Shown piece after piece: positions 1-53,960 of a stretch of DNA of 53,960 nucleotides. The position numbers and the translations under genes were made by a program. The notes below the pieces were generated by a model. That model was not told the origin of the DNA and made no database searches. It saw only the letters and a list, made by a program, of their open reading frames with translations. The stretch is taken from positions 1 to 53,960 of IMG/VR virus record IMGVR_UViG_3300032214_001699; one strand, written 5' to 3'. The first letter of the stretch is position 1. The number at the start of each line of letters is the position of its first letter. The DNA comes from a virus.

Positions 1-1807
1 AGGTTCCCTTGCAACTTTTGCAACCAAGATGATAGTATCTCTGATCGGACATATCCCACATAGATGAAAAATAACTGTTCTTTTCCTTTGGCGTTCCAAA
101 ATAAACCTGAACACCGGTACCAACTGATCCATACTTTGCAGCAGTTAAAATCTTTGTGGCATTACCTATTGATTGTGCAAACATGTCCTGACAATTGCTG
201 ACTACTATTCCTCCAAGATTTTTGCTAGTTTTTGATGTAGTTACAATAAAATTATGGTTATCCTCAACCTCAATATCATAAACGACTTCTTTGTAATCTA
301 ACTTTATTATTTTATCAACAGATGTGACGCTAGTTACAAGTTTTCCTTCATTCCATTTATATTTATCATTATCTTTATCAGTGTTTAGAATTTTATATGA
401 TATATTGTCATGAATATATGGAGAAATTAGTTCGGATAGCTTCTTGAAACCATCCTTATTGAAATATATTGAGTAATACTTCTTATCCTTTTTTTCGCCA
501 GAAAGATAAGACTTGTAGTGACAATTTATTCCAAGTGACTTAAATTTTTCAACAAACCTTTTCTGTGAATCTTCATCAAAAGAACATGTTGATAAACACG
601 CAGATCCAGATTCGCCCCATTTTTTAACGCTGCCATCATCCATAAACCATATGGCAATACCTCTTTCATCAAGGCTATCCAAAACCCATTGAGGGCAACT
701 AATCTTATTCTTTGGTAACGCTGAATTCAAGCCAAATAACTTGGTAGTAAATTTAATGGCTGGCTTTTTACTAAAGCCATTTTCTTCTATTGTAACAATA
801 TTAGAATCAAAGAATGATGCCTTCCACTTACAATAATTTGACTGTGATTTTCCATGAATCACGCTCATCCTATACTTTCCATTTCCACAGCTTGCAATAG
901 AGCCGTCGCCAAGAAATGAACCCAAAACTATTTGTAATTGATCAGAATTTAAATTTCTAACAAATGTTCTTGTGGCTGGGGAGGACACTATTAGACTTCC
1001 GATCGTGAGATTTTCCGCCATAATCCAGCCCTTAGTTGTTAAAAATTTATGATTTGGCGTACATCTAACTACCCTATTTCCAAGATGTAGTTCCAATAAG
1101 CTTCTCTCGCCTCTATTCCAAGCATTTTTAATCTTTTTAAATTCAAAGCACTTCAATTCTTCATTGTAACTCTTTACAAGTGGAAGTTGCTCACCTTTTA
1201 CAAATAGGTCAAAAACTCTTCCTATTTCTATTTTTCCAGAATCGGTTTCTATAAATGTGTTGTATGGAAAGCATTCATCAAAAAAGATGGCATCAACCGT
1301 CATACCGCGAATTCTATCCGCATCTTCACCAATACTATCAATCCACAAAGTGCCATTATTAAACTGCTTCATCGTTAAGTTGTCGGCAGCATTTGTTGAT
1401 TTTAATTTATTCTTTATTAAAAAATTATCTTTCGAAGTTCTGATCAAACTTTCTAGCTTATCTTGGGAAAATCTCTTGACGAAGTGCAAAGCAGGAAATG
1501 CATGCAGAACTTTCATGTTCTGGAACATTCCACCGTTCGTAAAGTAAAGATCTAGAGCGGCGGCCATCATAGTTGCACCAACCTGTCGTCCCTTTTTAAT
1601 AACGACAGGTTTTCCGTTTTTCTGAGTAGCTTGAAGGCCGATATACCTATAGATATCAACCATGAACTTCCAGCCATTACCAATAATTCGAAACTCTTCG
1701 CCATCAAGTCTCAAATTATTTTGTATAAAATAAGCAGGATCTAAATCAAGGAAGTTACTTTTTATATTATCGAATAACTCTTGTTCTTTCTTCTTTAACT
1801 CATTCAT
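1..1807 (-). CDS. terL: Terminase large subunit (DNA packaging ATPase/nuclease), intein-interrupted; 3' end beyond window
   Basis: This gene is open to the left edge, so the nuclease domain is outside the window. The start is ATG at 1807 (MNELKKKEQELF). The ATPase domain shows a deviant Walker A (KKGRQVGAT, residues 71-79; no Lys directly before the Thr, as in many terminases) and a Walker B reading VDAIFFDE (171-178). The reading frame then enters an intein and resumes with CQDMF, so the spliced protein reads FFDECQDMF, a normal Walker B/catalytic Glu. Further on a YFGTP stretch fits ATPase motif III and a Cys-rich stretch begins at the window edge. By family knowledge, TerL translocates DNA into the prohead and cuts it. 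It is the last gene of the packaging block. Identity is secure from the motifs; the family branch is not determined. Confidence 0.9.
   Translation of the reverse strand, partial: MNELKKKEQELFDNIKSNFLDLDPAYFIQNNLRLDGEEFRIIGNGWKFMVDIYRYIGLQATQKNGKPVVIKKGRQVGATMMAAALDLYFTNGGMFQNMKVLHAFPALHFVKRFSQDKLESLIRTSKDNFLIKNKLKSTNAADNLTMKQFNNGTLWIDSIGEDADRIRGMTVDAIFFDECFPYNTFIETDSGKIEIGRVFDLFVKGEQLPLVKSYNEELKCFEFKKIKNAWNRGERSLLELHLGNRVVRCTPNHKFLTTKGWIMAENLTIGSLIVSSPATRTFVRNLNSDQLQIVLGSFLGDGSIASCGNGKYRMSVIHGKSQSNYCKWKASFFDSNIVTIEENGFSKKPAIKFTTKLFGLNSALPKNKISCPQWVLDSLDERGIAIWFMDDGSVKKWGESGSACLSTCSFDEDSQKRFVEKFKSLGINCHYKSYLSGEKKDKKYYSIYFNKDGFKKLSELISPYIHDNISYKILNTDKDNDKYKWNEGKLVTSVTSVDKIIKLDYKEVVYDIEVEDNHNFIVTTSKTSKNLGGIVVSNCQDMFAQSIGNATKILTAAKYGSVGTGVQVYFGTPKEKNSYFSSMWDMSDQRYYHLGCKSCKGT
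194..1273 (-). other. Intein in terminase with LAGLIDADG homing endonuclease domain (360 aa)
   Basis: The in-frame insertion begins with Cys1 (CFPYNTFIETDSGK, block A), immediately after the Walker B Glu, and ends ...GGIVVSN before extein Cys (CQDMF). Block F reads VYDIEVEDNHNFIV. The centre carries two dodecapeptide-like motifs, GSFLGDGSI and AIWFMDDGSV, typical of LAGLIDADG endonucleases with an acidic residue in each. So it should both splice and home. The penultimate residue is Ser rather than the usual His. The insertion point is within the most conserved ATPase motif, a typical intein choice. Boundaries were set by joining the Walker B and following motif. Confidence 0.9.
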
Positions 1808-1819
1808 AAAGACATATTA

Positions 1820-2392
1820 CTACTTTTGAATTGGCATTGCGTGATTATAATAATCCGCAATATCGTCTCCTTGTACCGTATCTACATTTATTTTCTCATA
1901 AACCACAGGTTTATCAACTGATGGCATTTTTGACTTTATACTTTCGATATATCTTTTTAGTTTATCAAAGTCTATTTTAAGCTGATCTATATCTGAAAAG
2001 TTGTTGCGGCATCTTTCTATAGCGTTTAAATTATCAAGATGTGGCTCGCTACGAAGCATGTCAGAAATAAACTGCTTTATCTGATCTACCTTTTTAACTC
2101 TATCGCAAATACAAGATTCCGAATTTCCACAGGAACAAGCTGTGGCCGCAGTTTTACTATTAGACTCTTCTGAACCTTCTTTTACATTAATGAAGGTTTC
2201 AAATCCAACTCTGCTCATAATGTCTTTCATCTTGTCTTCAATTGTGGCGAACTTCTCATTTTTTAAGAAAACACCGGGAGGTGGAGGGGGAGCTACATTC
2301 GCAACTTTTGGCAAATTTCTAGAGAAATCATCCAGCCAATCTACTGTGATTTTATATCTCTCAACTTCATTTGTTCTTGTTATTCTTTTCAT
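1820..2392 (-). CDS. Hypothetical protein with Cys-rich cluster
   Basis: This 190-residue protein is not recognised. Start ATG 2392 follows a GGAAA-type ribosome site. It has a polyproline stretch (PPPPP, about residues 35-39) and a cysteine cluster ACSCGNSESCICD (about 85-97) that could bind metal, followed by a charged, probably helical C-terminal half. It lies directly upstream of terL in the same transcript and downstream of other unknown genes of the packaging/virion block, so a virion or assembly role is possible, but this is inferred from position only. Confidence 0.6.
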   Translation of the reverse strand: MKRITRTNEVERYKITVDWLDDFSRNLPKVANVAPPPPPGVFLKNEKFATIEDKMKDIMSRVGFETFINVKEGSEESNSKTAATACSCGNSESCICDRVKKVDQIKQFISDMLRSEPHLDNLNAIERCRNNFSDIDQLKIDFDKLKRYIESIKSKMPSVDKPVVYEKINVDTVQGDDIADYYNHAMPIQK

Positions 2393-2407
2393 TTTATTTC
2401 CAAATTT

Positions 2408-3301
2408 TTATGAGAAATAATTCTTTATAAACTCAATACCGTAGTTTTCTTCTTTTGATTTGCTTGAATCCTGCGAGAAAGTACCGCGATCTTTAAATAT
2501 TGGGAACCCGCTATCCATTACGACCTGCATTATTGAGAGCTCGTCTCTTTCATTCAAATCGTACTTCTTTTTAAGAAATTCAAATACTTCTTCAAAAGGC
2601 TTTCCGCCTGCAACAACTGAGTTGATTAATATTCCAGAAATTGCGCGTTCAAAGGGGGTAACTACAACTCTTAGTTTTGGAGAAAATGCTTTCTTTTCCA
2701 TAGCTTCATTTTCAATCATTCTATCATAAACCATCTCTATATCTTCTTCCATTCCTTCGAAAGCTTCCTTCTCAATGCTGGCGCTCTTCTTCATGTCCTT
2801 AAGGCCGGATTTTAGTTTTGTTAGATGATCCTTGAGAACAATCAAATCCTTCATGATTGAAACTCTAACCTCCTCAAGTCTAACAACGTCAAGAACGTCC
2901 TCCATATCTTTCTTTATTGCGGAAGATATTTCTTTATTGATACCGTCGAGAAATCTTATGGCTCTTTCGCAACCAAGGGTGCTTTTACCATCGTGTGCAG
3001 GAATGCCTCCGGGATACATAGATTCGACATATTTCATAAAGCTTTTTACATTCTTGTTGTCTTTCCAGTCTTTTACGAAATCCATCGGAAGTTCTTCAGG
3101 CACTGACTCATGATCATCTGCCGAATTTACAAGAGCATCGCTACCGGGAATCTTCTCTTCAAATACAACCTGCTCAACTTTCACTGGATTTGAAGAGGAG
3201 GGATCTTCCACGTAAGATACCTGGGAGACGTGCATCTCTGGCTCTGAAGGATTATGAACTTCTTCTGAGAAGGCCACAACATAAAAATTATTATCTTTCA
3301 T
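2408..3301 (-). CDS. Hypothetical protein, acidic and helix-rich
   Basis: This 297-residue protein is not recognised. Start ATG 3301 has a good GGAG ribosome site. The first 75 residues are acidic and Pro/Ser-rich, probably disordered. The remainder is charged with heptad-like helical runs (about 115-200) and ends with a compact region (FEEVFEFLKKKYDLNERDEL). It sits between other unknown genes in the run leading to terL, with 12-15 base spacings, so it is probably co-transcribed with packaging and virion genes. A scaffolding or head-associated role would fit the acidic, helical composition but is not shown. Confidence 0.6.
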   Translation of the reverse strand: MKDNNFYVVAFSEEVHNPSEPEMHVSQVSYVEDPSSSNPVKVEQVVFEEKIPGSDALVNSADDHESVPEELPMDFVKDWKDNKNVKSFMKYVESMYPGGIPAHDGKSTLGCERAIRFLDGINKEISSAIKKDMEDVLDVVRLEEVRVSIMKDLIVLKDHLTKLKSGLKDMKKSASIEKEAFEGMEEDIEMVYDRMIENEAMEKKAFSPKLRVVVTPFERAISGILINSVVAGGKPFEEVFEFLKKKYDLNERDELSIMQVVMDSGFPIFKDRGTFSQDSSKSKEENYGIEFIKNYFS

Positions 3302-3313
3302 GAATTCTCCACT

Positions 3314-3712
3314 TTATGGTAAAAGACTGATAAGTCCATAATAAACTGTTCTAATATTGTCGTCGGCATAGTATGGCAACGGATATGAATGAGTTGGGTT
3401 TGATGTATTGCCAACATACATATGTGGGTATATTGGACTTCCATCTAAAGGTATATTTGCAGAGTTACTATTTGAAGTTGCTTCTCCAAATTTGCAGTCA
3501 ACAGATTTTTTCTTTTCTAAAATAAGATTTGCATAAGGGCATGCATTTCCTTCTTCAGAGTTTAAAACAAATATTCTTTGATTATACTCTTTATATGCCT
3601 CGGCATCTTCAGAGTTTAAAGGAATCATTTCGAAAACTGATTTGCCAACAGATTTGCAACCTCCAGGTATCTGGAGTCCAAATGGGCATGTTTTGATTTT
3701 TCCTCTTAGCAT
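3314..3712 (-). CDS. Hypothetical small protein with scattered cysteines
   Basis: This 132-residue protein is not recognised. It starts MLRGKIKTCPFGLQIPGGC, with four cysteines (CPFG, GGC, ACPY, DCKF) in the first 80 residues. The CPxG and CPYA pairs suggest a possible small metal site. The second half is Tyr/Pro/Ser-rich and looks extended. The ribosome site is weak. It lies between the nucleotidyltransferase and the acidic protein in the packaging block. No function is proposed. Confidence 0.55.
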   Translation of the reverse strand: MLRGKIKTCPFGLQIPGGCKSVGKSVFEMIPLNSEDAEAYKEYNQRIFVLNSEEGNACPYANLILEKKKSVDCKFGEATSNSNSANIPLDGSPIYPHMYVGNTSNPTHSYPLPYYADDNIRTVYYGLISLLP

Positions 3713-3757
3713 TTTTATAAATTACCAAAATATATTAATATATTGTTAAGATTTTCA

Positions 3758-4534
3758 TTATGACATATAGTCTAAAAGCAAGTCTTTTCGGATAATAAAA
3801 TCCTTGTATGGTCCGACGAGCGGTATCTTTTTATATAAGCCCATCTCTTTCACATAGAAGAATGTTTTTTCCGAATCAATCAACATCGCTTTGTTTATCT
3901 CTGATGTTTTAGAAAAATCATCAGAGTCAAGATCTTCTTTCTTTGCATAAATATTTTTAGAATAATCAATAATATCTTCATGAATACTAAAGTTCATCTT
4001 TACAGCAAGATGTATTGCTCTAAAGACCCTTCTTTCGTCATTACCAAGGGATATCTCGGGTGGACATGGAGTTCTGATTATTTTATTTTGAATATCCTTC
4101 AGACCCATACCAGTTGGATCATAAACCCTTTCTGAAAAGAAGTCTTGGTGCATACTATCTATTGTGAAATCTCTTGAAAACGATTCTCCATATTTAATCT
4201 TATCGGGGTGATTTTCTGCAACATAACCTAAAACATTAGAATAAACTATATTTGAGCTAAAATCATAGTTTTTTAAATTATCAAGCATTGATACATGTTT
4301 ATCTTTAAACATCTTGAATGTTTTATTTTTCTTTGAAGCAAAAAGAATTGATAGTCTAACACAATCATTTGACATAGTTGTTATGTCAAAATCTCTTATA
4401 GAGTCAAATGAAAGGCCAGAGCAATAGTCTCTTACGGAGCCACCGACAAGATATGGCTTATTTATAAAATATTTTCTATGAAGATCTACGAGAAGTGAGA
4501 AGTCTTCATAATTTTTTTTGTAAAAGTCGCCCAT
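3758..4534 (-). CDS. CCA-adding enzyme/poly(A) polymerase-like nucleotidyltransferase
   Basis: This 258-residue protein has the class II tRNA nucleotidyltransferase head. The G-loop GGSVRD is at 31-36, the metal-binding pair DFD at 48-50, the second-motif-like SRDFTIDSM near 120, then DPTGMGLKDIQNKIIRTP and ERRVFRAIHLAVKMNFSI, matching the conserved RRDFTINA, DPxGG-DL-IR and ER-RAxRxAxxxGF blocks. By family knowledge such enzymes add CCA or A residues to RNA 3' ends. At 258 residues it keeps head and neck but lacks most of the usual body and tail (bacterial enzymes are about 400). ATG 4534 has a GAGG ribosome site. Its location inside the packaging block without tRNA genes nearby is odd, so its substrate is open. 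Confidence 0.8.
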   Translation of the reverse strand: MGDFYKKNYEDFSLLVDLHRKYFINKPYLVGGSVRDYCSGLSFDSIRDFDITTMSNDCVRLSILFASKKNKTFKMFKDKHVSMLDNLKNYDFSSNIVYSNVLGYVAENHPDKIKYGESFSRDFTIDSMHQDFFSERVYDPTGMGLKDIQNKIIRTPCPPEISLGNDERRVFRAIHLAVKMNFSIHEDIIDYSKNIYAKKEDLDSDDFSKTSEINKAMLIDSEKTFFYVKEMGLYKKIPLVGPYKDFIIRKDLLLDYMS

Positions 4535-4549
4535 ATCAATTCCTCAGAC

Positions 4550-6100
4550 TTATGCTGCCGGTGTTCCTGTAGGTACTGCTGGCTGCGCCGAAATTGGTGC
4601 TGTGGCTGTTGCGGCCGTTGCACCTGAAGCCGCAGAAGGCTCTGGCTCAGCAGCCCCATCCTGCGCCACTGCAGGCTCAACTTCCGTAGGTTGATTGCCT
4701 GCCGCCAACTCCATAATCGCTCGATTATTAGACAACATGCCCAACATCTTCGTAACTCTAACTAGAGCATAAGAATAAGAGTCGATGAGTTTGCTCTGAG
4801 CTTCAGACAGCTCAGGAAACATTGATGCAATACCTATCTTATCCAAGATTATATCGAATTCTGCCAAAAATCTTATAACCCTCCTATCAGATAACATTCC
4901 AGCGATTTGTTCGAGCTTCTTTGATGCATCATCAATATTTACTGAGGAGCTAATAACCTTATCATATTCGTTTGGCATTGGTCCAGGGATCGGAGTTACA
5001 TCCTTTATCATTTCCTCGCCAACCGTCTCATTTTGACGGTCCTGACTTCTTTTTTCTGCTGCAATTTCTTCTGGACTTTTTTCTGAAGTAGCTTCACTTG
5101 CCGGTGCCGCTACCACTTCGTTCGACCCTGGGGTAGGCTGCTGAGTTGCAGGGGCGGCAACAGTTGGGGAGGCGACTTCCTGGGCAAACTTTTTCAGTAT
5201 GTTTGCGCCATCAAGAAAGCCTATCTTTTGAAGTTGATTTGCAGTTCCGAATGATATATCCGAAGCAGTAGAGTGCAATCTAACTTTCCCAATCTGAACA
5301 TCGAGTTTGTGCAAGATCTCTGAGATTTGCTCATACTTATCTGGATCAACAAAATCTTCACTTTCTTTCAAGATTTTATCCATCCTTCTCCAAGCAGTGT
5401 TGAATTTCTTCTTCCATGTTTTATAAGAAGTTTTCATCTCAGCCTTATCTCTGGCGTCGTTGACAGAACTTTCAAAGGTGTGTGAGCTGCTCAGAGCATT
5501 TCCATAGTCGCGATCGCCACTGTAAGCATCTGTTCCATTCATTGGTAGGTAAAGTGATGATTGTTTTTTCATTTGCCCAATTCCATTTTCATTGCTATAT
5601 TTTTTATTATTACCATCATTATAATATTTTACCCATCTCTTAAATTTCATTCTTTCTTCTGGATCTTTTATTTTTAACGATGCCCTATCCAAAGATTCCG
5701 GGTAAGAGTACTTTCCCTCATAAAAATTCGAATAAATTTCTTTTACCAGTCCAGACCAAGCAACTAAATCATACTGTTTTTGATATATTTCAAAGATCTT
5801 ATCTCCGGATATGTTCGGATAAGCAACTTTTTTCATATCTGCATTTTCATCAGATGCTTTTGCCATATATAATTGAGAAAAAATTAAATGGTAGTAATCA
5901 GCGATTGTCTTGTAATTTTTGCGATCCCCACTATTATCACAGCTCTTCTTGATGATTTCTCGATCTTTAACGCCAAGCAGGTCTGCGGCAAGTTTTACTT
6001 TTGCAAAAAAAGAGTGATCTTCTTCGCTTTTTATTCCATATGTCTCTAGATTTATAAGTTCTTCATCTAGAAATTTGTTAAAATCATCTTTCATTTTCAT
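4550..6100 (-). CDS. Hypothetical virion-block protein with Ala/Pro-rich linkers and tail
   Basis: This 516-residue protein is not recognised. A charged, mostly helical first half (1-310) is followed by a low-complexity Ala/Pro/Thr linker (about 312-345), a second helical region (about 375-465) and a C-terminal Pro/Ala/Thr tail of about 45 residues. It overlaps the upstream 81-residue gene by 17 bases, suggesting translational coupling. The place between a putative small terminase and terL suggests a structural or portal-associated role, but no portal motif was recognised. Confidence 0.6.
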   Translation of the reverse strand: MKMKDDFNKFLDEELINLETYGIKSEEDHSFFAKVKLAADLLGVKDREIIKKSCDNSGDRKNYKTIADYYHLIFSQLYMAKASDENADMKKVAYPNISGDKIFEIYQKQYDLVAWSGLVKEIYSNFYEGKYSYPESLDRASLKIKDPEERMKFKRWVKYYNDGNNKKYSNENGIGQMKKQSSLYLPMNGTDAYSGDRDYGNALSSSHTFESSVNDARDKAEMKTSYKTWKKKFNTAWRRMDKILKESEDFVDPDKYEQISEILHKLDVQIGKVRLHSTASDISFGTANQLQKIGFLDGANILKKFAQEVASPTVAAPATQQPTPGSNEVVAAPASEATSEKSPEEIAAEKRSQDRQNETVGEEMIKDVTPIPGPMPNEYDKVISSSVNIDDASKKLEQIAGMLSDRRVIRFLAEFDIILDKIGIASMFPELSEAQSKLIDSYSYALVRVTKMLGMLSNNRAIMELAAGNQPTEVEPAVAQDGAAEPEPSAASGATAATATAPISAQPAVPTGTPAA

Positions 6101-6329
6101 CTATCTTATTTTTTAAACCACTAAGATCTTTTAAAAACTGATCGACATGAGCCATCTTATATTCTTCAAGTTTTGAGTTTCTTTTCTGATTATTCAATTG
6201 CTCAGAAATATTATCTATAATTAATTTTAAAATATGATCGGCTGGCTCTTTACCGGATTCTGTGTTACCCTTAATCCATTCTTTAAAATCAAAAATAGTT
6301 TTGATATTTTCTGCCCTTATTTTTTTCAT
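6084..6329 (-). CDS. Hypothetical small charged protein
   Basis: This 81-residue protein is not recognised. It is Lys/Glu/Asn-rich and predicted helical, starting MKKIRAENIKTIFDF. Its ATG overlaps the stop of the upstream gene in a TAATG junction and its own end overlaps the downstream gene, so the three are probably translationally coupled. No domain is visible. Confidence 0.6.
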   Translation of the reverse strand: MKKIRAENIKTIFDFKEWIKGNTESGKEPADHILKLIIDNISEQLNNQKRNSKLEEYKMAHVDQFLKDLSGLKNKIDENER

Positions 6330-7027
6330 TAAATATTCTCGCTACTAACATCTATCAAATAATTATTATATTCTGGCGAGTCGTAATTTAATTGCTGCAT
6401 TCTTTTGTTTAATTTTTCCATAAAAATCAAGATCATGGATGGATCCATTTCTCTTATCAGGTCTAGCATGACCTCCTTTAATATCTTTACCTGAGAGTCT
6501 ACAACCTGAACGCTGATATTATGCTCTATCTTTGTGTCAGCAACGCCTTCGACATACTTTTTCCAATCCTGCATGATAGCTCTCATAGCATTGAGATACT
6601 CTAGAAAAACTTTATCATGCTTAGTACTTCCGCCCGCCATTATTGCATTGAAATAAAATTCAAGTCTGGATGATATTAGCTTCTCCATTTCCAAGAGTTT
6701 TCTGGAAACATCTATTTCGTTTGAAACAATCTCATCTAATTTTTTCTGATATTCGGAAGAGTTGACAACTGCTAATCGAGCCTCATGAGAAGCGGACTCT
6801 TCCTCGTTCATCTTCCGTCTGTTTTTTATATCCTCTAAGAGGTCCCCTTTTATATCTAGATGTTTAGATCTAAAAGTTTGAAGACTCATATATGATATAT
6901 GATATCTTTTGTTCTTAGGATATTTTGTTTTAAGCCACGTCTCTATATGTTTAACTGAGTCGCCATTTAAAAGTTTCTTTATAATCTCTTCTTTGTCAGG
7001 ATGTCTGGATACTTTATTCTCAATCAT
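6329..7027 (-). CDS. Putative terminase small subunit (HTH protein)
   Basis: The best start is ATG 7027 (MIENKVSRHPDKEE, 232 aa) with a GGAAGAG ribosome site. A TTG four codons upstream would run into the terminator U-tract. The first 65 residues look like a helix-turn-helix unit (KEEIIKKLLNGDSVKHIETW...SYMSLQTFRSKH), followed by long charged helices (about 75-215). An N-terminal HTH plus helical oligomerisation region upstream of terL is the usual plan of small terminases, which recognise the packaging site. This is inference from architecture and position; no signature was matched. An alternative is a DNA-binding regulator. Confidence 0.45.
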   Translation of the reverse strand: MIENKVSRHPDKEEIIKKLLNGDSVKHIETWLKTKYPKNKRYHISYMSLQTFRSKHLDIKGDLLEDIKNRRKMNEEESASHEARLAVVNSSEYQKKLDEIVSNEIDVSRKLLEMEKLISSRLEFYFNAIMAGGSTKHDKVFLEYLNAMRAIMQDWKKYVEGVADTKIEHNISVQVVDSQVKILKEVMLDLIREMDPSMILIFMEKLNKRMQQLNYDSPEYNNYLIDVSSENI

Positions 7028-7036
7028 TGACTCTTC

Positions 7037-7070
7037 CAAAAAAAATAGGAGGTTAGTTACCTCCTATTTT
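7037..7070 (-). terminator. Strong intrinsic terminator after the 134-aa gene
   Basis: A perfect 12-bp stem (minus strand AAAATAGGAGGT / ACCTCCTATTTT) with a 5-base loop, continuing into a run of T on the minus strand. It lies between the stop at 7090 and the next start at 7027, so it separates an upstream transcript from the small-terminase/TerL run. Confidence 0.9.
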
Positions 7071-7089
7071 ACTTTAACTTATATTAAAT

Positions 7090-7494
7090 TTAGTAACCAA
7101 CTTTCGTTTGTAACGAAACGCTCCCACCTGGTACTACAGAGCCGTCTTCTCTTTTGAATCCTTGGGAGTAATCATATACTTTTCCGGTTATTGGATCTGC
7201 AACTACACCATCAGAAACTCTTATTGCGCCCTGCCCAGGTCTATCTGGAGAAGATCTTGTGGATAGTGGTCCAATAGTTTCTGGTTTTTTTACTTTTACG
7301 GCAGGCTGATTTTCTCCTGGGGTTGGATAAAGCGAAGAACCTGATGGAAGGTCGAGGTCCTTCTTTTTGATTGCATCCTCTCTCGTCCCATAGTTAGTGA
7401 CTACTGGATTCGGAGTCTGAAGAAAGCCAGAAGGCTCTATCTGAGAAACCTTATAAATTCCAGCAATCTTAAAAAGCCTTGCATCTCTTTTCAT
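7090..7494 (-). CDS. Hypothetical protein, Pro/Ser/Gly-rich
   Basis: This 134-residue protein is not recognised. It starts MKRDARLFKIAG after an AGGATA ribosome site and is rich in Pro, Gly, Ser and Asp, with little predicted helix (PTPGENQPAVKVKKPETIGP). It ends a transcript, as a strong terminator follows. It is the third gene of a run of three unknown proteins (162, 519 and 134 aa) that probably form or decorate the virion; this is inferred from position and composition only. Confidence 0.6.
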   Translation of the reverse strand: MKRDARLFKIAGIYKVSQIEPSGFLQTPNPVVTNYGTREDAIKKKDLDLPSGSSLYPTPGENQPAVKVKKPETIGPLSTRSSPDRPGQGAIRVSDGVVADPITGKVYDYSQGFKREDGSVVPGGSVSLQTKVGY

Positions 7495-7505
7495 TTTATA
7501 TCCTA

Positions 7506-9065
7506 CTAGTTAAAGAAAATCTTGCTTGTGGTAAACCCAACACCATCTAGAGTCTCTAAACTTTCAGCTCTAGATCTATGTTTTGGAACTGGCTTTCCAT
7601 TTTTATCAAAGTCTATCTTGCTTAATGGAAGCCCTAGCTTTGGACAATACAACTCTATAGAATTTGCCGTCTTGATCAGATCGCCTCTTCTTAAAGCTTC
7701 TTTCACAAGTGAATCATCAGATGATTTTGATGCATTCTTAATCAAAACCTGAAAGTCGCTGAGGGCGATCTTAAATCTCTCTGGACCAAATTTATCGCTA
7801 ATGATTGTTAGGGCATCTTCGGCAAGCTTATAATCAGAGATTGCAACTGCTGCGGCTATTTTGTCAAATAGCTGAGAATAAGAGAGCTTATTCAGCTCAT
7901 CAGAATCTCTGAAGAATGGTGCGCTCTTCTCGGATATGACGCCGGCTTCTTTTGTGAAGGTCTGAAAACCGGATACAGAGAAGTCATAAGACTTTTTGCC
8001 CAGAGTGTAGAATCTGGATGGCATATTTACAACGTCTCCAGAAACTTCGACCGGAACAACAACTTCCTCGTATCCAGATGTAGTTGGTATTCTGGCGGAA
8101 AAGGCTAACCTGTTCTTTTCGGAAGATGCTAATTTAACCTGTGGTCCAAAAGCACCTATTGAGGTAAGCTCTGAAGAAACAATTGCGGAAGCTCTCTTAA
8201 TCAGGTGTCCTGGTAGGCCAGAGGCAGAGGCAGTTAGAACCTCCTCGACATCAATCATATCCTTTATGGCCGAAGGAACTACTGGGCTATAATCTGATAC
8301 GCGATAAGATGCTCTCTGCTCTTCGAAGTCATTTCTTGCAGATGCCTTCTTGTTTATGGACTGAGACTTAAGTTCAACGAGCAGGGCTTCTTTTGTAATT
8401 GGCTCTAAAGAATCGCCAGCGATAAAAGATTTTGGTGGAGTTACTATGCCGTTTGAAATTTGAACTGGGATTTTTACAGATGACGTTGTAAAATCTGAAT
8501 TTTTGTATGAAGCGCTGCAAAGAATGAAGTGCTCATTTCCACCGACGATATCAATGGATGCTGGGGATAGATTGACAGATGAAAGTTCCAGAGATGTTAA
8601 TCTCTCGGCCTTCTTGATTAGATTTTTATCGTATGTTCCAAATGATTTATCTGCACCTAGAGAGAATATTCTGGAGAATGCATTTACTGTATCGCTATCC
8701 TCAGACAATGATACGGGCGCTCTTTCATCAGAGGCTCTCTTAGAGTGGCTGGCTTTTTCGGATGGCTTTAGTGCGGCAAAGCCATCAGGGAGCAAATCAT
8801 TTAGCTCATATCTGAAGGCAGAATTACCATTAGAAAATCCATACATTTTATTGTAAAGATCGGCAATCTCCTTCTGAGAGATCATGGGCTGCTTGCTAGC
8901 AACCTTAGTCAGAACATCTCTCATGTTACCTATAAGCTGGTCGGAAGGATTGGTCTGAGAGGAGGATTCTAGTCTATTTACAACGTATGAAGTTGGAAAG
9001 CTTTTTCCGTTATCAATCTTATCTAGAGCACTCTTCGCTGCTTTTATTATTTTAGATAATGACAT
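7506..9065 (-). CDS. Probable virion protein with an internal domain duplication
   Basis: This 519-residue protein has no recognised family. Two beta-rich stretches resemble each other: SSVKIPVQISNGIVTPPKSF (about 195-214) and EEVVVPVEVSGDVVNMPSRF (about 335-354), each preceded by a Phe/Ser-rich strand pattern (FILCSASY, LAFSARIP). This indicates a duplicated domain. The flanks are helical with many Ser-Lys-Ala stretches. ATG 9065 has an AGGTGA ribosome site. The size, duplicated beta domain and location near terL suggest a structural role, but this is inference. Confidence 0.6.
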   Translation of the reverse strand: MSLSKIIKAAKSALDKIDNGKSFPTSYVVNRLESSSQTNPSDQLIGNMRDVLTKVASKQPMISQKEIADLYNKMYGFSNGNSAFRYELNDLLPDGFAALKPSEKASHSKRASDERAPVSLSEDSDTVNAFSRIFSLGADKSFGTYDKNLIKKAERLTSLELSSVNLSPASIDIVGGNEHFILCSASYKNSDFTTSSVKIPVQISNGIVTPPKSFIAGDSLEPITKEALLVELKSQSINKKASARNDFEEQRASYRVSDYSPVVPSAIKDMIDVEEVLTASASGLPGHLIKRASAIVSSELTSIGAFGPQVKLASSEKNRLAFSARIPTTSGYEEVVVPVEVSGDVVNMPSRFYTLGKKSYDFSVSGFQTFTKEAGVISEKSAPFFRDSDELNKLSYSQLFDKIAAAVAISDYKLAEDALTIISDKFGPERFKIALSDFQVLIKNASKSSDDSLVKEALRRGDLIKTANSIELYCPKLGLPLSKIDFDKNGKPVPKHRSRAESLETLDGVGFTTSKIFFN

Positions 9066-9072
9066 TTTTCAC

Positions 9073-9561
9073 CTAGATATATTTTTTTAGTTCTGGAAAC
9101 GTGTTAGCGAGGGATTGCTTTTTTGTAACTGGCTGCTCAGAAAATATCTCTTTGACGAAATTTTCGTCAGAGCCTGCTTTATCTAAGATTGCCGACTTGA
9201 AAATAGAAATATCCTCCGTGGAGAACCCGAAGTCCTCCGAGGAGAATCTGTGTATTGGGATATTTTTATAAGCAAGGGTTACATTACAGTTGTCGTAATC
9301 TGACGCTACAACCCAATCTCCAGAAGTTTTATAGTCAAATTTTGGATCCGAGGCTCTAACTAAAAATTTCTTTCCATCGATTTCGGATAAATTCCAAAGA
9401 CCGTCGTAAGGATTGTATGGGCTGTTCGTAATCCTTACGACTCCAAAGGCAACCTTTTCAAAGCCAATATCGTCAGTTACCTCAATAATAGTTTTATCAT
9501 TAAGGTCCCTGGATTGTTTTTGTAATAAATTTACTAAAATATTGTCAAGATTGCTTGACAT
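9073..9561 (-). CDS. Hypothetical protein, first gene of a virion-block transcript
   Basis: This 162-residue protein is not recognised. Start ATG 9561 follows a clear AGGAG ribosome site. The middle (about 50-110) looks like a small beta fold (GLWNLSEIDGKKFLVRASD). The ends are helical. It opens the 162/519/134-aa run, and the 93-base leader upstream holds a long inverted repeat. Function unknown. Confidence 0.6.
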   Translation of the reverse strand: MSSNLDNILVNLLQKQSRDLNDKTIIEVTDDIGFEKVAFGVVRITNSPYNPYDGLWNLSEIDGKKFLVRASDPKFDYKTSGDWVVASDYDNCNVTLAYKNIPIHRFSSEDFGFSTEDISIFKSAILDKAGSDENFVKEIFSEQPVTKKQSLANTFPELKKYI

Positions 9562-9582
9562 AAACTTCTCCTAGGTAAACAA

Positions 9583-9634
9583 AAATCTATTTATTAATAG
9601 AACTAATATCTATTGCTTGCTTATAAATAGATTT
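9583..9634. promoter_or_regulatory. Long inverted repeat in the leader of the 162-aa gene
   Basis: A perfect 12-base inverted repeat (AAATCTATTTAT at 9583-9594, ATAAATAGATTT at 9623-9634) encloses a 28-base loop that can itself pair AATAG with CTATT. Just upstream on the minus strand, at 9652-9659, is TATAAATA, the T4 late promoter core. The element could be an operator, leader structure or terminator of the upstream gene (no long U-tract supports the last). Only the repeat is certain. Confidence 0.45.
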
Positions 9635-9654
9635 GAGAATTAATGTCATTATAT

Positions 9655-10092
9655 TTATATAGTTTTCTCTTTTATTTTATCCATTTCTTCTAGAAGAATC
9701 TGTATTTTCGGATTAGTCTTGCAAATCTTTTTTAATTTTTTAAAGATTCCACCATATCTTTTCTTATCATTCCTATAATCGAGATTTCCCCTAAGTGCTT
9801 TGTGAACTGCTGATTGCGTAATTCCTAAAGACTCTGCGATCTGATTTTGCGTCTTGCCAACAAGAACCATATAAAGAATCTTTCTCTGGTGCTCTGTTAG
9901 AAAGTCTCCATTAATTATTTCGTAAACCTGTTCCAAAAGATCAGATCTCAAATCTACCAACTCTTCCGATAACGAATTCTCGGCAAGAACTCCCGCTATT
10001 CCTTTGTCCTCAGAGAAGTTATTTAGTTTGCTCTGGTCAAAAGATATTTCAACGATTCTGTGTTGATAATTTTTGCTTCTGTTTTTCTTCAT
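9655..10092 (-). CDS. Sigma region 4-like HTH transcription factor
   Basis: The best start is ATG 10092 (145 aa), overlapping the primase stop in a TGATG junction with GGAG before it. The centre reads LTEHQRKILYMVLVGKTQNQ then IAESLGITQSAVHKALRG (about residues 70-108), the layout of sigma-70 region 4 / LuxR-like helix-turn-helix. The C-terminal 35 residues are Lys-rich. It lacks a visible region 2, so it may be a promoter-switching co-factor rather than a complete sigma. A full sigma-like gene lies at 24.6-25.4 kb. Its target promoters are unknown. Confidence 0.6.
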   Translation of the reverse strand: MKKNRSKNYQHRIVEISFDQSKLNNFSEDKGIAGVLAENSLSEELVDLRSDLLEQVYEIINGDFLTEHQRKILYMVLVGKTQNQIAESLGITQSAVHKALRGNLDYRNDKKRYGGIFKKLKKICKTNPKIQILLEEMDKIKEKTI

Positions 10093-10856
10093 CACCACTC
10101 CAATGGAAGAATTTGATTTACCTCGTTGAAAAAATCTTCTTTTGCTTTCCCTGAATTCAAAAAATACTCTCCAGCATCTTTATAGCCAGATGGCAAACCT
10201 AAAAATCTAAGCTTAGCGCCTTTACTTATGAATTTATTATAAATCTGAGAAGATGATTTTTTTCCACCATCATCCATATCTAAAAAGAATGTAATTTTGT
10301 CGGTGTATCTTGATAGTTTTATGAAGTGGTTTTTTGAAAACGCAGTTCCGCAAACAGCGACTGTATTGGTTATACCGGAATCAAACATACTCATTTGATC
10401 AAAGTAACCTTCAACAACAAAAACATTTTGATTTAGTAGAATATCCCTCCTGGCGAGGTTTAAACCAAATAAAAAATTTGTTTTTTTAAACTTGCTATTC
10501 TTATATTTGGGGATATCAAGGATTGTTCTTTCATTTTCAGAGAGCATGGTCCTACCAGCCAATCCCATTGGATTTCCATATTCATCGCGAATTGGAAAGA
10601 TTATGGAATAATAATCTGAAAAGTCGCTAGAACCATCATAATTCATCATGCCAATTTTTTTTAGAAATTCTTCAGAGACATGTTTGCATAATGTTTTTAT
10701 GTTCTTTGGAAAAAATCCAAGCTGATATGTCTTAAACATATCTGTTGAAATTTTTCTCTCGTCAAACAGATAGTCTTTACCGACCTTTGTTTTTTTTAAG
10801 TTTTGATGACAAATATCTATTAGATTGTTTAGCTCCACAATCTCATTCTGATTCAT
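10092..10856 (-). CDS. DnaG-type primase catalytic (TOPRIM) subunit, without zinc finger
   Basis: This 254-residue protein matches the RNA polymerase core of bacterial DnaG: YYSIIFPIRDEYGNPMGLAG (DnaG FPI-D-G-GF-GR), PKYKNS, FLFGL, then the TOPRIM Glu in VFVVEGYFDQMSM and the Asp pair in FFLDMDDGG. By family knowledge it makes RNA primers. The usual N-terminal CHC2 zinc finger is missing; a matching stand-alone zinc finger is encoded at 30321-30854. The C-terminal helicase-interaction domain is also absent. The ORF overlaps the upstream zinc-ribbon gene by 14 bases. Confidence 0.85.
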   Translation of the reverse strand: MNQNEIVELNNLIDICHQNLKKTKVGKDYLFDERKISTDMFKTYQLGFFPKNIKTLCKHVSEEFLKKIGMMNYDGSSDFSDYYSIIFPIRDEYGNPMGLAGRTMLSENERTILDIPKYKNSKFKKTNFLFGLNLARRDILLNQNVFVVEGYFDQMSMFDSGITNTVAVCGTAFSKNHFIKLSRYTDKITFFLDMDDGGKKSSSQIYNKFISKGAKLRFLGLPSGYKDAGEYFLNSGKAKEDFFNEVNQILPLEW

Positions 10857-11208
10857 CTTCTTTCTCTGCGGTCACGGCATTTGGCTTCAGTTTTTCCATT
10901 GCATGGACCATCATCTGGCTAATTTGGATTGTGCAATTCTTAGTTTGACAGTCTATACCGTATGGAACGCCATTAATAACTGTTGTCTCAACCTTTTTAT
11001 TGCAATTAGAACAATTGAAGGTAAATGCTTTGTTTTTTGTCTTCATAAATATATCTTTGTTTCTTCGCATTGAAGATTTTGTATATTCAGAAACGTTAAC
11101 TATTTCCTCATCGCATTTTCTGCATATAACTTGATTTGTATCAAGGTCCAAAGATCCTTCTGTCATACCATCTGATTTCTTACATTTATTATTGCAGTTA
11201 AGAAGCAT
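10843..11208 (-). CDS. Zinc-ribbon protein of unknown function
   Basis: This 121-residue protein has several Cys pairs: CNNKC near the start, CRKC (about 34-37), CSNC (about 66-69) and CQTKNC (about 87-92). These could form two zinc ribbons. The last 25 residues are acidic. ATG 11208 has a GGAG ribosome site. It lies between the recA C-terminal half and the primase core, so a role in replication or transcription is likely by context, but no family was recognised. Confidence 0.6.
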   Translation of the reverse strand: MLLNCNNKCKKSDGMTEGSLDLDTNQVICRKCDEEIVNVSEYTKSSMRRNKDIFMKTKNKAFTFNCSNCNKKVETTVINGVPYGIDCQTKNCTIQISQMMVHAMEKLKPNAVTAEKEDESE

Positions 11209-11211
11209 TGC

Positions 11212-12048
11212 TCACTCCAGATCGTCAAAAGGTGTTTCTTCAGAATCCAAGCCTTCGTGACTACTTGACATGGATGATACTGGACCATCTCCAGACAGAT
11301 ATCTCTCTCTGCAAGCCTCTTCAAGCAGTTCCATTTTAACTGGATCTTGCAAATAATCTAGTATGGCTTGCTTGCCGTTAAACTTTTCATTTCCATAGGC
11401 ATAGGTTTTGTTATTAGGTCTATCAACCAGTCCCATTAGGATGGCGAGGTTTAGGACTTCTTCATTCTTATTAATTATGCCCTTTGTGTATTTAACGGTG
11501 TAGATCGCTTCTCGGTAGGGCGCTCCGACTTTATTTTTCTGAATTTTTGCCTTAACCTTGTGTCCGACGATTTCTTCATTTTCATCTTCGACGCGATTGT
11601 CGGCGCCATTCATTGGTGCCATATTGATCATCACGCTACAAGCGTGCTTTAGAGCTTTTCCACCTGGCGAAGTATTGTGATTCAGGAATCCGTTTGCATA
11701 ATAATTGTGAGTCTTGTCTATAGTGAAATCAACAACAAACATCTTTTCATCAAGTCTCTTTGCTTCAGGATGCTCATCCGCTCTAATAAACTTAGAGGCT
11801 TCATCACTATACACTAGGTGTCCCGCTGTTGCCTTTAGGCTTCCGATCTGATAATAAAAATAAACTGGCTCTTTTACGATTAAGTTTTGTATCAACGAGT
11901 ATACTTTTTCTCCGGTTTCAAAATCGAAGCTTTCAATCTCTATGCCGCTGGATGAGACATCGAATATTCCCGGTTTTGAAAAATCAAAGTTACCTGCAAT
12001 TCTATCAAAGAGCTCATTTACGCTAACTTCCTGTTCAACAAAATTCAT
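11212..12048 (-). CDS. C-terminal half of split RecA/UvsX recombinase, fused behind the intein C-part
   Basis: This 278-residue ORF starts at ATG 12048 with a strong AGGAG site. Residues 1-125 are the C-terminal intein part and 126-278 are the RecA C-terminal half. The latter begins TSPGGKALKHACSVMINM, matching the RecA core after GNPE (RecA family: GNPETTPGGRALK). The end is acidic (ESEETPFDDLE-like), as in RecA C-tails. With the N-terminal half at 13155-13895 the spliced protein would be about 384 residues. The start overlaps the stop of the homing endonuclease gene. Trans-splicing is inferred, not shown. Confidence 0.85.
   Translation of the reverse strand: MNFVEQEVSVNELFDRIAGNFDFSKPGIFDVSSSGIEIESFDFETGEKVYSLIQNLIVKEPVYFYYQIGSLKATAGHLVYSDEASKFIRADEHPEAKRLDEKMFVVDFTIDKTHNYYANGFLNHNTSPGGKALKHACSVMINMAPMNGADNRVEDENEEIVGHKVKAKIQKNKVGAPYREAIYTVKYTKGIINKNEEVLNLAILMGLVDRPNNKTYAYGNEKFNGKQAILDYLQDPVKMELLEEACRERYLSGDGPVSSMSSSHEGLDSEETPFDDLE
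11674..12048 (-). other. Split-intein C-terminal part (IntC, 125 aa) of the fractured recA
   Basis: The segment carries intein blocks B (GSLKATAGHLVYS, with TxxH), F (FVVDFTIDKTHNYYANG) and G (GFLNHN, then extein Thr). It ends in the catalytic His-Asn pair. Block A is absent here and lies in the 15-residue part after GNPE in the other half. So the split lies very near the N-terminus, an atypical, short-IntN arrangement. No endonuclease is inside it. Confidence 0.85.
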
Positions 12049-13099
12049 TTTGCGCTCCTATTGCTTTTTTAATTATACTGCGAAGCTCATCTCTGCTTTG
12101 ATGAATATCTTGTTCCCAAATTACAATAATATTATATCCGAGTGACTTTAGATTATTGATTCTTTTTTGGTCCTTTTCCCAGATATCTTTTGCTAAAACA
12201 TTTGACATTACAACGTGGTCAGGTGAAAATAATCTGGGGTCTGCGTGCCAAAATGTACCATAGCACTCTATTATTATTTTTTTTAACTCTATTTTAAAAT
12301 CAGGATAATAAGCATTATAATCAAATCTTGTTTCGTGCTCATAGACCCAATCCTCAGATAGCTCCGTTAGAATGCTTCCGACTATAAACTCATTTAAATT
12401 CATTTTGTAGCCGTTTAGACTAAATTTCTTTTTGTATCTCAGGCTTTTAATTCTACTCTCTCTTTCCTCTGGAGGTAGGTTTCTCCATCTCTCTTTTGAC
12501 TTTAAGGAGATTTTCATCAACCTCGCTGGATTATTTACCGCCGCTATGAAATTATCCTTCACTTCTTTTTTATTCATTGTCTCTAGAAAAGACTTAATCC
12601 TCTTTTCTTTTGACTCATTGGAATGCAAAACTGACACGACTTTTTCTTTGTATTCCGCATTCTCAAATCTTTTTTTTGCAGCAGCTTTAATTTTTTCAGT
12701 CGCACCAGCCCTTGATCTGGCTAAATTTTGTTTATATGATTCTTTTTCTACAGCTAAGTTATAATTTTCTCTTTCTTTTTGCTTTATCTTTTTTAAATAC
12801 TCGTTACAAAAATCAAGATCTTCTTTTTTTGGGTTACAATTTCCCACCCAAAAAGAAACGCAATATTCTATATTGAAATATTTTTTTCTAAAACTATAAA
12901 GTTTTTTTGCAATCTCTTCATCTTTAAAATAATAATGAAAATATTTTTCAGATGAAGATGATATTGGAATTCTCTTTCCATTTTCAGATATAAAGAATGG
13001 TTTCTCTTTTTTTAAGAATTCTTTTTTTAAACTTATTTTAAAACAAGGTTTATCTTTTAATATTGAAAATGAAAAATCAAAGTACTCAGATTCTAACAT
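12035..13099 (-). CDS. Free-standing Vsr-like homing endonuclease between recA halves
   Basis: This 354-residue protein ends with a Vsr/PD-(D/E)XK-like fold: YYPDFKIE, then IIIECYGTFWHADP (with the active-site-like Asp, Glu, His), then KDQKRINNLKSLGYNIIVIW (about 265-345). The preceding region is Lys/Arg-rich with several repeats of the form ENAEYKEKVVSV / NPARLMKISLKSKERW, resembling modular DNA-binding repeats of homing endonucleases. By family knowledge, Vsr-like endonucleases were described as free-standing genes between split-intein halves (fractured genes). Its SD-like GGGGGG lies in the arm of a hairpin. It probably spreads the split-intein cassette. Confidence 0.8.
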   Translation of the reverse strand: MLESEYFDFSFSILKDKPCFKISLKKEFLKKEKPFFISENGKRIPISSSSEKYFHYYFKDEEIAKKLYSFRKKYFNIEYCVSFWVGNCNPKKEDLDFCNEYLKKIKQKERENYNLAVEKESYKQNLARSRAGATEKIKAAAKKRFENAEYKEKVVSVLHSNESKEKRIKSFLETMNKKEVKDNFIAAVNNPARLMKISLKSKERWRNLPPEERESRIKSLRYKKKFSLNGYKMNLNEFIVGSILTELSEDWVYEHETRFDYNAYYPDFKIELKKIIIECYGTFWHADPRLFSPDHVVMSNVLAKDIWEKDQKRINNLKSLGYNIIVIWEQDIHQSRDELRSIIKKAIGAQNEFC

Positions 13100-13104
13100 C
13101 TCGA

Positions 13105-13148
13105 CCCCCCATACTCTACGTTTTTATTAGCACATAGAGTATGGGAGG
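13105..13148 (-). promoter_or_regulatory. Hairpin between IntN stop and homing endonuclease ATG, covering the ribosome site
   Basis: An 11-bp perfect core (CCCATACTCTA 13108-13118 with TAGAGTATGGG 13135-13145) extended by G-C pairs on both sides. In the minus-strand RNA the 3' arm ends in GGGGGG five bases before the endonuclease ATG, so the fold would hide the ribosome site. It could also act as a terminator-like block after the N-half of recA, although the U-tract is lacking. A 9-base motif of the arm (CCCATACTC) recurs in the IntN codons. Confidence 0.6.
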
Positions 13149-13154
13149 GGGAAA

Positions 13155-13895
13155 TTAAACCGCGTATCTAATCTTCACTCTTGTTGAGTATGGGTCTACG
13201 CACTCCGGATTCCCATAAAGAACGCCGGGATCCACCCTCAACTGGTTGATAAAAATAAGCGCAACGTTGGCTTCCGCCACAGCAGGCGTAAGCTTTTTTA
13301 GCTCTGTAGATAAAAACCGTGGCATTGGCGCCATATTTTGCTTTCCAACGGATGCATCTGCTTCCATTGGCGTATTCATTGCGGCAACAGAATCAACAAC
13401 TATAACTCCAAGATTTTTGAATCTTGGATCCTCACCCTCTTTAACTAGATCCAAAACGCCTTTAACACTTTTGGTTGTTTTTCCAGTAGCCTTATTTGTA
13501 GTTGTTTTTCCAATCAGTCCTTCGAATATTTTCTTTGCATCATTTGTTTTTGCAACGATTATTCTTGATGTATCTAGACCAAGAGATTTTGCCCAAGAAG
13601 CATCATATGTAAATTCCGCATCAATAAACATGGCCGTATTTGATGGATGCTCATCAAGCCAACTCTTCATACATAGGAGAGACAAGAGCGTTTTTCCGGA
13701 GGATTCCTTTCCTGCCAGTTGGATAATTCTACCTCTCGGCATTCCGCCAACGCCCAATGCATAATCAAGTGATGCACTACCGCTGCGAATTACATCATAA
13801 GTTCCGACGGTATCAATGTCGCCATCCAGATAAAGACAGTCATCACCAAATAGGGATAGAAGTTCCTTTTCCCCTTCAGAAGCTTTTTTACTCAT
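13155..13895 (-). CDS. N-terminal half of split RecA/UvsX recombinase with short intein N-part
   Basis: Residues 1-231 are RecA-like: Walker A GKESSGKT (62-69), AMFIDAEFTYD, Walker B VIVVDSVAAM, and the L2-like FINQLRVDPGVLYGNPE. The frame then reads CVDPYSTRVKIRYAV and stops: a 15-residue IntN. ATG 13895 has a GGAG site. The RecA chain breaks exactly at GNPE, a conserved site, and continues with TSPGGKALK in the other gene, so this is a split-intein gene, not a frameshift. By family knowledge RecA/UvsX pairs homologous DNA strands. It lies next to GroEL no. 1 and near SSB and RuvC. Confidence 0.85.
   Translation of the reverse strand: MSKKASEGEKELLSLFGDDCLYLDGDIDTVGTYDVIRSGSASLDYALGVGGMPRGRIIQLAGKESSGKTLLSLLCMKSWLDEHPSNTAMFIDAEFTYDASWAKSLGLDTSRIIVAKTNDAKKIFEGLIGKTTTNKATGKTTKSVKGVLDLVKEGEDPRFKNLGVIVVDSVAAMNTPMEADASVGKQNMAPMPRFLSTELKKLTPAVAEANVALIFINQLRVDPGVLYGNPECVDPYSTRVKIRYAV
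13158..13202 (-). other. Split-intein N-terminal part (IntN, about 15 aa)
   Basis: Cys-initiated peptide CVDPYSTRVKIRYAV directly after GNPE, ending at the TAA at 13155. Only block A is present. With the 125-residue IntC it totals about 140 residues, a mini-intein length. Its shortness makes it comparable to atypically split inteins with short N-parts known from environmental phage genes. Confidence 0.75.
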
Positions 13896-13912
13896 GTTAT
13901 CTCCAATTTTTT

Positions 13913-15556
13913 TCAGTAGTTATGATTTAGATTTGATGTTGAAGGTGGACGCCATCCAGCCGGAGGTTGCCACCCAGAAGGGTTTGCCAAATCTTCGGAT
14001 AGTACAGCCTCTGTATTTAGAAGAAGTAATGTTATACTTACCGCATTTTGAATGGCGGTTTTAGTAACCTTCTTTGGATCTAAAACGCCCATTTCAAGCA
14101 TATCGCCGTACATTCTCCCATGTAGATTATACCCATACCAATAATTATTTTCAGACAAAATTCTGGATTCGACCTCACTAGGATCTTGGTAGCCGTTCTC
14201 AATTATCTGATAAAATGGACGCTTGCACGCACGCACGAGCACGTCTGCAGCCGCTCGATACTCTTGTGGCACCTGCTCCATCCGTATTGAAGCTGCGGCC
14301 CTTAGAAGGGCAATTCCGCCCCCAGGAAGTATACCGGATTCTATTGCGGCCTTTGTTGCACAAACGGCATCTTCTACTCGATCTCCCTTCTCTCGTAACT
14401 CTGCTTCGGTTGAATACGCAACACCTATAACAGCTGCTTTGTTATTTAGAAACGCAAGTCTCTCTCTGATGTCTTTTCGATCCATATCTCCAATTACATT
14501 TTCGAGAGCTTCTCGATAAAGCTTGCTCTTCTCTCTTATCGAAGACTCATTTTTTCTACCACCAATAATTGTTGTGAAGTATCTTGAGACGGTTATTTTT
14601 TCTGCAAATCCTAAATCATGAACGACCGCACTCGAAAGAGGTAAGCCATGGTCTTCCCCATAAACCTTTGTCCCGCACAGAATTGCCAGATCGGATAACC
14701 ATTCGGAGTTATTCTTTCCCATCACCGGGTACTCTACCGTTACTGCATTAAGCCTTCCCTGCTTTCGGTTTAGAGCAATCATATCGATTGCCTCTTGCCT
14801 AATCGTCTTTGCAATGATAAGGATTGGTCGATTCTCCTTGTGAAGCTGCTCTAGAACTTGAACGAAATCTTGAACGTGAGTGATATCGCGCTCACAGATA
14901 AGCACATAAGCATTCTCTAGCGTGATTGGATCCTCGTCTTTCTTTAAGATTGCGGAGGTGGAATATCCAGCCTTTAGCTCTACGCCATCTGTATATTTCA
15001 CTCGGTTTTCTGTTCCAGCATAAGCTTCTGCGGTAACCAAACCATTTCTGCCAACCTTCTCAAAAGCTTCTGCAATCACAGAGCCAAGTCCGTTATCATT
15101 ATTCGCAGAAATTGAAGCAATATGTCTTATTTCATCAAATGACTCTATATCTCTAGAGTTCTGATCCAAATGTTTCAGTATGAGTGAGGTCGTGTAATTT
15201 AGACCGTCGCGAAAAAAGATTGGATTAATTCCAGAGGAAATTGTCTGCATACCCTCAGATAGAATTGCTTCTGCGAGAACTGTTGCTGTGGTTGTTCCAT
15301 CTCCAGCAACGTCCGCTGTTCGCCCAGCAACCTCTTTTATCAGCCTGCATCCAAGCTCTTCAACAGGATCTTCTAGTACAACCTCTCGTGCAACGGAAAC
15401 TCCATCTTTTGTGATTGTTGGTGCACCAACAAATTTGCCAAGGATGACATTCCTTCCATGTGGACCCATAGTCACTGAGACTGTTTTTGCCAGCTTCTTT
15501 GCACCAACAACAATCTTCTCTCTAGCTTCATTACCATAAACGATTATCTTTGACAT
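13913..15556 (-). CDS. groEL: Chaperonin GroEL/Hsp60 homologue no. 1
   Basis: I place the start at ATG 15556 (MSKIIVYGNEAREK, 547 aa) after AAGAGGT; a longer frame to 15601 overlaps ruvC and adds non-GroEL residues. The family signature is clear: VTMGPHGRNVI, KDGVSVAREV, AGDGTTTATVLAE (ATP-binding Asp), RVEDAVCATKAA and GILPGGGIALLR. By family knowledge GroEL folds proteins in an ATP-driven barrel. The C-terminus is Trp/Pro-rich (GWQPPAGWRPPS), not the GGM repeats of bacterial GroEL. The gene differs widely from the second GroEL at 51920. No GroES gene is visible in the window. Confidence 0.95.
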   Translation of the reverse strand: MSKIIVYGNEAREKIVVGAKKLAKTVSVTMGPHGRNVILGKFVGAPTITKDGVSVAREVVLEDPVEELGCRLIKEVAGRTADVAGDGTTTATVLAEAILSEGMQTISSGINPIFFRDGLNYTTSLILKHLDQNSRDIESFDEIRHIASISANNDNGLGSVIAEAFEKVGRNGLVTAEAYAGTENRVKYTDGVELKAGYSTSAILKKDEDPITLENAYVLICERDITHVQDFVQVLEQLHKENRPILIIAKTIRQEAIDMIALNRKQGRLNAVTVEYPVMGKNNSEWLSDLAILCGTKVYGEDHGLPLSSAVVHDLGFAEKITVSRYFTTIIGGRKNESSIREKSKLYREALENVIGDMDRKDIRERLAFLNNKAAVIGVAYSTEAELREKGDRVEDAVCATKAAIESGILPGGGIALLRAAASIRMEQVPQEYRAAADVLVRACKRPFYQIIENGYQDPSEVESRILSENNYWYGYNLHGRMYGDMLEMGVLDPKKVTKTAIQNAVSITLLLLNTEAVLSEDLANPSGWQPPAGWRPPSTSNLNHNY

Positions 15557-15564
15557 AAGACCTC

Positions 15565-16128
15565 TTACTTTGTCTTTTTTTGGTTTTTTATAGCGTGACA
15601 ATAAGCAACGGCAATTGCATCAGCTTGATCGAAATATTCCTTAGATATATTTCCAACCTTATTCAGGCCAACCTTAAAAGTTGGAAAGGTCGTCTTCATT
15701 AAGTTGAATATATCATCCTTTGATACGCTCTTGATATTTAAGCACTTTGATATTGTTGAGCGTATACTTGTTACCGGATATTTGTCAGTTTCAAATTTTA
15801 AAGTTTGCAAACAAATTAAAGAAGTTAGCTCATTAAAAAAGGATAGGACTATAATTGTTCTTGCCGTACTTCTTCCTGCCGTAAATCTGCTTGCATATGA
15901 TTCTACTGCAACATGATCTGGATTTTCTTTCTCAAGAAGTTCTTTTATTTTTTCAGACGCTTTCATGGCCCGAAATGTCAAACTTCCCTTTGATGATGGC
16001 GGCGGCTTGATATGACCCGTCTTTATCAGGCTCATGCTGTTATCATCGTATTCTATTATTGCGTACCCAATTGTGCTTGAAGATATATCTAAACCTAAAA
16101 CTTTTGGCATAGATATAGTATACTGCAT
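15565..16128 (-). CDS. ruvC: RuvC-like Holliday junction resolvase
   Basis: The protein reads MPKVLGLDISSSTIGYAI from ATG 16110 (181 aa); an in-frame ATG at 16128 directly abuts the terminator U-tract and would add six residues. RuvC signatures are the first acidic strand (GLDISSST, Asp8), the HVAVES strand (Glu70, near GYASRF-like ESYASRF) and the C-terminal DQADAIAVAYCHA acidic pair. By family knowledge it cuts Holliday junctions. The stop lies 8 bases upstream of groEL. No Shine-Dalgarno motif is visible before either ATG. Confidence 0.8.
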   Translation of the reverse strand: MQYTISMPKVLGLDISSSTIGYAIIEYDDNSMSLIKTGHIKPPPSSKGSLTFRAMKASEKIKELLEKENPDHVAVESYASRFTAGRSTARTIIVLSFFNELTSLICLQTLKFETDKYPVTSIRSTISKCLNIKSVSKDDIFNLMKTTFPTFKVGLNKVGNISKEYFDQADAIAVAYCHAIKNQKKTK

Positions 16129-16166
16129 AAAAAAAATGAGGCGAGTAATTTTGCATACTCGCCTCA
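16129..16166 (-). terminator. Strong intrinsic terminator after the SSB gene
   Basis: Perfect 11-bp stem (minus strand TGAGGCGAGTA / TACTCGCCTCA) with an 8-base loop, followed directly by eight T on the minus strand. The last T is immediately followed by an ATG of the ruvC frame at 16128. Confidence 0.95.
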
Positions 16167-16184
16167 AGAAAATAGAGCTAAGTC

Positions 16185-16835
16185 TTAGTCGAAATCAAAG
16201 TTGAACTTTGAGCTCTTTCCGGCAGGAGCGGTCTTCTGCTGAGCAGCTTGAGTGAATTCCTCATCTTCGTCGTCTCCAGATGACCATCCGAGGAGCTTGC
16301 AAATCTCTTCATCTGGCATTGGGCTTGTAATCTTATCAAGATTGATGCGATCGTTAAAATCGACAAACTTCTGCTTTAGGCTTGACTCCAAAGCTTCCTT
16401 TGGATTCGGAGTAACAGTATATAGCGGCTGAGTTCCCTTTGGACCCTTGTTGATGCTGATATCGTATGCAGTAGCCTTTCCCCATTTTGGATTATTGATT
16501 AGGGTCTGAATTCCCTTGAAGATCTGGCTTCCAACCTCAAGTACTCGAAATTCATTGTCAGAACGATCCAAGACCTTGATTAGGTAGCTAGGCTGAATTC
16601 GAAAGCCAGCCTCTTCAAGGCGTTTGACAAGCGGCTGATTTCCCGTTGGACTCAAAATCTTCTTGCTTGAGCCGTCCTGAGTTGTAATCCAGTGAACATA
16701 AGTTCGGATGGGGTTACTCATAACTCGAACGACATTCTCGCCCTCTTTTAGTCGCATGAAATCTGATGGACGCTTCTCTTTTGTGGCGCTAACATCATTC
16801 CAATCAATTTCGCCTGAAGTGAGTTCTCGTGACAT
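16185..16835 (-). CDS. Single-stranded DNA-binding protein (gp32-like)
   Basis: This 216-residue protein has a conserved N-terminal frame (FMRLKEGENVVRVMSNPIRT, YVHWITT) as in phage gp32-like SSBs, and a very acidic C-terminal tail (about 186-216: SGDDEDEEF... ending FNFDFD), the standard tail through which SSBs contact partner proteins. It lies beside the recombination genes and directly before a strong terminator, consistent with an abundant product. ATG 16835 has AAAGGAG. The family call is by architecture, so gp32 versus another OB-fold SSB is open. Confidence 0.7.
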   Translation of the reverse strand: MSRELTSGEIDWNDVSATKEKRPSDFMRLKEGENVVRVMSNPIRTYVHWITTQDGSSKKILSPTGNQPLVKRLEEAGFRIQPSYLIKVLDRSDNEFRVLEVGSQIFKGIQTLINNPKWGKATAYDISINKGPKGTQPLYTVTPNPKEALESSLKQKFVDFNDRINLDKITSPMPDEEICKLLGWSSGDDEDEEFTQAAQQKTAPAGKSSKFNFDFD

Positions 16836-16894
16836 ATATTCTCCTTTTTTGTTTTTGTTGAACTAAGAATCAATTATCTTTTTACTGAATCAGT

Positions 16895-17455
16895 TTATTT
16901 CCACTCTATATCATCGCAAAAGTTTTCTTCCTCACTATTTGTTTTTTCGTGTTTTGGTAACTCTAACTCTGAATAATGTGGCGTTGCGGCAAATGTAGAA
17001 TACCCTGATGATGCTTCAATTCCATAATCCCTTTTCATGTATGATTTCAAAGAATAATGCCACATCGAAAAATATTTTACTTTGTTCTCAAGCCACATCT
17101 TACAAACTTTGGCAATCTCAAGATCTTCTTTTGCCGAAATAACTTCGGCATCACTCTGAATGAACCACTCTTTTTCTTTTGCTGTTTTTAGCCCTGCTTC
17201 TTTTGCCCTAATCAGGGCTGATTCTGCCTCAATTTTATCAAGACGAATTTTCTTTATTGCAATGTATTTATCAACCTGCGCAATCTTCTCTTGGCACAAG
17301 TCCTGTGCTTCTATTGTGGTTACCAGATATTTTTCTGCAATATTTGTATCGATAACTCCATTCTTTGGTAGCACACCACCAAGCTTAAGAATGGTTGTTA
17401 GATCCATATTTTCTATGGAAAATTCAGTGATGTTAACGACTGATTTGAACTTCAT
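16895..17455 (-). CDS. Coiled-coil protein near SSB, possible recombination mediator
   Basis: This 186-residue protein has a central helical region (about 50-135) with basic and acidic heptads, KAGLKTAKEK then AKEDLEIAKVCKMWLENKVK, ending in MKRDYG. Such a small helical protein beside SSB and RecA would fit a UvsY-type mediator that loads recombinase, but no signature was recognised and the link is contextual. The tail is acidic. ATG 17455 follows AAGGGAA. Confidence 0.4.
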   Translation of the reverse strand: MKFKSVVNITEFSIENMDLTTILKLGGVLPKNGVIDTNIAEKYLVTTIEAQDLCQEKIAQVDKYIAIKKIRLDKIEAESALIRAKEAGLKTAKEKEWFIQSDAEVISAKEDLEIAKVCKMWLENKVKYFSMWHYSLKSYMKRDYGIEASSGYSTFAATPHYSELELPKHEKTNSEEENFCDDIEWK

Positions 17456-17496
17456 TCGACCATTCCCTTACCACCCCTATATTCTACGTCGGCCTT

Positions 17497-17808
17497 TTAT
17501 TCCGAATTGTTAATTTTATCTTCCATCTTTTTTATTCTACGCTCCATATTATCAACCTTATCTATAAAGGAATCTAGCCTCCTCATTCGTTGATTAAAGG
17601 AAACGTTTAATAAAAAATAAATGATAGGAACTGGAGTAACCTTCTGCAAGCTAGGGGATACTTGAATTATACATCCGGAATTATTCGTTTGAAATAAGCC
17701 AACAAAAGATTCTGCGCCGAAAATTTTTGATAAGCTCTCATAATACTGGAACTCCTCCTTTGTTAGAAGAATTTTTGTATTTGCAATATTTCGAATAGAT
17801 TCAGACAT
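17497..17808 (-). CDS. Hypothetical small protein with C-terminal coiled coil
   Basis: 103 residues from ATG 17808, which overlaps the upstream stop in TGATG; a GTG one codon earlier is less likely. The last 30 residues are a strong coiled coil (FIDKVDNMERRIKKMEDK). The first half looks like a small mixed fold. Function unknown. Confidence 0.55.
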   Translation of the reverse strand: MSESIRNIANTKILLTKEEFQYYESLSKIFGAESFVGLFQTNNSGCIIQVSPSLQKVTPVPIIYFLLNVSFNQRMRRLDSFIDKVDNMERRIKKMEDKINNSE

Positions 17809-18398
17809 CACTCTATCCTGCTTACACCCTTAAAAACCTTCTTTAGTGTTGGCGATGTGTCATACAGCTTTTTTAGCCTTTTTACACGGTCATCAACATC
17901 TTCGTCATCATCAGATTCAAAATCATCCTCATCGTCTGAATCCGAATCAGAAAGAACCTCTCTCCTAACTTCATTTCTTATTTCAGAGAGAGATTGGGCT
18001 CTAGAGACGGGTTTATGAGCTACTTTTGGTTTTTCTACCTCCTCTTCTTGTGCGCCCTCTCCGGACTCTTCTTCTGCTGCGAAATCATTCTGAGCGGGCT
18101 GGTATGTAACTTCGGGCACATTCTGAGGGGAGCCCGACTCCATTCTGTAAGCCTTTTCTAATTCAAACTTAAAAAATATACTAAGGTCGTATACAAGATT
18201 TTGAACAAGGTCTTTGTTCAGTTGTCCGGACAAGTTAATCATAAATTCTTGAGATTGAAGTTTTTTATTTATTGCGTTAATTTCACTAAAAACCGCATCC
18301 GAAAGCAGATTCGATCCACAGGACGGACAAAAGTTTTTAGCTATGCTAAATCGCATCTTATTGCTTACTTTAAAATTACACTTGATACAAGCAATCAT
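17808..18398 (-). CDS. Zinc-ribbon protein with acidic disordered region
   Basis: This 196-residue protein begins MIACIKCN and has a second pair FCPSCGS at about residues 23-29, forming a CxxC-CxxC zinc ribbon. A helical stretch (about 40-75) is followed by Glu/Asp-rich disorder, including a run of Asp/Ser (about 150-172), and a basic end (RVKRLKKLYDTSPTLKKVFK). The plan suits a transcription or replication adaptor. It lies right after glutamine synthetase with 4 bases between. No family recognised. Confidence 0.6.
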   Translation of the reverse strand: MIACIKCNFKVSNKMRFSIAKNFCPSCGSNLLSDAVFSEINAINKKLQSQEFMINLSGQLNKDLVQNLVYDLSIFFKFELEKAYRMESGSPQNVPEVTYQPAQNDFAAEEESGEGAQEEEVEKPKVAHKPVSRAQSLSEIRNEVRREVLSDSDSDDEDDFESDDDEDVDDRVKRLKKLYDTSPTLKKVFKGVSRIE

Positions 18399-18401
18399 TA
18401 A

Positions 18402-19403
18402 TCACCAAAGATTTAGGGTTGATTTTACAATGCATAGAGAGACGCTATATGGATCGCAATTGCTTGCTGGCCTTCGATCTTCGACGTACCCTTTCCATTC
18501 GCGCCCCGTATCAATTGGTACTCGAATTGAGGAACCGCGATCTGATATTCCCCATGAGAATTTATCGATGGATTGTGTCTCGTGCCTTCCTGTCAACCTT
18601 GCTTCGTTTCCCTTACCATAATTCTGAATATGGTCCCAATGATGTTCGGAAAAGCATTTGAAGATGCTTTCAAAATGCTCTTGACCACCAACATCTCGCA
18701 TCTGAGATGTGCTAAAGTTTGTATGACAACCAGATCCGTTCCAGTCGCCACGGATTGGCTTTGGAGATATATCAATATCCAAACCTTCGCTCTCAGCCAT
18801 GAGATACAACATATATCTGCTAATCCAAAGATCATCGCAGGCTTTTAATGTATCTTTTGCAAAGCACTGATACTCCCACTGTCCTGGCGCCACTTCGGCA
18901 TTTATTCCGGTAAGCTGAATTCCCAAGGATAAACACAAATCTAGGTGCTTTTCAACAAGCCCCCTCGCTTTGATTTGATTGCCGCCAACCCCGCAGTAGT
19001 ATAGCCCCTGTGGGCGTGGATATCCGCCATCAGGAAATCCGACTGGTGTAAAGTTCTTTGTGATAAAGTATTCCTGCTCAAAGCCCCACCAAAAGCCAGA
19101 TGAGTCCATCTTATCCTGAAGTTCTCTCAGCTTGCTTCTAGTATTTGTTTGATGAGGAGTGCCATCGGGATTGAATACTTCGCAGAGAACTATTGTCTTA
19201 TTCTGATCAAATGGATATATCCTGACCGGCTTCAGAATGCAATCTGATTTTCTTCCTGTCGCCTGCTCAGTTGAAGAGCCGTCAAAATTCCACTCATTAG
19301 CAAATTTCAAAAAATGAGGCGCTTCATCAACAACCTTTATTTTGCTTCTCAAATTCTGTGTTTCGTACCCATCCAACCAAACATACTCTAACTTATGCGG
19401 CAT
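18402..19403 (-). CDS. Glutamine synthetase, type II (GSII)
   Basis: This 333-residue protein carries the eukaryote-type GSII signatures: WNFDGSSTEQATG (38-50), FEQEYF (108-113), GVGGNQIKARGLVEKHLD (138-155), NAEVAPGQWEYQ (168-179), NGSGCHTNFST (222-232), LTGRHETQSID (270-280), FSWGISDRGSSIRVP (282-296) and EDRRPASNCDP (308-318). The metal and ammonia-site acidic residues and the ATP/Glu-binding Arg residues are intact, so it should convert glutamate, ammonia and ATP to glutamine. GSII is 330-370 residues, so it is complete. A strong AAAGGAG site precedes ATG 19403. It lies between DnaE and a zinc-ribbon gene. It is unusual in phages and presumably supplies amide nitrogen for nucleotide synthesis. 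Confidence 0.95.
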   Translation of the reverse strand: MPHKLEYVWLDGYETQNLRSKIKVVDEAPHFLKFANEWNFDGSSTEQATGRKSDCILKPVRIYPFDQNKTIVLCEVFNPDGTPHQTNTRSKLRELQDKMDSSGFWWGFEQEYFITKNFTPVGFPDGGYPRPQGLYYCGVGGNQIKARGLVEKHLDLCLSLGIQLTGINAEVAPGQWEYQCFAKDTLKACDDLWISRYMLYLMAESEGLDIDISPKPIRGDWNGSGCHTNFSTSQMRDVGGQEHFESIFKCFSEHHWDHIQNYGKGNEARLTGRHETQSIDKFSWGISDRGSSIRVPIDTGREWKGYVEDRRPASNCDPYSVSLCIVKSTLNLW

Positions 19404-19405
19404 AA

Positions 19406-22400
19406 TTACTCCTTTATTCCGAAAATTTCTATTAGCTCTGATAGCGAAAGACTCTTTTGCCCAAGATACTCATCGACCTTGCATATTGCCTTAAATGGTA
19501 TTCCATCTTTAAACTTTGTGCCATACTTTTCGTAATCATCCATCCATAAAGTAATTTCGGATGTATCTCCAAAAAGATCCTCGATGAGGTATTTTGCAAA
19601 TTTTCTTCCTAAGTTTTTACCCTGTTTTACTTTAAATTCCTTAACCTTTGTTTTTATAATTGCCTCAACCCTAATCTTTGAGCCGGGCTTGTAAGAGTTC
19701 AGATCTTTAAGTTTGAAGGAAGCCGCCATGTTTCTAAAGAATCCAGAGAAAATCTCATGAGAATTTCCTGAAATAGTTCTTCCCAAGACCTCCCTTTCAT
19801 TGTAAAGCAATTCCTTTCTGTCCCACTCATCAATCGGTGGTGGAAAATCTTGCTCAACTAAACTCTTACCCTTTTTTATACCGTTTTTAAGCTTAACCCT
19901 AAAGTCATCATAGTTCTCAAAAATATCCTTTCTGGTTCTACCAAAAGAGTCCATTGCGCCGGATCTTACAAGCGATTGTATTGAGGACTTTCCAATGAAA
20001 GGTAGAATCTCAACTTTATTTTCTTTTGTAGCAGGCTTTCCGAGTTTTAGGAATTCATACGAGGTCAATTCATTGCCCTCGAAAGAAACCGTGATTCCTT
20101 TCATGATAAAGTCTGTAAAATTATTGAATGGTTGCTTCCTCATAATCTCAGAAATGGCTGCTGGACCAAGACCTTTGATCGCAGATAGCCCTGTTGCAAT
20201 AACCTTATCCTCAATGACCTTATAATTTTCTGCGCTCTTATTTACATCGGGAGGAACAATCTTAATGCCAAGTCTCTTACATTCATTTAGATATTCTTGA
20301 ACCTTATCGCTATTTGGATCTTCTCCATTGAGAAGTGCGCACATAAATTGTGATGGATAGTTGCACTTTAACCAAGCAGTTTGCACGGAAATAATGGAGT
20401 ATGAAATCGCATGAGAGTTTGATGTAAGTATGCCATTGGTCAGATAGTATTGATGATCTGGATGATCGACTTCCAAATCATAAGTATCAAACTCTCCAAT
20501 CTCAAAAAATGAAGTTATTGACGCAAAACGATGTTCAAGCCCATCGCTCTCATTTCTGCGCAAAACTATGGAAGCCTGCTCCTTCAGAATCTGGTGTAGC
20601 GGCAGCATTCTGCCGTCCGTCGTTCTGAATTTGTGGTTGATTGTGCATCCTACTGTTTCCCCGGAGTCAAGAGTTATTTTGAAAAGTTTCAGCTTTCCGT
20701 GGTAATGATTTCCCAGCACTTTCACTGGAATATCCTGCCCGGTGGCCTCATCTCTGGATAGGACCGTGCTTCCAATTTGTACGTCTTTTATTTCAACGTC
20801 TTTCCAAAAAACTTCGTTATTTTGAATAACCCTGATTAATTGGGAATAAACCAATGATCTGTTAAAACCATATCCACTGAAACTAGAGATTTCTTCGTCC
20901 CATATCTTCTGACCATCCTCATAAGACATGCCCCATTTTTCCATGCATCCCTTGATGAAGTTTGCCTCAGTTTTGAGAGCCAACTGAGGGTCCTTACCCT
21001 TCAACTTTGTCAGCTTTCTCAAGTTGTCTGCTTCGTTCAGATCCCATCCTGCACATTCTCGTGCAATACCCATCATGCTTTCCTCATAAAGAGAAATACC
21101 GTAAGTATCCTTTAGGACTGGCTCTAGAGATTGGTGTGTATAACGAACTCGGTCCTGTCCGAATCGTCTGCGAATATAGCTTTGACGTTGTTCTGATGGA
21201 CAGCTTGGGCGCCCAAGAGCGTTAATGGCTGCGACCGTATCAACATCGGTTGGTTTGATCTTCGCACAAAGAGGTGATAGGGAAGACTCAAGTTGGAATA
21301 CACCAATATTTTCACCGCGAGAAATCATCTTATAAGTTTCTGGATCATCAAGCCTAATATCGGAAATTTTAATATCCTTATTTTCTGTTGTCTCTCGGAT
21401 ATATTTTAGGCAGTCCTCAATGACGTTTAGCGTATTCAGTCCGAGAACGTCCATTTTTACAAGGCCATAGTCCTCTACCCTGGTTTTCTCCCACTGAGTA
21501 ACTGTGATAGATTCACCTGTCTTTTCATCCTCCTCAATTCTTAGTGGAATGATTTCGTAGAGAGGTTTATCACCAATAATTACACCGGCGGCATGAACAG
21601 ACCACTGGCGAGTTAGGTTCTGCAACTTAGAAGAATAATCTTTTACCTCAGGATATTGCTTCATAAACTTTGAGAATTCTTTGCTACCATCGATAGCCTC
21701 TTCAATTGTATCAACATCGGGCATAATTGAGGTAAGATGATTTGCAATTTCAAATGCAGACTTTTTATCGCCACCAATCTCAAGACTTCTGGCCACGTCC
21801 TTTAGAACAACCTTTGGAGACATTGTTGACCAGTTGCTGATTTGAGCAACATAATCTTTTCCATATTTGTCTTTTATATAAGTCTTTACACGATCTGGAT
21901 TTGAGAAGTCACAATCAATATCGGGGAAGGCTTTCTTCTCCCTGTTGTGAAATCGTTCGAAAAGAAGGTTATATTTAATTGGATCAACCGACGTGATTGA
22001 TATTAAGAATGCTACGAGAGATCCTGCAGCGCTCCCTCTTCCGCTTCCGACAGTTACTCCGTTTTGCTTTGCCCAACCTACATAATCAGAGACAATTAAC
22101 ATGTAAGAGGAGAAGTTTCTCAACTCAAGAATGGAGAGTTCGTACTTAACTCGGTTCCAATATTCCTTCTTCTTTTCTGGCGAGAAGGATTCCGTAAACT
22201 GCTCAAAGCCAAGTACGCACTTATATCGAAGATAAGCTTTGTCTATAGGAAGCTCTTCGCAGCTCTCCTCCCACCAGGTTCTAAACTCCGGATAATCTGG
22301 CTGATTCTTCACAGGGAATTGTGGAAGGATTGCTCCTTTTGACTTTAGATAGTGAGGCTCTTCGCAGGCGGAAGCAATCTTTAGAGAGTTGTTCATCGCC

Positions 22401-23200
22401 ATAATTCCGATTCGACTACCGAAGAAATCAACAATCTCAGAGTGAGATTTGAGATACATTTCCTGAACGCCATAGCGAAAGCGGTCTGGATCTGAAAGAG
22501 GCTTCTTGTCTTTAATTGCAAGCATCATATCATGATATTTTGCGTGCTCTTTATCTAGATAATGAGCATCGCATGTTGCAACAAAAGGAATATCGTGCTT
22601 TCTGGATAGATTTATAAGATTCTCGTTTAGCTTTACCTGATCTACTTTTCCATCATCTGTCTTCAGTGCATGAGGTTGGATTTCGAGAAAAAGACGATCC
22701 CGAAAAACAGAGTGAAGCCTTACAAGATTTGATTCTGCGGCATCCATATTGTCAGAAACAATATCTTTAGATAGAAGACCATTTGAACATGCTGTTAGAC
22801 AAAAAATGTCCGAATTGAATTTTTCGATATGTTCCCATGAAATTCTGGGTGTCATTTTACCCATGTAACCGGAAGCCTGATTGTTGTAAGCCTCATAGTT
22901 TAGACGAAGAATGTTTTTATAGCCATTCTCGTTTTTTGGAACAAGAACCATATGAGATGATTTTTTCTCAGATAGATCGGGCGCAAAATAAGCTTCCATG
23001 CCGGGAATCAATTTTACGCCTGTACGCTGAGAAGCACCATATGCGTCATGATGAGATCCTAGAACGCCATGGTCCGTGATTGCTATCGCCGGATGATCAA
23101 GCTCTTTTGCTCTATCAAAAAGATCATCGACTTTATTTAAAGCATCTAGCGTTGAAAACTCAGTGTGGTTATGAAGCGAAACAAATGGTCCGTTAGGCAT
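19406..23200 (-). CDS. dnaE: DNA polymerase III alpha-type polymerase (DnaE, PHP family) with intein
   Basis: 1264 residues, 1117 after splicing. The PHP domain (1 to about 220) has HNHTEFS (9-15) and ITDHG, with acidic and His residues typical of the active PHP nuclease. The C-family core has GSGRGSAAGSL, the catalytic Asp pair in FPDIDCDFSN, and YEESMMGIARECAG. The chain then reads SGYGFNR, an intein, SHAISYS...TAWLKCNYPSQFM, as in bacterial DnaE. The C-terminus is an OB-like region. By family knowledge this is the replicative polymerase. No separate beta clamp, DnaQ or DnaX was seen in the window. ATG 23200 has AGGAT before it. The gene is followed by glutamine synthetase after 2 bases. 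Confidence 0.95.
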   Translation of the reverse strand: MPNGPFVSLHNHTEFSTLDALNKVDDLFDRAKELDHPAIAITDHGVLGSHHDAYGASQRTGVKLIPGMEAYFAPDLSEKKSSHMVLVPKNENGYKNILRLNYEAYNNQASGYMGKMTPRISWEHIEKFNSDIFCLTACSNGLLSKDIVSDNMDAAESNLVRLHSVFRDRLFLEIQPHALKTDDGKVDQVKLNENLINLSRKHDIPFVATCDAHYLDKEHAKYHDMMLAIKDKKPLSDPDRFRYGVQEMYLKSHSEIVDFFGSRIGIMAMNNSLKIASACEEPHYLKSKGAILPQFPVKNQPDYPEFRTWWEESCEELPIDKAYLRYKCVLGFEQFTESFSPEKKKEYWNRVKYELSILELRNFSSYMLIVSDYVGWAKQNGVTVGSGRGSAAGSLVAFLISITSVDPIKYNLLFERFHNREKKAFPDIDCDFSNPDRVKTYIKDKYGKDYVAQISNWSTMSPKVVLKDVARSLEIGGDKKSAFEIANHLTSIMPDVDTIEEAIDGSKEFSKFMKQYPEVKDYSSKLQNLTRQWSVHAAGVIIGDKPLYEIIPLRIEEDEKTGESITVTQWEKTRVEDYGLVKMDVLGLNTLNVIEDCLKYIRETTENKDIKISDIRLDDPETYKMISRGENIGVFQLESSLSPLCAKIKPTDVDTVAAINALGRPSCPSEQRQSYIRRRFGQDRVRYTHQSLEPVLKDTYGISLYEESMMGIARECAGWDLNEADNLRKLTKLKGKDPQLALKTEANFIKGCMEKWGMSYEDGQKIWDEEISSFSGYGFNRSLVYSQLIRVIQNNEVFWKDVEIKDVQIGSTVLSRDEATGQDIPVKVLGNHYHGKLKLFKITLDSGETVGCTINHKFRTTDGRMLPLHQILKEQASIVLRRNESDGLEHRFASITSFFEIGEFDTYDLEVDHPDHQYYLTNGILTSNSHAISYSIISVQTAWLKCNYPSQFMCALLNGEDPNSDKVQEYLNECKRLGIKIVPPDVNKSAENYKVIEDKVIATGLSAIKGLGPAAISEIMRKQPFNNFTDFIMKGITVSFEGNELTSYEFLKLGKPATKENKVEILPFIGKSSIQSLVRSGAMDSFGRTRKDIFENYDDFRVKLKNGIKKGKSLVEQDFPPPIDEWDRKELLYNEREVLGRTISGNSHEIFSGFFRNMAASFKLKDLNSYKPGSKIRVEAIIKTKVKEFKVKQGKNLGRKFAKYLIEDLFGDTSEITLWMDDYEKYGTKFKDGIPFKAICKVDEYLGQKSLSLSELIEIFGIKE
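20417..20857 (-). other. Mini-intein in DnaE (147 aa, Ser1)
   Basis: In-frame insert between GYGFNR and SHAISYS. It starts with Ser (SLVYSQLIRVIQ) rather than Cys, has block B CTINHKF (TxxH), block F EFDTYDLEVDHPDHQYYLTN and ends LTSN before extein Ser. The penultimate residue is Ser instead of His. No LAGLIDADG or HNH motif, so it is a mini-intein. The site is within the conserved C-family motif. Confidence 0.9.
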
Positions 23201-23239
23201 TGATAAATCCTGTGCGTGTGCGTGCGTTCAAAATAATAT

Positions 23240-23268
23240 ATAAGCGGTAGTGTTCAACTACCGCTTAT
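23240..23268 (-). terminator. Hairpin between the 90-aa gene and dnaE
   Basis: Perfect 12-bp stem (minus strand ATAAGCGGTAGT / ACTACCGCTTAT) with a 5-base loop. Downstream on the minus strand is an AT-rich stretch (ATATTATTTTG), not a clean U-tract, so it may be a weak terminator or processing site placed in the leader of dnaE. Confidence 0.6.
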
Positions 23269-23295
23269 CTTGTTGTTACTTAATTTTCCTAGCTA

Positions 23296-23568
23296 TCACT
23301 TCGTCTCGACCAAATCCGCAATATGAGCATAGATTGATGCCGTAACTTCTGGGTCAATGTCAGACTTAACCATCTTAATTGCCTCCATAACTTCTTTCTT
23401 TGGAACATTGTGCTCATCAATAAAATCTGAAATAATCTTCTTCCTCTCATCCCGAAGATCTTTAATCTGAGAGTCTAGCTCTGACATCTGACGAACCATG
23501 GAGCGTACATTTTCCATAGTATAATTTCCGTTCTTAACCACTGGATTGCTAGCTGTCTGCTCACTCAT
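23296..23568 (-). CDS. Hypothetical small helical protein
   Basis: I choose ATG 23568 (MSEQTASNPVVK, 90 aa) because GGAG lies 6 bases before it; a longer frame from 23580 would start on the upstream gene's end. The centre is a coiled coil (RSMVRQMSELDSQIKDLRDE), and the C-terminus (about 50-90) is a small compact helical unit. It precedes dnaE by 95 bases. Function unknown. Confidence 0.6.
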   Translation of the reverse strand: MSEQTASNPVVKNGNYTMENVRSMVRQMSELDSQIKDLRDERKKIISDFIDEHNVPKKEVMEAIKMVKSDIDPEVTASIYAHIADLVETK

Positions 23569-24604
23569 CTTTAACTCCATTTATTATCTGTTTAAAATCT
23601 AATAGGAAATTCTGCCAATTCTCTCTTAGAGAATCATCTTCCGTTCTTGAGGACGGTATATATATTTTTGATTTTTGTAAGTCTATACTTATCCCGCTCT
23701 TTTGGGATGAAAGATTGTCAAGAGCATTCTGATAAAAAAGATTACTTAATGCATGATATTGTGAGAGTAAACTCTCTTCTTCTATAATTTCTTTTTTATC
23801 CCTCAGGATGATTGCTTTGTAGTACCTTCCTTCATGAAGGACATTTTTAAGCGAATATGAAAAAATTTCTGAAAAGTCAATTTCGTTTATTATTATTTTT
23901 TTAAAACAAACCCAAGTCGTTTCCCTTCCTAGATGCCTGATCGGTAAAACTATACCTTTTGAGACTTTGCCGTGAGATATAATTTTTTGAAAAGAAAAAG
24001 AAGCATTAGGATTCAGGGATATAATGTCCGTAAGACCATTTATCTTGTATTTTAACTTTTTGTGAGAAGTTAGTTCTTCTATAACTTCACTTCTTGAATC
24101 TTCGTAGAAACCAAAAATCTCATTTGGATGTTGATTTATAAACTCAATATACATCCTGTCTGTAGAATCATCAACTTTCAGCATCTTCAACTTAGAATCT
24201 AAAGCTTTATATAGTTTTAGGCCAGAATTTGCCAATATAAATCTTTTAAGAGCATCTTTTGTAGCTATGCATGATAGCCCTTTTTCTTCCATAAGTCCAT
24301 CAAATAGTCTTTTTCTATAATTTAATATAGAGTCAAAAACTTTAAAATCAGAATAATCGTTCTTTTTCAGATAAAGCTTGATAAAGTCTTTCTTTGAAGA
24401 CCTAAAAAGCCTTACTGCCGTCATGGCATCAGATACCGTGTTGATTTTTAAAGATTCGAAATCAATGCTTTGGAAGAACTTTTCAAGTTCAACAAGCCTG
24501 CCAACTGTAACTTCAGAAAGATTATTACTCTTTGTAAGAGACTCAACTCTTAGCTTAGAAACCTCAAACTCTGAATCTATATATTTCTTTACATCTTGGA
24601 TCAT
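23561..24604 (-). CDS. Hypothetical protein in the sigma factor/DnaE region
   Basis: This 347-residue protein is not recognised. The first 150 residues are helical and charged, the rest appears mixed alpha/beta (KGIVLPIRHLGRETTWVCFK at about 220-239; IFSYSLKNVLHEGRYYKAII). ATG 24604 lies 3 bases after the sigma factor stop with no strong ribosome site, so it probably relies on coupling. Its 3' end overlaps the next gene by 8 bases. Function unknown. Confidence 0.6.
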   Translation of the reverse strand: MIQDVKKYIDSEFEVSKLRVESLTKSNNLSEVTVGRLVELEKFFQSIDFESLKINTVSDAMTAVRLFRSSKKDFIKLYLKKNDYSDFKVFDSILNYRKRLFDGLMEEKGLSCIATKDALKRFILANSGLKLYKALDSKLKMLKVDDSTDRMYIEFINQHPNEIFGFYEDSRSEVIEELTSHKKLKYKINGLTDIISLNPNASFSFQKIISHGKVSKGIVLPIRHLGRETTWVCFKKIIINEIDFSEIFSYSLKNVLHEGRYYKAIILRDKKEIIEEESLLSQYHALSNLFYQNALDNLSSQKSGISIDLQKSKIYIPSSRTEDDSLRENWQNFLLDFKQIINGVKDE

Positions 24605-24607
24605 AAA

Positions 24608-25384
24608 TTACTTTGATAGCAGCTCTCTAACTTTCTTATTTTTAGATAGGTTCTTCAGCCTTACATTTGCTGCCCAGCTAGACATACCGATTTTATCCGC
24701 AGCATCTTTTATGGAATAATCCTCAAGGCAGACAAGTTGAATTAGCTGCTTTGTTTTGTCATCCATATCTGAACATGCGTCTGCAAGCGCCCCACTCATT
24801 TCAACTAGGTCTTCTGGATTTGTTACTTGCGCAAACATAGAGCCATCTCTAGAAACCGAATCAACAAATGAGATTTTTCCCTCATCACCATGATCAATTC
24901 TCTCGTCCATTACCGAGAATGGGATTTCCGTTTTTGCATTCTTAAGTTTCTTGGTATAAAGCTTGTCGCAAGAAACGCAACGCCTCCGCTCCTCTCCAGA
25001 TTTTGTCTCAACCATAAAGATAGTGCTACCGCAATTGCAAGTATCTGGAAGCGATGCATTCTCAATGGAGGCCGAAGCATTGTTTGAAAGCTTGTTTTTG
25101 CTGCGGATCTTTGAAACAATTTTGTTATGAAGATGGATGTGCAAAAATGTGCTTAACTTTACATTTTTTGTTCCATCATAAGAACGAATTCCCTCTATGG
25201 CTAGGATTGCAAGCTCTTGCTTTAAATCCTCTGTAGTATACCCAGGAATGTAAATTGACCTAGACATCTTGTGAAGAAGTGGGTCAATTTTTCTCAGAAC
25301 GCTGTCTAGGCCAGTACCTGTAGAAGAATCAACGAAGATGTCTTCGTTATAAACCTTGGCTTGTCCAGCAAACATTTTTCCCAT
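24608..25384 (-). CDS. Sigma-70-like factor with embedded zinc ribbon
   Basis: 258 residues. A region 2-like segment (about 30-98: GYTTEDLKQELAILAIEGIR, KLSTFLHIHLHNKIVSKIRSK) is followed by a four-Cys ribbon (CNC at 116-118, CVSC at 136-139) and a C-terminal region 4-like HTH (about 208-250: DDKTKQLIQLVC, SIKDAADKIGMSSWAANVRL). By family knowledge phage sigma-like factors such as T4 gp55 direct late transcription. The zinc ribbon between regions 2 and 4 is unusual. ATG 25384 has GGAGAC. Which promoters it reads is unknown. Confidence 0.75.
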   Translation of the reverse strand: MGKMFAGQAKVYNEDIFVDSSTGTGLDSVLRKIDPLLHKMSRSIYIPGYTTEDLKQELAILAIEGIRSYDGTKNVKLSTFLHIHLHNKIVSKIRSKNKLSNNASASIENASLPDTCNCGSTIFMVETKSGEERRRCVSCDKLYTKKLKNAKTEIPFSVMDERIDHGDEGKISFVDSVSRDGSMFAQVTNPEDLVEMSGALADACSDMDDKTKQLIQLVCLEDYSIKDAADKIGMSSWAANVRLKNLSKNKKVRELLSK

Positions 25385-25396
25385 AAAGTCTCCATA

Positions 25397-26149
25397 TCAA
25401 TCTATCCAGTTGTTCATGCAGAGATCTTTGAAATCGCAAAAATTACAAAGTTGTGATGGCTTTTTGTCCCAAGATGAGTCTGTAGTGATTAAATTTCCAA
25501 ACTTGGCAATCTTATCTCTACAGTTTTGTATATCCTTATCTGAAATTTCCCAAGTTTTATAATCGCAGTTATGCTTCAATAGCATGTAACTTCCGGTTAT
25601 TTTTTCCGCATCAGAAAACTCTTCCCTGATGATTAGAGAATACACATAAAGCTGAAATGGTGTGAGGTATTTCGGATCTTTACTTGTCTTATAATCAACG
25701 ACGTGGTAATGTCCATCGCCGATTTTATCGATGCGGTCAATGAACCCTCTTATATTATAATCACCGATTTCCATAAGGAAAGGCTTTTCCACGAAAAGAA
25801 CATTTGGGAGATTATTTTTTTTTATTTGGTCCAAATAAGATTGGAGGGTTCGGCGCACTAAGTCGACATCTTTTTCGAGAATACTTTCGTCAAACTCCTT
25901 TAGTGCGAGCTCCATACATTTTCTCATTAAAGCAGGATATTCTGATTGTGGCAAAAATTGCTCCATTAAATATTTATGGAACTTTTCCAAAACCAAATGA
26001 ACGTATGAGCCAAATTCAAGATGATCCCACTTCTTCTTCTGGATATCTGGCTTCTCAATGTAGGTATACCAATACTTCTTTGGGCATTTTTCATAAGTGC
26101 CTATTGAAGATACTGAGAGTGCTAGTCTTTTTTTTATTTCTAATGACAT
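25397..26149 (-). CDS. RecB/Cas4-like PD-(D/E)XK nuclease with probable Fe-S cluster
   Basis: 250 residues. The N-terminus has the VSSIGTYEKCPKKYWYTYI signature of PDDEXK_1 nucleases. The nuclease core shows GFIDRIDKI, VVDYKTSK and QLYVYSLI (Asp, Glu/Asp-Xaa-Lys, Gln-Tyr). Cysteines CPKK near the N-terminus and LCNFCDFKDLC at the C-terminus match the AddB/Cas4-type four-Cys cluster. It probably processes DNA ends. No Cas1 or CRISPR array is near, so a recombination role with SbcCD is preferred. The ribosome site is weak. Confidence 0.85.
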   Translation of the reverse strand: MSLEIKKRLALSVSSIGTYEKCPKKYWYTYIEKPDIQKKKWDHLEFGSYVHLVLEKFHKYLMEQFLPQSEYPALMRKCMELALKEFDESILEKDVDLVRRTLQSYLDQIKKNNLPNVLFVEKPFLMEIGDYNIRGFIDRIDKIGDGHYHVVDYKTSKDPKYLTPFQLYVYSLIIREEFSDAEKITGSYMLLKHNCDYKTWEISDKDIQNCRDKIAKFGNLITTDSSWDKKPSQLCNFCDFKDLCMNNWID

Positions 26150-26150
26150 T

Positions 26151-27032
26151 TTAAAATATTTTACTCATAACGGGGTCCTCGATCCAAGGGAATACATAGT
26201 TGTTACGCAAATGGTTAGTTAAATCTAGAGTTTTTTGATTTATCGACTGTGTTGATTCGATCCATCTGCACTCGCGGCTGTCATGATAATAAAACACTAT
26301 TTTTCCTGTTTTTTGATTTATAAAATACCTGACCAAGTTTCCAAAGACAGGTGGCGAACTTTGGAGGTGCTCGTTATAAAAATTAGAACGAGTATTTATA
26401 GTGCCGAACGGTCTGTTGATGATTTTTACTACCTGAGATTTGACAGCTTCTTCGGTAGAGCCATCTATTAAGATTAGACCTGCATTTGGATCAAATTCAA
26501 GGTTGTTATTTACGGAGCTTGTTTTGGATTGATATGGCTCCTCAAAAGATGCCAACTCCAAGGTGAAATTGATAAAATCAACTGCTGTTTTTCCACTGTC
26601 AAATTTCTTATAAACGTCTCTTGATGATGGTTTATATTCAAGATCTATAAAAGGAATACTTGTTTGTTGTGCTTCCTCATTGTCTTGATTATAGGATAAA
26701 AACTCTACTGGAGTGGAGTCCGGAGGAAGAATTGATATTCCGTCATTCTCAGCAAACCGTTTAGTAAATGTAGTCGGAGTCTGAGAATACACTTGTTCGA
26801 AAACATCAGTGTACTCTAAGCCAGATATCGCAATTGCTTTTAGCGTAAATTCAAGAAAATTATTCGGAAGATATAGAACTCCACCCTCCACCATTTCAGA
26901 TGATCCGGTTGGCTCTGTTCCATCCAATGTGTAAAAAACTGAAGCCGGAATATTTACCGAGAAAGTTAAATACTCGGGTATTCCTGAAACAATCTGTCTA
27001 GTGCTTTCTTTTACTGTTAATAATATTGTCAT
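26151..27032 (-). CDS. Probable virion protein with a chitobiase-C-like beta domain
   Basis: 293 residues. An N-terminal beta segment includes VFYTLDGTEPTGSS (about 32-45), resembling the YTLDG(T/S)xPT core of the chitobiase C-terminal-like (CHB_HEX_C) fold often found in phage structural proteins. The rest is mixed, ending PWIEDPVMSKIF. It starts 2 bases after the nuclease gene's ATG (head to tail), between recombination genes. Location is unlike other virion genes here. Function is tentative. Confidence 0.5.
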   Translation of the reverse strand: MTILLTVKESTRQIVSGIPEYLTFSVNIPASVFYTLDGTEPTGSSEMVEGGVLYLPNNFLEFTLKAIAISGLEYTDVFEQVYSQTPTTFTKRFAENDGISILPPDSTPVEFLSYNQDNEEAQQTSIPFIDLEYKPSSRDVYKKFDSGKTAVDFINFTLELASFEEPYQSKTSSVNNNLEFDPNAGLILIDGSTEEAVKSQVVKIINRPFGTINTRSNFYNEHLQSSPPVFGNLVRYFINQKTGKIVFYYHDSRECRWIESTQSINQKTLDLTNHLRNNYVFPWIEDPVMSKIF

Positions 27033-27055
27033 ATTTTATCATTCTTAATTAGTAA

Positions 27056-29161
27056 CTATCTGGATGCAAAGCTTGTTGTGCTTTCTCCGTTAATTTTCTG
27101 AACTTCTATAATGTTGTCAAATCTCTCCTTCAGAGATTCATCGTGAGTGATAACCAGAATCTTATACTTTGATTCAAGAGACTTTATAACGTTTACAAAA
27201 AGAGTTTCTACGCCACTCTTATCTAAGGGAGAGTTTATCTCGTCAAGTAACAGGAATTCAAGTGATGAGCCGCCGTGATTGCTTGCCATCTCGCTGAGTG
27301 CTATCCTTAGTGCAAGCGCAATTCTAAACTGCTCTCCGCCACTTAGGGAGTAAAAGTTGCAAAGGGAACCATCCTTCTTCACATTAAGGTCTAGAGTTTC
27401 TACGACAGAAACTCCATCAGACCCTGCTCTTTGCGTCTCAAGGCAAATTACGAATGAATCACTTGAAATAGATTGTAGGATTTCGTTTGACTTCTTTTCA
27501 AGATCGGATATTACTACATCCAAGAGAATTGTCTGAATTCCATTCTTGCCAAACATTTTTGTCATTTTTTCAAATACAGCAACGCGGTCTTGCTTTTTTG
27601 CAAGGTTCTTCTGCTCCGAAGAAAGTGCTTCCTTTTTCAAGGTCAAGGTTGATGTCTTTTCCCTTAGTTTTCCAAGCTCGATACTTGAATTTAAGATGAA
27701 GGAGGATATTTCGGACAAATCTTCTTTTCTCTTTTTTAATTTAGAATTCAACATTTGAAAGTTTTCATTCTTCAGAGAACTCAATATGGTTTCGTCTTCG
27801 GATATCTTATTTTTTATTCCAATAAGCTTTTCATATAGCTCATCCTTATCTTTTTGGATTTGCTCTATATCCGACTTGATGGACTGAACCTTAAATGTCA
27901 GTATTGGAAGATTTGCGTTGTATGCATCCACCTTCTTTTTATCTTTCATCTGCTTTGAAAGATCTTCCATTGACTTTTCAAGATAAGTAACTCTATTTTC
28001 TGCGTTCTCCCTTTTATCTTTCAAAAACTGAATTTTTTGATCGTGCTCTGACTTAATTCTTGAGAAGTCCTCTGGGGATACTTTTTGATGACATGTGTAG
28101 CATTCTTCTTCTCGAATACTTATCTTCTCAAGTTCTTTCAACTTTTCTTTCGATGATTTCAGAATCGAACTATATTCATAAACCTCTGCCTTTACCTTTT
28201 CAACCTTTGACTCAAGATCCGGATCTATATTTATTAGAGATATATTCTTTTCGACATCTGATATCTCGGATTCTATTTTATTTTTCGAATTAGTTTTTTC
28301 ATCCAGGATAGAGATGTACCTATCGTACTTAACCTTGAGATCTTTTCCATTCGACTTTAGCGATACAATTTCCGCAGTAATTCTATCCCAACTATCAGTG
28401 TCGATGAGACTTTTTTCTTTCAAATATCTTTCGGATAGGGCCTCGACCTCTGCTTGCAGGGATGATTGCTCTGAGTTCTTATCGCGAATAAGCGTCTCCA
28501 GCCCCTCCATTTTAGAGTGGAATGGAGATAGCTCTTTGATTTCTTCGTTAAGCGAATCAATCTTTGTTTGCGTAACGATAAGATCATTTTGCGCTTCTTT
28601 TAGCTTCTTTTTGGAATCCTTTTCATAGGAATCCCATTTAGAAATATCTACAATGCTTTTTAGAATTTCTTTTTTTCTAGAAGCCTCTGATGTTGCAAAT
28701 TCAGAAATGTCATTCTGTCTGAAATAAGCAGAATTAACAAATGTTTTATAATCAAGCTTTATCGTGGAGCAAATCTTATCGTTTGTATCTCCAGACGTGG
28801 AGCCGGAAAGGCTGACCCACTTTCCCTGCTCATCGAGAGCGAAAAAGTCTACTGTGGATGTGGAGGTTGAGCGCAACCTTGTTCTTTTAACTCTATATGT
28901 TTTTGACTCATGTATAAAGTCAAATGTTACAGAGCATTTGTTCTCTCCCCAATGGATTACGTCATCCATCATTGATGCTCTTGATTTGTTAAATAAGCAC
29001 CAAAGAATTGATTCGAAAATTGCTGATTTTCCGGAACCGTTAGACTTAGAATAGTCTCCGTCTGTGCTACCAAGTAGAAGCGCAGAACTAAAGTCTTTAA
29101 AGTCAATCTCGGAAGACCGATGTGAAAAGAAGTTTTCCAAAACTAAAGATACTGGTTGCAT
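27056..29161 (-). CDS. SbcC/gp46-like SMC-family recombination ATPase
   Basis: 701 residues. The N-terminus has Walker A SNGSGKSAIFESI (about 40-52) within an SMC-like head. A long coiled coil carries the zinc hook ECYTCHQK (middle), and the C-terminal head has LSGGEQFRIALALRIALSEM and LLLDEINSPLD (signature and Walker B). By family knowledge SbcC/Rad50/gp46 works with the Mre11-like nuclease to resect DNA ends. The stop of the upstream sbcD-like gene overlaps the ATG in TAATG, so they are coupled. Shorter than bacterial SbcC, similar to T4 gp46 sizes. Confidence 0.92.
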   Translation of the reverse strand: MQPVSLVLENFFSHRSSEIDFKDFSSALLLGSTDGDYSKSNGSGKSAIFESILWCLFNKSRASMMDDVIHWGENKCSVTFDFIHESKTYRVKRTRLRSTSTSTVDFFALDEQGKWVSLSGSTSGDTNDKICSTIKLDYKTFVNSAYFRQNDISEFATSEASRKKEILKSIVDISKWDSYEKDSKKKLKEAQNDLIVTQTKIDSLNEEIKELSPFHSKMEGLETLIRDKNSEQSSLQAEVEALSERYLKEKSLIDTDSWDRITAEIVSLKSNGKDLKVKYDRYISILDEKTNSKNKIESEISDVEKNISLINIDPDLESKVEKVKAEVYEYSSILKSSKEKLKELEKISIREEECYTCHQKVSPEDFSRIKSEHDQKIQFLKDKRENAENRVTYLEKSMEDLSKQMKDKKKVDAYNANLPILTFKVQSIKSDIEQIQKDKDELYEKLIGIKNKISEDETILSSLKNENFQMLNSKLKKRKEDLSEISSFILNSSIELGKLREKTSTLTLKKEALSSEQKNLAKKQDRVAVFEKMTKMFGKNGIQTILLDVVISDLEKKSNEILQSISSDSFVICLETQRAGSDGVSVVETLDLNVKKDGSLCNFYSLSGGEQFRIALALRIALSEMASNHGGSSLEFLLLDEINSPLDKSGVETLFVNVIKSLESKYKILVITHDESLKERFDNIIEVQKINGESTTSFASR

Positions 29162-30324
29162 TATCCGATAATCCTCTTAGATTCTTCCAGCAGGAGCTTT
29201 AGCATGTCCGGCTCAAGATCCTGCATTTCAGCATAAGCCTTGAAAATATCATAATCATTTTTGTGACTCAATATATCTTGATTTTTTTCAGATTTTGTCT
29301 GAGATACATCGATTAGAATTTTGGTAAGTAGAAAGCAAGATCTTTCATGACAGAATCTTTCTATTTCATTTTTATTAATGACGCTCGATAGATTCTCTTT
29401 CACAAGAAGCTTTATCTTTATGATTTTATCCGAAAGCTCTTTCTCTGCTAAAAATGCTTTTGTTGACTCAAGATAATTTAAGGTTGTTGCCGATCTAAGA
29501 TCTATTTCAATGTCTTCAACTTCCCGTACTGGTGTTTTTACCGTTTTTATTTCTTTCGTATTAAAGTTAAAATCTATAAAATATTTATCTACTTTTGCTT
29601 CACCAAAGTTTGTCTTTTCGAGAGATCCTACATAGTAAGAGATTGGGTCTTTCTTTCGAACTAACGAGAACTCGTGAAGGTGACCCATAACAACAAGGTC
29701 TGACTTCTTTACAGAGTCAGGATAGAGAAGGACTTCTCCTCCTCCAAAATCAAAATAATTCCCTTTGAAGAAGAAGTTATGACCTACAGTTAGGGTGGGT
29801 ATCTTTGTATCTATATTTGAGAAGAGTGAGGAGATATGTGAGTTGAAACTTTCGACATACTCCTTTTGATTTGCTCCAGAGTACATCCTCTTATCTCTAT
29901 ATGGGACCATGAAAAGATTAGCTTTGTCACCATTTCTGTTTGTATAAACAATGTTTTCTGGCTCAAGAAGAAGTCTTACATTGGAATAATTTTTAGCAGG
30001 AAGAGATGAAATTGAGCTTGTGAAAGTCTCGCCCGTCTTTTTGTAATCATGATTTCCCATTATGATTACGGTAAAGATATGATTTTCGGATAATTTTTTT
30101 ATTGCACGATCGGCTATCTCAATCTGCTCTGGAGTCGGATTTCTAATCTCAAAAAGATCTCCGGTTTGAATGAAGATATCAGCCTCTGTCCTGATTGCAT
30201 AATCAACAATATAGTTTAGAGAGCGCTCATAATCATCAACCCTAGTATTTCCACCCATTCCGTTATTTTTACCCAATCCAAATATTGCTCCGATATGGGT
30301 GTCTCCACAGATTACAGCTCTCAT
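29161..30324 (-). CDS. SbcD/gp47-like Mre11 nuclease
   Basis: 387 residues. The metallophosphoesterase motifs are intact: GDTHIGAIF (Asp8, His10), IQTGDLFEI, IIMGNHDY, VGHNFF and VMGHLHEF. This is the nuclease partner of the gp46-like protein, cutting and resecting DNA ends. It overlaps the primase zinc-finger gene by 4 bases (ATGA) at its start and the gp46-like gene at its end, forming a tight operon. Confidence 0.93.
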   Translation of the reverse strand: MRAVICGDTHIGAIFGLGKNNGMGGNTRVDDYERSLNYIVDYAIRTEADIFIQTGDLFEIRNPTPEQIEIADRAIKKLSENHIFTVIIMGNHDYKKTGETFTSSISSLPAKNYSNVRLLLEPENIVYTNRNGDKANLFMVPYRDKRMYSGANQKEYVESFNSHISSLFSNIDTKIPTLTVGHNFFFKGNYFDFGGGEVLLYPDSVKKSDLVVMGHLHEFSLVRKKDPISYYVGSLEKTNFGEAKVDKYFIDFNFNTKEIKTVKTPVREVEDIEIDLRSATTLNYLESTKAFLAEKELSDKIIKIKLLVKENLSSVINKNEIERFCHERSCFLLTKILIDVSQTKSEKNQDILSHKNDYDIFKAYAEMQDLEPDMLKLLLEESKRIIG

Positions 30325-30854
30325 TTTGCACCAAATTTTTTCTTCATTTTTTCATTTAAAGAAGTTAGATATTTCGCATCATCCTTCTTTTTTTCAAAAA
30401 TTATCTCATCCAGCCTTTGGAGAAATCCACCTATGTCATTAAGCGCCTGTGGATTTTCGATCAAAAACTTTCTAATGATTTCGGAGTTTTGCATTAAAAT
30501 TGGAAAACATTCTCGCTTCTTCTCCACAACATCGGAATATTTCCCAGGAAATTTGACAAGTGCTTTTAGATCATTTAGGGCTTCCAGGAATTCTTTTTGG
30601 GAGCAGAGCATATAAAAGTCTATAACAGAGCTTCCTGCATTACATCCGTAACAAAAGAAATTATTTTCCCTGGAATTTATATAAAGAGACGATGTTCTCT
30701 CTCTTCCGTGCTTGTGACCTACGGATGGGCATCGGCACCTAAGATCAAAATTACCCGCAGAAGTTTTCTCCAATCCAATTGAAAAATTGCGAGCAATATC
30801 TGCGATCATGACCTGCTTTACAACATCATTTTTTGATGCCCTTAAATTTTCCAT
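30321..30854 (-). CDS. Stand-alone primase zinc-finger (CHC2-type) subunit
   Basis: 177 residues. Residues about 38-80 read RCPSVGHKHGRERTSSLYIN...NNFFCYGCNAGSSVIDF, the CHC2 zinc-binding domain that begins DnaG primases (Cys, His, CxxC). The rest is helical. The TOPRIM core lies in a separate gene at 10092, suggesting a split primase that may reassemble. By family knowledge the zinc domain helps primase select start sites. It precedes sbcD and follows the FtsK-like gene with overlap. ATG 30854 has only a weak ribosome site. Confidence 0.8.
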   Translation of the reverse strand: MENLRASKNDVVKQVMIADIARNFSIGLEKTSAGNFDLRCRCPSVGHKHGRERTSSLYINSRENNFFCYGCNAGSSVIDFYMLCSQKEFLEALNDLKALVKFPGKYSDVVEKKRECFPILMQNSEIIRKFLIENPQALNDIGGFLQRLDEIIFEKKKDDAKYLTSLNEKMKKKFGAK

Positions 30855-31897
30855 CTTGAGAGCCCAAAAACATCAAAAAAGTTTGCTGGCTTCTTCTTCT
30901 CTATAATCTGTGAAACGTCGCTAAACCACGGACTTCTAAATGTAATGTCCTGAGCACTGCATGGACTTGAGAAGATTGCGGATCCAACATCAGAAAGATT
31001 CTCTGCGCCGGCCTTATCTATAATAATTCTGCTTTCCATCGAGTTCGAAGTCCTTAGTGCAATTTTACCAGAAAACGAAGCCTTTACCAAGCCGGGAAAT
31101 ACTTTGGATGATGGCCTTTGTGTCGCCAGGATGAGCGAAATTCCGGCAGCTCTGCCCTTTTGAGCTAAGCTTACAACCCGGTCTGCAATGTCCGGGTCTG
31201 AAAGAACTATATCCGCCCACTCATCGACAACGAGGCATTCATATCTTTCGGAGGAATCCTTCTTGCTTCGGTATTCCTTTATGCCTGAGCATCCTGCTTT
31301 CTTATATTTTTCAAATCGATTGTTCATTAATTTTGTCATATAATCTAAAATCAGTCCAAGCTCTCTGTTGTTAACAGCGACAGTCATAACGCTCTTAATC
31401 CCAGAGTATTTTGAAAATTCAACAAGCTTCGGATCGCATAGATGAATGTTTGTGTCGGACTTTAGCATGGAAATTACAATCGAATGCAGCAACATACTCT
31501 TTCCAGAGCCAGGTACGCCACCAATTATAAGGTTTGGGATTGTGGATAAGTCCGGACAAAGTGTCGTTCCGTCCGCACTTACTCCAAGGAGAATTGGAAT
31601 TTCTCCGCAATTCTTTTCGGTAAAGTCTTCGAATTTTCTTGACTCTAGCGCCCTCTTTCTGAATTTGATTTTAAAACATCCAGACTCAAAGTCATAATAA
31701 CCAGTGGGTTCCTCTTTGACCTTTAGCATTAAACCTATTTGCTTCAGATTCTTTTCAAGTCTAGATATTTTAGAATCTATCGTCGGATAGACGGAAACAA
31801 TATCTAGAGATCCTGATTCTGAGAAAACCACCTTGTCTGGATTGATTTTTAGGGAGTCTACGAAACTATTGAATTCAGCTTGTTCATCGATATTCAA
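30842..31897 (-). CDS. FtsK/SpoIIIE-like DNA translocase ATPase
   Basis: 351 residues, starting at TTG 31897 (MNIDEQAEF) with GGAG 7 bases before. Walker A GVPGSGKS (127-134), Walker B LVVDEWADI (222-230), and LAQKGRAAGISLILATQRPS (about 244-263) are the FtsK motor core. No transmembrane part or gamma winged helix is seen, so it is a free motor domain. By family knowledge such ATPases pull double-stranded DNA. In a phage it might aid DNA handling, segregation or packaging. It overlaps the primase zinc-finger gene by 13 bases. Confidence 0.85.
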   Translation of the reverse strand: MNIDEQAEFNSFVDSLKINPDKVVFSESGSLDIVSVYPTIDSKISRLEKNLKQIGLMLKVKEEPTGYYDFESGCFKIKFRKRALESRKFEDFTEKNCGEIPILLGVSADGTTLCPDLSTIPNLIIGGVPGSGKSMLLHSIVISMLKSDTNIHLCDPKLVEFSKYSGIKSVMTVAVNNRELGLILDYMTKLMNNRFEKYKKAGCSGIKEYRSKKDSSERYECLVVDEWADIVLSDPDIADRVVSLAQKGRAAGISLILATQRPSSKVFPGLVKASFSGKIALRTSNSMESRIIIDKAGAENLSDVGSAIFSSPCSAQDITFRSPWFSDVSQIIEKKKPANFFDVFGLSRWKI

Positions 31898-31908
31898 CTG
31901 TCACTCCG

Positions 31909-32259
31909 TCATTTTTTATGAGTTTTCAACTTCTTTATTTCGAGCTCTAGCTCTCTAACCCTGACTTCCATCTTGATGAATTCGTCTTTTAATTTTAGGG
32001 AAGTTCTGAAGTTCATAACAATCAGGCCAAAAAGACCCTCTCCGGGAAATACTTTATCTAGAGAGTCTGCAAATGATAACATCCTTGATAAAATTGACTT
32101 GATGTTGTTGTGGTACGCAGCCGTCTGGTTGTCGGGATGCGTTTTATCTGCCAAGATCTTTTTAAAGTCTTCAAGTGAAGAAGCGAATCTCGATCTTACT
32201 TCCTGGCTTTTTGATTCCAAAAAAGAAGAGCCCGATGGAATTTCTACATCGTCGTTCAT
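31909..32259 (-). CDS. Hypothetical helical protein
   Basis: 116 residues from ATG 32259 (MNDDVEIPSGSSF), which overlaps the stop of the upstream gene in TAATG behind a perfect GGAGGT. The C-terminus is a basic coiled coil (ELELEIKKLKTHKK) and the middle is helical. Precedes the FtsK-like gene by 11 bases. Function unknown. Confidence 0.65.
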   Translation of the reverse strand: MNDDVEIPSGSSFLESKSQEVRSRFASSLEDFKKILADKTHPDNQTAAYHNNIKSILSRMLSFADSLDKVFPGEGLFGLIVMNFRTSLKLKDEFIKMEVRVRELELEIKKLKTHKK

Positions 32260-32585
32260 TATACCTCCGGTATAAGTTGCAGAAAGACTCCGCAATCCTT
32301 ATGTAATTTGAAAAAATATTGAATTTTATTAACCTGATCTTCCGTAAAAAGATGAAAGTCTTTTTGAATTAAATTGATCACATTAAAAGCCTTGTTATGA
32401 TTAATTACTGGCGAATCAAATAGGCCCGCCGCCTTATCTAAAAAGTCTATCAGCTTGTCTACATCAGTCTCATTTGCCCTTATTTTGGCAAAATCCAAAA
32501 TAGAATTAGCGCATGAGTTGCAGTAGACAAAGCCTGACTTATCTGCATTTCCGTTGCAGCACAAATATAACTTTAGCTTGTTCAC
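32259..32585 (-). CDS. Hypothetical protein with N-terminal cysteines
   Basis: 108 residues, starting at GTG 32585 (MNKLKLYLCCNGN). Four Cys in the first 25 residues (LCCN, VYCNSC) may bind zinc. The rest is helical (DKLIDFLDKAAGLF, FTEDQVNKIQYFF). The stop overlaps the next ATG. Function unknown. Confidence 0.6.
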   Translation of the reverse strand: MNKLKLYLCCNGNADKSGFVYCNSCANSILDFAKIRANETDVDKLIDFLDKAAGLFDSPVINHNKAFNVINLIQKDFHLFTEDQVNKIQYFFKLHKDCGVFLQLIPEV

Positions 32586-32607
32586 GACAATATTATGTTA
32601 CTTCAAC

Positions 32608-34563
32608 TTATTGCAATTCCGACCATGTTAATGAAATAAATACATCTGCGGCAACAGTTGTTTGTGCGACAAATGTTATTGTCTCTCCTGATTCGCAGTG
32701 TATACTCAGCTCTCTTAGTGACTCAACTATCGAACCATCCCTTGGAACTATAAAAGAATGTACGAGAACTCCTGGCGAGTACGTTGTTGCGGAACTATCA
32801 ATCTCGGCCAAAGATATTGTATTATCATAAGAAGAGAAGGAATAGTCGGTATTTAGTGTTCCGCCCTTATACATATATATTCTGACTGGCTTTGTTCCTG
32901 ATGTTACTGCGGCAGAAATGTTTTCAAGCTGCACTTGCCCATGAGCCACTCTATTGCTCAATATTTTTCCGGCACGAATAGAGAAGATTGGCTGTGCAGA
33001 TGTAACGCCAGTCTTCGACTGTATCGTTGAAAATCTAAGTGCAGATCTTGCGGGAATCCCATGTATAAATGATGCGCCGGATGCGCCACGAAGGTCTATG
33101 TTTGTTGAATCATTGCCAAAATTTCTAACCTGCCAGGAAATATATACGGCCGGATTATTTAGATTTGTTACCTGGTTTGAATTAGAATATCTTATGACAT
33201 GTACGGGATAGAATCTTCCAGAATAAGAATCTTCAATGGAAAAGAATATTGCTCCAAAGCCAAGATACTGAGCAACAATGCTATAAACATTTCCGTTCTG
33301 TGTAGCGAGAGTCATTCCCGAATACCCATCTCCGTTCATCACATCTATATTCCAATCTTGCTGAGCAATGAAAGTTTGATTTGGAGTTGAACCGGAAGTT
33401 ATCTCTGTAAATGTACCTGTGGTTCCAGTTGCCGCCGGATTAATGGAAAAAGAATCAACCGCATCTCTTGCCGTTCTCGATGTAAAATAAACTGCGGCAC
33501 CAGCAGAATAAACATCCCATCCGTATGCAACAGATGAAAAGTCGGCTTGCCCAATTTTTGCAGCAATTACAACAGCGGAGTCTCCATCCAAAATCCCTAT
33601 ATTTGCAGACGCTTCCCCATCAAGTGTAATAGTTATATTTCCACTTGCACTTGCTGCAGAATTAATAACCAGCCTCTGAATTTCCTGCCTTCCCTCATTC
33701 AGATGAAATATTCCAAACTGAGTTTCGTTATATCCGAAATAATAACCGCACTCTGGATTACCTACTCCAGCCATGGAACTGCTGTTAGCTGCACTATTAG
33801 TAAATCTTGCTGTAAACCGAGCCTCACTGGCTTGCCCAGGTCTATAGTGCATGGGAATTCTGATTCTCAGAAGGGCAGAAGAGTCTGGGTTCACTCCAGA
33901 TCTAATTCTAGCTTCAGTCGAGACAGAATCAATCGCTGGTGCGTTATATCTCTCTTCATACATCAGATAGTCATTGATTCCATACACAAAATTAAATTGA
34001 GAAATTGGAAATGGACTTACGGACATCATTTCGCCAAAACCGGAAAGTGGGGCCGATAAATCTACTTTTAAATTTCCGATTTTTGAACTTGGGTACTGAA
34101 TTTCATCATTTTGCTCTGTCATTGCCAAAAATGCTTTGGTAACAACAATATCATCGTTTGGATTAATGCCTTCGTTAGGATCAGATCTTAGTTGCTTTGG
34201 GCTATTAGTAAAAACCGTTTGAATCGTAGGATTTATAGATTCAACTGACTGATTTTGAAACCGTATTCTAAAATATTTTGCTATTGGCTTCGAGGAAGTA
34301 ACTCTTCCATCTTCAGTCCAGGAGGAAACTTGTTCAGAATATCTCTTAATTACATCAGTTCCATTTTGAGAAAATTCAAGATGAATTGTGCAGTTTGCAG
34401 AAAACGGATAGACCAAACTGGATAAATTATAGGAGACAACTATATCTCCAAAATACTCAAAAACCTCCTCCCAGGTTCCGAGGAATTGTCCGGAAGAAGC
34501 TATTGGAGAGGCGCTTGAATTTGACTCAGAAACTATAGAGTTTTTAATTGGAGTATAAGCCAT
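32608..34563 (-). CDS. Virion protein, probably tail fibre/baseplate
   Basis: 651 residues, Ser/Asn/Thr-rich, beta-rich and low in Lys. One stretch (about 300-385), GNITITLDGEASANIGILDG followed by AAKIGQADFSS and YFTSRTARDAVDSFSINPAA, has the form of a beta domain repeatedly met in phage structural proteins (...TITLDGVxxxV...AAKI...VTFTSxxxG). It opens a block of three fibre-like genes. AGGAC precedes ATG 34563. Fibre or baseplate is inferred from composition and this domain. Confidence 0.6.
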   Translation of the reverse strand: MAYTPIKNSIVSESNSSASPIASSGQFLGTWEEVFEYFGDIVVSYNLSSLVYPFSANCTIHLEFSQNGTDVIKRYSEQVSSWTEDGRVTSSKPIAKYFRIRFQNQSVESINPTIQTVFTNSPKQLRSDPNEGINPNDDIVVTKAFLAMTEQNDEIQYPSSKIGNLKVDLSAPLSGFGEMMSVSPFPISQFNFVYGINDYLMYEERYNAPAIDSVSTEARIRSGVNPDSSALLRIRIPMHYRPGQASEARFTARFTNSAANSSSMAGVGNPECGYYFGYNETQFGIFHLNEGRQEIQRLVINSAASASGNITITLDGEASANIGILDGDSAVVIAAKIGQADFSSVAYGWDVYSAGAAVYFTSRTARDAVDSFSINPAATGTTGTFTEITSGSTPNQTFIAQQDWNIDVMNGDGYSGMTLATQNGNVYSIVAQYLGFGAIFFSIEDSYSGRFYPVHVIRYSNSNQVTNLNNPAVYISWQVRNFGNDSTNIDLRGASGASFIHGIPARSALRFSTIQSKTGVTSAQPIFSIRAGKILSNRVAHGQVQLENISAAVTSGTKPVRIYMYKGGTLNTDYSFSSYDNTISLAEIDSSATTYSPGVLVHSFIVPRDGSIVESLRELSIHCESGETITFVAQTTVAADVFISLTWSELQ

Positions 34564-34572
34564 TGTAAAGTC

Positions 34573-35205
34573 CTAAATTATTGCATAACCGCTGGAGTAA
34601 GGTAAGAAGGATAGTGCTTGACTTGGTAGCAGATCTACGGATGCGCTCCCATCAATTAGATTTGGACTAGTTCTTGTTATTGTTACTATTCCAAGTCCAG
34701 AGTTTTTTATTGTAATTATTTTTCCGGAAGGCATTGTGGATGAGAGCGGTAGATAAAGAATTCCGGTTCCTTGACACAAAATAAACGTTTCGGTTGTAGC
34801 AGAATAAGGATAAGATGAAACCTGCTCAGTTGAAACATTCCTATATGAAAAAGAAATCTTCCAGACCAACGAATCATCAAAGACACCCATACTATCGCCT
34901 GGGTGCAGAATTCTGTTTGCCTGTCCATCAAGCGTTGTTGAGATCGTACATACTTGAGAGGAGCTATTTTTTATTATAACTAGCTTTCCATCCGTTCCGG
35001 CGGATGGCAAAACGACAACAGATTCCGTTGCTCCGATAAGATCAACTATCTTTTCAGTTCCATCCAAAACATATGTATATAATGGTAGAGCGCCATCATC
35101 AGTATCAACCGAAGTTGTCTGAAGCGCAATACCTTCCGCAACATTTAAACCGAAAGTTTCTATCAGGCCGTAGTACCCTGATGAATTATCTACCACAAGA
35201 GACAT
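34573..35205 (-). CDS. Virion protein with two tandem beta repeats
   Basis: 210 residues. Two units resemble each other: SVVVLPSAGTDGKLVIIKNS (about 62-81) and ILYLPLSSTMPSGKIITIKN (about 148-167), each followed by a Gly/Asp loop and a short strand (HPGDSMGVF, LLPSQALSFL). This is a common phage fibre/decoration repeat. It has AGGTGAG before ATG 35205 and lies between two other fibre-like genes. Domain name not assigned. Confidence 0.6.
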   Translation of the reverse strand: MSLVVDNSSGYYGLIETFGLNVAEGIALQTTSVDTDDGALPLYTYVLDGTEKIVDLIGATESVVVLPSAGTDGKLVIIKNSSSQVCTISTTLDGQANRILHPGDSMGVFDDSLVWKISFSYRNVSTEQVSSYPYSATTETFILCQGTGILYLPLSSTMPSGKIITIKNSGLGIVTITRTSPNLIDGSASVDLLPSQALSFLPYSSGYAII

Positions 35206-35212
35206 GACTCAC

Positions 35213-36481
35213 CTAATATTTTAGCTTTGTTACTTTTACAGTGGCTGCCCATTTTGTATATCTTGGAACTGGAGAGCCCGTCGTTTTAACTCTTATCTGG
35301 AGTTCACCGGAGGAAAGGAAGAAATGAGCGTTGGCCCCACTCAATGATGGAGTTACATACAATGTCTCTTTTGACCCTGGATATATAATAGCGGAAGATG
35401 CCGAAGTTGTTTGCGGACCAAAGACGGTTGACTTTAATATGAATGATGCACCAATGTCTCTACCCTCTGTCTTGCATATGACGTGGGCCTCGACTAAATA
35501 GGCGCAATCTTGCTCTATTGAGAAATTTGGACCGCCAAGCGAGCCATCTGCGGTCATTATGCCATCAGCATAATCAAAGGATGCTTCCGGACCTTCGAAT
35601 CTCAGTGTGTATTGAGATGCCTGAGCATCGCCTACTTCCGAGAAATAACCTGATGATTGCGTAAGCTCGCCGTGCAACGTTGCTTTAGCGCCATAACCAA
35701 TAGCAAGTGAGTATGGGGATGATATGTAGTTCGATCTCCCAAAAGCTTCAGAATAAAGAGCTTGATTTGTTACTGTGTTATCTCTACCAAAAGATGAGGA
35801 GTAGTTTCCAGCAACATCATTCTCGTTTCCAGCAACTATAGTGTGAGAACCGGACGCCGTATTATTTCTTCCGAATGATACAGAGAAATTTCCTCGATTG
35901 GCCTCGTCCCACTGGTCATCATCTACACTTCCAGCTCTAAAAGCAGCTTTTGACTTATCAAAGAAGAGCCTTTCATCACCAGCACCGAAAGCATCTGCTA
36001 GGTCATCAAGCTGTGAAGATCCGACAACAAAGTCTAGACCATCTACAGAATACTCTGTATTTGTCTGTCTTATTGCATTATTAGAGCCTTCTTCGAAAGG
36101 CGATGATGTCGATGAGATTGCATCATATACGCTTGATAAATCCAGGTAATAATAGGTGTCTCCGTCAACAACCTCGTATTCTGGGATGGCGTTTCCTTGC
36201 GTTAAGAACTTACCAACATTATTTTTATAAACCGCAGAATCTTCAAGATTTGCATGTCTCAGTTTTCCAGTAACATGAGAAACGAGGTCTATCTTGCTGG
36301 CATGACCGTCGGACTTCTCTCCATCATGTACGTGACCAGCAACTCTTGGATCGGCAGGATCTAATGCATTTCCCTCCGAAGAACCATAAAGACCTCCGAA
36401 CCAAGAATTGGCAACATCAGCAGTAACTATCGTTGTTGCGCTAATATATTTAGTTAGCTTGTTAGAACTTGATATTGCCAT
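35213..36481 (-). CDS. Tail-fibre-like protein with YadA-head-like repeats
   Basis: 422 residues. The middle (about 195-280) has repeats such as SFGRNNTASGSHTIVAGNEN, AGNYSSSFGRDNTV, AFGRSNYISSPYSLAIGYGA: the short head repeats of trimeric autotransporter adhesins (left-handed beta roll). The N-terminus includes HVHDGEKSDGHASKIDL, a common attachment region in phage fibres. The C-terminus is beta-rich. These features point to a trimeric fibre that meets the host surface. It starts the fibre block. Confidence 0.7.
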   Translation of the reverse strand: MAISSSNKLTKYISATTIVTADVANSWFGGLYGSSEGNALDPADPRVAGHVHDGEKSDGHASKIDLVSHVTGKLRHANLEDSAVYKNNVGKFLTQGNAIPEYEVVDGDTYYYLDLSSVYDAISSTSSPFEEGSNNAIRQTNTEYSVDGLDFVVGSSQLDDLADAFGAGDERLFFDKSKAAFRAGSVDDDQWDEANRGNFSVSFGRNNTASGSHTIVAGNENDVAGNYSSSFGRDNTVTNQALYSEAFGRSNYISSPYSLAIGYGAKATLHGELTQSSGYFSEVGDAQASQYTLRFEGPEASFDYADGIMTADGSLGGPNFSIEQDCAYLVEAHVICKTEGRDIGASFILKSTVFGPQTTSASSAIIYPGSKETLYVTPSLSGANAHFFLSSGELQIRVKTTGSPVPRYTKWAATVKVTKLKY

Positions 36482-36498
36482 TTATTCTTGTCTACCTA

Positions 36499-36783
36499 TT
36501 ATTCTATATCTTTTAATATATTCTTAATATAAATAGATGGTTTAAATTTAAGTGTCTTAAATTCATCCAAAACCATCTCTTCCTTGGTTTTTGGATTTCT
36601 TACAGGTCTTGGCTTTTGTTTGTACAAATAAAACTTTCCAAAGTTAACAATGGAAACTTCTCCGTCGCGCTTTAGCTCTTCTAAAATGAGATCGAAAAGA
36701 ATATCAACGACCTGAATCGATTCTTTTTGAGTTAGAAGCGTCTTATAAGATATCCTTTTAGCTAAAGCTTTCTTGTTTAGCAT
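36499..36783 (-). CDS. HU/IHF-like DNA-binding protein
   Basis: 94 residues, the HU length. The C-terminal half has the family frame: EVSIVNFGKFYLYKQKPRPV then RNPKTKEEMVLDEFKTLKFKPS, matching HU ( I-x-G-F-G-x-F, R-x-x-R-N-P-x-T-G-E, F-x-x-G/P-S). By family knowledge HU bends DNA. It may organise phage DNA or aid replication. GGAAGG precedes ATG 36783. The KPSIYIKNIL end matches the F-K-x-S-x-x-L-K tail. Confidence 0.85.
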   Translation of the reverse strand: MLNKKALAKRISYKTLLTQKESIQVVDILFDLILEELKRDGEVSIVNFGKFYLYKQKPRPVRNPKTKEEMVLDEFKTLKFKPSIYIKNILKDIE

Positions 36784-36817
36784 TAAAGCCTTCCTCTATA
36801 CAATAATATTAGTCTAT

Positions 36818-37027
36818 CTATATTAACTCATCATCAGAAAAAGATGTTTTCGGCAGAGAAGACTTTGATGAAATTTTTTCCAACTCAGATGAGTTTTTCT
36901 CAAAGTAATCAATCATTCGCTCCTTCTCGTCCTCCTCCATTAGATCGGGATCTAAGCCGTAGCCATAATATATTTTTTTTATCTTTTCCCAAATTTTACT
37001 TGTTACTTCTTCTTTTTTTTTGGCCAT
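36818..37027 (-). CDS. Hypothetical small acidic/helical protein
   Basis: 69 residues, MAKKKEEVTSKIWEKIKKIY, rich in Lys/Glu with an acidic tail (FSDDELI). AAGAGC before the ATG. It sits between the HNH-like and HU-like genes. Function unknown. Confidence 0.5.
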   Translation of the reverse strand: MAKKKEEVTSKIWEKIKKIYYGYGLDPDLMEEDEKERMIDYFEKNSSELEKISSKSSLPKTSFSDDELI

Positions 37028-37041
37028 AAAAAGCTCTTAAC

Positions 37042-37404
37042 TTATTTCGAAAGTTGATACTCTAACATTTTAATGCAAATTTGCATCATTTCTTTTTTTT
37101 CCATTCTTTGTTTTAGTGAATTCACGCAGTATATGCACCAGACTATATTCTCCTTTATGTAACCTTTTTCAGGATCAACACAGTCCAGCGTCATCTTGTA
37201 AGGATCGTTTAGTTCGTCCTTACTTCTTCTTTTTACGTGCATTTGAATTCCGGAATAAAAACAATTGCCATTCTGCTTATCAAAAGCCTCTGACAGATCA
37301 GAGTGGGATAAGTCGAATGGCAATCCTTTTTTTAGCGCCCTTCTGTAAGCTCCCCGGTAAGCCTTTTGGAACATGTTCTTCTTTATATCAGCTTTGCGTT
37401 CCAT
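37042..37404 (-). CDS. HNH-like endonuclease/zinc-finger protein
   Basis: 120 residues. QNGNCFYSGIQM (about 46-57) is followed by MTLDCVDPEKGYIKENIVWC and VNSLK (about 71-99), the form of HNH nucleases (C..SGxx, SLDRIDxxKGYxxxNVxWxC, N..K). The usual Arg of DRID is replaced by Cys. It could be a homing-type or metal-dependent nuclease. AGGAGGCAAG precedes ATG 37404, a strong site. Active-site His is less clear, so activity is uncertain. Confidence 0.6.
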   Translation of the reverse strand: MERKADIKKNMFQKAYRGAYRRALKKGLPFDLSHSDLSEAFDKQNGNCFYSGIQMHVKRRSKDELNDPYKMTLDCVDPEKGYIKENIVWCIYCVNSLKQRMEKKEMMQICIKMLEYQLSK

Positions 37405-37418
37405 CTTGCCTCCTAAAA

Positions 37419-37676
37419 TCAGGTGGGGTTATTCAGAACATTTACCATAACCCTCTGGCCGAGCTTCGCTCCAGAAGCCTTTGCTATAGTTCTTATTGCA
37501 TTTGCAATACGCCCCTGCTTTCCGATGATCTTACCAACGTCATCCTTTGCAACCTTTACCTCGAAAAGCGTTCCTTTCTCAGATTGAATTTCCGAAACAA
37601 CGACCGCAGATTGCTCATCAACAATTGACTCTATCATTATTCTAACTAAGTTTTGAACCTGTGATGTATCACTCAT
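37419..37676 (-). CDS. KH-domain RNA-binding protein (KhpA-like)
   Basis: 85 residues from ATG 37676 (MSDTSQVQNLVRIMIESIVD); a longer frame overlaps the heat-shock gene. The sequence VAKDDVGKIIGKQGRIANAI and TIAKASGAKLGQRVMVNVLN contains the GxxG loop (GKIIGKQG) of a type II KH domain, matching bacterial KhpA/YlqC (about 76-80 aa). By family knowledge KhpA binds RNA. GGAGA precedes the start. It lies just after the small heat-shock gene. Confidence 0.85.
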   Translation of the reverse strand: MSDTSQVQNLVRIMIESIVDEQSAVVVSEIQSEKGTLFEVKVAKDDVGKIIGKQGRIANAIRTIAKASGAKLGQRVMVNVLNNPT

Positions 37677-37677
37677 T

Positions 37678-38187
37678 TTATTCTCCACTATTAATCTTGA
37701 TAACTTTTGTTTGTATTTTAACAATTGCAGGTACGATTACATGCAAAAGTCCATTCTCCATTATAGCTTTTAGATTCGATATGTCGAAATCCTGGCTTAT
37801 GTAGAAACTACAAGAAAAATTTCTTCTAGCTATTCCTCTCAGGATTGCCCCATGTTGAATTTTAGGCTGAGGATCTTTTATTGCAACAGAAGAATTTTCA
37901 TCTTCCTGCTGCTGCTTCGGTTCTCCATATTCTGGTTTTGAAGTTCTGATGTTAAACTCATTGCCAGATATTGAAATCTCTAAGTCTGATGGTGAGTAAC
38001 CCGCCAAGGCGAATTCCATATGAAATGTACCATCGGCATCACACCACTGGTCATACTTTGGGAAGGAGCCAACTATATTGGCTTTCTTTAGAGCCGATAC
38101 TTCCCTGAAAAACTCATCATCATAAAGCAAAAGATTTACTATCTTTCCGGGTATTGAAATTCTACTATTTCTAACTTTAGCGCTCAT
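37678..38187 (-). CDS. Small heat-shock protein (Hsp20/alpha-crystallin)
   Basis: 169 residues from ATG 38187 (MSAKVRNSRISIPGK), chosen for a GGAGA six bases upstream. The alpha-crystallin domain runs about 55-155: YDQWCDADGTFHMEFALAGY, DLEISISGNEFNIRT, RNFSCSFYIS and IMENGLLHVIVPAI (the GxLxxxxP-like end GLLHVIVP). An insertion rich in Gln/Glu/Asp lies in the middle. By family knowledge sHsps hold unfolding proteins; phage-encoded ones are known in cyanophage-like genomes. Overlaps the KH gene by translation coupling. Confidence 0.85.
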   Translation of the reverse strand: MSAKVRNSRISIPGKIVNLLLYDDEFFREVSALKKANIVGSFPKYDQWCDADGTFHMEFALAGYSPSDLEISISGNEFNIRTSKPEYGEPKQQQEDENSSVAIKDPQPKIQHGAILRGIARRNFSCSFYISQDFDISNLKAIMENGLLHVIVPAIVKIQTKVIKINSGE

Positions 38188-38235
38188 CTTTTCTCCGTTC
38201 ATCATTTTCAATTTGACGAGAAATCTCAAGAATTA

Positions 38236-38577
38236 TCATACTTCTGTATCGGCCTGCCCCAAATCATCCTGATTTACCTGATCTTTTGAAATCAGGTGCA
38301 TCATATAAGCGGAACCGGAGTTTAAAATATCTCCCAGGTTATACAGAATCCAGCTTGAAACGCTGACTATTCCGCCAAGTACAATTGGTGGAAACTTCAT
38401 GCTTACAAAGCCGAAGAACATTCCGACCCAAAAGCCTAAGCACATCGGGCATGATATTAGCTCTCCGAGAAAATCACTCTTACTTTTTACCGCAGCCCTA
38501 ATATCCTCAAATATTGTTCCTGCTGATATAAGAATTGTGATTCCGCAATAACCTAAGATAGCTTCAATTAAACTCAT
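38236..38577 (-). CDS. Membrane protein with a CPMCxGFW motif
   Basis: 113 residues. Two or three membrane segments: IEAILGYCGITILISAGTIF (about 4-23), LGFWVGMFFGFVSMKF (about 47-62) and IVLGGIVSVSSWILYNL (about 65-81). SCPMCLGFWVG resembles the conserved SCxxCxxxW core of DUF1360-type phage membrane proteins. Probably inserts in the inner membrane. The tail is acidic. Function unknown. Confidence 0.65.
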   Translation of the reverse strand: MSLIEAILGYCGITILISAGTIFEDIRAAVKSKSDFLGELISCPMCLGFWVGMFFGFVSMKFPPIVLGGIVSVSSWILYNLGDILNSGSAYMMHLISKDQVNQDDLGQADTEV

Positions 38578-38620
38578 ATTTTGTTATTACCTATTTTTTA
38601 TTTGAAAATCAAAAATATTT

Positions 38621-39619
38621 TTATTTCGATAGGAAATTATTTAACAGGTGATCCATCTTTCTAGCAATATATGCGTGCTCAACCTGAGCATGATGAGAAT
38701 CTCTAAGTTCCAAATAGTGAATGAAATCATCGTGATAAAAGGTTATATAAAGCTCTGTCATCCTTCCTTCTGGAAGGATATATCTTACGAATTCCCTAAA
38801 TCTCTTATATTCTTCGTTCGTTATTGCGTCGTTCGCCTTTCCAGTCTTTGCGACACCCATCATCCACTGATAATCTTCGAATGCGCCAATATCTCTGCTG
38901 ATGATTTGAGATATAGAATCCTGAATATCGAGCTTATCTGATATAAGCAGAATATCATCATATATGGTAACCATATCTTGATTCAGGGTTCTGTAGCGCC
39001 CTGAAGTCATATTGAAGCTACCCGTTCGATGACGAAGTATCTGCACGGCGATCGACAAGGGACAGCACACCCTCCACGTAGCCCGTAAATGGTCGCTGGA
39101 GCCGGGGTTGTGGACTTCGATTAGCTCCACACCGATTCCGTGGTCGGAGCCCAGGACGGCATCATAATCGACGGCTGGCGGGTCATGCTTTGGCGGGGGG
39201 CCAAAACCATCCACAACAGAAGCCATAAGAGGCTCCTGAGCCTGGAAGATCTTCCAGAACTCATGCTCCCTATAATTTGAATTAAAATCTCTCTTGCAAA
39301 TCTTTATAAAATTAAAAAGATCTATTGTTAGGATTTCATGGCTATCATCGCTGCCATCATATCTGGCATATCCGCTATATATGAAAGGAGACATATCCCA
39401 ACCAAGTGAAGAACCATCCTCATCTTCTTCACTCTTGCTTTTTATAAAGGATAGAGTCACACACTCAAATGGGGTTGTATGATAATGCTCGACCAAAAAT
39501 TTGGTTACGCGAATTACTTCCTCATCAGACTTTGCGGAAGCCTTCGACTCTTCTAAGGTTGAAACCCAAGCAGAATTCGCAATGCTTCTTAGATTTCCAG
39601 TTACAACCAGCTTCATCAT
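38621..39619 (-). CDS. thyX: FAD-dependent thymidylate synthase ThyX
   Basis: 332 residues. The signature RHRTGSFNMTSGRY (196-209) fits RHRx7S plus the R-Y dyad. YRTLN follows. H/E near the N-terminus (EHYHTTPFECVTLSFIK, about 44-60) fits the conserved His-x-(S/T)-P-F/L-E-H region. ThyX methylates dUMP with FAD/NADPH. It is longer than bacterial ThyX (about 220-270), and one insertion (about 132-190) is encoded by a strikingly GC-rich segment. ATG 39619 overlaps the peptidase stop (ATGA). Confidence 0.93.
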   Translation of the reverse strand: MMKLVVTGNLRSIANSAWVSTLEESKASAKSDEEVIRVTKFLVEHYHTTPFECVTLSFIKSKSEEDEDGSSLGWDMSPFIYSGYARYDGSDDSHEILTIDLFNFIKICKRDFNSNYREHEFWKIFQAQEPLMASVVDGFGPPPKHDPPAVDYDAVLGSDHGIGVELIEVHNPGSSDHLRATWRVCCPLSIAVQILRHRTGSFNMTSGRYRTLNQDMVTIYDDILLISDKLDIQDSISQIISRDIGAFEDYQWMMGVAKTGKANDAITNEEYKRFREFVRYILPEGRMTELYITFYHDDFIHYLELRDSHHAQVEHAYIARKMDHLLNNFLSK

Positions 39620-40824
39620 TCACCTTCCTTCTTTCCAATAACTATAACTTTTTTACCACCAAATGTCTGATTTGCTACATCGCGAATGTCTTCCAATGTG
39701 ACAGAATCAATCTTTTTGATAATTCGGTTTAGATTTGGAAGCTTCCCGGTCATAAAGAATCTACCGACCTTCGTAAACGCAAGATGTTTCTGATCTTCCC
39801 ACGAAGAATATAGCGACGCCTTTAGCTTGTTCTTTGCTCGCTGCAACTCTTCGTCCAAGACGCTCTCTGTAGAAATCTTGCTTAGCTCAGAGTAGATTAG
39901 CTCAAAAGCCTTCTCAAGGTTCTGGTGTCGCGTTGAAAAGCTGACAGAGAACATTCCATTTTTCTTATCGACATTTACGCTTGTATTGATTCCATAAACA
40001 AGATTGTTTTTCTCACGAACCTCCTGAAAAAGTCTGCTATCCATACCACCGCCAAGGATAGATGACAGTACGTTTAGTGCTGGAGACTTCTTTGAGGCAA
40101 GCGATAGAGTCGAGAATGATACATATACATGTGACTGCTCAAGCTCCTTCCTCTCAACCACAATCTGCTTTTCTTTTTTGAGACGAGACTTCTCCTGCTC
40201 TAGGATTCTGTTGAACGAGTCGTCATTTGGATAGAATGACTTCTCAAGCAAACTTATAATGTCGTCCTTCTTGAGTGAAGATGAACAAGAAATTACCATG
40301 TTTTCTGGCTTATAAAATGAATCATGAAAATTCTTTAAATCTGAGATCTGAATTGCTTCAATAGACTCTTTCGTTCCAATAATTGGATTCTTGTAGTAGT
40401 TTGTGTAAAAATTAGAAAAGAGAGCGTCTCGCATAAGATCGGAAACGTCGTCACGATATGAGTAGTATTCTTCCAGAATTACTTGTCGTTCCTTCTCAAG
40501 CTCTTCCTCTGGAAATAGCGGATTCTTAATCATATCAGAAAAGATCTTGATGGCGGGCTCAAGATTTTCTACGGGGACAGTGATGTGATATACAACCTTG
40601 TCGTGACTAGTGAATGCATTCGTGTCGCCACCAAGAAACGCAATTCCTCTTGAAATTTCAAACTGAGAAAGACTTCGACTTCCCTTAAACATAAAGTGCT
40701 CAAGAAAGTGCGCCGTTCCTAGTGGAAATACGTGCTTAGATTCGAGCGCAGAACCAGCCTGAAGTGCGATGGCAACTGTTGTTAGTCGGCTGTTAGTCTT
40801 TGTGTAAAAATACTTCATATGCAT
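39616..40824 (-). CDS. M16-family zinc metallopeptidase (processing-peptidase/insulinase-like)
   Basis: 402 residues. HFLEH (39-43) with the inverted zinc motif HxxEH in GTAHFLEHFMFKGSR, and downstream Glu in ERQVILEEYY (about 112-121) as third ligand. RLFQEVREKNNLVYGI (about 275) matches the M16 R/Y motif of the second domain. So it is a full M16B, normally 400-450 residues. By family knowledge M16 peptidases cut short peptides and unfolded proteins. It has no signal peptide and acts in the cytoplasm, overlapping thyX by 4 bases. A phage M16 is unusual. Confidence 0.93.
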   Translation of the reverse strand: MHMKYFYTKTNSRLTTVAIALQAGSALESKHVFPLGTAHFLEHFMFKGSRSLSQFEISRGIAFLGGDTNAFTSHDKVVYHITVPVENLEPAIKIFSDMIKNPLFPEEELEKERQVILEEYYSYRDDVSDLMRDALFSNFYTNYYKNPIIGTKESIEAIQISDLKNFHDSFYKPENMVISCSSSLKKDDIISLLEKSFYPNDDSFNRILEQEKSRLKKEKQIVVERKELEQSHVYVSFSTLSLASKKSPALNVLSSILGGGMDSRLFQEVREKNNLVYGINTSVNVDKKNGMFSVSFSTRHQNLEKAFELIYSELSKISTESVLDEELQRAKNKLKASLYSSWEDQKHLAFTKVGRFFMTGKLPNLNRIIKKIDSVTLEDIRDVANQTFGGKKVIVIGKKEGE

Positions 40825-40917
40825 TACCTCAGTTGAATGTTACTGGATTAAAAAAACTTACAGGAGGTTGGATTGAAAAAAGAGTGAGCGGTGAAGCTAA
40901 AAGAAGAAATTTTGGAC

Positions 40918-40955
40918 AAAAAAATAGCTGGGCAGTAATTTACCACCCAGCTATT
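40918..40955 (-). terminator. Strong intrinsic terminator after the VWA gene
   Basis: Perfect 10-bp stem (minus strand AATAGCTGGG / CCCAGCTATT) with a 13-base loop, followed by seven T. It ends the MoxR/VWA transcript 16 bases past the stop of the VWA gene. Confidence 0.93.
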
Positions 40956-40970
40956 CAAACAGGCTCCCTT

Positions 40971-42116
40971 TTAGTTCGCCTTCTGCTCAATTACAACTTT
41001 CTTTCCGTAAGGAGCAGAGTTTAGATAGTTCTCGTTACCCTTGCAGACAGCCCAAAGAACACGGCTTTTTGGCTTTGGTGGGAATGGGGCGCAGCAGTCC
41101 GTAAAGATGATAATTCCATCGTAATGATTTTCATCTGCAAGCTTGATCGGCGCCGAGAAGTCTGTACCTCCCCTACCCCTAATATCTAGAGTCTTAAGCT
41201 TCTTTTCGAAAGGCTCAGGCTCTGTACGAAGCCCATGATCAAACTGAACAAGATCGACCTTTACATGGCTAATCATTCCATTGATCTCTTGGAGAAAATA
41301 CTGCAACTCCTTGTCCGATACGGAGCCCGAAGTGTCAATAGCAACAAGAATTCTGGAAATATAATCTCGCTTTGAGCCCGGATTGTTATATCCGTAGCGA
41401 CGATTTGGACGCATACGTGTATTCCTGCGTCCCATCAGGATGATTTGATTGATGAAGTATCGAACCTCCTTCTTCCAATTGACAACAGGCTTATTTGCAG
41501 CAATGATCTTTTGGGCCAAATCTCCAGAGATATCTCCCCAGCCCTTCTTCTCCTGCTCTTTGATTGCCTTCTCTGCAATTCCGCGAACCTTTTCCTTGAT
41601 AATGTCATCGTCACAATCACCCCACATGGAGTGATCATCGACAAGCTCTCCCTTACCATCAAGGTTGATTTCGCCACCCTCTCCCGCCTCAGACTTCAGC
41701 TTCTCATAATACCATTCGGCAGACTGATTATTCTCAAGGCTAAAAGCCTTCGGAAATAGGGCTCCCTCAGGAAGCCCCTCAATGTGGCAATTAATCGCCA
41801 GATCAGCAGAGATATTATATCCGCGAGGATTATAATTGAAGTATTCCGTTCGCGAAAGATGATGCAGCAGAATATGAAGTGCTTCATGCTTCAAGACTGC
41901 ACGAAGCTCTGTGCCGGAAAGCTTCTTTACGAAGTCAGGATTGTAATAGAGGGCCAAGTCAACCCGGCGTGTGGTCCCTACTGCCATCGTGGGAAGATCT
42001 TGTCGCTCAATCTTGTTTAGATAAAGAAATACTGTGCCATATAGTGGGTAAAGAAGGACGAGCGTAGAGATGGAACTCTCAAGTAGATCTCGGGCCGCAC
42101 GATCAAAACTGGACAT
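40971..42116 (-). CDS. VWA protein with N-terminal HEALH metallopeptidase-like domain (DUF2201-type)
   Basis: 381 residues. The N-terminal domain has LKHEALHILLHH (76-87), an HExxH-type zinc site, and RGYNISADLAINCHIE, as in the putative metallopeptidase half of DUF2201/VWA_like proteins. The C-terminal VWA fold has MIDAS residues DTSGS (261-265), GRGGTDF (314-320) and FTD. By family knowledge such proteins pair with MoxR-type AAA ATPases. It lies 75 bases downstream of one. AGAGGTTT precedes ATG 42116. It ends before a strong terminator. Function in a phage is unknown. Confidence 0.85.
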   Translation of the reverse strand: MSSFDRAARDLLESSISTLVLLYPLYGTVFLYLNKIERQDLPTMAVGTTRRVDLALYYNPDFVKKLSGTELRAVLKHEALHILLHHLSRTEYFNYNPRGYNISADLAINCHIEGLPEGALFPKAFSLENNQSAEWYYEKLKSEAGEGGEINLDGKGELVDDHSMWGDCDDDIIKEKVRGIAEKAIKEQEKKGWGDISGDLAQKIIAANKPVVNWKKEVRYFINQIILMGRRNTRMRPNRRYGYNNPGSKRDYISRILVAIDTSGSVSDKELQYFLQEINGMISHVKVDLVQFDHGLRTEPEPFEKKLKTLDIRGRGGTDFSAPIKLADENHYDGIIIFTDCCAPFPPKPKSRVLWAVCKGNENYLNSAPYGKKVVIEQKAN

Positions 42117-42152
42117 AGGAAACCTCTTGTTTGGCTTGTTGAATCGAAAAGT

Positions 42153-42181
42153 AGTGAGGGAGGCTGTCTACCTCCCTCACT
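42153..42181 (-). promoter_or_regulatory. Hairpin between the MoxR and VWA genes
   Basis: Perfect 11-bp stem (AGTGAGGGAGG / CCTCCCTCACT) with a 7-base loop, 10 bases past the MoxR stop, followed on the minus strand by ACTTTTC. It resembles a weak terminator, so it may lower expression of the VWA protein or stabilise the upstream mRNA. Confidence 0.7.
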
Positions 42182-42191
42182 GGCGCTGATC

Positions 42192-43253
42192 TTACTTCTC
42201 GCTTAGACCGTAAACCTTACGAAGAACTTCGCAGAAGTCTGGATCACTCTGCCATGGCAGAACAATCTTCTTCGTCTTGGTATTCCCAAGGAGTGAGGTC
42301 CACATGTTTGATGCAACGTCCTTTGGAACGATTGCAAAGAAAGACTTCAGAGCCACAATCTGCTTATCCTTCATCTTGTCTGAGCGACGATTGGAAACTT
42401 CGTCCACAATCGAATTTGCAAGTGCAGAGATAACCTCAATGTCGGAGCAAGCAGACTCAATCTTCGGAAGCATCTCTTCGTAACGATCGAGAACATCGGA
42501 CGGACGAAGCTGAGAGAATTCGTTGGTCAGGAACTTCTGAAACATAACTGCAATCTCTCGACCAACCCAGCCCTTAGTGACCTGAGTTAGAAGCCCATCG
42601 GCGTCGTCCGTCAGGTTCATGGCGAGAATCGTATCGCTCAGAGAAACCCAAGAACGGCGAGAAGGATAAACACGTCCTGACTCAAGGTTACCAACCGGAG
42701 GATCGAGAAGATTGTTGTTCCGGTTTACGAATTCAATAACCGCAGGATGAACACCGCCGCTACGAGCCCAATCAATCCATTCCTTTGGAGTAGGATCAAA
42801 ATCAATGACGAACCAACGGTCAAGTAGCGCAGGATCAAGCTCAACAACATCGTAATCATCATCAGCATTGATAGCTGCAACGACACGCCAGCCATCAGGA
42901 AGATGCTCGCCGTCGAGGCGGCGATCCAGACAGATCTCGAACACTGCCTGCAAAACATCCTTGCTGGCACGGTTCAACTCATCGAAGAAAAGAATACCCT
43001 TGCTATTGGGATCTCGTGGCCACCAGTAAGTCTTGAGGAAGGTGGTCAAACCCTTTACCGTGTCGAGGTGCGGAAGTCCCTTGATATCGCCAACTTCGCA
43101 CTGGGAGAGTCGAACGTCAAAAAATCCAACGCCCTGCTCTTGAGCGGACTGCTTGATCACGGAGGACTTTCCAACTCCGTGTTTCGCACGAAGCATGATC
43201 GACTTGTTGACTGGCATCTCACGGAGAATTCGCTTGGTTAGTGCAGCGTTCAT
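42192..43253 (-). CDS. MoxR-type AAA+ ATPase
   Basis: 353 residues. Walker A AKHGVGKS (23-30), Walker B ILFFDELNRAS (87-97), sensor AAINADDDYDV and arginine-finger DPALLDRWFVIDF (about 139-151) match MoxR/RavA-type ATPases. By family knowledge these act with VWA partners in protein-complex remodelling. The VWA/HEALH gene follows. GAGAGGTAAAA precedes ATG 43253. Two promoter-like boxes lie in the 205-base leader. Codon use seems less AT-rich than the neighbours, suggesting later acquisition. Confidence 0.88.
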   Translation of the reverse strand: MNAALTKRILREMPVNKSIMLRAKHGVGKSSVIKQSAQEQGVGFFDVRLSQCEVGDIKGLPHLDTVKGLTTFLKTYWWPRDPNSKGILFFDELNRASKDVLQAVFEICLDRRLDGEHLPDGWRVVAAINADDDYDVVELDPALLDRWFVIDFDPTPKEWIDWARSGGVHPAVIEFVNRNNNLLDPPVGNLESGRVYPSRRSWVSLSDTILAMNLTDDADGLLTQVTKGWVGREIAVMFQKFLTNEFSQLRPSDVLDRYEEMLPKIESACSDIEVISALANSIVDEVSNRRSDKMKDKQIVALKSFFAIVPKDVASNMWTSLLGNTKTKKIVLPWQSDPDFCEVLRKVYGLSEK

Positions 43254-43315
43254 TTTTTACCTCTCAGCTAGTACATTTTGTGGGTTTCGCGAACGCCCTC
43301 TTGGCTCGCCCTTCA

Positions 43316-43344
43316 AGTTTAACCGCCCCTGCCGCATCCGTCAA
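43316..43344 (-). promoter_or_regulatory. Sigma70-like promoter B upstream of the MoxR gene
   Basis: Minus strand TTGACG (-35), 17-base spacer ending AGGGGCGGT, TAAACT (-10). It shares the spacer end GG(T/C)GGT and arrangement with promoters at 43411 and 51884. TSS would fall about 55 bases before ATG 43253. Confidence 0.7.
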
Positions 43345-43410
43345 CTCAATTTCGCTTCTTTTTTTCGGCTTGGGTGGCGCCGCCCGAAGGAATTACCTTG
43401 TGGCAAAAAT

Positions 43411-43439
43411 AGCTTAACCACCCCAGGTGGGATGGTCAA
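43411..43439 (-). promoter_or_regulatory. Sigma70-like promoter A upstream of the MoxR gene
   Basis: Minus strand TTGACC (-35), 17-base spacer ending CTGGGGTGGT, TAAGCT (-10). The same stretch forms a G-U-rich 12-bp hairpin (CTTGACCATCCC with GGGGTGGTTAAG) followed by a T-run, so it might instead, or also, terminate the transcript of the 90-aa gene. Both readings are supported by the sequence. Confidence 0.6.
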
Positions 43440-43458
43440 GCGTTTTATATGTTTATTT

Positions 43459-43731
43459 TTAAGGTTCGGTTTCTTGTGTTGCTAGAGAATCATTTAAAGC
43501 GAACAGTGATTCTCGTAACTTCGAAAGAGTTCCTTTTAGACCTTCCAACTCAGGAGATTCTGAATTCCAATTTTCCTTAAACTTTTCAAAATTCATTTTT
43601 AGCTGAGCTTCATCTGTGGCGGGCGGTACAAGAGTCTGCATTGATGAAATCTTGTCGTATATAAGTTCTACCTTCTCTTCAATTGCTGAAATCTTTCGAT
43701 CCAAACTATCTAGTCTTTCTTCTAAAAACAT
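43459..43731 (-). CDS. Hypothetical coiled-coil protein
   Basis: 90 residues. The first 45 are a strong coiled coil (RLDSLDRKISAIEEKVELIY) and the last part another helix. TAGGAGAAAAA precedes ATG 43731. It ends the purine operon just upstream of the MoxR promoter region. Function unknown. Confidence 0.6.
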   Translation of the reverse strand: MFLEERLDSLDRKISAIEEKVELIYDKISSMQTLVPPATDEAQLKMNFEKFKENWNSESPELEGLKGTLSKLRESLFALNDSLATQETEP

Positions 43732-43739
43732 TTTTTCTC

Positions 43740-44036
43740 CTAAAAATCTACTTTTACTGTTCCAAGTCCAACAACCTGTATATTGTATTTTTCCTGAGAT
43801 ACATCCATTGGCTTTTCCGATTCTTCATCTATTCTTCGAACAACAGTTTTTGCCTTTGGTTTTACGACTTCTTTAATCTCTGAGGTTTTTTCTTTTTCAG
43901 CTGGAGATAATCTGGTACGAAGATTTAAGATGGATTGATGTAAGCTTTCAAGTTCGATCAAAGATTCAGAATGAGATCTCTTAAGTCTCGATATTGTAAG
44001 AAGCATCATATCGATTTCGTGATTTAGATCGCTCAT
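43740..44036 (-). CDS. Hypothetical helical protein
   Basis: 98 residues. The first half is helical (EIDMMLLTISRLKRSHSESL), the second is Lys/Glu-rich and ends with a beta-like stretch (IQVVGLGTVKVDF). Its ATG overlaps the IMP dehydrogenase stop (ATGA). Function unknown. Confidence 0.6.
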   Translation of the reverse strand: MSDLNHEIDMMLLTISRLKRSHSESLIELESLHQSILNLRTRLSPAEKEKTSEIKEVVKPKAKTVVRRIDEESEKPMDVSQEKYNIQVVGLGTVKVDF

Positions 44037-45526
44037 ATTTTCGTTCCGAAGGCATGTGATTCTGAGAGTCCGGATTGTGTTATTTTTATGAATCTTGCGT
44101 TGTGCCTAAGCTCCTCTATGCTTGAAGCGTTCACATAAGTCATTCCAGACCGAAGCCCTCCAGCGAATTCATAAATAACTTCAGAAACCTCACCAGAAAT
44201 CGGCACATAAGTTGAAACACCTTCAGCGCAAGTCGATGGCTTAAGACCTCCTCTCTTTTCCTGTTGCAATTCGCTAGAGGCCATTCCCCTGTATTTTTTC
44301 TTAAATGATTGAGCTTCTTCATCCCAAATCTTTTCGCCTGGAGCTTCAAGTGAAGACGCCAAGATTCTTCCGCATATAATGGCATCTGCTCCAGCAGCAA
44401 GTGATTTTACAAAATCTGCCGGATACCGAATTCCTCCATCAGCAATGATGCCTACGTTGGAATATTTCGGATTCTGTAAGCGAACTTCATTACTCTCAAA
44501 TACGGAATGTAGAGTTGGAGCACCCATTGCGGTTTGAATGCGTGTTTTGCATATACTATTATGAACAACAATTCCGTTTACATTATATGAGTGATCTTCT
44601 TCGACAGTCAGATCATGCACTGATCCAACATAATGCTTGCTTTCTTTTGAATTTATTTCAACTAATTTAAACTTCATCTCAGCTATCAACTCAATAAGGA
44701 GGTGAGTTTGCTGATCGAGATGTTCTGCTTCCACCCAGAAAGCATACTGGTGTATGTTTTGCTCATCAGTCAAATGCTGGTTATATTTTTTTATAACATA
44801 GAATTCATGATTCTTTGTGCATCCGATTCCATTGATTGAAACTATCTCTTCGTCTCTTTCGAACTTCATCGTATCTATTACAGATTTCCAAGAGCCAGTA
44901 TGAGTCAGGACGACATCTCCAATAGAAATATCTTCTATTGATTTCTGACCACCCTTTGTTAGAACTTTTGTCCCAGGGACAAAGCAGCCTCCTCCGATAC
45001 CAACCCTTACAGCATCGGCCCCTGATTCTGCAAGATACAAGAATCCTTCTCCAGTAGCAACGTTACCAGAGATAATCTTTGTATCTGGCGAGATAGACTT
45101 TATGTCCCAAATCATCTCTCTCATGTATGATGAGTGACCATTCGCAACATCGATTGCAACTGCATCAAGCGGAACTTCGCGGCTTAGAGACTTGAATCTT
45201 TCAAGCTCTTCCTTCCCGATACCAATCGCAGGAATTTTTGCAATATCTATCTTTGTCTCAGACTCGGCCCGAAGAATATCCTTTATGTTTGAAATCTGAG
45301 ATGATACATCCATAAATCTATGGACAATCCCAATTCCACCGCATTTTGCCATAGCTATAGCCATGGCCGATTCTGTGACAGTATCCATTGGTGATGAAAT
45401 AATTGGAATTCTGAGCTTCATCCCGGCAACCATAGAAACGGTTACTGGAACTGTTCTAGATCTAATTTGGGTGTAGCAAGGCTTAATCAAAACGTCGTCA
45501 AACGCCAAACATTCCGTAATATTCAT
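44033..45526 (-). CDS. guaB: IMP dehydrogenase with intein
   Basis: Start ATG 45526 (497 aa; the GTG three codons earlier has no better site) after AGGTGATA. Extein residues 1-180 and 324-497 form a GuaB barrel: [55 protein letters not shown] / [14 protein letters not shown] (catalytic Cys loop), [31 protein letters not shown] and [13 protein letters not shown]. The CBS domains of bacterial IMPDH are absent (spliced length 354). By family knowledge it makes XMP for GTP. The intein interrupts the catalytic loop directly before SIC. Confidence 0.95.
44558..44986 (-). other. Contiguous mini-intein in IMP dehydrogenase (143 aa)
   Basis: Starts Cys ([20 protein letters not shown]), ends VNGIVVHN before extein Ser. 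Block B is CTKNHEFYV, block [15 protein letters not shown]. No endonuclease motif. It sits at GIGGG/SIC, the same insertion site and with close sequence resemblance (from memory) to the environmental split intein IMPDH-1, whose halves end LLIEL and begin MKFKL. Here these meet in one frame ([16 protein letters not shown]). Confidence 0.93.
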
Positions 45527-45531
45527 GTCTA

Positions 45532-46101
45532 TCACCTATTTACGATATATCGGCTTGTATAAATTTCTTCGATCTTTCTTGCAAAGTCTTCAGACGTGGT
45601 TGATCTCCAGTCGAATCCAATACAAAGTCTCTCATACCAATAATGAGCAATTTCATGAGCAAATATGATATGAGTTGTTTCGAACGTATGATTTGTAACG
45701 GATATTGCATCAATTGCGTTCTTATGGCGAAGAGGATCGTAATACCCCCAAATTGACCCAAAACCTTTCTGGTCCGTGCTCACAATATATCCTGGAATGT
45801 TAAGCTCTTCAAAGGAAACTTCGTATAGTTCCAGATAATCTTTTGTATCACAGCCCTCTTTATAATTAGCCTTAATATAGTCTAGTGATATTTCACTCGC
45901 AACCTGAATGCTTTCTTTTAGATAATATTCTGGAACATAGGACTCATTCCTAATATATGACTTATATGTTATTGTTTTTTGCCGAACAGCCAGCGTTTGC
46001 TCTGGATAATGATGTTGCGACATAACTTTAAGCTCATTGTATGGCTCTGCGGCAAATGAGACGGCATTAAGAAAAAGTGCGGCTGAGAGCATTATTTTCA
46101 C
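45532..46101 (-). CDS. Exported HEIAH zinc metallopeptidase-like protein
   Basis: 189 residues from GTG 46101 (MKIMLSAALFLNAVSFAAEP), which overlaps the upstream TGA (GTGA); ATG 46092 is an alternative with better ribosome spacing. The N-terminus is a signal peptide with an A-x-A-like end (SFAAE). HEIAHYWYERL (149-159) is an HExxH zinc motif and E170-I175 downstream may supply a further ligand. It would be exported to the periplasm or membrane. It is placed between IMP dehydrogenase and a small gene. By analogy it may modify the envelope or host proteins; family unassigned. Confidence 0.65.
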   Translation of the reverse strand: MKIMLSAALFLNAVSFAAEPYNELKVMSQHHYPEQTLAVRQKTITYKSYIRNESYVPEYYLKESIQVASEISLDYIKANYKEGCDTKDYLELYEVSFEELNIPGYIVSTDQKGFGSIWGYYDPLRHKNAIDAISVTNHTFETTHIIFAHEIAHYWYERLCIGFDWRSTTSEDFARKIEEIYTSRYIVNR

Positions 46102-46271
46102 TCCTCTTCTGTATCAGAGGTTTCTTTTCTACTCTTGACAAAATCCTCTGACAGGATTTCGACGGAAAGGTTCTCGTTTGTTGAGATCCAGGAAATATCG
46201 TCTTTTGTCAGATTGTAGTGATAGTCGGTTCTCTTTGATTCTTTATTAAAGACTCTTATATTAAATGTCAT
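46098..46271 (-). CDS. Small hypothetical protein (57 aa)
   Basis: MTFNIRVFNKESKRTDYHYN, with GGAGTAAGC before ATG 46271. It runs to a TGA that overlaps the start of the exported peptidase (GTGA). The composition is ordinary and the C-terminus acidic. The gap between the flanking genes is fully explained by it. Function unknown. Confidence 0.6.
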   Translation of the reverse strand: MTFNIRVFNKESKRTDYHYNLTKDDISWISTNENLSVEILSEDFVKSRKETSDTEEE

Positions 46272-46273
46272 GC

Positions 46274-46990
46274 TTACTCCAATTCATTCATTCTTTTGTT
46301 AAAGAAATATTTTATTAACGAATCTTCAATATTTCTATTTGCCAGAAGCAAGGGCAAATTCTTTCTATCTATTTTTCTTACAATGTCTTCGAATACATAT
46401 TTCGACTTCTCTAAAACTAGACTCTCAAGTCTCTCATCACCAGATGGGATGATTTCCGTTGCTCTTTTTCTAATTCCAGCAACAGGATCTTCAAGCATTT
46501 TACTCAAATTCTGAAGAAAGCCGAGCTTTTGAAATGCGACCAATCTTACATCAGGATCTTTATCTGAGATTGCCTTCTTTGCAACTGAGTGGTCTGATAT
46601 TAAAATAAGCTCAATCTTTGCTTTTTTATCAAAGGATTCATACAGATCTTGTATTTTTACATCAGAGTTATAATATCCGTATCTAACGATTATAGCCTTT
46701 ATCTTATCCAGCTCCTTAGAGCTCAATGTCAATATTTTGTTAGCTATATACGATCTATCTGATATAGATATGTTGTGAATTATAATATCACTTATCAATC
46801 CTTCTGAGATTGGAAGGGCAATTAATTTTTTGAAATCTTTAAATCCAACTTTTGATAATGTCAGTATCTCGTCTTCCGAGAGGAGGACTCTGGAAGCATA
46901 CAAGCTTTTCTTTTCTGTTAGATGTCTCTTTAGCTTTTTCGTTAATATTTCTAAACTGTCTTCTTCACCCTTCTGATGGTCTTGACTCAT
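46274..46990 (-). CDS. HEAT-like repeat protein
   Basis: 238 residues from ATG 46990 (MSQDHQKGEE); ATG 46996 is an alternative. Helical throughout. The second half shows HEAT-like units: KAISDKDPDVRLVAFQKLGF, LEDPVAGIRKRATEIIPSGD. Its start overlaps the end of the DHH gene. Function unknown; HEAT repeats usually bind proteins. Confidence 0.55.
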   Translation of the reverse strand: MSQDHQKGEEDSLEILTKKLKRHLTEKKSLYASRVLLSEDEILTLSKVGFKDFKKLIALPISEGLISDIIIHNISISDRSYIANKILTLSSKELDKIKAIIVRYGYYNSDVKIQDLYESFDKKAKIELILISDHSVAKKAISDKDPDVRLVAFQKLGFLQNLSKMLEDPVAGIRKRATEIIPSGDERLESLVLEKSKYVFEDIVRKIDRKNLPLLLANRNIEDSLIKYFFNKRMNELE

Positions 46991-47822
46991 TATCATTTCC
47001 CTGTGAGAAATACTCTCTACTTATCTTCATTCCTGCTGCATTTTTGTGCCCGCCGCCGCCATAGGTGGCTGCAATTAATGATACGTCAGGGCCGCCCTCT
47101 TTTTTAGATCGTAGAGAAAAAATAAAATCTTCGCCATTAAAATAATAGCATGACGAAATAAGCTCTTCTTTTTCCTCCATTAATTTGTCGCAAATTTGAG
47201 ATTGATAAATTGGCGAATTGCAAGACCAAAGCTCTATATCGCCAAGTTTTATTTTATGCTTTTTATGCATAATCTCTGTTATCTTTTTATCTCGATATCT
47301 CAGCAGGGCGGATCCCTCATTCAGAAGGCCTGAGAATCCAAGTGAATCTTCTAGTCTCTTCTGGATTTCATCCCAATGTCTTAGAGAGTAATCATAACTG
47401 TCTATTACAGCAACGATCTCTTTTGCAAATGGCATCTGCCACTTCCAAAGATCTTGGTCCTCTATGTACTGAAGGAGGAGTGGGACAGTTGAGTTTATTC
47501 CGTTGCAGTAATACCACGATAAAACCGCTCCGCAATGAGACATATCTATATGACAAAAATCAAGATCTTTAAGCTCCCTTTCCGCCGAAAGATGATGATC
47601 TATTAGCGTTACGGTTTTTGCGGCGGCCTTTATTTCCAAAAGCTTATCTCGCTTGAATGAAAAATCGGCAATCCAAACGTCCTTATCTGTAAGGTTTGGC
47701 GGCTCCTCTCCATGAGACATTGGAATATATTCCATTTCGTCTCCATATTTTTTCTCGAAGACCCACCTAGAGCCATATCCGTCAGGGCATCCCTTATGAT
47801 ATATAAGAACTTTATCTCTCAT
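46965..47822 (-). CDS. DHH-family phosphoesterase (NrnA-like)
   Basis: 285 residues. The signature HKGCPDGYGSRW (9-20), WIADFS (50-55), DHH (75-77), and DHHA1 motif GGGGHKNAAG (about 261-270) match DHH/DHHA1 enzymes such as NrnA, which hydrolyse short oligonucleotides or pAp/c-di-AMP-type dinucleotides. It lies after adenylosuccinate synthetase in the same transcript. It may recycle nucleotides from host RNA/DNA. GAGGC precedes ATG 47822. Confidence 0.88.
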   Translation of the reverse strand: MRDKVLIYHKGCPDGYGSRWVFEKKYGDEMEYIPMSHGEEPPNLTDKDVWIADFSFKRDKLLEIKAAAKTVTLIDHHLSAERELKDLDFCHIDMSHCGAVLSWYYCNGINSTVPLLLQYIEDQDLWKWQMPFAKEIVAVIDSYDYSLRHWDEIQKRLEDSLGFSGLLNEGSALLRYRDKKITEIMHKKHKIKLGDIELWSCNSPIYQSQICDKLMEEKEELISSCYYFNGEDFIFSLRSKKEGGPDVSLIAATYGGGGHKNAAGMKISREYFSQGNDNESRPSEG

Positions 47823-47830
47823 TACAAGCC

Positions 47831-48865
47831 TCAGAGAGTTAGACCTTCAACTAAATTCATGTTTGAAGAAAAATAAATCTTCTCTACTTCTGGACAGAAG
47901 GTGTGAATTCTATCCTGTATAAAAGATTTCATCTCATCCAGAGAATTAAATGAAAGTAACTCTTTATGATAAAATAATTTAAAAACTTTAACATCATCAA
48001 GCACATCACATTTAGATATAATTAGATGATTTCCTCCCGCCGCATTTAAGGCAAATATCATTCTATCTACATCCAGATAATTTACCTTTCGCCTTCTGCC
48101 TGTTGTTGTTCCGAATTCATTTCCAGAAACACAAATTGCAGCCAGTTCTGGATTTTCAAAAAGAGACTCTGGAAATAAGGGGTCTTCTCCGGACCTTGTG
48201 TCATATATTTTGGATACCGCAAAAATATTCCTAATTTTCTTCGGTGAGAAACCAAGACTGCAGGATGCATATGGAAGAGTCTCTGATGATGTTACATAAG
48301 GATAGTTTCCCCAGTTAATGTCGAGATAAAATCCCTGTGCTCCCTCACAGAGGATGTTTCCGTGAAGCTTCCCGTTGAAAAGGTATTTTCCCCACTGTGG
48401 GGCCTGCTCAACTATATCTTTAAACTGAATTCCTGTCCTGGCGTATTTATCTGCATATGCTGGAGCGATACCCTTTGATGTTGTACCAAGCCTTTTTGCC
48501 AAATTATTCTTATCGTACTCCATATGTGCTCTAGTCACAATATGTGTACTTCCATAAATTTTAACCAGAGAGTCATCAAACCCATTCGATCTGAGATATT
48601 CCATTTCTTCCGCAAGAAGGTCCAAATTTAATACGCATCCTGGCCCTATTAGAGATGTCGTTCCATGGAACACTCCTGCGGGAACCATGTGGGTTTTGTA
48701 CTTCTTGCCTGCGACATAAACCGTATGCCCAGCGTTTTGACCACCACCCCATCTAGTTACAAAGTCATAATCTCCTATCTCTGATAAGTAGCTTGAAACC
48801 TTACCTTTGCCACAGTCGCCATAAGATGCGTCATATATCACATCTGCAAAATTTATAACGCTCAT
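47831..48865 (-). CDS. Adenylosuccinate synthetase-like protein (PurA family)
   Basis: 344 residues from ATG 48865 (MSVINFADVIYDASYGDC), after GGGGGAT. Motifs: YGDCGKGK (16-22) is the PurA GDEGKGK loop with the catalytic Asp kept and Glu changed to Cys; NAGHT (His47); GTTSKGIAPAYADKYARTGI; EGAQGFYLDINWGNYPYVTS; TTTGRRRKVNYLD. Bacterial PurA is about 430; this is closer in length to the phage PurZ group, but PurZ has Ser instead of the catalytic Asp. By family knowledge PurA joins IMP and aspartate with GTP on the way to AMP. It lies with IMP dehydrogenase. Confidence 0.85.
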   Translation of the reverse strand: MSVINFADVIYDASYGDCGKGKVSSYLSEIGDYDFVTRWGGGQNAGHTVYVAGKKYKTHMVPAGVFHGTTSLIGPGCVLNLDLLAEEMEYLRSNGFDDSLVKIYGSTHIVTRAHMEYDKNNLAKRLGTTSKGIAPAYADKYARTGIQFKDIVEQAPQWGKYLFNGKLHGNILCEGAQGFYLDINWGNYPYVTSSETLPYASCSLGFSPKKIRNIFAVSKIYDTRSGEDPLFPESLFENPELAAICVSGNEFGTTTGRRRKVNYLDVDRMIFALNAAGGNHLIISKCDVLDDVKVFKLFYHKELLSFNSLDEMKSFIQDRIHTFCPEVEKIYFSSNMNLVEGLTL

Positions 48866-48982
48866 AAAAATCCCCCAGCTCTTAAGGAAGTTGATGATAA
48901 AAATCAATACGTCCTTCATTATACCTGTGGATTTTATTCAAACAAGACCATTTATTAATTAGGGAGAAATATAATTTTGTGG

Positions 48983-49417
48983 CTACAAAGCTCTCAATCT
49001 TTTTGCAGCCTCAATCATATCTTCCGCATTCAATTTTAAGAACCCGTTATTTTTTAACCATACATCAAAAGATTTCTTTGAGGTGTCATACCCAATAACT
49101 CTACCCGCCATAGAAGCCCTATTCCACTCATAATGAATGGATGATATTGGGCCAACCATAGGAAGTCCTTCTCTCATCATCTTTAGATCGAATACCTTCC
49201 AATCTAAAGAATCTGGATCATCATAATTGAAGCCGACTTCACTCTTTGTTTTATATGAAAGATTCTTTTCAGGTTGGGCATTTTGATTTCCATAGCTTGG
49301 ATTTTCAATCGCTCCAAAAAAAGTAATTGAATCCTTCAGATCTGAGTCTGAAAGTGAGGTTTGGTTTGGAACATCCGGCCTTAGGATGCTATTTAATCCA
49401 GTTCCTAATTTTTTCAT
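48983..49417 (-). CDS. Hypothetical protein
   Basis: 144 residues, MKKLGTGLNSILRPDV. Mixed fold; C-terminal part (about 95-144) has a small beta/alpha form (GRVIGYDTSKKSFDVWL). Its start overlaps the upstream 66-residue gene. Not recognised. Confidence 0.55.
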   Translation of the reverse strand: MKKLGTGLNSILRPDVPNQTSLSDSDLKDSITFFGAIENPSYGNQNAQPEKNLSYKTKSEVGFNYDDPDSLDWKVFDLKMMREGLPMVGPISSIHYEWNRASMAGRVIGYDTSKKSFDVWLKNNGFLKLNAEDMIEAAKRLRAL

Positions 49418-49614
49418 CTAGAGAATATTTTAGAAAGATCTTTCTTCATCTCTTCTATATCTTTTACGGAAGATATCTTCTTGACCTCTGGCTCTTTATC
49501 CTCTACTGGAAGTCTAGAAATAATTCTATATACATCTTTTGTAAAATCAACCTCACCAATAGAAAAAAGATCTGATGCCAACTTTTCTAGGCCATCTTTT
49601 ATATTATTTTTCAT
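49414..49614 (-). CDS. Hypothetical small helical protein
   Basis: 66 residues, MKNNIKDGLEKLASDLFSIG, Lys/Glu/Ile-rich and helical. Overlaps both neighbours by 4 bases. Function unknown. Confidence 0.55.
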   Translation of the reverse strand: MKNNIKDGLEKLASDLFSIGEVDFTKDVYRIISRLPVEDKEPEVKKISSVKDIEEMKKDLSKIFSR

Positions 49615-50384
49615 TTTACTCTTTCTCCTTTGAATGTTTCTCTAAGTACGTTAGGCGTCATCTTTCTACTTCCGCGTTCAACTTTCTTGCTAAGCCATGT
49701 ATCTTGAATTGAAATAATATCAACTGTTGAATCTTTGATTACAGAAAGAAAATGAATGTTTGAAAGTCCGGCACCTCTCACCTCAACCAAGCTTTGATCT
49801 TTGTGAGATCTGAAATATGTCTTCACTTTGTCAGCATTTTTCATGTATAGCTCACCAATAAAAGCAGAAACTTGCTCTGGAGAAGCTTGGCCAAGCATTG
49901 TATATTGATCAATATACTTATATGGATAAGCTTTCATCATACCTTTTCTTGCAGTAACAGTAGTTCTGACCGGCTTTCCATAAGAAGTATATCCAGTATC
50001 TACGTAGGTGCTTTCAAGTCTTTTTTGTGGACCCTGCTTAAATGACGTGATAATATTTATTACCTTTACTATATAGGAATCTTCTCCATAAAAAGATAAA
50101 TAATAAGCTCCAATATCAGGCGCTTTTCTAATCTCTCCCCAAATCGTTTTAGAGGGATCATTTTTGCTTTTTGTTTTTATTCTTTTTATAATAGAAGACT
50201 TTGAAAATGAATTTGCTATAATTTTGTTTAATTCACTGTTTCTTGTCTTATCGAATGACTCACCGCCTATACTTACATTGTCTCTAAAATATTTTCTTGC
50301 CGAAGTAGATACATGTATTGGCATTCCGGAGCCTGAGGTATCCGTGATTCCAGATGCTTCCAATGCTGATTTTTTTCGAATCAT
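49611..50384 (-). CDS. Hypothetical protein starting directly after a terminator
   Basis: 258 residues, start ATG 50384 (MIRKKSALEASGITDTSG); a longer frame would read through the terminator hairpin. The ATG directly abuts the terminator U-tract, without a Shine-Dalgarno motif. Lys/Ser-rich; the middle has alternating strands (VRTTVTARKGMMKAYPYKYI). No family recognised. It overlaps the 66-aa gene by 4 bases. Confidence 0.6.
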   Translation of the reverse strand: MIRKKSALEASGITDTSGSGMPIHVSTSARKYFRDNVSIGGESFDKTRNSELNKIIANSFSKSSIIKRIKTKSKNDPSKTIWGEIRKAPDIGAYYLSFYGEDSYIVKVINIITSFKQGPQKRLESTYVDTGYTSYGKPVRTTVTARKGMMKAYPYKYIDQYTMLGQASPEQVSAFIGELYMKNADKVKTYFRSHKDQSLVEVRGAGLSNIHFLSVIKDSTVDIISIQDTWLSKKVERGSRKMTPNVLRETFKGERVK

Positions 50385-50420
50385 AAAAAAAATAAAGCCC
50401 CAACTTTGTGGGGCTTTATT
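50385..50420 (-). terminator. Strong intrinsic terminator after the 89-aa gene
   Basis: Perfect 11-bp stem (minus strand AATAAAGCCCC / GGGGCTTTATT) with an 8-base loop, then eight T ending at the ATG of the next gene (50384). Confidence 0.95.
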
Positions 50421-50440
50421 AGTATTTTTTTCTTTTAATT

Positions 50441-50710
50441 TTATTCTTCGTCTTCTTCTGCTAGATAAGCACAAGTAAGAAGGAAATCTTCTTCCGTCTT
50501 AAGACTCAAAGATTTTGGCGCCTTCTTGTATCCGATCTTTACCATCTTTACTTCTTCATTTTGCAGGTGATTTGAAATCAAAGACTTTTGAATGCCATGA
50601 ATTGCGCCATCCATTGAGATGGTAAGAGATGAAATAAGAGATTCGGAAGGCTCAAAGCCAAGATGGTTCTTGTGAAGTGGCTTTGAAAAATAGACGATTT
50701 CGCCAGACAT
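50441..50710 (-). CDS. Hypothetical small protein
   Basis: 89 residues, MSGEIVYFSKPLHKNHLGFE, acidic tail (AYLAEEDEE). GGAG lies before ATG 50710. Last gene of the unit driven by the promoter at 51.9 kb; a strong terminator follows. Function unknown. Confidence 0.6.
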   Translation of the reverse strand: MSGEIVYFSKPLHKNHLGFEPSESLISSLTISMDGAIHGIQKSLISNHLQNEEVKMVKIGYKKAPKSLSLKTEEDFLLTCAYLAEEDEE

Positions 50711-51616
50711 TTATTTGTTCTCCGAATTTTGCATCATTCGATTGGCAACAATTTCTCTCGCCCTAGAATGAATCGTGCCTGCCATAAATGGAAGATATTT
50801 GAAATCCAAGTGATCTGCAAGATGCTTAGCGATTACCGAGTGATTTGTATCTACGATTTGAGGTAGGATCTCTGTAAATCCTGGCTTGTTCTTTTGGGTT
50901 GAGATTATAAGGGAGATTGCCTGAAGAGATGTATTTTCACTCTGATCGGAGCGAATCTTTCGTGCAATTTTTTTAGTCAACAATCCACAGTTGATAGCTT
51001 CATTGTAAAAGGCCAATCGACCTGCGGCACAAAAATTCTTGCTAAAATTTGTATCTTCAATAACACTAACTACTTGCTCTCCAACCTTTTCGCAAGAAAA
51101 GCGAAGGATGACTGATTCAATTTCTCCAAAGTATTCGATTTTCTTATCCTTAAACCTTCCGTCAAAGACGAGACTCCAGTTCAAATTAGAATCTTTTCGG
51201 GTCGAACAAAGAATTGCGTTGTATTCTTGTGCTGACAGCCGCCCCCTACTATTCCACCTTCCGGTAGTACAGCGGTAAGGATCGTTTAGAACGCCCCCCG
51301 CAACACTAAAACAATCTTGATAAAATCGGTCCCAATCTTGAGAGGTATGATCTTCAAGAAGATTTTGGTTGTAACAGTATTCTAGATAGCTCTTTGAGAA
51401 TACTGAAAAATGAGACTTTGAAACATACGAATCGATTATACCAGACTTGTGAATTCTGTGCCTAACCTCATTCAAACCATCACTTGAAAAGCAGGTCTTG
51501 ATATCTTCTTCACTTACATTTCCGCAAAAAATTTTGTGAATCATTTGCGAGATCATGGACTCCAGACTAATTGAGTTTTCAAAGCTCGAACTCAAAGCAG
51601 CTTTTAGATCAAGCAT
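50711..51616 (-). CDS. Hypothetical helical protein
   Basis: 301 residues from ATG 51616 (MLDLKAALSSSFENS), which overlaps the stop of the upstream gene. Cys-rich and mostly helical, with a Trp/Arg patch (RCTTGRWNSRGRLSAQEYN, about 145-163) encoded by a GC-richer stretch, and HEAT-like helices at the C-terminus (LPQIVDTNHSVIAKHLADHL). Not recognised. Confidence 0.6.
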   Translation of the reverse strand: MLDLKAALSSSFENSISLESMISQMIHKIFCGNVSEEDIKTCFSSDGLNEVRHRIHKSGIIDSYVSKSHFSVFSKSYLEYCYNQNLLEDHTSQDWDRFYQDCFSVAGGVLNDPYRCTTGRWNSRGRLSAQEYNAILCSTRKDSNLNWSLVFDGRFKDKKIEYFGEIESVILRFSCEKVGEQVVSVIEDTNFSKNFCAAGRLAFYNEAINCGLLTKKIARKIRSDQSENTSLQAISLIISTQKNKPGFTEILPQIVDTNHSVIAKHLADHLDFKYLPFMAGTIHSRAREIVANRMMQNSENK

Positions 51617-51833
51617 TTTGAGAAATCCAGTCCATAAGTTCCTTCTCATGATTCTTAATGATGAGAAGCTTTGTTTGATCAGAAGACTTTTCCCAAAATG
51701 GGTGAAGATCCGAAAGAGGTAGCTTACAAAACTCTAGAATGATTTGCTCTGGAGGATTGCCAGAATAGCGATTTTGATTCTGAGTATTAATCGCGAAAAT
51801 AATCAAATCATTGAAAATCTGCTGCCTTGTCAT
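51609..51833 (-). CDS. Hypothetical small protein, first gene of promoter C unit
   Basis: 74 residues, MTRQQIFNDLIIFAINTQNQ, helical with a Trp-containing end (KELMDWISQNA). The ATG directly follows GGGGGTTTTTT, so the ribosome site is unusual: the GGGGG arm of a hairpin lies six bases away. Function unknown. Confidence 0.6.
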   Translation of the reverse strand: MTRQQIFNDLIIFAINTQNQNRYSGNPPEQIILEFCKLPLSDLHPFWEKSSDQTKLLIIKNHEKELMDWISQNA

Positions 51834-51834
51834 A

Positions 51835-51906
51835 AAAAACCCCCTGGGAGATTGTCTTGCTGCGCTTCGAATTGCGCTAAAACAAGATAACCACCCAGGG
51901 GGCCAG
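51835..51906 (-). promoter_or_regulatory. Hairpin/terminator-like element and leader of the 74-aa gene
   Basis: CCCCCTGGG and CCCAGGGGG (minus strand, outer arms) flank inner arms TCTTG/CAAGA and GCGC/GCGC, then TTTTTT up to ATG 51833. Read through from groEL no. 2 it could be a terminator. For transcripts starting at promoter C (below) only the inner part would be in the RNA. Confidence 0.6.
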
Positions 51907-51912
51907 CGTCAA
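51884..51912 (-). promoter_or_regulatory. Sigma70-like promoter C downstream of groEL no. 2
   Basis: Minus strand TTGACG (-35), 17-base spacer ending CCTGGGTGGT, TATCTT (-10). The same design as promoters A and B. It lies just after the stop of groEL no. 2 and would serve the 74-, 301- and 89-residue genes. Confidence 0.7.
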
Positions 51913-51919
51913 GGATTTC

Positions 51920-53542
51920 CTATTTTTTTATTTGTTCAAGTTCAGTCATATCTTCAAATATACAAACTTCCGTTGTAAGTAATGTACCTACCGCAGAAAC
52001 AGCGTGCTGAACTCCCATCTTAACTACCTTAACAGGATCTATAATCCCTCGATCCATCATATCTGGAATAAACTCGCCTCTAAGGGCATCAAAGCCGCAA
52101 AATCCTCCGGACTCCCTAATCTTCTGCTGAGCTTCGAAGTGCTCGAACCCAGCATTACTCATAATTTGCCTGAACGGCTCTTTTAAAGCATCCCTTAGAA
52201 TCCTCAGTCCCGCCAACTCTTCTGGTAAAAATTTCTTCACCTCGTCTGAAGAAATAAAAGAACTTAGCGAATCTGAGGCCTGAATTAGGGCCGAACCGCC
52301 GCCAGGAACAATTCCCATTTCAATAGCTGCACGAACGGCATTTAGAGCGTCTTCCACTCTATCTTTGCGCTCTCTCATCTCGCTCTCTGTTGCGCCGCCA
52401 ACCCTGAAGATTGCCGCTCCTCCGGAAAGTTTTGATATTCGTTCTTTTACAGATGATGCCTGAACATCAAAAAGCTCTCTTGACCCAAGCTGTTCTTTTA
52501 GCGCCGAGATTCTCGACTGAATAGAGCTCCTACTTCCCGCACCATCGATAATGGTTGTGCTGTTTCTGCTGACAACAATTCGTCGGGCTCTACCCAAATC
52601 TTCTATTTCAACATTCTTTAGTGCCTGACCGGATTGATTGTCAAAGACCCTTCCTCCAAGGAGGATTGCGAGATCCTCAAGCATATCTCTCCTGGTATCA
52701 CCAAAGCCTGGGGCCTTTATTGCGCAGCAGATTAGGCCAGCTTTTTGACGGTTCAGAACGAGAGTTGCCAGCGCCTCGCCATCGATATCTCTTGCTATGA
52801 TTAGGAATGGTCTACCGACACCATGAACCTTTTGGATTATGGATAGAAAGTCTTGTGATGAAGATATCTTATCGTCGTAAAGAATAACGAAAGGATTCTC
52901 CAATTCACAATTCATTTTTTCAAGATTCAAAACAAATGCAGGAGATACGAAACCTCTAGCAAGCTGAATCCCTTCTGTGTAGGTAACCTGAGTTAGGCCT
53001 CCTGTTGAGTCCTCCACAGAAATTACTCCGTCCTCACCAACGGTGGATACGACTTCGCCAACAAGTGCGCCCAACTCCGAATCATTATTCGTTGATATTG
53101 TCGCAATACTCTTGAGGGAGTCTTCATCATTTACTGGTCTTGCGAGTTGGTCAAGGAATGAGATTACTCTACTAAGACCAATATCCATACCTCTCTTAAG
53201 AAGTACGGGGTTATGGCCAGCCGCAATCATCTTTATACCTTCATTAAAGATCGATTGAGCGAGAACTGTAGCTGTAGTTGTACCATCACCAGCAGCAGTG
53301 TTTGTTGCGGAGGCAACCGTCTTTATTAGCTGGGCACCCATATCCTTTACGGGATCTCTTAAATTTATAGATTTCGCAACCGTAACGCCATCCTTTGTGA
53401 TTAGCGGTGGTCCATACTCCCTTTCTATTGCCGCATGACGACCTCTTGGACCAAGAGTTGCTTTAACTGCATTAGCCAAAACATTTACGCCGACCTGAAT
53501 TTCAGATCTGGCATCAGCACCAAACTTGACTTCTTTAAACAT
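51920..53542 (-). CDS. groEL: Chaperonin GroEL/Hsp60 homologue no. 2
   Basis: 540 residues from ATG 53542 (MFKEVKFGADARSEIQ), overlapping the methyltransferase stop by 8 bases; the longer frame adds a basic extension unlike GroEL. Signatures: KATLGPRGRHAA, KDGVTVAKSINLRDP, AAGDGTTTATVLAQSIF (ATP-binding Asp), RVEDALNAVRAAIEMG and GIVPGGGSALIQ. The C-terminus is CIFEDMTELEQIKK; no GGM tail. It differs from GroEL no. 1 along its length, so this is not a recent duplicate. No GroES is visible. By family knowledge it folds proteins and may serve particular virion proteins. Confidence 0.95.
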   Translation of the reverse strand: MFKEVKFGADARSEIQVGVNVLANAVKATLGPRGRHAAIEREYGPPLITKDGVTVAKSINLRDPVKDMGAQLIKTVASATNTAAGDGTTTATVLAQSIFNEGIKMIAAGHNPVLLKRGMDIGLSRVISFLDQLARPVNDEDSLKSIATISTNNDSELGALVGEVVSTVGEDGVISVEDSTGGLTQVTYTEGIQLARGFVSPAFVLNLEKMNCELENPFVILYDDKISSSQDFLSIIQKVHGVGRPFLIIARDIDGEALATLVLNRQKAGLICCAIKAPGFGDTRRDMLEDLAILLGGRVFDNQSGQALKNVEIEDLGRARRIVVSRNSTTIIDGAGSRSSIQSRISALKEQLGSRELFDVQASSVKERISKLSGGAAIFRVGGATESEMRERKDRVEDALNAVRAAIEMGIVPGGGSALIQASDSLSSFISSDEVKKFLPEELAGLRILRDALKEPFRQIMSNAGFEHFEAQQKIRESGGFCGFDALRGEFIPDMMDRGIIDPVKVVKMGVQHAVSAVGTLLTTEVCIFEDMTELEQIKK

Positions 53543-53960
53543 TCTCTTCACTCTCCGTGTTTTCAATAAATATGTTACTATAAGATTTTTTTATTTTTTG
53601 ATACAAAGAGGGATTGTTTATTAGGGCCTGAGACAGCGGATCCGTTCCGGCAAATGGATCTGCAACTACGAAGTTTTCACCCGATGCCTGTAGCAAAATA
53701 TCTTCCCATATCTCCTTCGGCTTTGCAGACAGGTGGGTTCCGGTTGGTTTTCGATAAGAAAAGAGATTGCCCTTTTTTACAACAAACTTTGAGGGCTTTC
53801 CCTTTGATACATAAATTATGTATTCCACTTGGTTTCGCCAGTGATATCCCATGCCTATCGATTTCTTATCCCAAACAAGGATGTTCCTAAAAGTCCATCC
53901 CGACTTTTCCAAGCCATCCTTCGTGAAGAAAAGACCGTCTCGATTACAGAAGACATAAGC
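53535..53960 (-). CDS. DNA methyltransferase (N6-adenine/N4-cytosine type), 5' end beyond window
   Basis: The frame is open to the right edge, so the N-terminus is missing. Visible: WTFRNILVWDKKSIGMGYHW, VEYIIYVSKGKPSKF, and motif I VVADPFAGTDPLSQAL near the C-terminus, so target-recognition and catalytic motifs come first, as in beta-class methyltransferases, where motif I is last. DPFAGTD varies from the usual DPFxGSG. It probably modifies phage DNA against host restriction. The DPPY motif would lie beyond the window. The stop overlaps groEL no. 2. Confidence 0.8.
   Translation of the reverse strand, partial: AYVFCNRDGLFFTKDGLEKSGWTFRNILVWDKKSIGMGYHWRNQVEYIIYVSKGKPSKFVVKKGNLFSYRKPTGTHLSAKPKEIWEDILLQASGENFVVADPFAGTDPLSQALINNPSLYQKIKKSYSNIFIENTESEENV

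What the first reader, a model, noticed from the sequence alone, without database searches (positions are those of the whole stretch)
44558..44986. Unsplit relative of the IMPDH-1 split intein
Same GIGGG/SIC site and blocks as the well-used split intein IMPDH-1 (recalled sequence), but LLIEL and MKFKL are joined through IAE in one frame. This may be the ancestral or fused form and would show how splitting arose.
Basis: partly seen in the sequence, partly recalled or inferred. Interest (0 to 1): 0.8.

Follow-up and report, generated by a model that had tools for sequence, protein, structure and literature searches.

The report
Re-fused phage IMPDH split intein
A virus gene carries a self-cutting protein insert whose closest relatives are made as two separate pieces, and the family tree indicates that this one-piece form arose by re-joining the pieces after a DNA-cutting gene between them was lost.

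Summary
Window 44558-44986 (-) is an intact 143-aa class 1 mini-intein at the GIGGG|SIC loop of an IMPDH/GMP-reductase-family gene in a phage contig, all in one frame. The segments matching the two halves of split intein IMPDH-1 are joined by IAE (44678-44686).

The 'ancestral' reading is not supported. About 50 distinct inteins of this family were recovered; 41 of the 49 in the tree are split, most with a homing-endonuclease gene between the halves. The window's nearest relative (L047, 72% identical intein, syntenic locus) is split with an intact endonuclease gene. Both lie in a 100/98-supported clade whose 11 other members are all split, including near-copies of IMPDH-1. A clade of those 11 excluding the window is rejected (AU p=0.019). 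Within the clade spacers of about 800, 112, 59, 17 and finally 9 nt in frame (window) occur, and the C-half start codon survives as internal Met104.

Best explanation: secondary fusion of a split intein after endonuclease loss, giving a cis-splicing mini-intein that no longer homes. Contiguous forms recur about seven times in the tree, so splitting here looks reversible. Splicing is predicted, not shown.

The parts
44033..45535 (-). ORF of the IMPDH/GMP-reductase-family precursor with intein, 500 aa (GTG at 45535; an ATG lies at 45526)
   Evidence: PF00478 313.7 bits
44987..45535 (-). N-extein, 183 aa, ending GIGGG
   Evidence: intein-free relatives L098/L099 run straight through the site
44558..44986 (-). 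contiguous mini-intein, 143 aa, C1 to N143
44687..44986 (-). segment homologous to the split N-half (100 aa, ends LLIEL)
   Evidence: N-halves of L047, L013, L009-L012 end at this point with a stop codon
44678..44686 (-). 9-nt joint ATAGCTGAG (IAE) in place of the stop codon, endonuclease gene and start region of relatives
44558..44677 (-). segment homologous to the split C-half (40 aa), beginning with the former start codon ATG (Met104)
   Evidence: C-half genes of L047, L013, L009-L012 start with this Met
44033..44557 (-). C-extein, beginning SICKTR; Cys at +3 matches the IMPDH catalytic cysteine
   Evidence: position by established knowledge of the IMPDH family

Best explanation
A cis-splicing mini-intein in a phage IMPDH-family gene that arose by secondary fusion of a split intein of the IMPDH-1 kind. 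The ancestor had the 'fractured gene' arrangement: N-extein plus N-half, stop codon, free-standing homing-endonuclease gene, start codon, C-half plus C-extein, joined by trans-splicing. The endonuclease gene was deleted (inferred; relatives show intermediates). The last deletion removed the N-half stop from the frame and turned the C-half start codon into internal Met104 (inferred from the joint). The product should fold as one Hint domain and splice in cis by the class 1 path (C1 thioester, S+1 branching, N143 cyclization), restoring GIGGG-SIC in the active-site loop. With no endonuclease at this locus it can no longer drive its own homing.
For: One-frame intein with all catalytic residues and a very confident Hint-fold model. 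Careful intein tree: window+L047 (split, intact endonuclease gene) 100/93; with L013 (split, endonuclease) 94/88; 12-member clade 100/98 with 11 split, including IMPDH-1-like L009-L011. The 11 split ones as a clade excluding the window: p-AU 0.019; all contiguous inteins as one clade: p-AU 3e-44. A two-state model with only contiguous-to-split changes fits far worse (lnL -35.9) than one with only split-to-contiguous changes (-22.5), also without L050 (-28.1 against -19.0); probability that the window/L047 ancestor was split is 0.76-1.0 by model. L047 and L013 endonucleases are reciprocal best matches (54.5%, 286-302 bits; next best 213 or less) with near-identical 5' spacers. Series in the clade: L011 828 nt, L047 805, L010 112 nt holding the endonuclease 3' end of L011, L056 59, L052 17, window 9 nt in frame. 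Among eight contiguous inteins of the family only the window keeps Met at the C-half start. Syntenic relatives with empty, split and fused sites exist.
Against: Splicing is predicted, not measured. The asymmetric two-state model leaves up to a quarter of the probability for a contiguous window/L047 ancestor, and within the 12-member clade alone the states do not decide direction. The placement of L013 is moderate: grouping it with the other split ones is not rejected (p-AU 0.12). The nine joint bases fit two deletion histories, so no unambiguous remnant is left. If endonuclease genes often invade contiguous inteins at this site, repeated splitting could mimic the pattern. One assembly only; the exact joint was not found in other viral contigs.
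Confidence: 0.83

Rival explanations
1. The window keeps the ancestral unsplit intein, and its relatives were split independently when homing-endonuclease genes inserted at the same site, bringing a stop and a start codon with them.
For: Contiguous inteins occur at the same site in bacterial GuaB genes and in viral L086, so the deepest ancestor was probably contiguous. Intein and endonuclease distances are only loosely correlated (rho 0.32), so endonucleases may move. In L050/L070 (85-88% identical DNA) only a patch of about 42 nt differs around the joint, and its direction is not settled.
Against: The window is nested two nodes deep among split inteins; a contiguous-to-split-only model is much worse; L047 and L013 carry sister endonucleases with the same 5' spacer; Met stands exactly at the C-half start in the window only.
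Confidence: 0.12
2. Assembly artefact: the endonuclease gene was lost in assembling mixed phage populations.
For: Single metagenomic record; the exact joint was not found elsewhere.
Against: The joint is in frame and short, no repeat was noticed that would cause a collapse, and seven other contiguous inteins exist in independent records.
Confidence: 0.03
3. A decayed, non-splicing intein in a dead gene.
For: No activity data; IMPDH equivalog score is below the curated cut-off.
Against: All catalytic residues and the whole frame are kept and the model is confident; the gene sits in a conserved purine-gene neighbourhood.
Confidence: 0.05

Closest known systems
IMPDH-1 split intein (Dassa et al. 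2009; Carvajal-Vallejos et al. 2012)
   Same: Same insertion site GGG|SIC and blocks; 62-64% identity over the N-half to near-copies L009-L012
   Different: IMPDH-1 is two genes and trans-splices; the window is one gene with the halves joined by IAE
Fractured genes with a free-standing homing endonuclease (Dassa et al. 2009)
   Same: Relatives L047, L013, L009, L011 and many others have this arrangement
   Different: No endonuclease gene at the window's IMPDH locus; the window's recA locus does show the arrangement
Laboratory-fused split inteins gp41-1 (6QAZ), NrdJ-1 (8UBS), Aes123 PolB1 (9HTH)
   Same: Single-chain Hint fold built from two halves
   Different: Those are fused by design; here the fusion is natural and apparently secondary. 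Sequence identity only 14-20%
Bacterial GuaB inteins at the same site (L091-L097)
   Same: Insertion before SICTTR
   Different: Distant sequence, contiguous, in ORFs of up to about 900 aa, so with a large insert

Membership tests
Class 1 intein | Cys/Ser at position 1, block B TxxH, C-terminal His-Asn, Cys/Ser/Thr at +1 | tested here: met
   C1, T57-H60, H142-N143, S+1
Class 1 intein | Hint fold | tested here: met
   AlphaFold2 pLDDT 97.2, pTM 0.90; top Foldseek matches are inteins and Hint domains, probability 1.00
Class 1 intein | Self-splicing | not testable with these tools
   needs expression
IMPDH-1-type intein lineage | Same insertion site and common ancestry with IMPDH-1 | tested here: met
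   GIGGG|SIC; clade 100/98 with L009-L011. IMPDH-1 is represented by stand-ins, its published sequence was not retrieved
Natural split intein | Halves on separate ORFs | tested here: not met
   single open frame 44033-45535
Fractured gene | Endonuclease gene between the halves | tested here: not met
   9 nt between the halves
IMP dehydrogenase (TIGR01302) | Score above the curated cut-off | tested here: not met
   270 bits against 481.5; GMP reductase models also below cut-off
IMPDH/GMP reductase superfamily (PF00478) | Score above the gathering cut-off | tested here: met
   313.7 bits against 25.6

The most novel reading that the evidence does not exclude
Natural splitting of inteins is reversible. 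At the IMPDH site phages have re-fused split inteins on about five to seven separate occasions after losing the intervening endonuclease gene, so the split state is a stage in a homing cycle, and the window is a case that still shows the old start codon.
Probability: 0.6. Interest if true: 0.65.

Novelty: new variant of a known kind. Interest (0 to 1): 0.55.

Why it matters
Split inteins are major protein-engineering tools, and how they arise and persist is mostly argued from single examples. Here one orthologous phage locus shows empty, split-with-endonuclease and fused states, and one clade spans all spacer lengths from a full endonuclease gene to a 9-nt in-frame joint. That makes the direction of change testable, suggests that splitting is not a dead end, and offers natural cis/trans pairs (window and L047) for asking what a half loses or gains on fusion. 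A natural fusion of a fast split intein may also be a practical starting point for contiguous and newly split variants.

Tried and rejected
A direct scan with the whole window IMPDH found nothing; the intein alone and alignments worked. The published IMPDH-1 letters were searched for in the papers and not found, and no solved IMPDH-1 structure turned up. Isolated phages: no match covers 80% of the window protein, and the only full-span intein-like matches, in Lak phages, were not in an IMPDH gene in the one record read. Rejected: that the window is the only unsplit member; that the contiguous forms are one lineage (p-AU 3e-44). Considered and left open: whether ATAGCTGAG is the N-half stop region (TTGGACTAG losing 2 nt gives TTGATAG) or the endonuclease tail (ATAGAAGAG in L047). 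Considered and left open: the direction of change in L050/L070. A literature search for natural re-fusion found none in the held library, which lacks the key 2009 paper, so priority is not established.

Full report
Observation. The ORF 44033-45535 (-) encodes a 500-aa IMPDH/GMP-reductase-family protein (PF00478) interrupted by a 143-aa intein at 44558-44986. The class 1 catalytic residues are present. AlphaFold2 with an alignment of the window, contiguous relatives and separate halves gives pLDDT 97.2 and pTM 0.90, with the joint in a short turn between strands 95-102 and 105-110; the nearest solved structures are inteins and Hint domains, among them gp41-1 and the fused NrdJ-1. The record is an IMG/VR virus contig with phage-like genes.

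Relatives. Scans of viral contigs gave about 50 distinct inteins of this family at this site: 30 split with an endonuclease-sized gap, 12 split with a short gap, 9 contiguous (window and L086 included). The split always falls at the same place, after LLIEL or its equivalent. The ORF in the gap of the window's split relative L047 is a NUMOD3-bearing endonuclease, and nearly all endonucleases of the family are related. L009-L012 are near-copies of IMPDH-1 as recalled. Intein-free alleles exist in syntenic relatives L098 and L099 (60% identity).

Direction. In the careful intein tree the window joins L047 (100/93), then L013 (94/88), inside a 12-member clade (100/98) whose other 11 members are split. 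Excluding the window from the 11 split ones is rejected (p-AU 0.019), and so is one origin for all contiguous inteins (p-AU 3e-44). The contiguous label needs seven changes on the tree, five of them forced by well-supported branches. A model allowing only contiguous-to-split change is far worse than one allowing only the reverse, with or without the pair L050/L070. The endonucleases of L047 and L013 are each other's best match and share the spacer upstream. The simplest history is that the ancestor of window, L047 and L013 was split with an endonuclease gene, and the window lost it.

Series of decay. Within the same clade the spacer is 828 nt (L011), 805 (L047), 112 (L010, still holding the endonuclease 3' end seen in L011), 59 (L056), 17 (L052) and 9 nt in frame (window). 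A parallel exists in another clade: L024 has the endonuclease gene; in L004 it is reduced to a remnant read out of frame, and the C-half ATG follows the N-half TAG directly, in the same frame. Such forms are one step from fusion. The window alone among contiguous members keeps Met where the C-half gene starts. The joint bases ATAGCTGAG do not tell which deletion made it.

Locus history. The window locus (adenylosuccinate synthetase, DHH protein, HEAT protein, IMPDH, AAA ATPase, VWA protein) is conserved in L047, L086, L098, L099, L100 and L101. In the extein tree the window is sister to intein-free L098/L099 (98), with L047 further out, while the intein is closest to L047 (72%, against 52% for the IMPDH extein). 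This suggests the intein moved between these phages, as expected while an endonuclease was present, or was lost in L098/L099. That step is inference.

Mechanism. The expected work is ordinary cis-splicing that rebuilds the IMPDH active-site loop; the catalytic cysteine is at +3, so the enzyme should be inactive until splicing (from knowledge of the family). Whether the enzyme is an IMP dehydrogenase or a GMP reductase is not settled: both equivalog models score well below cut-off.

Limits. No splicing data, one assembly, an IMPDH-1 sequence known only from memory and stand-ins, and a literature library that lacks the founding paper. The claim is 'secondary fusion', at about 0.83; the broader claim of repeated re-fusion is at about 0.6.

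Noticed in passing
window 11212-13895 (-): A fractured recA gene: N part 13155-13895 ends GNPE|CVDPYSTRVKIRYAV* (an intein N-half of only 15 aa, equal to the record-short natural N-half of PolB16 named in PMC13014065), a Vsr-like endonuclease ORF 12035-13099, then 11212-12048 with the intein C part ending HN|TSPGG and the rest of RecA. A scan for relatives found none.
   Followed up: partly
window 13095-13165 (-): A very stable hairpin (-32.8 kcal/mol, z -6.1) between the recA N part and the endonuclease ORF, taking in the G-rich stretch just before the endonuclease start codon; it could hold back endonuclease translation.
   Followed up: partly
window 19406-23200 (-): DNA polymerase III alpha with a contiguous mini-intein between GYGFNR and SHAISYS, beginning with Ser and ending TSN.
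   Followed up: no
window 13913-15601 and 51920-53566 (-): Two different GroEL-family chaperonin genes in one phage contig.
   Followed up: no
window 47831-48919 (-): Adenylosuccinate synthetase-family gene two genes upstream of the IMPDH neighbourhood, below the cut-offs for both PurA and the amino-adenine enzyme PurZ.
   Followed up: no
L047 C-extein, from 6112: A second intein in the same IMPDH gene, 347 aa with a LAGLIDADG domain, at YRGMA|SKEVQ; one gene thus holds a split and a contiguous intein.
   Followed up: partly
L050 and L070: Two phages with 85-88% identical DNA, one with a contiguous and one with a split IMPDH intein plus endonuclease; only about 42 nt around the joint differ beyond the insert. 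A near-direct view of a recent switch, direction unknown.
   Followed up: partly
L004-L007, around 5301-5367: Split intein whose N-half reads into an endonuclease remnant and stops at TAG directly followed by the C-half ATG in the same frame: one codon short of fusion.
   Followed up: partly
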